From positions 1-42,762 of IMG/VR virus record IMGVR_UViG_3300030331_005930: a DNA stretch of 42,762 nucleotides; one strand, written 5' to 3'. The position numbers and the translations under genes are program-made. The stretch comes from a virus. The number at the start of each line of letters is the position of its first letter. Within the stretch, counting starts at the first letter, position 1. The notes below the pieces were generated by a model, which saw only the letters and a program-made list of their open reading frames with translations, was not told the DNA's origin and searched no databases. Of the stretch, positions 1 to 42,762 are shown piece by piece.

Positions 1-1644
1 CTTGGAAGCAGAGCCACCGCCACCACCGCCACCTATACCACCAGCAGTGTTATCAATAGTAATTTCAGAGTTACCTATAACATGTATAGCGTCACCACCA
101 TTTTGCCCATCAGTATAATAAGAACCACCGTCGCCGCCTCTACCCATAATAAATCCTTTATTTATCAATGTTAACCCACCAGGAAAATCATCTATAACCA
201 TTGCAGGTACTTTATCATTATTAGGGTCATCTGAGTAAATGTAAACACCATTATCAATAATAATTCGACAAGCAGCTTGCCCGTTCCATCCATTATCTAC
301 TGCCCATTGATTTAAATTAAATACGTTATTTTTAGTTGATATTTGATTACGATCAATGATAAGCTCAAATGGTAAGCTTGGTCTTGGTCGTTCAGCTGGA
401 GGTATATTCTCAACAAAATCAAGAGGAACACGTCTCCAAAAATATACCGGGTAATTAGGTGGTATATTATTATGACCTATACACTGACCAGTTGTTGTAG
501 ACTCAACAACTCTAGAGCCTGGAACTAATCCATAATATAAATTTTCACCAAATCGTGCCTGCTCCGGTAATTCGTTTAACTCTATTAATCTATTAACACC
601 TGCTAACGCCTTTTGCGCTTCTTTTACACCGAGAACACCGATAATAAAATCACGCGCTTTAAGCAAATCTGCATCTGTAAATCTCCCTGGATGTACTCTA
701 CTCTGGGTACGAGGGTCAAATATAGGTCTAGCAATAAAATACTCTGTACCCTGAAATGTCCATCTCACACCAATTGGTCTTGGACTATTGCCAATAAATT
801 TACCTGTTGTATTTAACATACCACCCCAACCAGGACCACCAGCAGATGGTTGCGCCCAGCCTCTCAGTGATTGATTTGAATATTGTGGATCAAAATCTGC
901 ATCAGTATATGTTTTACCTAGTTCATGATTTCTTTTAATTAAGTAATCTCGGTAATTTAATTGATCATCAAATTCAGTATTATTTTGAAATGCAACAATT
1001 GCATCGCTATCTAGATAACGTGCGTCATCACCAGTTAATTGTTGCGGGTTGATTGTATCACCGAAATAATGTATAAAACCAACATTTGTACCTTCACCTT
1101 CTTTTCCTGCCGGAACTATTTCTGTTCTAGTATCAGTTGTATGTGTATGATTTGGTAAGTCTTCTAATTTAATTTCTGCTCTATACTCACCAGCTATGTC
1201 TCCTTGTTGTAGATTGTTACCATCTCTTTGCTTATTATTACCTGCTGTAAAAGTAAAAGAATCATCATTTTTATCTGTACTAGTACCAGCACCAACAGCA
1301 AACAGTCCTTCTGATTCTAAAACCCATTTTGTACCCATTATTCTTGTACCCGGGTTTTCAAAATTTGTTGTCATTATTATAACATTAATAGGAAAAAAAG
1401 CATCTAACCATTCTTTTTGATATGACCACCCTATAGGCTCTGCATAATTATTAATTATAAATCTGTTATCAGCTGAACTTAAAGATATACCAGTTACATT
1501 TCCCGCCCCATCGTATACTTTTGCTACTCCAGCTGGATGATCTCCAGCATCACGTCTATCCCAAGAAGCAATACTTCCACCGCTTATATGTAACAAAGAT
1601 GTGTATTGATCTGATATACGTTGTTGTGAAAGACTTTCTGGCAT
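1..1644 (-). CDS. Tail fiber / collar-domain adhesin, partial (C-terminus off the left edge)
   Basis: I translated this by hand: it is open from an ATG at 1644 to the window edge, 548 codons without a stop. Residues about 82-170 read like the phage collar/gp10 C-terminal domain: an FPIN..MTTNFENPGT stretch, GLFAVGAGTSTDKNDDSFTF, then a PNHTHTT segment. The last 45 or so visible residues are glycine-rich (MGRGGDGG, then a run of eight glycines), as in distal fiber adhesins. It probably sits at the baseplate rim or fiber tip and contacts the host surface. A late promoter motif lies 6 nt before the ATG and no Shine-Dalgarno is visible. It is the last gene seen in the baseplate block. The collar call is firm at domain level; whether it is a short fiber (gp12-like), gp10-like or a long-fiber part cannot be told from the truncated gene. 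Confidence 0.75.
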   Translation of the reverse strand, partial: MPESLSQQRISDQYTSLLHISGGSIASWDRRDAGDHPAGVAKVYDGAGNVTGISLSSADNRFIINNYAEPIGWSYQKEWLDAFFPINVIIMTTNFENPGTRIMGTKWVLESEGLFAVGAGTSTDKNDDSFTFTAGNNKQRDGNNLQQGDIAGEYRAEIKLEDLPNHTHTTDTRTEIVPAGKEGEGTNVGFIHYFGDTINPQQLTGDDARYLDSDAIVAFQNNTEFDDQLNYRDYLIKRNHELGKTYTDADFDPQYSNQSLRGWAQPSAGGPGWGGMLNTTGKFIGNSPRPIGVRWTFQGTEYFIARPIFDPRTQSRVHPGRFTDADLLKARDFIIGVLGVKEAQKALAGVNRLIELNELPEQARFGENLYYGLVPGSRVVESTTTGQCIGHNNIPPNYPVYFWRRVPLDFVENIPPAERPRPSLPFELIIDRNQISTKNNVFNLNQWAVDNGWNGQAACRIIIDNGVYIYSDDPNNDKVPAMVIDDFPGGLTLINKGFIMGRGGDGGSYYTDGQNGGDAIHVIGNSEITIDNTAGGIGGGGGGGSASK

Positions 1645-1650
1645 TATGTA

Positions 1651-1657
1651 TATTTAT
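1651..1657 (-). promoter_or_regulatory. T4-type late promoter element
   Basis: Reverse strand reads ATAAATA, then 6 nt, then the ATG at 1644. Predicted transcription start falls at the start codon. Confidence 0.7.
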
Positions 1658-1658
1658 T

Positions 1659-3629
1659 TTAGTAATTAGGAGTACCACTATTAGTACTACCAGGATTTAT
1701 TTCATTAAATTCTGCCCCACCAACAACCATTTCGCCAATAAAGTCTTCTCCTGAATCTTGTAATATTTGTGATTTATCTGCTATACTATTTAAAACTTGT
1801 TGCTGTAACTCAAAAAGTTGATTAATAACCCGTGAAACAACATTGTAATCTACTGCTTCATTTTCATGAAATTCAATATCTCTAAAATTAATATCTAACC
1901 CTTTGTAAGTTATATAATCTCTTAGTATAGGTATACCGGATGCTACTGTTGCCGCTGGTATGAGGCTAAGACTTAAAAAGATGTTTACTGTGTCTTTAAT
2001 AATATTTTGTATCTCGCTATTTAATGTGCTTCCTAAACTCGACTCACAGCTCGTAATTTTTTCATATAAATTTTTAAGATCTAATGGTACGAAGTTTTGA
2101 TACAGCAGATTACTTTCTTTAAACAGATATATACGACCAATATTATGTAAAAGGAAAAATAAATCTGTTTCATTTTTAGTTACTATATAGTTTATATAGT
2201 TAAAGTAGTTTGATCTAAGTATATTAGAATTAAACTTTTTTTCAATTAAATTAAAACGTTCTCCAGTACTATTAAAGTACATATCAGGTAGATATTGTAA
2301 ATTCTCTGGATCTGCAAAACCAGAAACTTCTTCAGGGTTTGATATAAATCTTGTTGTTATAAAGCCTCTATCGTTTATTATAAAAACATTTGAATCATTT
2401 TGTGAGAAAAATATTTCAATATCATCTTCTTCAACTGCGGTAAATTCATATGTCGGTCTATGCCTAAATACATATTTTGGATTTAAACTCGAACTTAGAT
2501 TAGTTATTTTTTCAGCATCTAATTGATATAGGTAAAATACACCTTCCCCGCTAGTATCCTTTTCACTAATTTCCGGTGATACCTGCCCCGGTTCAGTTAA
2601 AACTAAAATAGAATCATCTGTGTCTCTTATATCGAAAGAAACTATATCCTCATCTTCTTCAGCTATAATCGTTGCAATTAATTTATTCGAGTATTTGTTT
2701 CTAACAGAAATAGCTATTGTATCAATTCCTTCCTCTTCATTTATTTCACGGTATCTATAACCCAATAAATTGTTTCCTATTTTAACTGTTTTATCGATTA
2801 CATCTTCACGTAGAGTTATTTTATCTACAAGCTTTAACTTTCCGCAAGGGTTAATAAAACTATTGTCGTATAAGTTAAGCTCTACTTCTACTGAGCCAGC
2901 TGATAAACTGTATAATATATCTGCTGAATTATCATACGTAAATCTAGTACCACCTTTGAACAAGGTTTCACCAGTATCCTCGTCAGGTGTAATAGGTACT
3001 AAGTTACTATTTTTAACAAAGCTACCCGAGAAAGTGTGTGAAGTCGTTGGCGTTGTCGTAAAATAAAAATATGTCTCATCATTATAAACAAATAAAGTAC
3101 TATCGATAGTGTCGTCTAATACATTAACACCTTGTACTTTATCGATAAAACTAAATGGATCAATTTGAATAGGAAATTGATTATCCTTAGCTAGCTTTGT
3201 ATCATCATTACGTATATCATTTTTTCCACTCGATAACCCTAAGAAGTATGCGTTTCCATTTTTTGCAGAGTTTTTGAAGTTAAGCAAATCATTTCGCGAT
3301 GTTATATTTAATGCATATAGATTAAGATTATTTTGATTTAAAATACCTAAATTTGTATCAATAAACGATTGATCAATTACACTTCTTGGAGATATAGTAG
3401 GTCTTATCAGTATATTAGACTCCGCAATTGGTGTTGTTGTTCTATCAAACTCTAACTTATGTAAAATGCTATTCGCAAAAAAAGTATCAGTAGATTGCAA
3501 AACTTGTGAAGCTGTGGTAAATGTCTTACCGGTATAAGCTACACCATCTCTTACGTTAACAAAACCTGTATACGGCGCGCTACTTAAAGTAAAACTGCCA
3601 GCAGCAGCATATTTAAAATATTCAATCAT
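1659..3629 (-). CDS. Hypothetical virion/baseplate-associated protein (656 aa)
   Basis: I do not recognise this family. The protein is 656 residues, mostly short beta-rich segments rich in Asn, Asp, Thr and Ile, with one hydrophobic stretch near residue 550 (LSLSLIPAATVASGIPIL) and a Gly/Ser/Asn-rich end. Its ATG overlaps the stop of the upstream 792-aa gene by ATGA, so the two are probably translationally coupled. It has no late promoter element of its own. Its place between the LamG-like protein and the collar-domain fiber suggests a baseplate-periphery or fiber-attachment protein. That is inferred from position only. Confidence 0.6.
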   Translation of the reverse strand: MIEYFKYAAAGSFTLSSAPYTGFVNVRDGVAYTGKTFTTASQVLQSTDTFFANSILHKLEFDRTTTPIAESNILIRPTISPRSVIDQSFIDTNLGILNQNNLNLYALNITSRNDLLNFKNSAKNGNAYFLGLSSGKNDIRNDDTKLAKDNQFPIQIDPFSFIDKVQGVNVLDDTIDSTLFVYNDETYFYFTTTPTTSHTFSGSFVKNSNLVPITPDEDTGETLFKGGTRFTYDNSADILYSLSAGSVEVELNLYDNSFINPCGKLKLVDKITLREDVIDKTVKIGNNLLGYRYREINEEEGIDTIAISVRNKYSNKLIATIIAEEDEDIVSFDIRDTDDSILVLTEPGQVSPEISEKDTSGEGVFYLYQLDAEKITNLSSSLNPKYVFRHRPTYEFTAVEEDDIEIFFSQNDSNVFIINDRGFITTRFISNPEEVSGFADPENLQYLPDMYFNSTGERFNLIEKKFNSNILRSNYFNYINYIVTKNETDLFFLLHNIGRIYLFKESNLLYQNFVPLDLKNLYEKITSCESSLGSTLNSEIQNIIKDTVNIFLSLSLIPAATVASGIPILRDYITYKGLDINFRDIEFHENEAVDYNVVSRVINQLFELQQQVLNSIADKSQILQDSGEDFIGEMVVGGAEFNEINPGSTNSGTPNY

Positions 3630-6004
3630 TTTTTATAGTCTATAAATTTAATCTCGTTAATGTTAGTTGTTTTTGGAATGGAGTTTTTAATATTTGTCAA
3701 AATAATATTTTTTACCTCATCGCGAAGATTACTATCTGTTATATTTAAATTTTTAATATTAATATCCACCTCAGTACTCTTATGCTTGAGATTTGTATTT
3801 ATTGAATTTATAAGTTGTATATTATCAGTTAAATTTCTTTGACCACCTGGTAGAGATATAGTTATATCTTGGATATTATTGAGATTAGAGCTAAACAAGA
3901 AAGATAATCGCTCATTTTCATTAAGAGGTTCGAGTGAAAGGTATAAATTATCAATAGCTATTCTATCTTCCGGATTATTAGCAGCATTACGTAATATTTC
4001 AATACTCTGCTGTTCATTTTCTTGATCCATATAGTATATATAAATATCACCAAAAAGAATACGCTTAGTAAACATTTGAAAGGCGTTAATTTCAAATGTA
4101 TACAGCTCAATTGAATTTAAATACAATCTAAATTCACCTAACACAGCATCAAAAGATAAGAAAATATTATTTTGTTCAAATAAATCAATATCAAATTCAT
4201 ACTCATATGTTGTTTGAGCTATTCTAGCTGATAAGGTTAATCCTTGAGTGCTGTTATCAAATAGTTTATATGTAAATTTACATTTTTTCCCTATTTTTTC
4301 GAATCTAATGCCCCCATCAATTGTATTGTATTCTGACTCTATATAAAAATCATTTGTATCATTTTGTATAGTAAACCCTAATCCAAAGCCACCGTTTTTA
4401 TTTATAGTAGAGAAATAATTATTAATTTTTCTATCTATTACTGAAGTTTCACAAAAATTTGTTGGAGATTTTCTAACAAAATCTTCTTTTGTAATTCTAA
4501 CGTATTTGTATCTTTTTGATGGTTCAAAAATTAAATCGCTCTTTTTATCAAAATAATATTTTTGAGATACAGACGTTTTAAGGTCTGAATTAGTCATAAT
4601 TAAATTTTCTACAGCTTGATCATATGTTATATTAAATGAACCAACTCCTCCTAAAGCTTCTTCTTTTGTAACTAAATCCGGGTAAAAATATCTATCTACC
4701 CAGGTTCCACGTTTACCTATACCTCCTGATAACCACGTACATAGATAGGTTACATTCTCACCTTTAACAGAATTATCATCTAAGTTATATACCCTATCAG
4801 ATAAATCAGGTGTAGTAAAAGAAAAAGAACCACAATCCGTAAATTTGGTATCATTAATGTTAATCTTATCAAAAGGCTGGAGTGAAGACGGCGTTGTAAA
4901 GTGTGTCGTACCTGGCGCAATAACTATATCATAATTATTATAAACGTAGTTTAATGCTAATGTTTCATTTTCTTCACTATCCACGTCTGAAAAAATACTT
5001 GTATAGTTTCTTAAGTTTTGTGCGAATGTAGTTGTCTCAGAAGTAGATAGAAGATTATTTGACGATGTAAATGAGTCTTGTGTATTTACTATGTTTTTTA
5101 AAGTTAAGAAATTAAAAATTTGCTTACCGCTATTACTCGAACTATAAAATAAGTAGTTAGAAGGTAAATGAAAATCACTTGCAACATTTTTAATTTTACC
5201 ACTATCATTATATGTTATATAAGATGTATTATATGGCGACGGTATAGATAAATTTAGCTCTTGATCAAGCCTTATACTAAAAGCAGTGACTGAAAACTCA
5301 TTATATTGATTTACAGGATCAAGCCTTGTTGCAATAACCTTATCTCCGTTACTAGTTAATGCATAAACATTTTGTACTCCAGATTTATTTTTTGTAGAAT
5401 ATAAATTAATGTAACTTATTGATAGATATTTACTTAAATTATAATTTAAGTTAAACCCGGATAGTGGTAATTCACTTTCTGAAACAAATAACACTTCACG
5501 CGTATCTTTAAACTCACTGTCGTTATCATCTTCTACAACAAGAAAATATCGAATATTATTTACCCTAGTTGCAACTCTACAATTAAAATCATCTATTAAT
5601 TCAATTTCAAAAACACTACCTCTGTTAGGATTAATTGTTGCTATTCCGTAGTTTTCTGCTTCATAAATGTTATTCTCTATTTTAAACGTACTTAAAGAAG
5701 CTGGCTTAAAGGAACAAAATGCATTAGCGCTGAACCCAAAACTTAACGTTGAGGTATATTTTTTCGGTTTTACTTTTGGTGCATTATATGTTGTAATGCT
5801 ATCTAATAAAACATTATTAGTAAGATAAAAGTTAGTGTAGTTTAAATTTTGAAAGCTTTGTGAGCTAGAGAGGGCTTGAATAAAATTTATTTTAAAACCA
5901 CCGTTAAATGTCCTAGGAAATTGATCTAATTCAATATTCATTGGACAAAAGCTAGCCTCTGCAGAGCTAAGTGCACTTAGACTAGATTTTACTAAAGATC
6001 CCAT
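3626..6004 (-). CDS. Large virion protein with LamG/concanavalin-like region (792 aa)
   Basis: Start chosen at ATG 6004 rather than the in-frame TTG two codons upstream, because the late promoter element lies exactly 6 nt before 6004. Most of the protein is unrecognised beta-rich sequence. Residues about 540-650 look like a LamG/concanavalin-type jelly roll: GFGLGFTIQND, then IRFEKIGKKCKFTYKLFD, then FLSFDAVLGEFRLYLNSIEL. Such domains in tail proteins usually bind glycans or decorate fibers. It heads a coupled pair with the downstream 656-aa gene (ATGA overlap). A tail-periphery or host-recognition role is likely but not proven; the domain assignment is by eye and moderate. Confidence 0.6.
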   Translation of the reverse strand: MGSLVKSSLSALSSAEASFCPMNIELDQFPRTFNGGFKINFIQALSSSQSFQNLNYTNFYLTNNVLLDSITTYNAPKVKPKKYTSTLSFGFSANAFCSFKPASLSTFKIENNIYEAENYGIATINPNRGSVFEIELIDDFNCRVATRVNNIRYFLVVEDDNDSEFKDTREVLFVSESELPLSGFNLNYNLSKYLSISYINLYSTKNKSGVQNVYALTSNGDKVIATRLDPVNQYNEFSVTAFSIRLDQELNLSIPSPYNTSYITYNDSGKIKNVASDFHLPSNYLFYSSSNSGKQIFNFLTLKNIVNTQDSFTSSNNLLSTSETTTFAQNLRNYTSIFSDVDSEENETLALNYVYNNYDIVIAPGTTHFTTPSSLQPFDKININDTKFTDCGSFSFTTPDLSDRVYNLDDNSVKGENVTYLCTWLSGGIGKRGTWVDRYFYPDLVTKEEALGGVGSFNITYDQAVENLIMTNSDLKTSVSQKYYFDKKSDLIFEPSKRYKYVRITKEDFVRKSPTNFCETSVIDRKINNYFSTINKNGGFGLGFTIQNDTNDFYIESEYNTIDGGIRFEKIGKKCKFTYKLFDNSTQGLTLSARIAQTTYEYEFDIDLFEQNNIFLSFDAVLGEFRLYLNSIELYTFEINAFQMFTKRILFGDIYIYYMDQENEQQSIEILRNAANNPEDRIAIDNLYLSLEPLNENERLSFLFSSNLNNIQDITISLPGGQRNLTDNIQLINSINTNLKHKSTEVDINIKNLNITDSNLRDEVKNIILTNIKNSIPKTTNINEIKFIDYKK

Positions 6005-6010
6005 TAACAA

Positions 6011-6017
6011 TATTTAT
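6011..6017 (-). promoter_or_regulatory. T4-type late promoter element
   Basis: Reverse strand reads CATAAATA, then 6 nt, then ATG 6004. Confidence 0.7.
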
Positions 6018-6025
6018 GCTATATA

Positions 6026-6592
6026 CTAGTATTGCCCAACTCCACCAGCACCACCTTTAGAAGGATCTTCTTTAAATTGATTATTATCCATTTGTACAAT
6101 ATAATCATCTTTTTTAGTAAGAAGAGTAAATCTAGATGGGTTATCAGCTTTATTAAGAAGATCTAATCCAATTAAATCTATATCCTCTATAGACTCATAG
6201 TAGCTATTAGTACGAATATTTATAGGAGCGCTTAATTGAGTAGTTTCACCTGTTACGTAACCTATATTAACTTTTAAAATGACAGATTTATTTAATGCAA
6301 AGTTTGATGGTTCATATATATGACTATATGTATCAGTTAAATATTTTGGTGCAACCCCTTTATTGATTTCTGGAAAAATAGAATCTTTTGTATAATCACG
6401 AAAAATAGTAACATCAGGTTCTAATATCTCTGTCCCGTCACCCCAATCGATAGCAATATAATTTGGAAATGTATCAGTAAATACATCTACTAAATTTAAT
6501 CTAAAATTAGTTACATCAAAAACATTGGTAGTTTCATAAACTTTACTAACCCCTGCTGATGTTGTAGATATAGAAAATGTAAATGTGTTCAT
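6026..6592 (-). CDS. Small PKD-domain virion protein (188 aa)
   Basis: A single PKD/Ig-like domain is visible: IAIDWGDGTE at about residues 46-55 and TYSHIYEPS near residue 90, the WGDGT and H-x-Y signatures of PKD folds. The C-terminus ends in a short Gly-rich GGAGGVGQY tail. Its ATG overlaps the stop of the 999-aa gene by ATGA and it has no late promoter motif, so it is read from the upstream promoter and coupled. PKD-type domains are common add-ons on phage tails and capsids, where they give weak carbohydrate binding or stability. It is probably a minor baseplate or fiber component. Confidence 0.65.
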   Translation of the reverse strand: MNTFTFSISTTSAGVSKVYETTNVFDVTNFRLNLVDVFTDTFPNYIAIDWGDGTEILEPDVTIFRDYTKDSIFPEINKGVAPKYLTDTYSHIYEPSNFALNKSVILKVNIGYVTGETTQLSAPINIRTNSYYESIEDIDLIGLDLLNKADNPSRFTLLTKKDDYIVQMDNNQFKEDPSKGGAGGVGQY

Positions 6593-9588
6593 AGTATTAA
6601 AGCTGCTGCAGATAGAGGTGAAGGCTCTACAAATGTTGTTGTTAGAGCAGGTATTATAGATGATAATACAAAATTAATATTATCTAAGTTACGTATATTT
6701 TTTGCTGATTGAGTAAAATTAAAAGTAAATCTGCTATTATTACAGACATATGCTTCTGTGTTACAAATTTTAATATCGTTTTTATATTGAAAGAGATAGT
6801 TAAATAAAACTGGTCCTTTATTTTGATCTTTTAAAATAACAGCAAGGTTAAACTGCTCGTTATCACTACTATAAGTTAATATAGGCTTACTACATTCTAT
6901 ATATACTGAGTCTTCAGCTGTTAAAGCAAAATATGCAGCAGAAGAAATAGCAGGATTACCTGTTGTAGGGTATAGTTGCTCGCTTTCGTCCTTTGTGTAA
7001 CTATATCGATAAATTTCTGGATAAAATCTATCTCCTTTATAACCAACTTGCTCTCTTTTCATTCTACAATAAAAAACATCGTCACCTACCTTTAATCGAT
7101 TACTTGCTTTATCGAAAAAGTTAGTATTGATAGTTAAAGAGTTTGTAAATGTATTTGGAGTGTTAAATTTATCGCTACTGTAATTAGTTCTCTCAATTAT
7201 AACGCGACTGCTCGTCTCAATAAAAAGAGTGTTGTAAAAAATATCAAAATCAACAACTGCTGTTGAAAGTTCGTTACAGATTGATTTGTTATATTTTGTA
7301 GATAGATATGGTAGAGATTGTGTTAATTCTTTAACAGCAGGTGCATTTGGAGCTTTATTTATATTTTTAACATATATTTTACCTAGATGCTCTTTCTTAT
7401 CAAAAAATCTTGCAGTTGCGGATGTTACATCTGCAATAGATGTTTTTGCAAAGACGTCAGTATTATAATCAAATGTTTCTCTATTTGATGAATAATTAAA
7501 TATTATATTATCTGTAAATAATCCACCGTCGTAATTTTTAACACCGTTACCAGTATTTCCCGAACCACCTGACAAACGTACATTAAAAGTAAAATTACCT
7601 GATAAACTTTTAGTAAAGTTATCTGTAGGGTCACATAATGCTGTAAATATAGTTCTAGTTGCGAAATCTGTATTATCTGGATATGGAGGATTAACGTTAA
7701 ATTCGCCAATACCTGCTTCTGTTAATTCAGAAAAATAAAATTGATCAGTGCTAGTAGCGTAAGCACTTAAATCAGAAATATTTGATGTACCTATATCAGT
7801 TGCACTAGTCGGATCTACTAGTGCCTCAGTATCGGAAAAAGCAAAATAAGCTCCTTCCTTAACATCAGCATCAATAGTAAAACCTACTGGCCTTCTATAA
7901 TCTACTTCTAGATAATTAGATGGTTCGAGTAATGATTGATAGGGGTTAAAATATCGATAAAAAATATTGTAAGCAGATGTTGGAAAACTTGTCCAGCTTC
8001 CAGGTGTATCAGGTAGTAAGTCATCAGGCCCCCTTCCAGTAAATCCATTAGTAAATGTAGATAGGCCAGATCTTATAGTTTCAGAAAATGTAGAAGAGTC
8101 TGCTATTTTGTATGAAAAGTTATAACCCTCTCCATATAGATCATCGAAGAACTGATAACCGTTCATTAATAAGCTTTTAATTTTCTTCGGAGTTTCAAGA
8201 GTAACATTATTTCGATAGTAGTTATTATCTTTAACTAATCCAAATATGTTACCAATAAGATCTTTTTTACTATCAAAAATATAACCTTCATCAAACAGAT
8301 AAGATAAATCAGTATTTAAATTTCTATCTTGTCCTATTTCAGAGTTATAACCTATAAAAGCAGTACTATCTTTATCTGTGTTAGGTTGATTAACTGCAAT
8401 ACCTTTACTTGCATTATTAACACCACGCGACGTATCGATAATAAATGTAAGAACATTTTCTGTATTTGTAAATAAATTAGGATCAGGAAAAATATATAAC
8501 TGATTTGGTGGGTATTTTTTTCTTGTAAAAAATTGTAATCGCTTACCTTCAATAACTACAATTGCAGAATTTTGAGGTCTAAAAAATCCTAAATCTCGTT
8601 TACTAATCACATCATTAGAAAAAACTGATGCAGTTGATGGAAAATCTTGATTTAAAAAATTAGCATATGGCTTTTGAGCCTTAAACAACATTTTTATATT
8701 GTCGTTTTCATCTAGTTCTGGATTGCCATCTTCATCTGTTGCAATGTAATAGAAGTCAGCGCCCATAAATTTTTCTGTAAGCTTTCTTTTATTACTGAAT
8801 AAAGAATCTTCCTTTATGTTAAAATCTAGAGTTTCTTGAGCTTCTTTAAGCTCAATTAAATCATTTGCAACATTTGCAAAAACTTCCTGTATAAGTGACT
8901 CATTATCTGATAAAAATATATTATCTCGAGGCAATTGTGAAGGGTCGTAGCCCTTAAAAGTTTTACCATAAGATTTCGCATCAGGATCTCTGTTAAAATA
9001 TTGCGCAAAGTTATCAAAATACTCTGTCATAGATATCGATAAACTTTCTTTAATTTTATCTATATCATAATCCTTAGCAGCTGTACTACGATTTTCTAGA
9101 AATTCTAAAATAAGATCTATAGCAACTTGCTCTACACCTAATGTACTACCTTTTACTTTTGCTTTTGTAGCCGCATAATGCAGCTTTTCTCTTTTACTTT
9201 TGTAGTAAGATATAATACTTCGTATCTTCTTACTGTAAAAAGACATTGCTACTTCTAAATCATGAGCATCAGAAAAATCTAATTGTGTAAGATATCTTTG
9301 CTCTGCATTAGTAGAAAAATTTAAAGTAATATCTTTTAAGAAGTCTCGATATCGTTCAATTATAATCTCCTTATTGTTTACCGGCTTAGCCGTGTTTTTA
9401 GTATTCCACCTATTAATATAGGTATTATAAAAGTCTGTTAAAGTATCTGGTTGATACTGTTCAGTTACGGTTTCAATAAACTCAACGAATGAAAACGGGG
9501 TAAATCTATCTAATGCGTCTTCTTTACTTACATTAGGGTTAGTTATAGATAAATCTACTTCAGGGTAGCCTGTAACAATAGTATCCAT
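6589..9588 (-). CDS. Large baseplate protein, positional gp7 analogue (999 aa)
   Basis: The first 230 or so residues look helical and charged, and the rest is beta-rich and Asn/Thr-heavy with no motif I recognise. Length (999 aa) and position, two genes downstream of gp6 in the same block, match T4 gp7 (about 1030 aa), the wedge protein that pairs with gp6. I see no convincing sequence match to T4 gp7, so this is an analogy by place and size. A late promoter element sits 6 nt before the ATG. The gene overlaps the downstream PKD gene by ATGA. Alternative: a baseplate-attached fiber connector. Confidence 0.55.
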   Translation of the reverse strand: MDTIVTGYPEVDLSITNPNVSKEDALDRFTPFSFVEFIETVTEQYQPDTLTDFYNTYINRWNTKNTAKPVNNKEIIIERYRDFLKDITLNFSTNAEQRYLTQLDFSDAHDLEVAMSFYSKKIRSIISYYKSKREKLHYAATKAKVKGSTLGVEQVAIDLILEFLENRSTAAKDYDIDKIKESLSISMTEYFDNFAQYFNRDPDAKSYGKTFKGYDPSQLPRDNIFLSDNESLIQEVFANVANDLIELKEAQETLDFNIKEDSLFSNKRKLTEKFMGADFYYIATDEDGNPELDENDNIKMLFKAQKPYANFLNQDFPSTASVFSNDVISKRDLGFFRPQNSAIVVIEGKRLQFFTRKKYPPNQLYIFPDPNLFTNTENVLTFIIDTSRGVNNASKGIAVNQPNTDKDSTAFIGYNSEIGQDRNLNTDLSYLFDEGYIFDSKKDLIGNIFGLVKDNNYYRNNVTLETPKKIKSLLMNGYQFFDDLYGEGYNFSYKIADSSTFSETIRSGLSTFTNGFTGRGPDDLLPDTPGSWTSFPTSAYNIFYRYFNPYQSLLEPSNYLEVDYRRPVGFTIDADVKEGAYFAFSDTEALVDPTSATDIGTSNISDLSAYATSTDQFYFSELTEAGIGEFNVNPPYPDNTDFATRTIFTALCDPTDNFTKSLSGNFTFNVRLSGGSGNTGNGVKNYDGGLFTDNIIFNYSSNRETFDYNTDVFAKTSIADVTSATARFFDKKEHLGKIYVKNINKAPNAPAVKELTQSLPYLSTKYNKSICNELSTAVVDFDIFYNTLFIETSSRVIIERTNYSSDKFNTPNTFTNSLTINTNFFDKASNRLKVGDDVFYCRMKREQVGYKGDRFYPEIYRYSYTKDESEQLYPTTGNPAISSAAYFALTAEDSVYIECSKPILTYSSDNEQFNLAVILKDQNKGPVLFNYLFQYKNDIKICNTEAYVCNNSRFTFNFTQSAKNIRNLDNINFVLSSIIPALTTTFVEPSPLSAAALIL

Positions 9589-9594
9589 TAAACA

Positions 9595-9601
9595 TATTTA
9601 T
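9595..9601 (-). promoter_or_regulatory. T4-type late promoter element
   Basis: Reverse strand reads GATAAATA, then 6 nt, then ATG 9588. Confidence 0.7.
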
Positions 9602-9603
9602 CT

Positions 9604-11859
9604 CTAGAACAGAGATAGACTACTAAATAAGGAGTTTTGAATCATAACATCAAACACATTATTGTCGCCTTCTAACGAGCTGAGAGGTGTATTGTAATCT
9701 AATGTAGTTAACCCATTATTATAGTCAATTAACCCACCTTCAATAGTATCATCAAATCTAGCAGATAAACTATAAAACTGATAAAATTTATCTACCTCGC
9801 CTGTTGTATTAAATGTTGCTGGTAATACTAGAGGCCATCCCCAGTATGGCCCACTACTTGTTCTATCATGGAGAGTAGTAAAATCACTAAGCATATACGT
9901 AATTGTATCACCAGCCTTAGAGTATTGAATACCGCTCAATGCACATAATGGTTGAAATGTATTTAGCCGTGTATATGTTTCACTAAATTTTTCGTAAGCT
10001 ACGATATCAGTACCAGCTGTTACTTGGTATGTAGACGTATCAAGCAACGTACCTAAGTTTTTACCAAATATTTGTTTTGTTGTATGCCCTTGCGGATCAT
10101 AATTTTCATCAAATTTATTCTGCGTGCCTCTAAATTTATTATAGTTAACACTTAAAACGCTCATCAACCTATCCACCATCTCCGGTTGCTGGGCTAAAGC
10201 TCTATCAAATACTAAACCATTATCATCTGCTAAACTAGCTAAATTAATGAGAGAAGTTATATCGCAATAATCTATGTCATTATTATTTGATGTAAAATTT
10301 TGAATCTTAGACCATAACTTTTTACCAAGAACAGTGTAGTTGCTGCTTATATTACCAAATATACTACCTATAAAATCAGTAAATAATATATCTTTATCTA
10401 GCAAAATTTCTTGAAATCTTAGATCTTTAATTGTTTCTTCAAAGTCGAAGTTTTCATTTTGTTTATACGCTTCATAATAATTTTTAGGATAGCAAGTAAA
10501 TGGAGCGAACCCGGTAACAGTATTTTTTAATGTTGGGCTTGTAGCAGTATTTTCATATACACATTTTGCGCTCAAAGTTAAAACTGATGGTTTCCCGGAA
10601 AGTGACGCTAGAGTTTTATCATTAAATGTTAATAAACCTCTATACCAAAATCTTGTATCAAAAGCAGATAAAGGCGCGCCGCTCAAACTTTGTATATCAT
10701 AATGAGTCGTGGATACAACAACACCACTGACCCCGGGTATAATTTCTGGCGATGTACCAGATAATAATTCAAATGTAGGTGTTGTGTTACTTGACAACGA
10801 CTTCATTGTGTAATAACCGGTGTTTTTTGGTGATAAGATAAATGGAATGCCTAACCCCTTAAATTGAACTGGTGAAACTTTAAAAGTTTCGACACTATCT
10901 CCTTCGCCAGGTATACCATTTGAAGTGATTGATATACTACTAATTGTCTGCGAAGAAACCGTTCCAACTAAAGAAGAGAGAGTAATAGTAAAATTATTTG
11001 AATAATCATTATTTTTAAAACCCGACGTGGTATCTGAAAAGATATTATCTCTATCTTTAAAGAAAGATATATTAATTGGTCTATAGGGTTGTTTTTGTTT
11101 ATCGGTCTTAAAATAAAATACATCTTCACCAGAACTACCAACATGAAAGCTTGAAATATGTGAGCTAATAGTGTTAACTATAGAGAAAGCCGTTGGTCCT
11201 TTACCCGATGTGTGATTGTTTCCACTTAAACGTACATATATATTTGCAGATGATAAAGATATTTTTTTAATCTCTTCATATTCAAATCCAGATAGCGTAT
11301 CAATATAATTTTTCGTATAAAACGAATGAAATTCTTTAAGGTTATTAAATTTATTTGGCTTTAGATTAAAATAATTAGGTACATCACACCCTGATACAGA
11401 AAAATAGATATCTTGAAAATCCTGATAGAAGGGTGATTGAGAATTTATTGTAATGGGATTAGAAAATTCCCCAGCAGATAATTCTAATATATTTGTTTTA
11501 GTTGGACCTGCTGTTACAGTAAAGGTATTAGTAATATAATCGTGTATAGTAATATTAGTACTGTATGATGCAAGTATAGAATTATTATCACAGTCACGTA
11601 AAACCATTCGGACGTTATAAACACCAGGGTATTTATACGTATGTGCACTTGTTAAGGCATTGCCAAAAGAACCATCACCAAAATCAAAAGTAGCTTTTAA
11701 TGTGTTATACTGTGTTGTAACAGCCTCACCTCCAAGTGAACTAGGTATACGCGCTTTGAAAGTTAGCGGTGTAAAGGGTAGGTTATAAGAAGATAATTTA
11801 GCTTCACGCTTATAATCTTCAACATCAAACGTTGCAAAGTTAACTTGTATATTACTCAT
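9604..11859 (-). CDS. Large baseplate-wedge-region protein with N-terminal PKD domain (751 aa)
   Basis: Residues about 50-90 form a PKD domain: FDFGDGS at 58-64 and HTYKYPGVYNV at 73-83. The middle is beta-rich and Ser/Thr-heavy. Residues about 470-640 look more helical and may be the assembly part. The first 8 nt overlap the end of gp6 and there is no separate late promoter, so it is probably translated from the gp25-gp6 transcript. It lies between gp6 and the gp7-like gene, which implies a wedge or peripheral baseplate component. No T4 homologue is recognised. Confidence 0.6.
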   Translation of the reverse strand: MSNIQVNFATFDVEDYKREAKLSSYNLPFTPLTFKARIPSSLGGEAVTTQYNTLKATFDFGDGSFGNALTSAHTYKYPGVYNVRMVLRDCDNNSILASYSTNITIHDYITNTFTVTAGPTKTNILELSAGEFSNPITINSQSPFYQDFQDIYFSVSGCDVPNYFNLKPNKFNNLKEFHSFYTKNYIDTLSGFEYEEIKKISLSSANIYVRLSGNNHTSGKGPTAFSIVNTISSHISSFHVGSSGEDVFYFKTDKQKQPYRPINISFFKDRDNIFSDTTSGFKNNDYSNNFTITLSSLVGTVSSQTISSISITSNGIPGEGDSVETFKVSPVQFKGLGIPFILSPKNTGYYTMKSLSSNTTPTFELLSGTSPEIIPGVSGVVVSTTHYDIQSLSGAPLSAFDTRFWYRGLLTFNDKTLASLSGKPSVLTLSAKCVYENTATSPTLKNTVTGFAPFTCYPKNYYEAYKQNENFDFEETIKDLRFQEILLDKDILFTDFIGSIFGNISSNYTVLGKKLWSKIQNFTSNNNDIDYCDITSLINLASLADDNGLVFDRALAQQPEMVDRLMSVLSVNYNKFRGTQNKFDENYDPQGHTTKQIFGKNLGTLLDTSTYQVTAGTDIVAYEKFSETYTRLNTFQPLCALSGIQYSKAGDTITYMLSDFTTLHDRTSSGPYWGWPLVLPATFNTTGEVDKFYQFYSLSARFDDTIEGGLIDYNNGLTTLDYNTPLSSLEGDNNVFDVMIQNSLFSSLSLF

Positions 11860-13696
11860 CTGTTATAACAATACGCTCTGCCACAGATAGCGGCGAGTAT
11901 AGATATGGAAATTTGAAGAATGGTAAAGCTTGATCCTGGTTTACTAACTCTATATCACTCTCCGGGTATTGAGGATTAAATGACAAAAATGATATACCAC
12001 CATTAAAGATCTCACCTGTCTGTTCGTTTCTAGTTTCTATTCGCTTTATACCTTCTAAAGAAAGAATATCATTAGCTAGATTTACTAACTTTAAATTTTC
12101 ACCTAATTTATTATTTTCAGGATCAAAAAACTTTTTAATTAAACTTGCAATACGCGTCTTTAATGTAGTTTTATTAATTTTATTATTTGTCTCTCTTACT
12201 GCATATAGCTTTGTTTGATCTAGTATATCTAATGATAAATTAGATGCATCTCCTATCCCTAGTCCAAATGCCATATATATCGGATCACGCGGTACAACAG
12301 TATTTGATAACATTTTTCGATCCTGTGTTTGTGTAACTATAAAATTTTTGAAGGAGTTACTTAAGAAAGGAGGGTATGATTTATCCTCTACAGGAATAAA
12401 TTTTGGAACAACAAACACATTAATATTATTAAAATCACACGAATCAGCAAAATTAACTTGATTGATTATTACTCTATTTACTTTATTTGGATCTACACAA
12501 ATATCATAAAAGTATTGTATATACTCATTAATATAACTATCATTACTTACTACACGTGTACTATTAACAACATTTGCTAAATTTCTCTCTAAAAATGATT
12601 GATAATCTTTCTCTGTTACTAATCTTAGTTGTGAAGAAAATACTTTAGGAGCATTTTTTCTAATTTCATCAACTGTTTCTTCTGTTGCAAGCGCAGAAGA
12701 ATTCAAAGGGTTGTTAAATGTAATTTTTGGACTGTTAGTTATATTTAAAAAAGTAGTTTCACTTTTATTTGGATATAAATCTTGAAACAATGCCCGTTGT
12801 CTAGTAGAATCAAAAGTAAAAAGCTTATTACCATTGATTACATTTTTACTAATTACACCGGCAACGTTATCTGAAAGTATGTAATCAATTGATACAATAT
12901 CGTTTTGGTCTAATTTTTTACCGAATACACCATTACCAAATTTTACTTCATAATGCCCAAACTCATTTAATCTAATCTCGCAAACTCTGTCAACTGATTT
13001 AGAAAGATATAAACTCTCAACAATATTATATTCATAATATATATTATTACTTGCTTCCTTTACGTAAACGCTTATTGTACCGTCTGCAATAAACTTATCA
13101 TCATTAGTATTAACAATGTTATCAACAACTATTGGTAAAACTTCAAACTCTTCTCCCTGTGCTGTGTAATCTGGATATTCCTTAATGGTGCCTTGATATA
13201 GTATAGCTTCGTCGTTTACAGTCTGTAAAGTCTCTTTACCATCTGTAGTTTTATTAAATGAAATATCTTTATCAAAATTATACTGTATACCATCTGCTAC
13301 AAAATAAGAATATTTACGTATAGTATAATTGCCTTTTGGGAGCTCAGATGTAGCTACTGCATTAATTGGTACAATAGAAGTTTGCTTACCAGCTGGTTTA
13401 TAACCAATCAACTTAACAATCTTATTCATATTTTCATACAAAGTAGCTTGGTCAAAATTTACTTCTGCTGCTGTATTGTTTAAGTAGAATAAAAGAACAT
13501 GATATGAATAAGCAATTATATCAATAACTGCCGCTAAGTTACTACCTTCGAAGTTTTGATCTGTAAATTTTTCATTTTCATCTAATCGATTAATAATGTA
13601 GTCTTTTAAGCTTACAGCATCAAACGCAACATAGGCATCTTGCGGTAAATTAAAATCTAAAAATTTATTTGTAATATCGTTTGTGTTAGTTGGCAT
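11852..13696 (-). CDS. 6: Baseplate wedge protein gp6-like
   Basis: At 614 residues it is close to T4 gp6 (660). The N-terminal half has the gp6/baseplate-J pattern: DYIINRLDENEKFTD, then NLAAVIDIIAYSYHVLLFYL, and IVKLIGYKPAGKQTS near residue 95. The central part carries the EIRKNAPKVFSSQLRLVTEKDY segment typical of baseplate-J proteins. gp6 forms the inner wedge ring that joins the hub to the peripheral baseplate. It starts 2 nt after the gp25 stop, so the two are co-transcribed. Confidence rests on the baseplate-J pattern plus its position directly after gp25. Confidence 0.85.
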   Translation of the reverse strand: MPTNTNDITNKFLDFNLPQDAYVAFDAVSLKDYIINRLDENEKFTDQNFEGSNLAAVIDIIAYSYHVLLFYLNNTAAEVNFDQATLYENMNKIVKLIGYKPAGKQTSIVPINAVATSELPKGNYTIRKYSYFVADGIQYNFDKDISFNKTTDGKETLQTVNDEAILYQGTIKEYPDYTAQGEEFEVLPIVVDNIVNTNDDKFIADGTISVYVKEASNNIYYEYNIVESLYLSKSVDRVCEIRLNEFGHYEVKFGNGVFGKKLDQNDIVSIDYILSDNVAGVISKNVINGNKLFTFDSTRQRALFQDLYPNKSETTFLNITNSPKITFNNPLNSSALATEETVDEIRKNAPKVFSSQLRLVTEKDYQSFLERNLANVVNSTRVVSNDSYINEYIQYFYDICVDPNKVNRVIINQVNFADSCDFNNINVFVVPKFIPVEDKSYPPFLSNSFKNFIVTQTQDRKMLSNTVVPRDPIYMAFGLGIGDASNLSLDILDQTKLYAVRETNNKINKTTLKTRIASLIKKFFDPENNKLGENLKLVNLANDILSLEGIKRIETRNEQTGEIFNGGISFLSFNPQYPESDIELVNQDQALPFFKFPYLYSPLSVAERIVITDE

Positions 13697-13698
13697 GG

Positions 13699-14187
13699 TT
13701 ATAATACGTAGTATCCGTTACTATTTAATAATGATTTAAGGGTTATCCCATACGCATTTAGCGATGGTATATTTATCTGTAAAGCTATATAATATTCTTG
13801 TGCATCGGTAATAGCATCTACATTTACTTTCTGCAGTTGAATACGTGGCTCCTGCGAAGGCAGTTTAGTATCTATATCATATTTAATTTTATATGCTGTT
13901 GAGCTGTTAACCGGTTCAAAAAGATATCTTCTTAAATCTAAACCAAATTGCGGGTTTAATATTTTTTGCCCCGGTGAAGTTAAGAATATATTTATAATAC
14001 TATTTTTGATAGCCTCAAGATCGTACGATCCTTGAACATCTTTTAAAATTACATTTTTATTAAGCTGTTTGTTGTAATATACCTCTGGTACTAAATCAAG
14101 AAAGAGATCTTTATACAGATACCCCTCTTTTAAAGCAGCATCTTCACTTTTATCAACTGATACATCTGTTAATTTTATAAGAGCCAT
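13699..14187 (-). CDS. 25: Baseplate wedge protein gp25-like
   Basis: A 162-aa gp25/GpW-family protein. Residues about 56-95 hold the family core (AIKNSIINIFLTSPGQK, then NPQFGLDLRRYLFEP). EPRI at 113-116 is the conserved EPR motif of gp25-type wedge proteins. In T4-like and related contractile systems gp25 anchors the sheath to the baseplate and starts sheath assembly. It is the first gene of the wedge block, followed 2 nt later by gp6. An ATTAAATA element 6 nt before the ATG is the late promoter variant. Confidence 0.9.
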   Translation of the reverse strand: MALIKLTDVSVDKSEDAALKEGYLYKDLFLDLVPEVYYNKQLNKNVILKDVQGSYDLEAIKNSIINIFLTSPGQKILNPQFGLDLRRYLFEPVNSSTAYKIKYDIDTKLPSQEPRIQLQKVNVDAITDAQEYYIALQINIPSLNAYGITLKSLLNSNGYYVL

Positions 14188-14193
14188 TTATAA

Positions 14194-14201
14194 TATTTAA
14201 T
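14194..14201 (-). promoter_or_regulatory. Late promoter element, ATTAAATA variant (gp25)
   Basis: Reverse strand reads ATTAAATA, then 6 nt, then ATG 14187. The same variant precedes the tube, second tube-like, terminase and gp16 genes. Confidence 0.6.
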
Positions 14202-14230
14202 ACCTGGGTGGTAAATCCAGTTTAAGGAAC

Positions 14231-14241
14231 TATAATATAAT
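14231..14241 (+). promoter_or_regulatory. Probable -10 region (two overlapping TATAAT) for the 88-aa gene
   Basis: TATAAT at 14231-14236 and again at 14236-14241, just before ATG 14248. No good -35 is seen. No late motif is present, so this is probably an early or middle gene. Confidence 0.4.
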
Positions 14242-14247
14242 TATAGT

Positions 14248-14514
14248 ATGCGTGTTAAAGGTAAAACCGTAGTTGATGTAGAAATAACTCCATTTGAACT
14301 AGTAAGGGCTCTTAAAGAAGAGGTGTATTCTAAAATGAATTTCCCTAGTCCAAATGAAGGTCGAGTATACATCAAAGACGGGCGATTTGTTCATGAAAAG
14401 TCCGTATATACAACACATTCTTTTGAGATTGAAGAAGACTTAGGACTCGCTATACAAGACGACGAAGAGGTGTTTACAGCGCTTCATACTTTAGCAGAAT
14501 TTCTTAGAGATTAA
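14248..14514 (+). CDS. Small hypothetical protein (88 aa)
   Basis: Not recognised. The protein is charged, begins MRVKGKTVVDVEITPFEL and ends in a helical acidic segment (EEVFTALHTLAEFLRD). No membrane segment or cysteine cluster is seen. It is divergent from gp25 across a 60-nt gap and preceded by TATAAT-like sequence instead of the late motif, so it is probably expressed earlier than its neighbours. The start is the only reasonable ATG. Function unknown. Confidence 0.6.
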   Translation: MRVKGKTVVDVEITPFELVRALKEEVYSKMNFPSPNEGRVYIKDGRFVHEKSVYTTHSFEIEEDLGLAIQDDEEVFTALHTLAEFLRD

Positions 14515-14549
14515 GTTCCGCAATACCGTGTGATTATTTGCAGGTCTGC

Positions 14550-14556
14550 ATAAATA
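14550..14556 (+). promoter_or_regulatory. T4-type late promoter element
   Basis: CATAAATA (motif core 14550-14556), then 5 nt (ATATT), then ATG 14562. This spacing decides the start of the downstream gene. Confidence 0.7.
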
Positions 14557-14561
14557 ATATT

Positions 14562-15158
14562 ATGGCAGATAAAAAGTTTGTTAACTTGCATGAATCTTAT
14601 ATGAGGAGATACGAGCGTGGAGGTTTCCTCGTTGGTGATGTTTTTGAGTTTAATGATGACTATGAATCAACTGAGTGTTATAAAGCTCTTCCAAAGGCTA
14701 CAAAAGATCTTTTAACTAAAATGAAAGACTCTGGTCTTCATATTAGAGTTGTTGGTATTAAAGATACAGCACCTACTCGCTACCCTGCTAGCTCACAACA
14801 GTCTTCCTTAAATGTAAATTTAAATCTGGCACTTGATGAAGGAGGTGGTAGGTATTCACATTACGTAACAGTGCCTGGAACAATGGGGCATGCTGTACAA
14901 TATGCTCCAAATCTTTTACCTATTCCCGATACACTTTACCGTAAGAGTAATGTCAATATTAAGCCAGAAGAATATGTTGAGGATGAAGAAATGATTTCAA
15001 ACAGATCGGATAGAGGAGGTACTGAACCGCATGAACTTTCTCCAACAGAGAGATCTTTACCTAAACAAAATACTACGATTCCTAGCGATCCAGCTACTCC
15101 GTCTCCAGCTGTAACATCATATACAAATCAGTACTTGTCTGATCTTAAAAAAGCTTAA
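14562..15158 (+). CDS. Hypothetical late protein (198 aa)
   Basis: I place the start at ATG 14562, eight codons inside the longer open frame, because the late promoter element ends 5 nt before it; an upstream start would lie before the predicted transcript start. The N-terminal 110 residues look folded (KFVNLHESYMRRYERGGFLVG). Residues from about 120 on are Pro/Ser/Thr/Asn-rich and probably disordered. The late promoter suggests a virion or assembly protein. Its stop overlaps the convergent gp44 stop by 4 nt. No homologue recognised. Confidence 0.65.
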   Translation: MADKKFVNLHESYMRRYERGGFLVGDVFEFNDDYESTECYKALPKATKDLLTKMKDSGLHIRVVGIKDTAPTRYPASSQQSSLNVNLNLALDEGGGRYSHYVTVPGTMGHAVQYAPNLLPIPDTLYRKSNVNIKPEEYVEDEEMISNRSDRGGTEPHELSPTERSLPKQNTTIPSDPATPSPAVTSYTNQYLSDLKKA

Positions 15159-16075
15159 ATTTTTTCTAGATTTACTAGACATGCAAAAGCGTTAATTTCT
15201 TTATCTACAACAAACGCACTTTTATAGAGATGATCTGCGATAATAGCAATCATCTCTTTCTTTTTAATATCATCAATATTTGCAGAGTAGATAAAGTTTA
15301 AGTAGTTACTTAGTAATGTATCGTAATCGCCTTGAAATCTATCTTCATTTTCAATTAGATATCTTCTAGCTTCAATACATTGCTTAGAGGCTATTTTTTT
15401 GTAAACGGCTTCGAGCAACTCGTTATCACTAACAATGCTAGTAATGCACAGCTCTGAATCAATAACGTTCTTTTGTAGTTCATTGATCGTCTTCCGTAGA
15501 TCGGGGAAGTGACGCTTGACGAGCTGAACAAACTTTTTCTTCTGCTCTTCCGGTACTTTAACATTTTCATCTTTCAGAATATTGTAACATCTTTTTACTG
15601 CTAATTCAACAACAGGCTTAATAGTTAGTGACTGACATCTAGACTGCAAGGCTGGAATAATTTTATGCTTGTAATTTGCAGTAAGAATAAACCGACAGTA
15701 CTTAGCATACGTCTCCATAGTATTCCGCAAAGCAGCTTGTGCTTGTGAAGTGAGACCATCAGCCTCATCTAGAATAACGACCTTGACCCCACCATCAAAA
15801 GACTTAGTTTGTGCAAAATTAGTGATGTTATGTCGTATAGTATCAATACCAGACTCATCAGAAGCGTTAATATAAAGATAATTACATCCGAGAATATCGT
15901 TAACAATAACTCTAGCAAGGGTGGTTTTACCAGTACCAGGATTACCAACAAAAAGAAGATTAGGTATTTCATTTTTATACTCTTTAATAACGCGTAATGT
16001 TTCTTCATCTAAGATAACATCACCAAGCGTCTGCGGTCGATATTTTTCAACCCAAATTTTATCAAAATCAATCAT
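15155..16075 (-). CDS. 44: Sliding clamp loader ATPase, gp44/RFC-small-like
   Basis: Clear AAA+ clamp-loader subunit of 306 aa (T4 gp44 is 319). Seen are WVEKYRPQTLGDVI near the N-terminus (RFC box), Walker A GNPGTGKT at 44-51, Walker B LDEAD ending at 106, sensor-1 TAN at 132-134 and the SRC arginine-finger motif at 145-147. With a gp62-like partner (not in this window) it would load the sliding clamp for phage replication and, in T4, for late transcription. It starts 2 nt after the dUTPase stop, so the two form an operon without a late promoter motif. An isolated replication gene inside the tail block is unusual. Confidence 0.93.
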   Translation of the reverse strand: MIDFDKIWVEKYRPQTLGDVILDEETLRVIKEYKNEIPNLLFVGNPGTGKTTLARVIVNDILGCNYLYINASDESGIDTIRHNITNFAQTKSFDGGVKVVILDEADGLTSQAQAALRNTMETYAKYCRFILTANYKHKIIPALQSRCQSLTIKPVVELAVKRCYNILKDENVKVPEEQKKKFVQLVKRHFPDLRKTINELQKNVIDSELCITSIVSDNELLEAVYKKIASKQCIEARRYLIENEDRFQGDYDTLLSNYLNFIYSANIDDIKKKEMIAIIADHLYKSAFVVDKEINAFACLVNLEKI

Positions 16076-16077
16076 AC

Positions 16078-16500
16078 TTATTTTCCAGAAGAACCAAATC
16101 CTTTTTCACCACGAAGAGAATGTTCAATTTCACCTTCGATAACTTTAACTTCATGATTATTATAAACTACAAACTGCGCAATTCTATCACCAGCTTTAAT
16201 TTCATAATCTTTATTGGTTAAGTTATACAGCTTGATTCCAGCACTACCTCTGTAACCACTATCAATAATACCTGGATGAGGTAAAATACCATGCTTAAAG
16301 CCTAAGCCTGATCTACCTTCAATTCTAACCCAATAACCCGGTTCAATATAAGCAAACTTTAACCCCACATCAATAACCGCAGACCCTTTTGCAGGAATAG
16401 TCTTATCCTCTACACACGTAACATCCAGTCCCGTATCGTCCTTATGGTTTTTAGAAGGGAGAACTGCATTCTCAGTAATCTTCTTAAATTTCAATATCAT
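16078..16500 (-). CDS. dut: dUTP diphosphatase (dUTPase)
   Basis: All five motifs of trimeric dUTPases are present in 140 aa: DTGLD at 22-26, RSGLG at 63-67, GIIDSGYRG at 77-85 with the catalytic Asp at 80, GDRIAQ at 104-109, and the C-terminal RGEKGFGSSGK P-loop-like motif. It hydrolyses dUTP to dUMP and diphosphate, keeping uracil out of phage DNA and feeding dTMP synthesis. First gene of the dut-gp44 pair. Upstream on the reverse strand is TTGAAT, 16 nt, TATCAT, close before the ATG, with no ATAAATA, consistent with early or middle expression. Confidence 0.96.
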   Translation of the reverse strand: MILKFKKITENAVLPSKNHKDDTGLDVTCVEDKTIPAKGSAVIDVGLKFAYIEPGYWVRIEGRSGLGFKHGILPHPGIIDSGYRGSAGIKLYNLTNKDYEIKAGDRIAQFVVYNNHEVKVIEGEIEHSLRGEKGFGSSGK

Positions 16501-16540
16501 ATACTTATGATAAGATATATTGTAAAAAATTCAAGTAAAG

Positions 16541-16548
16541 ATTAAATA
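16541..16548 (+). promoter_or_regulatory. Late promoter element, ATTAAATA variant (gp16)
   Basis: ATTAAATA, then 7 nt, then ATG 16556. Favours 16556 over the ATG at 16550. Confidence 0.5.
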
Positions 16549-16555
16549 TATGTGT

Positions 16556-16999
16556 ATGGCTGAAGAAGAGCTAGATGAAGCAGTTAATGATATTATTGCC
16601 CAAATAAAAGGTAATAATAAGACTGTACGTGAAAAAAAGCAAGATGTAGCTATCGATAAAGATAACTTAGAAGAGTTTATTATGAAGTCTTCAGGTAAAT
16701 TAGTTACCAAATCACTTGAAATTGTTGATAATGTAAATGATTACATCTCATCGGCTCCTGAAAATAGAGATGTTGCAGCCTTAGCTGAAGTAATAAAAGC
16801 AACGGCTGGTTCAATTGATACGTTACAAAAGCTTCATAGCTCAAATGAGAGAAACGAAACACAAAAAGAGGTTAAGCGAATGGATGTTGAATCCAAAGAG
16901 AGATTAAACATTGCTGATAATCAAACTAAAATGCTATTATCTAGAGACGATATAATGAAGGCTTTAGTAGAAAAGGATGATGATGTTATTGACGTTTAG
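16556..16999 (+). CDS. 16: Terminase small subunit, gp16-like
   Basis: A 147-aa acidic, helical protein. The central stretch (APENRDVAALAEVIKATAG, then LQKLHSSN) lines up with the coiled-coil core of T4 gp16 in the same order (the ADSPRHVEVFATLMGQM region, then LKLHKDM). The C-terminus is acidic and resembles the gp16 tail. Small terminase rings regulate the gp17 packaging motor. I choose ATG 16556 (second Met) from promoter spacing; 16550 would add two residues. It is on the strand opposite gp17 and about 12 kb from it, whereas 16 and 17 are adjacent in T4. The stop overlaps the convergent 448-aa gene. Confidence 0.75.
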   Translation: MAEEELDEAVNDIIAQIKGNNKTVREKKQDVAIDKDNLEEFIMKSSGKLVTKSLEIVDNVNDYISSAPENRDVAALAEVIKATAGSIDTLQKLHSSNERNETQKEVKRMDVESKERLNIADNQTKMLLSRDDIMKALVEKDDDVIDV

Positions 17000-18342
17000 A
17001 ACTTAAGATCATCGCAATCTTCTTCACTTACACAAATATCTTTTTCTTTAGCTTGTGCTAGATAGTCTTGAAACTCTTTCATTGTATCGAATGGCATCCA
17101 TACCGTCTCACCTGTAGTTGTCGGGTGAGAGTGTGAACCAGATAAAGCACCGTTAGTTAATTCAAGCGTCTTATTTGAAGCGCTTTGTGGGCTTGTAAAG
17201 GTTGTAACATTTAACACCCCGGGGAAAGTACCAAGTCTATCTATATCTGTTTGTTCTGGTGTTAGTTGTGTCCCTCCAATATTTGGATTTTCTCTTGGCT
17301 TAGCACCTGTTCCACCTTGACCGGCAACAGTATATAAATCAAAAGAACCCTCACTAGTAGATATAGTGAGACCGAAGTTTGGTATAGACGGACCACAGCA
17401 ACAACTACAACATACTTCTACACATTCTTCATCAATGTATTCGTTTCCTTGCTCATCAAAAGCTTTCTTTAAAATTAAAAATGATTTGCACACTTTATCA
17501 TTTTTTGTTTTTGATATATTTTGTTCCGGGTCAAAAAAGTTTATATCTCTTTTATAATTAAAAAGACGAAATGCGTCAACCCCAAGAAAATCTTCAATTA
17601 TACCTATAATTGTATTAGCAATACTACGTAAGATGTTACTAAATTTAATATCTTTAAGCATAAGATTACCCACAGCAATAGTAGATGAGGTATAGTTACC
17701 TAAAAACTCAGTATTTACCCGTTCAATAGATCTTTTATCAATATATGGAAGAGTGTTGTCACTATATACAGCACTTTCTGTATTATATTGTATGACTTTG
17801 GAACATGTTCTTTGACAGTTGGCAAGATTTCTGCGAATAAATGCTGGTGTCTTTTTAACTAAATTTAGCGATATATCATTTGATTCACCGTAATATATTG
17901 CTGTACCAGCATTTTGTTGTGCGGTGTTTGCTAAACACCCTAATATATCTGGAGAAGGAAAAAAGCAATTTTGTACTCTTCCACGACCTCTGTATGGGTT
18001 TTGCGCATATATAGCAACTTGATTAGTAAAAGGGCCGTTGTATAACTGCCTCATATAATATAAAGCTGCCTGCTCATTTATCTCAGGATTATCTGCTACA
18101 AGATCATTAACAAAGACACGCAACTGATTTAGACCTAATTGATAAACCTTTTTAAACGACTCACAAAGTTCTTTATCTTTATTTGTAAATGTGTAGCCTA
18201 ATATTTCTTTATCTTTACCCTTAGCGCTGCTTCCTCCCGCGCTTTCTTCAGCGGGGCAATCTGTTTCTATAACAGCAATGAACTGATCTTTAGTCAATTC
18301 TAAAGCTCTTAACGTCTCTACACTTTTATTACATATTGCCAT
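16996..18342 (-). CDS. Hub-region protein of unknown function, cysteine-rich (448 aa)
   Basis: No family recognised. It starts 1 nt after the gp27-like hub gene and has no late promoter, so it belongs to the gp53-gp27 transcript. It is rich in Cys, including a CCSCCC cluster near residue 313 and several paired cysteines (CQRTC). Residues about 100-260 look folded and mixed alpha/beta. The C-terminal 130 residues are Gly/Thr/Ser-rich with a SGSHSHPTTTGE segment and an acidic end. By position it stands where T4-like phages place hub or spike genes (gp5), but I see neither the lysozyme motifs nor a triple-beta-helix repeat. Most likely a hub-associated structural protein. Confidence 0.6.
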   Translation of the reverse strand: MAICNKSVETLRALELTKDQFIAVIETDCPAEESAGGSSAKGKDKEILGYTFTNKDKELCESFKKVYQLGLNQLRVFVNDLVADNPEINEQAALYYMRQLYNGPFTNQVAIYAQNPYRGRGRVQNCFFPSPDILGCLANTAQQNAGTAIYYGESNDISLNLVKKTPAFIRRNLANCQRTCSKVIQYNTESAVYSDNTLPYIDKRSIERVNTEFLGNYTSSTIAVGNLMLKDIKFSNILRSIANTIIGIIEDFLGVDAFRLFNYKRDINFFDPEQNISKTKNDKVCKSFLILKKAFDEQGNEYIDEECVEVCCSCCCGPSIPNFGLTISTSEGSFDLYTVAGQGGTGAKPRENPNIGGTQLTPEQTDIDRLGTFPGVLNVTTFTSPQSASNKTLELTNGALSGSHSHPTTTGETVWMPFDTMKEFQDYLAQAKEKDICVSEEDCDDLKF

Positions 18343-18343
18343 T

Positions 18344-19723
18344 TTACACGTCCTTTATCTTTGAGTCAGGGCCTACAAATGTTTTAATACACGACATTAC
18401 GTTGTAATACTTATCTTTTGTAAACATATGTCTTACCTTAGTTACAAACCATCTACCTAATAACTTTTTATCAGAAATATCTTCTCTGTTATTTCTCTTA
18501 AAAACATCGATAAACTTACCAGCTTTTCTAGCTGTATCACCAATGTTATCGATAGCTAATTGTAGATTATAAAAGGTTAAGTTAGATACCATTTGTGCTT
18601 TTGCTATGTTCCTAACATGTTCTTTTTTATAAGGGAGAATAAACGGCTTAAAGATATTACTTTTTGCTTCATTTAGCGGTAAGAAAGGTTTAGGAACGCC
18701 CCCCACGCACTTAAAGACATCAACAAAAGACTTAGTCCATGCATCTTTAACATCTTTGATAGTCATTAACTCCTTAACCTCTATACCTAATAATCGATTA
18801 GTAGTAGATATTGAATAATTAGTAAAGAATTCATTACTCCAAGTTACCATAGGAGTAGTAAAGTTTGTGCTCTTTAATGCATTTGTGTATTCGTTAACCT
18901 GTACACCTTCATCAATAGGATTACTCTTTACCGTTCCAACATTTTTATCATTAGTTAGATCACCAACACCAAACGCTTCCTGCACTAAGTCAGAATTTTC
19001 ACCAAAAATTTTACTTATAGGCCGTAGTTGGTATTTTTTAGTTACCCTGTCATAAGTTAACATACCTTGACATGCTAGATCCCCATCAATAAAATAATAC
19101 AATCTTAACAAGTATTTGATTAGATCTGAATATCTAAACGAAATAGGAGGTATAATATATTCTGGAAAGTTATCTATTACCATGTCGCCTGGCTCCCAGT
19201 TCTCTTCATCAATGCAACCCGGTCCAATAACCTCTTCTAAAATTTCCATGATTATATCACCGATAGCGACACCCTCGCTACCTCTACCACCACCACCGTA
19301 TCTCTTACCATATGGAATTTGTTCATTTAACTTAAAGTAATTCTCTTCTATTAAAGTGTATGTTTTAAAGTTGTTAGTTCTATCCGTTTTAGAAACACTA
19401 TTCTGCTCATTAGCAATTACAAAAACATACTCCAATGTAATTTCTTCTTTCGGTCTCTTATCTTTAGTATTATATAAAATTATACTAAATTTATCCCTAC
19501 CATCACCCCTTGTAAATACAGTGTTCTCAACATAATCTAATGGGTTGTTAACAGTAACAGAAGCATTTGCAAATGGCTCAAAAAAGTTTTCTTCTAGTTC
19601 AAACGACACAACAGCAGATTTTGTAAATTCAATCTTCCCCGGACCTTCTGTACTTGGTCCTGTTAGGCTAAATTTACAATAAAAATCAGTCCCGTTAATG
19701 GGAAATATAGGTTCCGTTGGCAT
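18344..19723 (-). CDS. 27: Baseplate hub protein, gp27-like
   Basis: A 459-aa protein with the tube-like hub layout of the gp27/gpD group: N-terminal beta domain (GTDFYCKFSLTGPS, then VSFELEENFFEPFANASVTV), an inserted Gly-rich loop (GKRYGGGGRGSEGVAIGDI) and a second domain with DGDLACQGMLTYDRVTKKY. gp27-type hubs form the trimer at the baseplate centre that carries the spike and docks the tube. Its ATG overlaps the gp53-like stop by 1 nt. The homology is by pattern and synteny and not exact, so moderate confidence. T4 gp27 is 391 aa. Confidence 0.65.
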   Translation of the reverse strand: MPTEPIFPINGTDFYCKFSLTGPSTEGPGKIEFTKSAVVSFELEENFFEPFANASVTVNNPLDYVENTVFTRGDGRDKFSIILYNTKDKRPKEEITLEYVFVIANEQNSVSKTDRTNNFKTYTLIEENYFKLNEQIPYGKRYGGGGRGSEGVAIGDIIMEILEEVIGPGCIDEENWEPGDMVIDNFPEYIIPPISFRYSDLIKYLLRLYYFIDGDLACQGMLTYDRVTKKYQLRPISKIFGENSDLVQEAFGVGDLTNDKNVGTVKSNPIDEGVQVNEYTNALKSTNFTTPMVTWSNEFFTNYSISTTNRLLGIEVKELMTIKDVKDAWTKSFVDVFKCVGGVPKPFLPLNEAKSNIFKPFILPYKKEHVRNIAKAQMVSNLTFYNLQLAIDNIGDTARKAGKFIDVFKRNNREDISDKKLLGRWFVTKVRHMFTKDKYYNVMSCIKTFVGPDSKIKDV

Positions 19724-20130
19724 TAGAAGTGTCTATTACTAAAGGCAGTTGTATCAGTAATTTGCTGATAAATTAAAGCTCTATCTGCTTTCTTGATATA
19801 CTTTAATTGCATCCCACCTTCAGCATAAAATTTATTTTTAAGTAGGGGTTTGTTTAATAGATAAATCATCCACCAACTTTCAATATCACCGTACAATGTA
19901 TGTGACGTTGTTGTTAATGGCTCTCTCGCTTGCACGGTGTATAAATCCAGAAGCATTGGATCTATGTTATCTGGAAATTCAATTTTATTTAGAATATTAT
20001 AAAAATAAAACTGCTTACCATTTTTACCTTCAGTATATATTCTGAATATTCTTTCATAGCGCGTCAATGGAAGCGATTCTAATTCTTCTATGTCGTCTTG
20101 ATATTTTCCTGTTGTACCTGTTAAACTCAT
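19723..20130 (-). CDS. 53: Baseplate wedge protein, gp53-like
   Basis: A 135-aa protein with the gp53-type segment YGDIESWWMIYLLNKPLL at about residues 80-97, matching the YGD-x-x-WW pattern of gp53/LysM-like wedge proteins, preceded by RYERIFRIYTEGKN. In T4, gp53 glues wedges together around the hub. T4 gp53 is about 196 aa, so this one is shorter. An ATTAAATA sits upstream but 11 nt from the ATG, twice the usual gap, so its promoter role is uncertain. The gene overlaps the gp27-like gene by 1 nt. Confidence 0.7.
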   Translation of the reverse strand: MSLTGTTGKYQDDIEELESLPLTRYERIFRIYTEGKNGKQFYFYNILNKIEFPDNIDPMLLDLYTVQAREPLTTTSHTLYGDIESWWMIYLLNKPLLKNKFYAEGGMQLKYIKKADRALIYQQITDTTAFSNRHF

Positions 20131-20141
20131 AATAATTTTTT

Positions 20142-20149
20142 TATTTAAT
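20142..20149 (-). promoter_or_regulatory. Possible late promoter element, off-spacing
   Basis: Reverse strand ATTAAATA, but 11 nt before ATG 20130 where other sites have 5-7. It would give an mRNA with a leader of about 5 nt, or may be chance. Confidence 0.3.
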
Positions 20150-21299
20150 AGCTAGGTGGTAATGGGTTCGTAACTAGTGTTGATTCGCCACCAGTCACTG
20201 TAGTAGTTGTTATTCTTGTTGTAGTAGGTGTGGTCGTCGTAACTGTAGTAGTTGTTGATGTTGTTGATGTTGGATTTGCTTGCTGCCTCAATTCGCCAAG
20301 AGCTTGAGCGCGCTCTCTTTGATATTCGCCACCAGATTGACTTGGTGTTTGTACCATTTTCATAAAATTAGCTGCTTCTACGGTTAAGGATGTAAAACTC
20401 ATACTAACAACATAAGCTTCTGGAGTGATAACACCATTGATTTTTCTTCTCTGTCCAAGTAATGAAACATTAAAATTATCTAAAGAAGCCCACTCAATAT
20501 ATCTTAATCCAGGTATCTCAACATGATAGATAGCCGGAAATGTCATACCTAAAGGACCAAGTCTTGTAGGTCTATTTATTGTAGTCCACTCCTTTATAAA
20601 CTCAGCATTTTTAGCTGGCGCATCATCATTTAAAGTATTTGACAAAACAAACTGAAACTCTACCCCTTGATCAGTATTTCCATACTGATAGAACTTAGGT
20701 GTTTCAATATAACTACCAGGTGCGCCAAATGTCTTAGCTCCACCCATTGTATCTTTCATACTTGTAAGACCTGCTGCAAATTTTTCTTTAGTAAGTAGAT
20801 CACCTATACCACCGCCTTTTATTGCTTCAAAGCCAGCTGATGCAAGATTACCTATATTTTCAACAAGACCACCGCCAACAGAGAGAAGGCCTTTTCCTAG
20901 CTCTACTCCACCTCCTACAATCTTTTCACCAGCACCAGCTAAGTTCTCAATGTTCTCTGCTCCAATCATTTTTGCACCTCTTTGACTTATTGGAGAGAAA
21001 GAATCTGCATACTCGTTACTGAATGCCCGATATGCATCAGTAAAGAATGGAAAGAAAGAAGTACCTAATTTTTCAGCTCCTTTATATATACCTCTGTAAA
21101 ATGCAATTCCCGGATCTTCACCCTCGGCTAACATACTATCTAACTGTACAGTGTTTAAGTACCCGTCTATAAATTGCTGTAATTGGTTATTATCAAGCTG
21201 ATGAGCAACAACTATAGCGCAAGGAGCCTCTTCACGAAGAGGTGAATTTCTTGGAACTGATGTCCAATCATATTCTCTTACTATATCAAAGTCTGCCAT
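20145..21299 (-). CDS. 48: Tail tube cap / baseplate-tube junction protein, gp48-like
   Basis: A 384-aa protein (T4 gp48 is 364). Residues about 255-320 hold the family-like segment: PAIYHVEIPGLRYIEWASLD, then NVSLLGQRRKI, then PEAYVVSMSFTSLTVEA. Residues about 110-190 are Gly/Ala-rich and low in complexity (GGGVELGKGLLSVGGGLVEN). The C-terminus is an extreme Thr tract near residues 342-370 (TSTTSTTTTVTTTTPTTT), likely a disordered, surface-exposed or glycosylatable tail. gp48 caps the hub and starts tube growth around the tape measure. Its own late promoter lies 5 nt before the ATG. Confidence 0.75.
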   Translation of the reverse strand: MADFDIVREYDWTSVPRNSPLREEAPCAIVVAHQLDNNQLQQFIDGYLNTVQLDSMLAEGEDPGIAFYRGIYKGAEKLGTSFFPFFTDAYRAFSNEYADSFSPISQRGAKMIGAENIENLAGAGEKIVGGGVELGKGLLSVGGGLVENIGNLASAGFEAIKGGGIGDLLTKEKFAAGLTSMKDTMGGAKTFGAPGSYIETPKFYQYGNTDQGVEFQFVLSNTLNDDAPAKNAEFIKEWTTINRPTRLGPLGMTFPAIYHVEIPGLRYIEWASLDNFNVSLLGQRRKINGVITPEAYVVSMSFTSLTVEAANFMKMVQTPSQSGGEYQRERAQALGELRQQANPTSTTSTTTTVTTTTPTTTRITTTTVTGGESTLVTNPLPPSY

Positions 21300-21304
21300 A
21301 ATAA

Positions 21305-21311
21305 TATTTAT
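21305..21311 (-). promoter_or_regulatory. T4-type late promoter element (gp48), overlapping upstream stop
   Basis: Reverse strand CATAAATA, then 5 nt, then ATG 21299. The TAA inside the motif (21308-21310) is the stop codon of the tape measure gene. Confidence 0.7.
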
Positions 21312-23269
21312 GTGAGGGTTCCAGGTGTATGCATACTATAAGCTGAATTATAAAACTCTACTCTACTATCTACCATCGATGGTCCATCGGGGCTACCCTG
21401 TGCTTTAGGCATACTATCATTACCACTTGGTACTGGTATAGCACGTGCTCCACCAGAGCCACCACCGGCTAGCTTAGCTGTAAGCTTTACCAAAGCCTGT
21501 AGATAGGCGTTAGAAGTTCTAATTTCACTCGTAATAGAGTCAATGTTAGAAACTTTTACTGGCTGCGCGCCAACTCCAACAGAGGTTGGTATGCTACGTG
21601 AAATTAATTTATCTAATGCACCCCCGCTTTTAGCTCCTAAAATATCATCCTTACTATCAAACTTTATGAACTTACCGCTCCTAAACATAAAGTCTTCTGC
21701 ATATGGTATTTTTCCTTGTGATTGTGGAGAGTACATATTTGTGGCTCTAGGGTCGTTTATTATTGCATCAAGCTTTACTTTTTCTCTTAATTTTTTCTGC
21801 TTAGCAGTCTCACCTAACGCCTTGTAGGCTTCATCTTCTGACATACCCGACTCTATCATTTTCATTATTGCTGCGCCTCGTTTTTCAGCTTCTGCTTTTT
21901 CTCTTTCGAAACGATTTGCGTTCCTCCTCATAAACTCTTGTGCTTTTTCATCTCCACGAGCTGCCTTTGCCGCCATAAGAGCATTTACAGCTGGTTGCAT
22001 TTCTTCTTTATCAAATTTAAGCATTACCTTTTCAAGGCGATCTAACTCTGCTTGCTCTTCATCATTAATACCTCTACCAAATCCAAGAATCCCTCCTGTA
22101 GCAGAGTATTCATAGTACTTATCGTTATATTGCTTACTAAGTGATTGTTGTTTTACTCTTAATTCACTAACAAAAGCACCAAGCGGGTCCCCACCTTTTG
22201 CCTTAGCCATCGCGTCAGCCTTTATTTTATCTATCATGCTGGCATGCTGCGCTGTAGCCTTATTATGTGATTCTTCTGCTTCACCCCAAGCCTTATTGAC
22301 ATCATAAACGCCCTTCGCCATCATCCCAACATCAGCTGCTAGCAACACCCAACCTACCCCGGGTACAAATCTTCCACCTATTTTAGCAGCAGTCTTACCA
22401 ACAGTCTTAGCAGCAGTTTTCTTAGCTGCATCTTTAGTTGCTTTCTTAGTTGCTTGCTTTGCTGCATCTTTTGACTTATCGACAGCCTTCTTTGCATCCG
22501 GCTTTGGCTTTGTCGTCTTTGCATCCGGCTTTGGCTTTGTCGTCTTTGCATCCGGCTTTGGTTTCTTTGGTTGCTTCTTCTTATCAGCATCTTGTTTCTT
22601 TTGCTGTTTCTTCTTATCAGCATCTTGCTTCTTTTGCGCCTTCTTTTTATCGCGATCAGCTTTCTTTTGCGCTTTCTTTTGTTTTTTTGCTTCCTTTCTT
22701 GCTTTCCTACCTAACAAACGAGATGCCAACGTACCTCCACCTAACCCCAGTCCCCCGAGGAGAGGACCTAACATGTCTTTAAGACTATCAAGTATACCAT
22801 CAAATAAACCACCACCGGGGTCGTCACCACCACCGGGACCTCCTTTACCAAACTTACCACTAGCTAATTGCTTAAGAAGCCTGTTCATCTCCTCTTGACC
22901 AGCTAAAGCTGCTTTTGCAGCAGGATCTAAAACCTTTGTTTCGCCCTTTTTATCAGGCTTTAACTGCTGCATTACCTTATAAAAGGTCTTTGTAAACAAA
23001 GTATATTCGGCTGTTAATCTAGGCCTATCACGTCCAAGGTTTGCTGATTTAGGTTTTTCTTGTTTTTGAAGATATTTGTAAGCAATTTCAGTCGATAACC
23101 TTACTTGATCTGCATCTACCTCATTAGAATTTTGCTTATCAAAAGTAGATCCTTTAGATTTTACTATATTTTTAGTAACAGAATCATCACCCACAGCAGG
23201 AGCTGTGTTCATTTTACCTAGCGTATCTAGGATTGTGTTTAAAGCAATTAATATCTTTGGATCATCCAC
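21308..23269 (-). CDS. 29: Tail tape measure protein, gp29-like
   Basis: GTG start at 23269, chosen because the late promoter lies 5 nt upstream and no in-frame ATG fits. 653 aa. Layout: N-terminal 125 residues, Gly-rich linker (GKGGPGGGDDPGGG), hydrophobic Leu/Gly stretch (LLGGLGLGGG), then about 100 Lys/Ala/Gln-rich residues with tandem repeats (KKKQDADKKKQ; KPKPDAKTT about three times), a hydrophobic segment (RFVPGVGWVLLAADVG) and a helical Glu/Lys-rich C-terminus. This is the usual look of a tape measure, which sets tube length and helps DNA entry. It lies between gp26-like and gp48-like genes, the expected place. Confidence 0.75.
   Translation of the reverse strand: MDDPKILIALNTILDTLGKMNTAPAVGDDSVTKNIVKSKGSTFDKQNSNEVDADQVRLSTEIAYKYLQKQEKPKSANLGRDRPRLTAEYTLFTKTFYKVMQQLKPDKKGETKVLDPAAKAALAGQEEMNRLLKQLASGKFGKGGPGGGDDPGGGLFDGILDSLKDMLGPLLGGLGLGGGTLASRLLGRKARKEAKKQKKAQKKADRDKKKAQKKQDADKKKQQKKQDADKKKQPKKPKPDAKTTKPKPDAKTTKPKPDAKKAVDKSKDAAKQATKKATKDAAKKTAAKTVGKTAAKIGGRFVPGVGWVLLAADVGMMAKGVYDVNKAWGEAEESHNKATAQHASMIDKIKADAMAKAKGGDPLGAFVSELRVKQQSLSKQYNDKYYEYSATGGILGFGRGINDEEQAELDRLEKVMLKFDKEEMQPAVNALMAAKAARGDEKAQEFMRRNANRFEREKAEAEKRGAAIMKMIESGMSEDEAYKALGETAKQKKLREKVKLDAIINDPRATNMYSPQSQGKIPYAEDFMFRSGKFIKFDSKDDILGAKSGGALDKLISRSIPTSVGVGAQPVKVSNIDSITSEIRTSNAYLQALVKLTAKLAGGGSGGARAIPVPSGNDSMPKAQGSPDGPSMVDSRVEFYNSAYSMHTPGTLT
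22491..22562 (-). repeat. 27-bp tandem repeat, about 2.7 copies, in tape measure gene
   Basis: A 27-bp unit starts at 22491, 22518 and 22545 (the last partial), encoding repeated KPKPDAKTT. Two further near-identical blocks around 22575-22628 with 33-bp period encode KKKQ(Q)KKQDAD. Confidence 0.8.
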
Positions 23270-23274
23270 ATATA

Positions 23275-23281
23275 TATTTAT
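23275..23281 (-). promoter_or_regulatory. T4-type late promoter element (tape measure), overlapping upstream stop
   Basis: Reverse strand CATAAATA, then 5 nt, then GTG 23269. The TAA inside the motif (23278-23280) ends the gp26-like gene. Confidence 0.7.
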
Positions 23282-24039
23282 GCTTCAGCATTGGGGTCGA
23301 ATATATCGCCTTCAAAGAATGATGCACCAATTGTTACATAAGTATCACCTACAGCTAATATATCGGCTTCATATTTACCGATCTGTCTTAAGAAAGAGAC
23401 TAGCTGGTTATATACACTTAGCGGAAGCTTCTCGATTATGTCAATCCTATCTTGAATTTTAAGATCACTAAAAGCAACTACTTCATGTTTAATGGATATA
23501 GTGTGTATGTACTTAATTAACTCAAAAACAAAAACAGTACCAACAGTTTCAGAAACATCATCTGGATCAATTGTCTCTAGTTCTGTAATACAACTAGCAA
23601 TAATTTCATTCTCTTCTTTTAATGTTGGTATTCTCAACTTCAACTTAAGTGAATCAACAGTAATCTCTTTAGTATTCTCAAACTTTGCTTTTTCATTTTT
23701 ACAATTTTTGACAACATTATCTAACGATACATACTCATAATTATCAGCTAACACTCTGTCTCCGAGAGATTGCTTACGTAATTGTACAATAATAGGTACT
23801 CTATCATATGGGCATAACTTCTTTTCTTTAACATTTTCAAGTATAGCTTCATTTACTTTACGCGTAAACTCTAACGACCCCTGTACACCGCCAGTTGCAG
23901 TAGAAATAATATCTTTTTGCTGCTTAAGAGTTAGTGGTATCGTACTTACTTCTTTCCCTAATGAGGGTACGTATATATTAAAGTCTGTTTCAAGTTCTGC
24001 GAGCTTCTTGAGAAAGTCTTTTGCAGTGATATTATCCAT
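23278..24039 (-). CDS. 26: gp26-like baseplate hub / tail assembly protein (253 aa)
   Basis: The N-terminal half has the gp26-like layout: FNIYVPSLGKEVSTIPLTL, KQQKDIIS, then YDRVPIIVQLRKQSLGDR. In T4, gp26 is needed for hub assembly with gp51 and the tape measure gp29. The location immediately upstream of the tape measure is also where other phages encode tail assembly chaperones, so a chaperone role is the main alternative. The C-terminal half is acidic and helical. A late promoter sits 5 nt before the ATG. Confidence 0.6.
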   Translation of the reverse strand: MDNITAKDFLKKLAELETDFNIYVPSLGKEVSTIPLTLKQQKDIISTATGGVQGSLEFTRKVNEAILENVKEKKLCPYDRVPIIVQLRKQSLGDRVLADNYEYVSLDNVVKNCKNEKAKFENTKEITVDSLKLKLRIPTLKEENEIIASCITELETIDPDDVSETVGTVFVFELIKYIHTISIKHEVVAFSDLKIQDRIDIIEKLPLSVYNQLVSFLRQIGKYEADILAVGDTYVTIGASFFEGDIFDPNAEA

Positions 24040-24044
24040 ACACG

Positions 24045-24051
24045 TATTTAT
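24045..24051 (-). promoter_or_regulatory. T4-type late promoter element (gp26-like)
   Basis: Reverse strand AATAAATA, then 5 nt, then ATG 24039; it abuts the stop of the upstream gene. Confidence 0.7.
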
Positions 24052-24818
24052 TAACCTATAGTTTTTTGCAACTCAGCATTTTGCTCTTGCGACTCTTTCC
24101 TATACAGATTTAGATAATCTTCTATTTCGTAAAAGGTACTGTTAAGTAAAAAGTTTATATCTGAAAATCGTTTACTTAGTAAAAATAGATACTCTCTATA
24201 ATTTGCTTCATCTACACAATCAAATAAATTACTGATAAATACAGAAGAGTTATAATCTGTAAAGTCAATACTATCATTTTCAGGAAGAGGTGAATATACA
24301 AAATGTTCAGAATTGTTATCAATAAACGAGGTAATTACTGATAAGCAAGAAGGTGGTAAGTTAGATATAACATCCATATATTCATTATCTGGTAAATTAT
24401 CTAGGTCAATAATTTGATCATTTAATTTTATTTGCCTAACTACACTAAGCATAGTATCTGAATCAGTACATAATCTAGAAGGGTAGTCAAAAATAAATTC
24501 AAAGTTTTCATGCTTTACAGAAGATCGAATATCTGTCATTTGCGTAAACGGCTTGAGCATATATTCTAGGTCTACATTAACGAGTCTCTTTCCGCGTTGT
24601 ACAGACACTGAAGAATCAATACACTCACCTCTAAGTAGCATTAATGCTGCAAATTTTTCAATAGCATTTAACCCTTTGGTTAGTATAAAGCTCTCTAGAA
24701 ATTTAACCCTACCACTAAGCGAGTTTTTAAACCAGTGAAGTTGATTTATGTGTTTAAACCTAAAAACATTTAACTGTACCTTCTTTTTGTTAAAAGGTAT
24801 CTCAACTTCGTAGACCAT
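24051..24818 (-). CDS. gp51-like hub assembly protein or tail chaperone (255 aa)
   Basis: A 255-aa protein close in size to T4 gp51 (249) and directly upstream of gp26-like and tape measure genes, as expected for the gp51/26/29 group. Visible are VQLNVFRFKHINQLHWFKNS near the start, a central mixed region, and a C-terminus rich in aromatic and acidic residues (NSTFYEIEDYLNLYRKESQEQN) that resembles the tails of tail-assembly chaperones. It begins 5 nt after the preceding stop; only a degenerate TATATAA-like sequence precedes the ATG, so it may be read from the tube-like gene's promoter. The gp51 call is mainly by position. Confidence 0.5.
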   Translation of the reverse strand: MVYEVEIPFNKKKVQLNVFRFKHINQLHWFKNSLSGRVKFLESFILTKGLNAIEKFAALMLLRGECIDSSVSVQRGKRLVNVDLEYMLKPFTQMTDIRSSVKHENFEFIFDYPSRLCTDSDTMLSVVRQIKLNDQIIDLDNLPDNEYMDVISNLPPSCLSVITSFIDNNSEHFVYSPLPENDSIDFTDYNSSVFISNLFDCVDEANYREYLFLLSKRFSDINFLLNSTFYEIEDYLNLYRKESQEQNAELQKTIG

Positions 24819-24823
24819 ACATT

Positions 24824-25432
24824 TTATATAGGCGCGTAATTCTTAAATGCAAAAGTGACGCTTTTTTCTAAAAATGTCTCATTATCATAATCAATCGTAT
24901 AACCCTCAACACTAGTTGGAAAGACGTCTGTAAAGTTATACCCCTTACGTATTTCACCTTTATGGTTATATTGTCTTAGAATTACATTTGGACAGAGCAA
25001 TCCTCGATTAAGTAAACCATCAATACCAACCGCTATCATCCACGGTCTAAAGAAATTATGTTCTAAGTCATCATCTGTATCAAAGATATTTACACCTAGT
25101 GTTCTAGTTAGGAATCCTTGTCTTTTATTAACACCAAACGCTGGTAAAAATCCACCTAAGTTTACATCACCACCTGCCTCTAAAAACTCTGTAGTCTCGC
25201 CTGGTACAGTAACTTCACGCGCTACAAGTGTATTACCGTTTGCAACAAACTCCTCTGGTGTATTTTTAACACGCCACCTTTCACCAGCTTTTTCTAGAGC
25301 CTGGTCAACCTGACCCCTCACAGAATTTGCATTGGAAAACTCTATCTTCCAGAGCGTAGGGAGAGAGAGATAATATCGTGAGGGTCCTCCTACGCTATAA
25401 TTGCTAAGAAAATCGTATACTTCACCGGCCAT
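24824..25432 (-). CDS. Second tail-tube-fold protein (202 aa)
   Basis: A tail-tube-like protein: beta-rich with VPGETTEFLEAGG near residue 78, LGVNIFDTDDDLEHNFFRPW near 115, and a C-terminal VFPTSVEGYTIDYDN segment typical of gp19-type tubes (the a-x-P-t-s-v strand). It lies between the main tube gene and the chaperone-like genes. Possible roles are a tube-terminator or tube initiator (T4 gp54 also has a tube fold) or a second tube subunit. ATTAAATA stands 6 nt before the ATG. The family-level fold is likely; the exact role is unknown. Confidence 0.65.
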   Translation of the reverse strand: MAGEVYDFLSNYSVGGPSRYYLSLPTLWKIEFSNANSVRGQVDQALEKAGERWRVKNTPEEFVANGNTLVAREVTVPGETTEFLEAGGDVNLGGFLPAFGVNKRQGFLTRTLGVNIFDTDDDLEHNFFRPWMIAVGIDGLLNRGLLCPNVILRQYNHKGEIRKGYNFTDVFPTSVEGYTIDYDNETFLEKSVTFAFKNYAPI

Positions 25433-25438
25433 TAATAT

Positions 25439-25446
25439 TATTTAAT
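25439..25446 (-). promoter_or_regulatory. Late promoter element, ATTAAATA variant
   Basis: Reverse strand ATTAAATA, then 6 nt, then ATG 25432. Confidence 0.6.
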
Positions 25447-25470
25447 CGGCAAATCGGATAAAGAAATGGT

Positions 25471-26007
25471 CTAACTAAAGTCTCTATAGAAGTGATAAGC
25501 AAATGTTGTAGAGAAGTTTAATACATCACCAGTACCGTCAGCAATTGAATATTCAATGTCACTAATCTCTCTAATTGATGCTCCAACGAGCTCAATGTTT
25601 CTAACATCATTTAAGTTTTTATCAATTTGTACTAAGTTAATGACTGACTCTTCTCCTGGCATGCCATATTGTCCAAGAGATGTTTCATTGTTAAACACTG
25701 CTCTTGAAGCTGCTTCTAATTTAGTTCTTAACTCACAATTTTCATCATGATAGAATTCAATCGAATAACCAGCAGCGTTAGCGTATGTTGCTCTCCCTGG
25801 TACTTGGAATTCTTGCCCGAAGTAATTAACATTGACGTTATCAATGTTTCTTCCCGGTAATGATGCCGTCCTAGCATATACTAGGTCATCTTCCCCGTTA
25901 AAACTAATTCCACCGATTAAGTCTATTTGCCTTACTCGAAATAGAAAGTCACGAGAAAATTGCTTTGCTGCAGCTCTGGTAAAGAAGTTCTGAATAGTTG
26001 TTGCCAT
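25471..26007 (-). CDS. 19: Tail tube protein, gp19-like
   Basis: A 178-aa tube subunit (T4 gp19 is 163). It begins ATTIQNFFTRAAAKQFSRD, with LVYARTASLPGRNIDNVNVN at about 42-61 and FQVPGRATYANAAGYSIEFY near 68-87, the pattern of the tube domain entering its long loop and central strands. It sits directly after the sheath gene, the T4 order 18-19. Tube rings stack on gp48/54 and form the DNA conduit. It has a late promoter variant 5 nt before the ATG. Confidence 0.85.
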   Translation of the reverse strand: MATTIQNFFTRAAAKQFSRDFLFRVRQIDLIGGISFNGEDDLVYARTASLPGRNIDNVNVNYFGQEFQVPGRATYANAAGYSIEFYHDENCELRTKLEAASRAVFNNETSLGQYGMPGEESVINLVQIDKNLNDVRNIELVGASIREISDIEYSIADGTGDVLNFSTTFAYHFYRDFS

Positions 26008-26012
26008 AATAT

Positions 26013-26020
26013 TATTTAAT
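26013..26020 (-). promoter_or_regulatory. Late promoter element, ATTAAATA variant (gp19)
   Basis: Reverse strand ATTAAATA, then ATATT (5 nt), then ATG 26007; the same 5-nt spacer sequence precedes the 198-aa gene at 14562. Confidence 0.6.
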
Positions 26021-26031
26021 AGTTTGATTCA

Positions 26032-28470
26032 TTAACCACCGATTAATTCTTCAAAATTAGCATCTGTTCTAGTTGCGTAGAAGTTAACTAAGATAAACTC
26101 TGCCGTTCTTGTCGGTTTGATGTAAATGTCAACCACCAACTCATTAGCATCGATAACCGCTGGTGTGTTGTTTCTTTCATCACACACAATCAAGTAGTCA
26201 AATAGACCTTCATTGTTCTTAGCCCTCTCGAAGATCGGGGTAAGTGTGTTAACAATTCTGGTTCTAGTAAACTCTGTATTCTGTTCAAATACGAAGAATC
26301 TAGAAACTTTCTTAGTTGGTCTTTCTAAGCTCAAGAACAGCCTTCTAACATTAATTCTGTCGAATGCGCTCGATTTCTTTGAAAGTGTCTTTTGTCCAAA
26401 TACCACTAATCCTTGGTTCGGGAAGTTTGCTACTGGGTTAATATTAGCTTTATAAAACTCATCTCTCTGCTTCTGATTCGGATTAACCGCAATATCATTT
26501 GCAAATGTTACAAGCCCTCTATTAAAGCCAGCTGGCGCAAACCATGGGAAGGTTGCTGCATCAGTTCTTGCCATTATTGCTCCAGCAAAGCCAGAGAATG
26601 GAGCCCAGATCTGCTTGCCAGAGAAACTATCAAATACTAATGCCCAGTTACCATAAGTTGCTGCATAAGATGTATTCTCATTTGCAAACCAATGTCTGGT
26701 AGGCCAGTAAATATCAGTTTGGAAATTCCTAGTAGGATTATCTAATACCTTACCAGTTGTATCACCCTGCACAAAGATTTGACGTAATGGATCAGCAATA
26801 AATATACAATCGCCTCTTCCCCCTCCTAAGTATGGCGGTGAAACAAACTGCTCAAATTTATTAAAGATAGTTGAGTAGTGATTTCTAAGACTTAAAGCGT
26901 TACCTGTTATCTCATTTGATGTTCTTAAGCCATCAGCTGCTGCTAATGGTGCATATTCATCATAATATGTCTTTTCACCGCCATCAGCTTGCTTAGCTGC
27001 AGCGTGAATTGTTCCTAAACCACCTTCAACAACAACATCAATGTCATAAATATCGTCATTTTTAACTTGGTCTAATGCTCTTTCAAGCTTATTAGGTACA
27101 TTTCCTAATACTTTCTTAGTAACGTTCTTATCTGTATAAGATCCAAGAGGGAAAAGACTATCTGCATAACCTAGTTGATCGACAAGCCCGCCGCCACCCG
27201 CAAATTTACCCCCGGTTACGTTGGCATGAGCATACATTGACGAAAGAATTCCTGTTTTGGCCATATATTCTTTACTATTTGCAGCTGTTGTCTCTGCTGC
27301 GGTTTGTCCTCCTGATAATTCTTGAGTCAATACTCTAATTCTTCTAGTTACTTGACCAATAGAATTTAGACCATCCTCACCATTGAGTCTACCAGAGATA
27401 AAATCATTTACCTTTATTACAACGTTACGAGAGTTATCATCACGTGATTCAATAAAGTATGGTATATCTAACCCACCACGTGGATTAAGCTGTGTTCTAA
27501 AGTTGTTAATCGAGCCAGCAATACCATCTTCTAAAACATAATCAAGCTTAAATGCTTCATTAGCGTAAATCGATTTACGCAGTTTAAATACACCAACGTT
27601 TAAGATATCATCATAATCCCTACCATCAATCTCAAACTCTGTAAAGTTTTCTATTACTTCAGATACAGAATTGGTTGTACCAGTTAAGAAGTTAGCTGAT
27701 AGTTTAAACACTTGCGTACCTGCTGGTATTGTTGTAAAGCTAGAAGTACTTGTAGCTGAATTAGTAAGTGTTTGTGTTGTTAAAATATTGTTAAAGTTAC
27801 TACCCGGGTCGGTATTCGTGTTATCAGCAAGTCCAACATAAAATCCTTCAAATTGATTATTAATTGTCGAAGTTGTTTTGTTGTATATAACAACACCAGC
27901 TTGTTTAGCGTGAGCAAGAGTAGTAAAGGCGTCAAAGCGCGCGTTAGGTGACCATGTAAAGGCTGTACCAGCTACACCACTTAGGTATTCAGATTCAGTA
28001 AGCTCTAAGTGCGTTGGTTTACCTAACACATACACAGCAGAAAGTCCAACATCCAAATTAGTTGAAATACCGGACAACACACCGGCAAACTCTGTACCAT
28101 CGCCTCCGGTTGGCAGTGGTCCTCCAGCCGCGGCAGAAAGGCTTCGTACTGGGTATACTAATGCAGAGTATTTAGATCCAAACCCATCCCCAGACCCAGA
28201 ACCGTATGGTAATCTAGTTGCAAAAACATTGGCTGGTGAATTTAATAATTCATCTATAGTATAGTAGAAATATCTTTCTGCAGAGTTTGTTGGAGGTCCA
28301 AAAATATTGTTTAGTTCTTGTTTTGTGGTTACCTTAAGAACCTCGTCACATGGTCCTTGTTGTGCAAAACCTGTAACATATACATTAGTTCCAACATTTA
28401 AAGGAGCTGTAAGGGAAAGATCTGATTCTCTAATTTCTACTCCGGGAGAGTTAATTGTACGCTGTGCCAT
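26032..28470 (-). CDS. 18: Tail sheath protein, gp18-like
   Basis: At 812 aa it is larger than T4 gp18 (659). It begins AQRTINSPGVEIRESDLSL, the canonical sheath start (p-G-v-e-i-r-E-x-D), with TNVYVTGFAQQGPCDEVLKV near residue 30 and the C-terminal sheath domain (RINVRRLFLSLERPTKKVSR, then FEQNTEFTRTRIV). Start chosen at ATG 28470: the late promoter lies 5 nt upstream and the longer frame back to 28506 has no sheath-like residues. Extra length lies in the middle, presumably surface-exposed insert domains. The sheath contracts to drive the tube through the envelope. Confidence 0.93.
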   Translation of the reverse strand: MAQRTINSPGVEIRESDLSLTAPLNVGTNVYVTGFAQQGPCDEVLKVTTKQELNNIFGPPTNSAERYFYYTIDELLNSPANVFATRLPYGSGSGDGFGSKYSALVYPVRSLSAAAGGPLPTGGDGTEFAGVLSGISTNLDVGLSAVYVLGKPTHLELTESEYLSGVAGTAFTWSPNARFDAFTTLAHAKQAGVVIYNKTTSTINNQFEGFYVGLADNTNTDPGSNFNNILTTQTLTNSATSTSSFTTIPAGTQVFKLSANFLTGTTNSVSEVIENFTEFEIDGRDYDDILNVGVFKLRKSIYANEAFKLDYVLEDGIAGSINNFRTQLNPRGGLDIPYFIESRDDNSRNVVIKVNDFISGRLNGEDGLNSIGQVTRRIRVLTQELSGGQTAAETTAANSKEYMAKTGILSSMYAHANVTGGKFAGGGGLVDQLGYADSLFPLGSYTDKNVTKKVLGNVPNKLERALDQVKNDDIYDIDVVVEGGLGTIHAAAKQADGGEKTYYDEYAPLAAADGLRTSNEITGNALSLRNHYSTIFNKFEQFVSPPYLGGGRGDCIFIADPLRQIFVQGDTTGKVLDNPTRNFQTDIYWPTRHWFANENTSYAATYGNWALVFDSFSGKQIWAPFSGFAGAIMARTDAATFPWFAPAGFNRGLVTFANDIAVNPNQKQRDEFYKANINPVANFPNQGLVVFGQKTLSKKSSAFDRINVRRLFLSLERPTKKVSRFFVFEQNTEFTRTRIVNTLTPIFERAKNNEGLFDYLIVCDERNNTPAVIDANELVVDIYIKPTRTAEFILVNFYATRTDANFEELIGG

Positions 28471-28475
28471 AAAAT

Positions 28476-28482
28476 TATTTAT
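28476..28482 (-). promoter_or_regulatory. T4-type late promoter element (sheath)
   Basis: Reverse strand GATAAATA, then 5 nt, then ATG 28470. Confidence 0.7.
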
Positions 28483-28502
28483 CCAATCTAGGACAAATAT
28501 AT

Positions 28503-29090
28503 TCAAAAATCCATAACTTCAGTATGTAATTGTGAGTAAACAAAGGTAAATCCAGAGGATATCTCATCAGCGTTTTGATAGTTATAATCAATAGTATCTA
28601 CGGTAGTTGGAAAGGCTTTGGTATACGTAAATTTTATTCTATTATTATTAAACTCATCTTTACCGTAAATTGTTAAATTAGCTTGATAATCTTTAAAATT
28701 TTCATCAGGGCTGTTAGAGTTTATTTCACGGGCATTATATCTACCATCATATTGATCATGAAGAAGATTAAGCCATTGATATATTACCCAGTAATTTTTA
28801 TACTCATTATCAACATTAAACTTAACACTCACAGGCGGGTAAGAATTTTTACTATGCGAAGATACATAAAGAGTGTTACCAGCATATCTATTTTCTACAG
28901 CTGGTACAGTAATTTCAGGTACCGCAGTGCCAAATATAGAAAACTGTACTGAATCGCTAATAATAGAGGTATTATCTTGCTTAAACTTAGTATTAAATTC
29001 TTTTAATATAGGCGGTATATCAAAAACAAGTAAGAACTTATCAGCTCTTGACTTGTTGAGCACCGATTGCTGCATGGTGTTATAGGCCAT
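28503..29090 (-). CDS. Tail-tube-fold protein upstream of sheath (195 aa)
   Basis: Third tube-like protein of the window. It shows the gp19-type pattern: VPEITVPAVENRYAGNTLY at about 53-71, VSVKFNVDNEYKNYWVIYQW at about 83-102, and a C-terminal KAFPTTVDTIDYNYQN segment. Located between large terminase and sheath, where T4 has no gene. It may be a tail terminator or tail-completion protein (T4 gp3 and gp15 act there) or a tube variant. It has its own late promoter 6 nt before the ATG. Fold confidence is fair; role unknown. Confidence 0.65.
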   Translation of the reverse strand: MAYNTMQQSVLNKSRADKFLLVFDIPPILKEFNTKFKQDNTSIISDSVQFSIFGTAVPEITVPAVENRYAGNTLYVSSHSKNSYPPVSVKFNVDNEYKNYWVIYQWLNLLHDQYDGRYNAREINSNSPDENFKDYQANLTIYGKDEFNNNRIKFTYTKAFPTTVDTIDYNYQNADEISSGFTFVYSQLHTEVMDF

Positions 29091-29096
29091 ATAATA

Positions 29097-29103
29097 TATT
29101 TAT
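29097..29103 (-). promoter_or_regulatory. T4-type late promoter element, overlapping terminase stop
   Basis: Reverse strand GATAAATA, then 6 nt, then ATG 29090. The TAA in the motif (29100-29102) is the terminase stop codon. Confidence 0.7.
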
Positions 29104-30836
29104 CTCTTAACTCTCTCACCAGTCCAGTTTGGAGGTGGTTTTTCACCCAATAACTTATAACCAAATGATTGTAATTCATCCATATCTGATATAACCTCTT
29201 CACCCATGCCCCAAACAAGGGCATTCATTTCGTGATTATTACTGCCTACTATTTCATTATCTAGATATATAGAGGTTGGGTCCTCAAAATATTGTACACC
29301 AAAATCCATAGGCTCTATAACTGAAGGCTTACCCATATCGTCTACTTCTACTATCTCGAAAAACCGTTCTGTTATTTCTTTCTCTAATATAAAGAGACCA
29401 TATAACATAGCCATTACTCTATCATCATGAAAACCACCTCGAGCTTTCCAAGTACCGTTTGGATACCTTACGAAGTTTCTTAACTCAGCTACAGTTTCTT
29501 CTTCGTTAATGTTAACTACTCTTATCTCATTCATGAAGTATCTCATATTGAGAACACCTTTATACTTTGTATTAGTATGAGCTATCATACCTCTCATTAC
29601 ATTCCGGCGATGAGCATTAGCATTACCGTATGATACTATTTTTTCATAGCCTAAATCTACAGCTAATCTATCTACGACCTGCGCACCACAATTGTTTCTT
29701 TCAATTAAAGCTAAAGGTGACCCCCAATTTCTTAAAATTTTGTATAGTCTATTAGTAAATTCTAATGGGGGTATTTTATTGTTTCTATATACTGCTACTT
29801 GTTTAATATCCTTAATATCTGTTATATCTAAAATCTGTATAACAGATGAATCAACTCCCACACCTTCTGATATATCAACACCAGCAACATATAATTTAGA
29901 TTCATCTGGCTCTTCCCATATTTTATAATGACCATCATCTAAAATAATTTTAGGCTTGGATACTTTTGCCATCATTTCTTCAAACAACTCATCATCAAGA
30001 GTAGATTCACCAGAGTGAATAAATTCGCATTCAAATTCTTGTAACCAAGCATCAGCTGAACCAATAGCTGTTTTAGTAGCTTGAGCCCAAGCTTGATCTC
30101 TACCAGGAATTTCATCCCATTTTATCTTATCATATGCCCAACTGTTTTCGCCCTCTATTGCACCGTGATATAATTTATAAAATAAATTATCGGTACCATT
30201 AGCTGTTGAACATACAAACACCTTAGATTTCTTAGAAGAGGTAATAATAGGAAAAACCGATTTCCAAAACTCTTCGACTAAATGAGGCTCAATAAATGCC
30301 ATCTCATCAATAACCAAACAGTTAACAGACTGACCACGAGCAGCAGTACCAGTAGTAGTTGTGATACCTATACGACTTCCATTCTCTAATGTCATAGAAG
30401 TTTTAGCATACTCTTTAACGGGCGGCTTTAACCAGTTTGGTAGCTCTTCATATGCCATTCTAACTCTCTGAAAGATTTCTATTGCAGTAGCCTCTTTGTT
30501 TGCTACTAATAAGATACGCTGATCATTATTAAAGCATGCTTGCCATAATATGTATATGGTCATCATAGTAGACTTACCTATCTGTCTAGAAGCAAGAAGA
30601 CAAAAGAATCTATTATCTCTCATCTTTCTTAATGCCCTCTTTTGAGGCTTGTATAACTGAATCTTTTCTTTACCTCTGTCAAGGTTAACAATATGAAAGA
30701 AGTTCTCAGCAAAATATAGTATATTACTACTAGCTTTTTTAAGATCTTTTACTTGCTGCTTAGTGTATTCACCTTTCCAGTTAACGTTGGGTAAGTTCTT
30801 ATTACCCATATAAAACATATTATCCTGTCTAGCCAC
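29100..30836 (-). CDS. 17: Terminase large subunit, gp17-like packaging ATPase/nuclease
   Basis: 578 aa from a GTG at 30836 (T4 gp17 is 610). The GTG is chosen because ATTAAATA lies 5 nt upstream; the open frame back to 30908 runs through both divergent promoters. Motifs: KPQ with adenine-contact Gln at 65, Walker A SRQIGKST at 83-90, Walker B CLVIDEMAF with DE at 177-178, coupling motif CSTANG near 209, and the RNase-H-like nuclease acidic residues D321 (AGVDIS), E379 (LIERNN) and D471/D472 (FHDDR). It cuts concatemeric DNA and pumps it into the prohead. Divergent from the acidic EF-hand gene. Confidence 0.95.
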   Translation of the reverse strand: MARQDNMFYMGNKNLPNVNWKGEYTKQQVKDLKKASSNILYFAENFFHIVNLDRGKEKIQLYKPQKRALRKMRDNRFFCLLASRQIGKSTMMTIYILWQACFNNDQRILLVANKEATAIEIFQRVRMAYEELPNWLKPPVKEYAKTSMTLENGSRIGITTTTGTAARGQSVNCLVIDEMAFIEPHLVEEFWKSVFPIITSSKKSKVFVCSTANGTDNLFYKLYHGAIEGENSWAYDKIKWDEIPGRDQAWAQATKTAIGSADAWLQEFECEFIHSGESTLDDELFEEMMAKVSKPKIILDDGHYKIWEEPDESKLYVAGVDISEGVGVDSSVIQILDITDIKDIKQVAVYRNNKIPPLEFTNRLYKILRNWGSPLALIERNNCGAQVVDRLAVDLGYEKIVSYGNANAHRRNVMRGMIAHTNTKYKGVLNMRYFMNEIRVVNINEEETVAELRNFVRYPNGTWKARGGFHDDRVMAMLYGLFILEKEITERFFEIVEVDDMGKPSVIEPMDFGVQYFEDPTSIYLDNEIVGSNNHEMNALVWGMGEEVISDMDELQSFGYKLLGEKPPPNWTGERVKR

Positions 30837-30841
30837 AGAAA

Positions 30842-30849
30842 TATTTAAT
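30842..30849 (-). promoter_or_regulatory. Late promoter element, ATTAAATA variant (terminase)
   Basis: Reverse strand ATTAAATA, then 5 nt, then GTG 30836. Lies 7 nt from the divergent plus-strand element. Confidence 0.6.
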
Positions 30850-30856
30850 GCATAGC

Positions 30857-30863
30857 ATAAATA
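30857..30863 (+). promoter_or_regulatory. T4-type late promoter element (EF-hand gene)
   Basis: CATAAATA (core 30857-30863), then 5 nt, then ATG 30869. Divergent partner of the terminase promoter. Confidence 0.7.
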
Positions 30864-30868
30864 ATTAC

Positions 30869-32014
30869 ATGTCAAAAAGTAAAGACTGGATATCATTAGG
30901 TGAAGCATATAAAGATGTTTTCAGAAAAGTAGTTGTTAACGAAGATGTACCAGCTGGTGCAGTTGGAGAAGCTCCACTTGAAACAGGCGGTCCGCAAGAC
31001 AAAGGCGGTTTTAGAGAGCCTCTAGTAGACATTACAAAAATGTCAGAAAAGGATAAGAAAAACAACATTTATAATATTAAAGGTTATACATACGGCGACG
31101 GTAATGACCCTAGTGATTGTGATGGTCCTGAACCAACGGGGCCAGAATATGCACAAGTGCCTTATTCTGGTATAGTGGGTCCTGAGGAGGATGAAGAAGA
31201 TAGCGTTAAAAATAAGAAGAAAGCAGATCTTAATAAAGATGGTAAACTTTCAAAGTATGAACAGGCAAGAGGAAAAGCTATAGAAGATGCAATGGATGAT
31301 GATAAAAATGAAGAAGATGAAGAATTTTTGGAAGAACACGAGAAAATTGCACGCGCTGGCCTAAATAATTTTATGAGCAAATCCGTATTTGATAAACTTT
31401 ATAATAAGGTAATGGTAAGTGAAAGCTTCGGCGAAGATGCTGAGGATGTAACTGAACTTGAAGCTTTAGGAATTGAGACAGAAACTGATGTTGAGGTTGA
31501 TGATGTTCCTGAAGAGATCACAGTTTCCGTTCCTGGAGCACTAGCACAACAACTTTGTGATATCTTTCAAACAGCTTTAGCACAACAGGAGGTTGAAGTT
31601 GACGTTGATGTTGATGTTGAAGAAGTAACTGATACAGAGTTTGAAGAGGATGCTGAAACAGCTAGACAGAAAACTTATGGTGGTAATAAAGGAGATCATC
31701 CTCGTAGGTTTAATAAAAAGACCGGTCGTAAGAGTGAAGTAAGAGATTATGAAGAGGATGAGGAAGCAGCAATGAAAGACGGTGGAGGTTACGGTTTAGA
31801 TGCTGGTTCTACTCTCAAGCATGAAGTTAACTACGGTAGAGGTGGCCAAAATAAAGTTGGTAACTTAAGGCCAACTGGTGCTGCTAAGATGAAAGACGGT
31901 GGAGGTTACGGCTTAGATGCTGGTTCTACTCTTAACCATACTGTTAATGATGGTAAAGGCGGTAAAAATAAGGTTGGTAAGTTACCAGTAGGTAGAAACG
32001 CTTTCGAAGGTTAA
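30869..32014 (+). CDS. Acidic EF-hand-containing late protein (381 aa)
   Basis: Start at ATG 30869 from late promoter spacing; upstream codons lie inside the promoter. No family name recognised. A textbook EF-hand/dockerin loop lies at residues 120-131 (DLNKDGKLSKYE), followed by a helix. The protein is strongly acidic, with long Asp/Glu runs and a valine/aspartate repeat near residue 248 (VEVDVDVDVEEV). Two copies of a MKDGGGYGLDAGSTL module near the C-terminus are 39 residues apart, each followed by a Gly/Lys stretch ending NKVG. A prohead core/scaffold or capsid-associated role is possible from acidity and the late promoter beside terminase, but this is inference. A strong terminator follows the gene. 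Confidence 0.65.
   Translation: MSKSKDWISLGEAYKDVFRKVVVNEDVPAGAVGEAPLETGGPQDKGGFREPLVDITKMSEKDKKNNIYNIKGYTYGDGNDPSDCDGPEPTGPEYAQVPYSGIVGPEEDEEDSVKNKKKADLNKDGKLSKYEQARGKAIEDAMDDDKNEEDEEFLEEHEKIARAGLNNFMSKSVFDKLYNKVMVSESFGEDAEDVTELEALGIETETDVEVDDVPEEITVSVPGALAQQLCDIFQTALAQQEVEVDVDVDVEEVTDTEFEEDAETARQKTYGGNKGDHPRRFNKKTGRKSEVRDYEEDEEAAMKDGGGYGLDAGSTLKHEVNYGRGGQNKVGNLRPTGAAKMKDGGGYGLDAGSTLNHTVNDGKGGKNKVGKLPVGRNAFEG
31772..31939 (+). repeat. Two-copy direct repeat (117-bp spacing)
   Basis: About 50 bp beginning at 31772 recurs at 31889 with a few silent or near-silent changes, coding for the MKDGGGYGLDAGSTL module twice. Confidence 0.8.
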
Positions 32015-32037
32015 TCGCTCAAAAATTAAACAATAAT

Positions 32038-32072
32038 AAAAAGCCCGTTGAGTACCCCTCTTCGGGCTTTTT
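32038..32072 (+). terminator. Rho-independent terminator
   Basis: Stem AAAAAGCCCG (32038-32047) pairs with CGGGCTTTTT (32063-32072), around a 15-nt loop that can form an inner GAG/CTC pairing, with a T-run on the 3' side. It ends the EF-hand gene and lies 2 nt before the next late promoter. Confidence 0.9.
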
Positions 32073-32074
32073 TA

Positions 32075-32081
32075 ATAAATA
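32075..32081 (+). promoter_or_regulatory. T4-type late promoter element (nucleotidyltransferase gene)
   Basis: AATAAATA (core 32075-32081), then 5 nt, then GTG 32087, directly after the terminator T-run. Confidence 0.7.
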
Positions 32082-32086
32082 TAATT

Positions 32087-33121
32087 GTGAGGTTCTATAA
32101 TAACACGCTTAATCAAAAATTTTGGTCTGAGGATAATAAGTTTGATCCTGACATAAGAAAGAAGCTCTTAGCTATAACTGACGACTTTGTCGAAAACTTA
32201 AATCTTGAAGGTGTAGAAATAGATGATATTACTTTAACGGGTAGTAATAGTAATTACAACTACAATGAATACTCTGATCTTGATGTTCATGTACTAATTG
32301 ACTTTAAGGATATTAACGAAGATGAAGATTTAGTTAAGAGGTCTCTCGATGGTCCTCGCTTTGTATGGAATCTTAGACATAATGTAAATCTTAGAGGTCA
32401 TGATGTTGAAATGTATATGCAAGATAAGGATGAACCGCATATCGCTTCTGGTCTTTATTCTTTAAAGGATGATAAATGGATTACTGAACCTTCTTATGAT
32501 CCCCCGTCAATAGATACAAAAGATGTATTTAAAAAAGCTAAAGCAATTGAAACAGACATAGATATCCTAAAGGAAAAAATACTAGAATCTAGAGGCGAAG
32601 AAGCTAGAGAGCTACATGAAAGAGCAAAACGTTTAAAAGAAAAAATATCTAAAATGCGCAAGCGCGGGCTAGCTCGTGAAGGAGAGTTTAGTGTTGAAAA
32701 TTTAGCGTTTAAAGTACTTCGTAATACTGAAGCTATTGGCGACTTAATAGATATTATTTCCGCTTCATATGATCAGATTTATACAGAAAAGTTTATGACG
32801 TTTCGTGAATATTTTCAAGGAGACCCAATTATGAATCCTCATATGAGGAATGGTAAAAACGTTAATAGAGTCGGGCTATCAAAGAAACATTTAAATACTT
32901 TACCAAAACAGTATCAACATAAGTGTCCACATGTATCAAATCTCGTAAATGGATCTGCTCATCAGATTAAATTAATGGGTAGGCCTCTACTAGATACTCT
33001 TGCAGCTTATGCGGTGGACTATAAGCCAGGTGTAACAAACAGCCTAGGCAACTCTGGTGTAGAAGTACAAATGTTTGAAGATAATGAAGGAAACCAATGT
33101 GGAATGTTAAAGAAGAAATAA
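32087..33121 (+). CDS. Nucleotidyltransferase-fold protein (344 aa)
   Basis: Start at GTG 32087, set by the late promoter 5 nt upstream; the open frame back to 32048 begins inside the terminator hairpin. Residues 52-70 carry the pol-beta-type nucleotidyltransferase signature: GS at 52-53, then SDLDVHVLID with Asp 64 and 66. A third acidic site HDVEMY lies at 105-110. After a helical Lys/Glu-rich middle (about 145-215) comes a C-terminal domain with a KCPHVSNLVNG segment. It could transfer a nucleotide to RNA, protein or a small molecule; the substrate is unknown. The late promoter and the neck gene 1 nt downstream point to action late or on virion assembly. Confidence 0.7.
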   Translation: MRFYNNTLNQKFWSEDNKFDPDIRKKLLAITDDFVENLNLEGVEIDDITLTGSNSNYNYNEYSDLDVHVLIDFKDINEDEDLVKRSLDGPRFVWNLRHNVNLRGHDVEMYMQDKDEPHIASGLYSLKDDKWITEPSYDPPSIDTKDVFKKAKAIETDIDILKEKILESRGEEARELHERAKRLKEKISKMRKRGLAREGEFSVENLAFKVLRNTEAIGDLIDIISASYDQIYTEKFMTFREYFQGDPIMNPHMRNGKNVNRVGLSKKHLNTLPKQYQHKCPHVSNLVNGSAHQIKLMGRPLLDTLAAYAVDYKPGVTNSLGNSGVEVQMFEDNEGNQCGMLKKK

Positions 33122-33122
33122 A

Positions 33123-33944
33123 ATGCCATCAACACCTCCATGTAATCAGAATAGATTAAACTGCCTTCCTGAAGAAGTTTTAGCAGCAACTGCTATACCT
33201 TCTTGCGGTCAGCTTGTTAGTCCATATAACTTACAAGCAGAGCAGTTAGTGTTTGATCAGGCATTTAATGATTTAATTAATAACTTTGGTATACCGGTAG
33301 ATTACTACATTAACACTTTTAATCTTTCTGCTGCTGATTTGCTCTATGGAGAAGATTTTGGAAACGAAACTGATAGAAGACAATATCAAGGCCCGCTTTC
33401 AGGTATGCAAATGTATGTTGAGCTATCTGATGATGCAATTAATTTGTCTAAATTTGGTTTTGATCCAGATGATGAGTTTACAGCCTTTGTACATATAAGT
33501 TCTTTTCAATCTACAGCATCAGCATATTTTGATTATTCAGCAGTCGCACAAGCAATTGAACCTAAGGCTGGTGATGTAATTGATTTAAAGGTGTTAGGTT
33601 GTGATAGACCAAATCAAAGGGGGTCAGTTATGTTTCAAGTAACTGAACGGATGGACCAAGACTTAGCTGTCTTAAATCCAGTGCTTGGACATTATGTATA
33701 TAGACTTCGTGGAAAAAGATTTAATTACTCGTTTGAGTCAGGCTTATCAAGCGAGCCTGTTAATGAACAGATATACGACAGTACAAAGAGTGGTATATTA
33801 TCCACAACCTTCTTTAGTCAATCTGCATCAGAAGGCAAAACATACCCTAATCAACACGACCCTTATGATATTAACGACGTATCAAAGACACAGGTAATGG
33901 ATATGGATGTCAATGATACAGACATCTATGGCTCGTATTATTAA
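33123..33944 (+). CDS. 14: Neck protein gp14-like
   Basis: A 273-aa protein (T4 gp14 is 256) that follows gp14 along its length: FGIPVDYYINTFNLSAADLL then YGEDFGNE at about 55-82 (T4 has [22 protein letters not shown]), SKFGFDPDDEFT at about 109-120 (T4: SKFGMQVQDEVT), then EPKAGDVIDL and a RLRGKRFNYSFE strand. gp13 and gp14 close the filled head and form the tail-docking neck. It starts 1 nt after the nucleotidyltransferase stop and shares its transcript. It overlaps the convergent glycosyltransferase stop by 4 nt. Confidence 0.8.
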   Translation: MPSTPPCNQNRLNCLPEEVLAATAIPSCGQLVSPYNLQAEQLVFDQAFNDLINNFGIPVDYYINTFNLSAADLLYGEDFGNETDRRQYQGPLSGMQMYVELSDDAINLSKFGFDPDDEFTAFVHISSFQSTASAYFDYSAVAQAIEPKAGDVIDLKVLGCDRPNQRGSVMFQVTERMDQDLAVLNPVLGHYVYRLRGKRFNYSFESGLSSEPVNEQIYDSTKSGILSTTFFSQSASEGKTYPNQHDPYDINDVSKTQVMDMDVNDTDIYGSYY

Positions 33945-33965
33945 GAATCAACAGCTTTAATAATA
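33936..33965. terminator. AT-only inverted repeat between convergent genes, possible weak bidirectional terminator
   Basis: TATTATTAA at 33936-33944 and TTAATAATA at 33957-33965 form a 9-bp inverted repeat with a 12-nt loop across the gp14 and glycosyltransferase stops. No GC core, so weak. Confidence 0.3.
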
Positions 33966-34837
33966 GCTTGTACGTCGTGTAACTCGTCTACACTATCATA
34001 AGGGCATTGATGAATGACACCTTGAAAGTCATAATCGTAAAGATAAGAATCAACTGTACCCTCCTCACGTTTTACTTTAGGTACAATGTTGGTATGCATT
34101 TCATATCCAAATACTTTAGGCTGCGTGTTAACCCATACAACAACAGATGGTAGTTGAAGCGGTACAGCAGCATGCTGTAGAGACGAATCAATAAACAATC
34201 TCTTCTCAGCGTGAGCAATCATAGCAAAGAGAGGCTTTTTACCAATTGTTTTATCAAAACGATAACAATTATTTAACTTAGGATGAAATTCATAGCATAT
34301 ATGTACAATATTATATTTTTGAGCTAACCCATCAACTACTTCTTGTGCTTGAGCTGGGTGCATATCTCTAGTCCATGAATAGGGATGCTGTTGATGATCT
34401 TTCCCTGGACCTCCAAATGGTTGAAATACTAATAAAGGCTTTTGACCGTCACTAAACTGACTCATATAAGCTCGACCTTCTTCTATCTCTCTAAAATTAA
34501 AATTTAGAACAGGCTTTTCACCATTATACTTTGTACCAATCATATCACACCACGTCTTAATTAAGTGTGACTTTTTTGTAATATGGCTAGTTTGCTTATA
34601 TGGGTCTTGAGCAAATACTTTTACATCTTTACCTTTGATAACATCTTGATAAAAATAAGGTGTGTTACCAATTCTATAGAATCTAGCAACATCTTTATTT
34701 TTAACCCATACCTCAGGCCAAGCAGAAACAACAATAATCTTTCGTTTAGGATTAGACTTCTTATAAGCTGCTGTTACAGCTGTTGCAGCGACATTTTTAC
34801 CAATGCCTCCTTCGATGTGAAATACAGTAGTAGCCAT
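33941..34837 (-). CDS. GT9-like (heptosyltransferase-type) glycosyltransferase
   Basis: A 298-aa GT-B protein. The N-terminus FHIEGGIGKNVAATAVTAAY matches the Gly-rich first loop of this group. KPLLVFQPFGG near residue 133 and LFIDSSLQHAAVPLQLPSVV at about 214-233 match the GT9 nucleotide-sugar-binding segment (the D-S-x-x-x-H-x-A pattern). Such phage enzymes may modify phage DNA, virion glycans or host surface sugar. There is no late motif; TACTAT lies 9 nt before the ATG, the same spacing as for GMP reductase, suggesting earlier expression than its structural neighbours. It may use sugars from the operon at 40.5-42.8 kb. Acceptor unknown. Confidence 0.75.
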   Translation of the reverse strand: MATTVFHIEGGIGKNVAATAVTAAYKKSNPKRKIIVVSAWPEVWVKNKDVARFYRIGNTPYFYQDVIKGKDVKVFAQDPYKQTSHITKKSHLIKTWCDMIGTKYNGEKPVLNFNFREIEEGRAYMSQFSDGQKPLLVFQPFGGPGKDHQQHPYSWTRDMHPAQAQEVVDGLAQKYNIVHICYEFHPKLNNCYRFDKTIGKKPLFAMIAHAEKRLFIDSSLQHAAVPLQLPSVVVWVNTQPKVFGYEMHTNIVPKVKREEGTVDSYLYDYDFQGVIHQCPYDSVDELHDVQAIIKAVDS

Positions 34838-34846
34838 ACATCATAT

Positions 34847-34852
34847 ATAGTA
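34847..34852 (-). promoter_or_regulatory. Probable -10 element (glycosyltransferase)
   Basis: Reverse strand TACTAT, then 9 nt (ATATGATGT), then ATG 34837. Resembles the GMP reductase upstream sequence in composition and spacing. Confidence 0.4.
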
Positions 34853-34876
34853 TGATACCGTAAAAGATCAATACTG

Positions 34877-37267
34877 TTATGGACCAGTTGAGATCTTTAA
34901 GTCATTACCATCTCTATATACTACTCCTGCAACCTTAGGATCTGCTGCTGGTAGACCGCACCCACAATTATCAGCACTAAGAAAAAGTCTATTGGTATGA
35001 AGCATGTGACCAGAAACTGCTACAATATTAGAACCTAATATTGAAGAATGACAAAAACACGCTCGGCTTGCTCCGGAACCACCACCGGGGCGGGTCGATG
35101 CGCATGTGCCCGCACCGCCAATAGTATTACCTATACCCGCACCAATAAAACTAAAACCAGTACATATGCAATTACCATTGCCCCCGGTTACGGATGAGCA
35201 ACACCCAACATCAGATATTTGATTTGCATTTCCACCACCTATAAAGCTATTTGCTCCACAAATAAAGTGATTACTACCACCGCCTACCGTACTTTGAGTA
35301 CCCGCTTTTAAGATAGCATTGCAAAAACCACCAACAATTGCAGCTCGATTTGTCGTCGTGCAGTTAGCACCACCACCACCTACGAATGAGCACTCACCAG
35401 CAGCAGATAATGAATTTCCACCCACTACTGTTGAATAGCTGTTACGTGCTGTATTAACGCAACCACCTACAATACTAGTAAATGATCCGTGAGCTGTATT
35501 TTTTGTACCACCTACAACGACACTAGATGTTCCACATGCACAGTTACAAACACCACCGCCTGTAAATGCGCTTGCTGCAACTACGTTTGAATAACCACCG
35601 ACTATTACTCCGTTTCTAGCATCACCCGAAGTAGTGTTTTTACTACCACCAACAATTACTGTTTGCTTACCACATGCGACTTTATTGTTTTGACCGCCGC
35701 CTATAAAGTTACCAATACCACCGGCAGAGTATGTATCGTTTTTACAACCACCAACAATTACATCAAAACATGAAGTAGCAGATAAAGAATAACCGCCTCC
35801 CACAAATGCACAAGCACCGCAACTGACTTTGTTTTGAGCTCCACCAGCTATTGTTCCAAATGCTGCGCTGTCTATACTATTGTTTTCACCGCCTCCAATA
35901 GTTGCATAACAAATACAGGCAATATTATCTTTACCACCCCCAACGGTTGCACCATGCTCGAGCGCGCAGTTCTTTAGACCTCCGGCTACTGTGCTTTCAC
36001 AACCGCTAGATATATTACATTTACCGCCGCCTACAGTAGAATGACAACTGCCACATGCGTTGTTTTCTTCACCACCACCAACTGTTCCAAAGTTAGATAC
36101 TGTGTTGCAAAGTCCACCTCCAATAGCTCCAAAACAATCTTGAGAATCATGATTACATCCACCGCCGATGGATCCAAATTTTCCACACGAGCTATTGCAA
36201 ACACCACCAGCAATAGTTGCAAAATCACCTTGCGCGCTGTTACTAAAGCCACCGCCAACAAATGTCCCTTTACAACCTGCGCAGTTATTATGACCTCCAA
36301 CAACAGCAGTACCCGCTTCTGTTGCAGCATTACCACAACCACCACCAACAAATGAACTTAAGCCCGAAGCTGAATTTGTCATCCCACCTACAACTGCCGA
36401 TCCACAATTACCTGCTGCTGAGTTACCGCAACCACTACCGATAAACGAACTAAGACCAGATGCAGTATTAGAACCTCCAGCTACTACACCAGCGGCATCA
36501 CCCGCTGCAGTTGCTTGATTACATCTACCACCAACAACTGAACAATCTCCAGCAGCGGTATTTTTAAATCCACCAACAACAGAACCATGGCATCCTGAAG
36601 AGGTGTTGCAACATCCACCAGCAATATTACTAGCTCGAGCTGAAGCAATATTGCAATAACCACCTCCAACTGCTGCATAAAGTTCACTTGCCGCGTTATC
36701 ATCGCCACCTGCAACTGTAGAATAAAATGCACTTGCGCAGTTTTGCCTACCTCCTCCAATAGTAGAACCTAAAGAACTTGCTACATTTGTGTTACCACCA
36801 CCAACAGTACCACAAGCTCCCGTAACACAGTTGGCAGTACCACCGCCAACAATACCGCAGTTACCTGTAATGCAGTTACTTTTACCACCGCCTACAAATG
36901 AATTTTCCCCAAGCGCTTCGTTGCCACATCCACCGGCAATAGTACTACATGTGCAGTTAGCACAGTTATTACAGCCACCAGTAATAGAAGAACCAGCACC
37001 GACGGTAATTCCAGCTCCAGCTGCTACGACCAGACTGCCGCTAGCGCTTAAATTACCTTTTATAGATTGATTTGTTTGAAAGAAGCTATTAGCCAGTGGC
37101 GTTGCTAGTGGTCTATCTTGCGCTGTACCGTACTTTGCTCCAGAGAGATAATTTGCAATCGAGCTCAGAGAAGCGCGACGAGTTTGCGCTTCATCGACTA
37201 ATGCGACTTCTTCAGTTCCAGTATATGGTATGATGCCTTCGTTGAGCTCAGTAATCTTTTTACCCAT
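34877..37267 (-). CDS. Cysteine-rich YadA-head/hemagglutinin-repeat fiber protein (796 aa)
   Basis: From about residue 95 to 750 the protein is a chain of more than 40 imperfect 14-16-residue repeats of the form S-x-V-GGG-x-x-N-x-x-S-G (for example STIGGGRQNCASAFY), the pattern of left-handed beta-roll heads in trimeric autotransporter adhesins. By my count it has about 55 cysteines, mostly at the turn position after Asn. The N-terminal 85 residues (KITELNEGIIPYTGTEEVAL) look like a virion-attachment domain common in phage fibers. The last 40 residues (VAGVVYRDGNDLKISTGP) form a capping segment. Likely a trimeric fiber or decoration; receptor unknown. A late promoter lies 5 nt before the ATG. 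Confidence 0.75.
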   Translation of the reverse strand: MGKKITELNEGIIPYTGTEEVALVDEAQTRRASLSSIANYLSGAKYGTAQDRPLATPLANSFFQTNQSIKGNLSASGSLVVAAGAGITVGAGSSITGGCNNCANCTCSTIAGGCGNEALGENSFVGGGKSNCITGNCGIVGGGTANCVTGACGTVGGGNTNVASSLGSTIGGGRQNCASAFYSTVAGGDDNAASELYAAVGGGYCNIASARASNIAGGCCNTSSGCHGSVVGGFKNTAAGDCSVVGGRCNQATAAGDAAGVVAGGSNTASGLSSFIGSGCGNSAAGNCGSAVVGGMTNSASGLSSFVGGGCGNAATEAGTAVVGGHNNCAGCKGTFVGGGFSNSAQGDFATIAGGVCNSSCGKFGSIGGGCNHDSQDCFGAIGGGLCNTVSNFGTVGGGEENNACGSCHSTVGGGKCNISSGCESTVAGGLKNCALEHGATVGGGKDNIACICYATIGGGENNSIDSAAFGTIAGGAQNKVSCGACAFVGGGYSLSATSCFDVIVGGCKNDTYSAGGIGNFIGGGQNNKVACGKQTVIVGGSKNTTSGDARNGVIVGGYSNVVAASAFTGGGVCNCACGTSSVVVGGTKNTAHGSFTSIVGGCVNTARNSYSTVVGGNSLSAAGECSFVGGGGANCTTTNRAAIVGGFCNAILKAGTQSTVGGGSNHFICGANSFIGGGNANQISDVGCCSSVTGGNGNCICTGFSFIGAGIGNTIGGAGTCASTRPGGGSGASRACFCHSSILGSNIVAVSGHMLHTNRLFLSADNCGCGLPAADPKVAGVVYRDGNDLKISTGP

Positions 37268-37272
37268 ATGTA

Positions 37273-37279
37273 TATTTAT
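37273..37279 (-). promoter_or_regulatory. T4-type late promoter element (repeat fiber)
   Basis: Reverse strand AATAAATA, then 5 nt, then ATG 37267. Confidence 0.7.
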
Positions 37280-37519
37280 TTACTTTGGCGCTTTTAGCCT
37301 GCAACAAATAGCAATAACTATTGCAAAAACACCAGAGAATAGTAAATGTCTCTTAAATCCGTCAACCGATGTACAAAGACCTTTAAAGTCAACTGCTTTA
37401 CTTCCTCCGTTTTGAATAGCATCTAATGAAAGTTTCATTTCTTCAGCACAAGTATAGCCTCTTACAACGAAGGCTAATATAATAGCTGATAAGATATATA
37501 CTAAGTATCTAGGTTTCAT
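37280..37519 (-). CDS. Small two-segment membrane protein (79 aa)
   Basis: Two hydrophobic segments, residues about 6-22 (LVYILSAIILAFVVRGY) and about 58-74 (HLLFSGVFAIVIAICC), flank a 35-residue polar loop with two cysteines. Its ATG overlaps the holin stop by ATGA, so it is coupled to the holin. Candidates are an antiholin, a spanin-like or second holin component. No lipobox is visible. Function is inferred only from the coupling. Confidence 0.6.
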   Translation of the reverse strand: MKPRYLVYILSAIILAFVVRGYTCAEEMKLSLDAIQNGGSKAVDFKGLCTSVDGFKRHLLFSGVFAIVIAICCRLKAPK

Positions 37520-37833
37520 TTTTTAAGAACCTTTTCAGGATTATCTGCAAATTTTTTACCTAACTTAACAATACCAGCTATTACTTCTGGAGAGATAACA
37601 CCAATAATACCATATGTAACAGCTTTATAGAGGGAAGATATTTCTGTTTGCTCTAAAATAAACCATGCAATACCAGCAGAGAGACCAGCTGTAAATATCT
37701 TTTTAAGTTGCTGCCACCATGTATAATTATTTTCACCTGATAGTAAACGAGCGAGCATAGCGCCGGCGCCAATTAAAGGCACGACCCAACCTCCTTGGAG
37801 GAACTCTTTCAGTAGGGATTTTTCCGGCTCCAT
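37516..37833 (-). CDS. Holin, LydA/family-3-like
   Basis: 105 aa from ATG 37833, which I prefer over longer upstream starts because the late promoter lies between them. Three hydrophobic segments at about 15-31, 46-60 and 70-88, with WWQQLKKIFTAGLSAG and the ISPEVIAGIVKLGKKF segment of LydA-type phage holins, and a basic tail (KVLKK). Holins pore the inner membrane to trigger lysis. No endolysin is visible within the window. The late motif is 7 nt from the ATG, the longest of the regular spacings. It is coupled to the 79-aa membrane protein. Confidence 0.75.
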   Translation of the reverse strand: MEPEKSLLKEFLQGGWVVPLIGAGAMLARLLSGENNYTWWQQLKKIFTAGLSAGIAWFILEQTEISSLYKAVTYGIIGVISPEVIAGIVKLGKKFADNPEKVLKK

Positions 37834-37840
37834 GTTAATA

Positions 37841-37847
37841 TATTTAT
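37841..37847 (-). promoter_or_regulatory. T4-type late promoter element (holin)
   Basis: Reverse strand CATAAATA, then 7 nt, then ATG 37833. Confidence 0.6.
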
Positions 37848-37880
37848 GTACAAACCTACGTAGTTCTATAGAGTTGTACA
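37847..37880. repeat. Inverted repeat around an 8-bp palindrome, possible operator
   Basis: TGTACAA (37847-37853) and TTGTACA (37874-37880) flank the palindrome CTACGTAG (37856-37863), in the divergent region between the holin and nuclease promoters. Could be a binding site or hairpin; function unknown. Confidence 0.35.
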
Positions 37881-37887
37881 TTTATTA

Positions 37888-37914
37888 TTGATTTTAATAT
37901 AATGTATATATAAT
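37888..37914 (+). promoter_or_regulatory. Sigma70-like promoter (nuclease gene)
   Basis: TTGATT (37888-37893), 15 nt, TATAAT (37909-37914), then 8 nt to GTG 37923. Same hexamers and spacer length as the GMP reductase promoter. Confidence 0.5.
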
Positions 37915-37922
37915 AAGAGGTA

Positions 37923-38603
37923 GTGAAGATAAAATTTGATGAAGCGTCTCATACCTATACGCATAAAGATACTGATGAAAAGTTTATATCAGTAACAACT
38001 TTACTTGGTAAGTATAAGCAACCTTTTGATAGAGATGGGCACTCAAAGCGAGTAGCAGATAGAGAAGGTGTATCGCAAGAACTAGTATTAGAAATGTGGG
38101 AAAAGGAGAAGGTTAGAGCTTGTACTCGTGGTACCAACATTCATAAGATCTTAGAAGATTATATTAGTTTTGGTGATGTAGAAGATAACTACGGGTGGTT
38201 ATGTAAATCATATGATAAAGCTGCAGAGCGTTCAATTGACTCTTTTAACAAAGTACTATGTGAGAACCTATTATATGATGAAGAGTTTAAAGTAGCTGGT
38301 ACAGCTGATCTAATATATGAACATAAAAATGAGTTTACTATTGGTGACTTTAAAACAAATAAGAGGTTTAGATTTAGTTCACCTTATTCTGAGCGGTTAA
38401 AAGATCCGATTAGCCATCTTCATAACTGCGAGTTTAATTTATATGGCTTGCAGCTATCTTTGTATGCTTATCTCTATGAAAGAATGACTAGTAAAAGATG
38501 TAGAAAATGTGTTATCTTTTATCTAAAAGATGATAGATTTTTATCTTATCATGTAAATTATATGAAAGCAGAAGTAGAAGCTCTCCTAGCTAGTATGAAG
38601 TAG
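37923..38603 (+). CDS. PD-(D/E)XK nuclease, RecB/Cas4-like
   Basis: 226 aa from a GTG preceded by AGAGG at only 2 nt. Core motifs of the RecB/Cas4 nuclease family are visible: RGTNIHKILEDY with His 74, GTADLI with Asp 129, GDFKTNK with Asp 142 and Lys 144, and the QxxxY motif Q177-Y181 (LQLSLYAY). These enzymes cut or resect DNA, and T4-like marine phages often carry one in place of part of their recombination set. No clear four-Cys iron-sulfur cluster is seen, so a true Cas4 is unlikely. It has an early/middle-type promoter, and its stop overlaps the convergent SOD gene by 18 nt. Confidence 0.8.
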   Translation: MKIKFDEASHTYTHKDTDEKFISVTTLLGKYKQPFDRDGHSKRVADREGVSQELVLEMWEKEKVRACTRGTNIHKILEDYISFGDVEDNYGWLCKSYDKAAERSIDSFNKVLCENLLYDEEFKVAGTADLIYEHKNEFTIGDFKTNKRFRFSSPYSERLKDPISHLHNCEFNLYGLQLSLYAYLYERMTSKRCRKCVIFYLKDDRFLSYHVNYMKAEVEALLASMK

Positions 38604-39212
38604 AGCAGAGCAAAAGTCCCAATTAACAATATCAAAAAAGTTCTGTAACCATTCTTGTCTTTTTGGTCCATACATAAGGTAGTAGCTATGCTCCCATACA
38701 TCTACTCCGAGAACTGGTTTACCTAAGCCAAACATTAGAGGGTTATCTTGATTGGGTGTCCTTACTAAATCTAATCTTCCATTCTTTTCTACCAGCCAAC
38801 CCCATCCGGAGCCAAATTGACCTTTAGCATTCTCAATAAACTCCTTTTTAAACTTAGCAAAAGTACCGAATCGTTTTAATATTCTGTCTTTTATCTCACC
38901 CGTGAAATCACTACCCCCAGGCTTCATCATATTAAAAAATAGCTGATGATTATATGCTCCTCCAGCATTATCTTTTATATGATCATTATATTTTTTTATA
39001 TCTTTAACTAACTCTACAAGCGGTGGTTTTCTCTTATTAACCATCGCCGCATTTAATTTTTTAACATATCCTTTATAATGGTCATTATAGTGAAAATCAG
39101 TTGTCTGTCTATTAACTACTGGTTCAAGAGCGTTTAGGGAGTATGGTAAGTTAATAGGCTTATATGAGCTAACCTTTTCTAAGAGTAAATCTACTTGATT
39201 TAAGAACTTCAT
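38586..39212 (-). CDS. sod: Fe/Mn superoxide dismutase
   Basis: 208 aa, normal family length. All four metal ligands are present: His 41 (DFHYNDHYKGYV), His 89 (GAYNHQLFF), Asp 171 and His 175 (VDVWEHSYYLMY). Gateway Tyr 49, Trp 137 and 139 (GSGWGWLV) and Glu 174 are also kept. Gly 84-85 before the second ligand plus Gln 155 (TPNQD) match the manganese-type arrangement, though metal use cannot be settled from sequence. It converts superoxide to peroxide and oxygen. No signal peptide, so cytoplasmic. A late promoter lies 6 nt before the ATG, so it is predicted to be made with virion proteins. Fe/Mn SODs are rare in phages. Confidence 0.93.
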   Translation of the reverse strand: MKFLNQVDLLLEKVSSYKPINLPYSLNALEPVVNRQTTDFHYNDHYKGYVKKLNAAMVNKRKPPLVELVKDIKKYNDHIKDNAGGAYNHQLFFNMMKPGGSDFTGEIKDRILKRFGTFAKFKKEFIENAKGQFGSGWGWLVEKNGRLDLVRTPNQDNPLMFGLGKPVLGVDVWEHSYYLMYGPKRQEWLQNFFDIVNWDFCSALLHTS

Positions 39213-39218
39213 TGAATA

Positions 39219-39225
39219 TATTTAT
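39219..39225 (-). promoter_or_regulatory. T4-type late promoter element (SOD)
   Basis: Reverse strand AATAAATA, then 6 nt, then ATG 39212. Nearly palindromic with the divergent element 3 nt away. Confidence 0.65.
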
Positions 39226-39228
39226 TAA

Positions 39229-39235
39229 ATAAATA
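39229..39235 (+). promoter_or_regulatory. T4-type late promoter element (67-aa gene)
   Basis: AATAAATA, then 5 nt, then ATG 39241. Confidence 0.65.
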
Positions 39236-39240
39236 GCAAT

Positions 39241-39444
39241 ATGAAACGAAGTTCTGTTCTAAAAAAGTTTGACAAGGAGATAGAAAATCTATGGGATGCA
39301 GTTTACAAGATTAAGGATGTATTAGAGAGTACAGATGATTATGAGTTATCTGAGTTAGGAGGAAAGTTTTTAGACCAAATAGCAGAAGTAATGGAAGAGG
39401 GAGATACATCTTTAGAAGAGATTAGAGATCAAATATCAGGTTGA
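39241..39444 (+). CDS. Small helical acidic protein (67 aa)
   Basis: Not recognised. The protein is nearly all predicted helix, charged, with heptad-like leucines (KKFDKEIENLWDAVYKIKDV, then LGGKFLDQIAEVMEEGDTSL). It shares a bidirectional late promoter with SOD, and its stop codon (39442-39444) lies inside the -35 element of the GMP reductase promoter. It could be an SOD partner, an assembly factor or a regulator; no evidence chooses between these. Confidence 0.6.
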   Translation: MKRSSVLKKFDKEIENLWDAVYKIKDVLESTDDYELSELGGKFLDQIAEVMEEGDTSLEEIRDQISG

Positions 39445-39467
39445 TTTAAGAGAAAGCCACGTATAAT
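39441..39467 (+). promoter_or_regulatory. Sigma70-like promoter (GMP reductase operon)
   Basis: TTGATT (39441-39446), 15 nt, TATAAT (39462-39467), then 9 nt to ATG 39477, with GAGG 1 nt before the ATG. Confidence 0.5.
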
Positions 39468-39476
39468 ATATGAGGC

Positions 39477-40529
39477 ATGCGTATAGAGACAGAGCTAAAA
39501 TACGATTTCGATGATGTTCTTATTCGGCCTAAGAGGTCGACGCTGACGTCACGAAAAGAGGTTGATTTAACTAGAATATATAAGTTTAAGTATGGTGGTA
39601 CATATTATGGTATTCCTATTATGGCTGCTAATATGGATGGGGTAGGCACCATAGATGTTTCAAGGGAGTTAAGTGACATAGGCCTGTTTACTTGTTTGAG
39701 AAAATCAATAGGTGAAAAATATCTTATTAATGAGCTTAAAGCTAATGATGGAAATAATATAGCTGTTACTATAGGAAGAAGTAAAGAGGACTTAAAAAAG
39801 CTTACTAAGATTAAAAAAGAACTTTCTCCTTGTTTTAAGTTAAAATATGTTTGCGTAGATGTAGCGAATGGATACAGTCAAAGTTTTGTTGATTTTATTA
39901 AAGAGGTAAGAGAATTAATACCTCATACTACTATTATAGCCGGTAATGTAGTTACAGGAGAAATGGTAGAAGAACTGCTTTTAGCAGGGGCTGATGTTAT
40001 TAAAGTAGGTATAGGTTCTGGCAGTGTTTGTACAACCAGAATTAAAACTGGAGTAGGCTATCCTCAGTTTAGTTGTATTGCTGAATGTGCAGATGCAGCT
40101 CATGGTCTTAACGGTCATATTATAGCTGACGGGGGATGCACTTCACCTGGTGACGTTGCTAAAGCTTTTGGTGCTGGAGCTGATTTTGTAATGCTTGGCT
40201 CAATGTTAGCTGGATGTAAAGAAGGGGGAGGTAAAATAGTAGATATTAATGGTAAAGAATATGTTGAGTTTTATGGAATGAGTAGTAAGGTCGCTAACGA
40301 AAAACATAATGGTGGGTTAAAAGATTATAGAACGTCAGAAGGACGAAGGGTGCTATTACCCTATAGAGGTTCAATTAAAGATGTTGTGCAAGATATTTTA
40401 GGCGGCATTAGAAGCACGTGTACATATGTAGGAGCTAATCAATTAAAACATCTTAGTAAATGTGCTACGTTTATAAGATGTACCAAGACGCATAGTAAAA
40501 TATATGAATCAAATACTTTAGAGATATAA
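39477..40529 (+). CDS. guaC: GMP reductase (IMPDH/GMPR family, GuaC-like)
   Basis: 350 aa, no CBS domains, as in GuaC. The substrate loop IGSGSVCTTR has catalytic Cys 185 with Thr 187. ADGGCTSPGDVAKA follows, then the phosphate loop MLGSMLAG, and FYGMSS-x-x-A then HNGGLKDYRTSEGR with Glu 288, which matches E. coli GuaC closely, as does the end (GGIRSTCTYVGA, then TFIR). It reduces GMP to IMP and ammonia with NADPH, pulling guanine nucleotides toward adenine. First gene of a tight operon with three sugar-nucleotide genes (1-nt gap to the next). Almost certainly GMPR-type rather than IMPDH. Confidence 0.92.
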   Translation: MRIETELKYDFDDVLIRPKRSTLTSRKEVDLTRIYKFKYGGTYYGIPIMAANMDGVGTIDVSRELSDIGLFTCLRKSIGEKYLINELKANDGNNIAVTIGRSKEDLKKLTKIKKELSPCFKLKYVCVDVANGYSQSFVDFIKEVRELIPHTTIIAGNVVTGEMVEELLLAGADVIKVGIGSGSVCTTRIKTGVGYPQFSCIAECADAAHGLNGHIIADGGCTSPGDVAKAFGAGADFVMLGSMLAGCKEGGGKIVDINGKEYVEFYGMSSKVANEKHNGGLKDYRTSEGRRVLLPYRGSIKDVVQDILGGIRSTCTYVGANQLKHLSKCATFIRCTKTHSKIYESNTLEI

Positions 40530-40530
40530 A

Positions 40531-41403
40531 ATGAGTAAAAAAATTGTAATACTAGGAAACGGATACGTAGGAAAGAATCTATATGATAGATTACTCTTTC
40601 CTGGACCAGATAAAAAGAGCTACGATGTAAAGATCGAAAAAAGAAAGCTGCTAAACTATAACGATATTAAGTGTCTTGAAATATATCTAGATAGAGAAAA
40701 GCCTGATTATGTTATCAACTGTTCAGGTTTTACAGGAAGGCCTAATGTAGATGAAGGTGAGTTTAAAAAAGAGCTTTGCTTTGAACTTAATACATTTGGA
40801 CCGCTGAGGGTAAGTAACCTGTGCAAGACAAAGAACATTAACTATATTCATATTTCTTCTGGATGTATATACACAGGTTATGAAAAGCCTTGGGAAGAAG
40901 ATGACGAACCTAATTTTGGTTTGTTTGATGAGGATTCTTCTACATACTCAAAGAGTAAGCATGCATTTGAGTTAGGATGTGATTGGGGACTAATACTAAG
41001 AGTTAGAATGCCGTTCTGTGATATACTTCATAATAGATCTTTCATTACAAAGATATATAAGTATGACAATCTAATTGATAGAGTCAACTCTAAGACATAT
41101 ATTCCTCAGCTTCTTGATTTTATTGAGCATTTTGTTAGTAATAATTACGAAGCAAAAGAAAAGGATATCTTAAATTTTGTTAATCCTGAAGCTCTTTCAA
41201 CAGCAAGAGTAACTCAGCTAATGGAGAAGTTTGATGTAGTTAATCCTGATTGGGACTGGATACATTATTGCGATCTAGATACAGTAGCTCATAGATCTAA
41301 TTGTGTCATGTCAACAAATAAATTAGAGGAGGAATATGGATTCGAGATATGGGATGAAGAAGTTGCACTTGAAGCTGCGCTGACTAATATAATAACGGTA
41401 TGA
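40531..41403 (+). CDS. Nucleotide-rhamnose epimerase/reductase-like SDR (RmlD / NRS-ER type)
   Basis: 290-aa extended short-chain dehydrogenase. NAD(P)-binding GNGYVG at 9-14, INCSGFTGRPNVDEGE around 62-77, SSGCIYTGYEKPWEEDDEPN at 109-128 and catalytic Tyr 139/Lys 143 (YSKSK) match the 3,5-epimerase/4-reductase domain that makes UDP- or dTDP-rhamnose in plants and some viruses, rather than classical RmlD. LRVRMPFCD and FITKIYKYD also fit that family. It would act after the 4,6-dehydratase encoded two genes downstream. Stop overlaps the next start by ATGA. Confidence 0.8.
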   Translation: MSKKIVILGNGYVGKNLYDRLLFPGPDKKSYDVKIEKRKLLNYNDIKCLEIYLDREKPDYVINCSGFTGRPNVDEGEFKKELCFELNTFGPLRVSNLCKTKNINYIHISSGCIYTGYEKPWEEDDEPNFGLFDEDSSTYSKSKHAFELGCDWGLILRVRMPFCDILHNRSFITKIYKYDNLIDRVNSKTYIPQLLDFIEHFVSNNYEAKEKDILNFVNPEALSTARVTQLMEKFDVVNPDWDWIHYCDLDTVAHRSNCVMSTNKLEEEYGFEIWDEEVALEAALTNIITV

Positions 41404-41840
41404 GTAAAGAAATTTTAGGATTTACTGCAGGTAACTTTGATCTGCTTCATCCAGGCTACATTAGATGTTTTAGAGAAGCTAAGAGACATTGTGATAAATT
41501 TATTGTCTTTCTCCAAAAGGACCCTTCTCTACATAGAAAGAGCAAATATAAACCTGTAATATCTCTATACAATAGATACGAGGCACTGATGGCTATTAGA
41601 TATATTGATGATGTCTATACGTATCAAACAGAAGAAGAGCTTTACAGTTTAATTAAATTCTGGAAGCCTGATGTTCGTATCTTAGGAGAAGATTATATCG
41701 AGAAAGAATCCTTTACAGGAGATGATTTACCTCCTAAAGTAATTTATACTACTCGCTCTCATGGCTGGTCAACTACTCGACTAAAAGATCTTATCACTAA
41801 ACAGACTATCAAACAGAATCCAGACGTTTTTAAAAAGTGA
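41400..41840 (+). CDS. Cytidylyltransferase-like protein (146 aa)
   Basis: Nucleotidyltransferase of the TagD/HldE-C group: GNFDLLHPGYIRCFREAK at 11-28 is the nucleotide-binding motif, but the usual H-x-G-H reads HPGY (His 17, Tyr 20). RILGEDYI lies at about 93-100, and RSHGWSTTRLKDLI carries the S-T-T motif at 124-126. It may activate a small phosphorylated sugar or polyol as CDP or ADP derivative. The second His of H-x-G-H normally helps stabilise the transition state, so Tyr there is a real change; a similar HPGY variant may be widespread in phages. Overlaps both neighbours by 4 nt. Confidence 0.75.
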   Translation: MSKEILGFTAGNFDLLHPGYIRCFREAKRHCDKFIVFLQKDPSLHRKSKYKPVISLYNRYEALMAIRYIDDVYTYQTEEELYSLIKFWKPDVRILGEDYIEKESFTGDDLPPKVIYTTRSHGWSTTRLKDLITKQTIKQNPDVFKK

Positions 41841-42762
41841 GTACATACGTTGTAACAGGTGGGTGTGGCTTTATAGGGTCATATGTAATTAAGGAGCTTC
41901 TTAAAAGTGAAGACAAGGATCTTTATATTTACAATATTGATAAGATGGGCGTTGGCTCTTCACCTGAAAATGTTGTAGAAGATAAACGAGTTGAAAATCA
42001 CTTTATGGATATTGCTGTTGAAGATGCATGGAGAATTCATATGGCTAATCCATTAGACTTTATAACAGAAGATGTTGACTATGTTATCCACTTAGCTGCT
42101 GAGTCTCATGTTGATCGTTCTATTGACAACCCCTTAGAGTTTGTTGACTCAAATTTAAAAGGCACAGCTAACGTATTAGAGTTAGTAAGAAAGCATAGAG
42201 CTAGAATGGTTCATGTATCAACAGATGAAGTGTATGGACATCTCGAAAGGGACGATCCTCCGTTTACTGAAGAGAGTCCTCTTGCTCCTAGATCACCTTA
42301 CTCAGCAACTAAAGCTGGTTCTGATCTTCTTGTACAATCTTATATTGAGACATTTGGTATCGATGCCTCTATCACTAGATGCTGTAATAACTACGGCCCC
42401 CGGCAAGGAGACGAAAAACTAATTCCTACTGTAATTAGATCAATTGTAAAGGGGGATAAAATTCCTGTATATGGTACAGGAGAAAATATTAGAGAATGGA
42501 TTCATGCTGAAGATCACGCTAAAGCTATCTTAGAAGTATTGGTAGATGATGTGCCAGCAAAGGTATATAATATTCCCGGGAGCGGTACGTATACTAATAT
42601 AAAGCTAATTAATATTATTATACAGATGGTTGAACTCTTTTATCCAGAGTATAAAAGAAAGCGGGAAGGTGCTCGAGCAGAATATATTGAGTTTGTAAAA
42701 GACAGAGCAGGGCATGATTTCAAATATGAGCTCTCTACTAAGCACGACTTACAAGCTGTAAA
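41837..42762 (+). CDS. rmlB: dTDP/UDP-glucose 4,6-dehydratase-like, partial (C-terminus off the right edge)
   Basis: GTG start at 41837 overlapping the previous stop (GTGA). About 308 codons are visible. TGGCGFIG at 7-14 (NAD), HLAAESHVDRSIDNP at about 85-99, STDEVYG at 129-135 with the catalytic Thr-Asp-Glu, and Tyr 155/Lys 159 (YSATK), then NNYGPRQ and REWIHAEDH. These are hallmark RmlB residues. It makes a 4-keto-6-deoxy sugar nucleotide, the substrate for the epimerase/reductase in the same operon. Choice of dTDP or UDP donor cannot be told. Truncated by the window end, not by mutation. Confidence 0.92.
   Translation, partial: MSTYVVTGGCGFIGSYVIKELLKSEDKDLYIYNIDKMGVGSSPENVVEDKRVENHFMDIAVEDAWRIHMANPLDFITEDVDYVIHLAAESHVDRSIDNPLEFVDSNLKGTANVLELVRKHRARMVHVSTDEVYGHLERDDPPFTEESPLAPRSPYSATKAGSDLLVQSYIETFGIDASITRCCNNYGPRQGDEKLIPTVIRSIVKGDKIPVYGTGENIREWIHAEDHAKAILEVLVDDVPAKVYNIPGSGTYTNIKLINIIIQMVELFYPEYKRKREGARAEYIEFVKDRAGHDFKYELSTKHDLQAV

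Follow-up and report, generated by a model that had tools for sequence, protein, structure and literature searches.

The cysteine-rich fibre encoded in the viral DNA analysed here is followed by a gene for a GT9-like glycosyltransferase, and a fibre-glycosyltransferase module with a cysteine-specific signature is better supported than the disulfide ladder suggested in the initial annotation. That annotation sought the role of the cysteines in the fibre itself and overlooked the adjacent enzyme, which comparative evidence links to cysteine. We put at about 0.45 the probability that sugars are attached to the fibre by this enzyme, with cysteine sulfur as the probable site. A broader proposal, of a widespread virus-encoded multi-site S-glycosylation in which a GT9-like enzyme would add dozens of sugars to cysteines of unrelated fibre types, the cysteine serving as sugar anchor in a reducing compartment, appears to us slightly less probable. 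We infer the fibre as acceptor and cysteine as attachment residue, as well as the nature of the sugar and the benefit to the virion.

The window, i.e. the whole 42,762-nt stretch of DNA that was analysed, belongs to a 50,763-base fragment of viral DNA in IMG/VR, whose record includes T4-like terminase and tail genes. The fibre gene (34877..37267, minus strand, ATG start, 796 aa) lies in a run of genes in the order holin, small ORF, fibre and glycosyltransferase. The first encodes a holin-like protein of 121 aa (37516..37881, minus strand; Pfam Phage_holin_3_3, E 6e-4, under the curated cut-off) and the second, also upstream of the fibre gene, a small membrane protein of 79 aa (37280..37519, minus strand); both are conserved in relatives. 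The GT9-like GT-B glycosyltransferase gene (33941..34837), whose 298-aa product is the proposed modifying enzyme, is likewise on the minus strand and follows the fibre gene after a gap of 39 nt. An Fe/Mn superoxide dismutase gene (38586-39212, minus strand; both domains, Pfam 5e-33 and 5e-19) is kept near the fibre in close relatives. From it had come the idea that the redox state of virion thiols matters; the gene is real, but no tie to the fibre thiols emerged, and at several loci with cysteine-rich fibres no superoxide dismutase gene was found in the sequence covered, many of these loci being fragments.

The fibre is composed of an N-terminal segment (aa 1-95), a repeat region (aa 96-735) with about 40 repeats and nearly all of the cysteines, and a C-terminal segment (aa 736-796). 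Its 55 cysteines amount to 6.9%, compared with 0 to 3.6% in the remaining ORFs of the window, except the 79-aa membrane ORF at 5.1%. The repeats are 13-18 residues long, mostly 15 (23 are exact 15-mers in strict register), with the consensus [G/A/V]GGxxNxxxGxxSx[V/I]. They show the tandem GG-N arrangement in units of 14-16 residues and the hydrophobic core positions expected of the YadA/UspA1 type. In phmmer the UspA1 head 3pr7 was matched at E 8e-21, the composition bias being strong; the match to Pfam UspA1_rep was weak (E 0.003, under the cut-off). At the level of sequence, the description of the protein as about 40 beta-roll repeats of the YadA/UspA1 type carrying 55 cysteines was borne out. 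An AlphaFold2 model of the single chain was poor (pLDDT 44), too poor for reading distances between cysteines, and had about two strands per repeat. The fibre had no PHROGs match, and neither it nor its N-terminal segment matched any of 50,697 named phage records. This segment is nevertheless common to otherwise different fibres (L012, L015, L039, L061, L074, L105, L128 and L169), which fits a mounting domain and agrees with the attachment-like N-terminus noted at the outset. As an observation apart, a 448-aa protein of the window (16996-18342, minus strand) contains 16 cysteines, including a cluster CVEVCCSCCCG with seven cysteines in eleven residues; a Pfam search with it gave no match.

Repeat consensus, spacing and core positions are nearly identical in the phage fibre and in bacterial UspA1/YadA-type heads. 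The fibre differs from these adhesins in being phage-encoded, in its cysteine content (7% against near zero), in the glycosyltransferase gene next to it and in its C-terminus, where no YadA membrane anchor was found with Pfam even at E 10. Many cysteines were said to lie right after the conserved Asn. This position (p7) does hold 8 of them, but comparable numbers occur at p4 (7), p5 (8), p9 (5), p10 (4), p11 (5) and p12 (6). Relatives of the fibre were found at L002-L005, L084, L300, L303 and other loci. Close relatives at the same locus in four IMG/VR records have 48-59 cysteines each, and fibres at 58% identity still have 29-59 while single cysteine positions are kept no better than other positions, showing that the amount of cysteine is conserved rather than the sites.

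We compared viral and cellular beta-rolls by two pattern scans that ignored cysteine, run on viral records and on bacterial and archaeal genomes, restricting the comparison to proteins with five or more repeats. Cysteine reached 2% or more in 47 of 103 viral proteins and in 1 of 104 cellular ones. Bacterial heads are therefore nearly cysteine-free, as had been stated, further cysteine-rich phage beta-rolls do exist, and cysteine richness is a trait of a broad viral fibre class. Compared one position at a time, viral and cellular repeats are alike, cysteine excepted: in viral repeats it accounts for 3-11% at p4, p5, p7 and p9-p12, and for at most 1.8% (p13) at core positions.

Such a difference could result from relaxed constraint. 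Phage fibres fold in a reducing cytoplasm, so that exposed cysteines would be tolerated and drift, whereas bacterial adhesins, exported unfolded through an oxidising periplasm, would have to avoid them. Cellular repeats nearly match the viral ones in all else but contain next to no cysteine, type V secreted proteins are low in cysteine (PMC8151025), and the turnover of single cysteine positions at 58% identity points the same way. The scarcity in bacterial heads can be due to poor tolerance of cysteine in secretion (PMC8151025), and relaxed constraint probably contributes to the difference between viral and cellular repeats. Poor tolerance in secretion does not explain the 7% in phages, however: tolerance alone does not yield such a content, other phage proteins having about 1%, and among close relatives cysteine is the best-kept loop residue (0.87, compared with 0.72 for Ser and 0.65 for Thr). 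Since it also leaves the link with the enzyme unexplained, we regard drift under relaxed constraint as an unlikely account of the cysteines.

If cysteines were stacked along the fibre, they could oxidise after lysis in oxygenated water and staple it by disulfide cross-links. Their density at non-core positions would suit this, as would a fibre assembled under reducing conditions and then set free in oxic water. We therefore examined cysteine pairing in 93 proteins not picked for cysteine (2,506 repeats, 1,549 cysteines), with expected values obtained by reshuffling the cysteines between the repeats of each protein. Neighbouring turns had cysteines at matching positions 98 times for 99.5 +/- 8.7 expected, so the in-register stacking needed for a ladder is at chance level. 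Pairs within a repeat were fewer than chance (388 observed, 443 expected, sd 17), and near neighbours were depleted, with 1 pair for 7.2 expected at p10-p12 and 11 for 22.9 at p4-p7. An apparent p7-p12 pairing was discarded as an artefact of selecting loci by a p7 plus p12 cysteine pattern. The lack of stacking and the avoidance within repeats speak against both a disulfide ladder and metal clusters. Disulfide cross-linking, which also leaves the glycosyltransferase unexplained, is in our judgement very unlikely. Metal binding along the fibre, for which cysteine density is the one favourable point, is more improbable still, given unclustered cysteines, the depletion of p10-p12 and p4-p7 pairs and a His content of only 1.3%. 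The spacing of cysteines away from each other is as expected for bulky attachments, not for pairs.

The product of the adjacent gene was modelled by AlphaFold2 with a pLDDT of 94.1 and a pTM of 0.90. Foldseek retrieved 3tov (6.5e-12), 1psw (7e-12) and TibC (about 1e-8), and VIA Z values were 23.3 for 3tov, 20.5 for WaaF, 20.0 for TibC and 19.2 for WaaC; same-fold chains of the chloroplast NDH complex gave 18-19 and other rows 11 or less. By its predicted fold, the enzyme is a GT-B glycosyltransferase closest to GT9 heptosyltransferases and to the protein heptosyltransferase TibC. At the level of families, all 37 members matched phrog_8954 (function unknown) and 17 of the 37 matched Pfam Glyco_transf_9 (best E 4.6e-5), the window enzyme itself scoring 16.8 bits, under the 22-bit gathering cut-off.

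The fold and a C-lobe DSxxxH motif are common to the phage enzyme and the heptosyltransferases WaaC, WaaF and 3tov. The differences lie in its neighbours, which are fibres and not LPS genes, and in the N-lobe, where the GD of WaaC/WaaF (D13) appears as an invariant GK in the phage family (GGxGK in 36 of 36). Residue spacing and structural ranges would place this Lys at WaaC D13 and TibC D110. The N-lobe Asp is the proposed base in TibC and WaaC (PMC4358343), and a thiol acceptor would depend less on such a base, which would fit a Lys in place of Asp.

TibC glycosylates repetitive adhesins on Ser (PMC4358343). A close parallel is offered by TibC and AAH (the BAHT family) with TibA and AIDA-I, where a repetitive solenoid adhesin likewise has a GT9-like enzyme of the GT-B fold as its partner. 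TibC is also among the closest solved structures to the phage enzyme; by analogy, the fibre and its enzyme may work like TibC/TibA pairs. The phage enzyme is shorter than these (298 aa against about 400), its family has no conserved four-Cys iron-finger, a Lys apparently replaces the base Asp, and Cys, not Ser, tracks the enzyme. No Cys occurs among the invariant or near-invariant columns of the family alignment. Without the iron-finger and with a different acceptor signature, the phage pair was not placed in the TibC/TibA family.

Relatives of the enzyme lie directly after cysteine-rich fibres in many fetched loci. We therefore searched for the enzyme only, in two scans with no condition on cysteine, and obtained 98 non-redundant viral loci. 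There, the gene just upstream of the enzyme had a median of 4.4% Cys and reached 2.5% or more in 81% of cases, compared with 2-6% for the six genes downstream; the enzyme itself has 1.4% Cys. Genes two to six places upstream were also raised (25-47% at 2.5% Cys or more), so the signal peaks beside the enzyme and is not confined there. The upstream proteins belong to unrelated repeat types: besides beta-rolls they include a leucine-rich-like repeat protein of 2,225 aa (L445, 8.4% Cys), 'NFxG...ATxA' solenoids with 3.5% (L360 and L367) and another repeat type with 2.8-5.0% (L323, L326-L328 and L331; 5.0% in L327). The link between enzyme and cysteine thus spans unrelated fibre types.

The same link was seen from the side of the fibre. 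Viral beta-rolls sampled blind to cysteine fell into two groups, 23 with an enzyme gene no more than 3 kb away, which had a median of 3.8% Cys, and 40 lacking one, with a median of 1.0% (p=6e-7). In the first group the enzyme gene invariably lay downstream of the beta-roll. At loop positions, Cys rose 2.5-fold, from 4.0% without the enzyme to 9.9% with it (p=4e-5), whereas Ser (1.04x), Thr (0.96x), Asn (0.94x) and Tyr (0.87x) were unchanged; Asp was lower with the enzyme (p=0.003, uncorrected). Of the residues that might accept a sugar, Cys is the only one to rise with the enzyme. When cysteine-rich beta-roll records had no adjacent enzyme, 11 of 24 carried it elsewhere (one as a contig-edge fragment), as did 9 of the 11 such records over 70 kb. 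The enzyme was present in 3 of 42 cysteine-poor beta-roll records, and in one of these three (the record of L106) a cysteine-rich fibre also adjoins the enzyme (L342).

These results bear on another possibility, namely that the enzyme glycosylates Ser, Thr or another residue of the fibre, or another virion or host glycan, cysteine being a separate lineage trait. In its favour, the adhesin repeats on which TibC and AAH act are modified at Ser (PMC4358343), the repeats of the fibre are rich in both Ser and Thr, and some Bacteroidota enzymes accompany proteins with ordinary cysteine content. Such a reading would nevertheless have to accommodate a signal limited to Cys, with Ser, Thr, Asn and Tyr following the enzyme in no way, and maintained across unrelated repeat types; we consider it rather doubtful, though it deserves some weight. 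Glycosylation of the fibre on cysteine must in turn accommodate exceptions. Where enough upstream DNA was available, the neighbour of the enzyme was below 2.5% Cys at 19 of 77 loci, among them L336 (0.0%) and L399 (0.5%), and no cysteine-rich gene precedes the enzyme in AG-345-L05 (L066). Many cysteine-rich beta-rolls had no enzyme in the sequence covered, and viral beta-rolls without it keep 4% Cys at loop positions. Confounding of the link by lineage, though reduced, may still play a part.

At four loci where cysteine-rich beta-rolls have no GT9-like gene nearby, other genes follow them (L006:8452-9429, L009, L086:4860-5798 and L146:3287-4231); by eye these are GT-A glycosyltransferase-like, and the two that were tested had no Pfam match.

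The enzyme was not found in 395 and 398 genomes of two cellular phyla (E 1e-20) and was found in 5 of 99 genomes of one cellular family; it is thus not strictly viral. In Bacteroidota L455, L459 and L461 the gene before it encodes a secreted NHL-repeat protein of unremarkable cysteine content, while L458 has a beta-roll of 6.1% Cys 17 nt before the enzyme. The latter is from the same family as the genome of L283 (CAIVHI010000109.1), a Bacteroidota MAG, and the L283 and L458 loci may be viral DNA. L283 holds the sole cellular beta-roll with at least 2% Cys in the cysteine-blind sample (4.9%); it adjoins dehydrogenase-like and Hsp70-like genes, and its genome bin gives three matches to the glycosyltransferase family. 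In L458 and L459 the enzyme is followed by an FkbM-like methyltransferase gene and a sulfotransferase-like gene, both named by eye.

Taken together, these observations suggest the following model. The fibre gene and the next gene would form a two-gene module. The fibre would be a beta-roll, adhesin-like rod with dozens of cysteines at variable, non-core positions, to which the GT9-like enzyme would add sugars in the reducing host cytoplasm, most likely S-linked on cysteine. The outcome would be a rod studded with many sugars, a coat that may help the virion through stability, binding or shielding. Two plus-strand genes of the window are, from their Pfam matches, possible candidates for supply of the donor sugar: an RmlD-like NAD-dependent sugar-nucleotide reductase (40531..41403; RmlD_sub_bind, E 2e-15) and a cytidylyltransferase-like nucleotidyltransferase (41400..41840; CTP_transf_like, E 7e-15). 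An RmlB/GDP-mannose-4,6-dehydratase-like dehydratase gene comes next and extends beyond the window end (L373:838-1830; GDP_Man_Dehyd, E 1e-60). In other phages the sugars may be sulfated by a nearby sulfotransferase, a gene found within 5 kb of the enzyme at 95 of 158 loci; none of the searched kinds was found in the window, the contig being a fragment.

Glycosylation of virions is already known in mycobacteriophages. Glycocin cysteine S-glycosyltransferases of the SunS type, GT-A enzymes whose substrates are small peptides, would have the proposed linkage, a sugar on Cys sulfur, in common with the phage enzyme, which differs in being GT-B and encoded next to the gene of a large fibre. YadA-domain proteins in host-recognition clusters of marine phages (PMC7029224, PMC3909814) are similarly adhesin-like, with glycosyltransferases in the same genome region, although neither paper mentions cysteine or a fibre-glycosyltransferase pair. 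In the literature searched, we found no paper joining cysteine-rich phage tail fibers, a glycosyltransferase and glycosylation, none combining a sulfotransferase, a glycosyltransferase and a phage tail fiber, and nothing on S-linked glycosylation that was relevant to phage fibres.

If cysteine glycosylation of these fibres is correct, it would explain why phage fibres are so rich in cysteine, a feature of which we found no account in the literature searched, and would give a function to the unannotated phage protein family phrog_8954. Virions of many uncultured aquatic phages would then bear a dense coat of Cys-bound sugars, a linkage otherwise described chiefly in a handful of small bacterial peptides. 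Even with another linkage, a fibre-plus-glycosyltransferase module is present in well over a hundred viral records and offers a concrete way into the question of how phages alter the surfaces that recognise their hosts.
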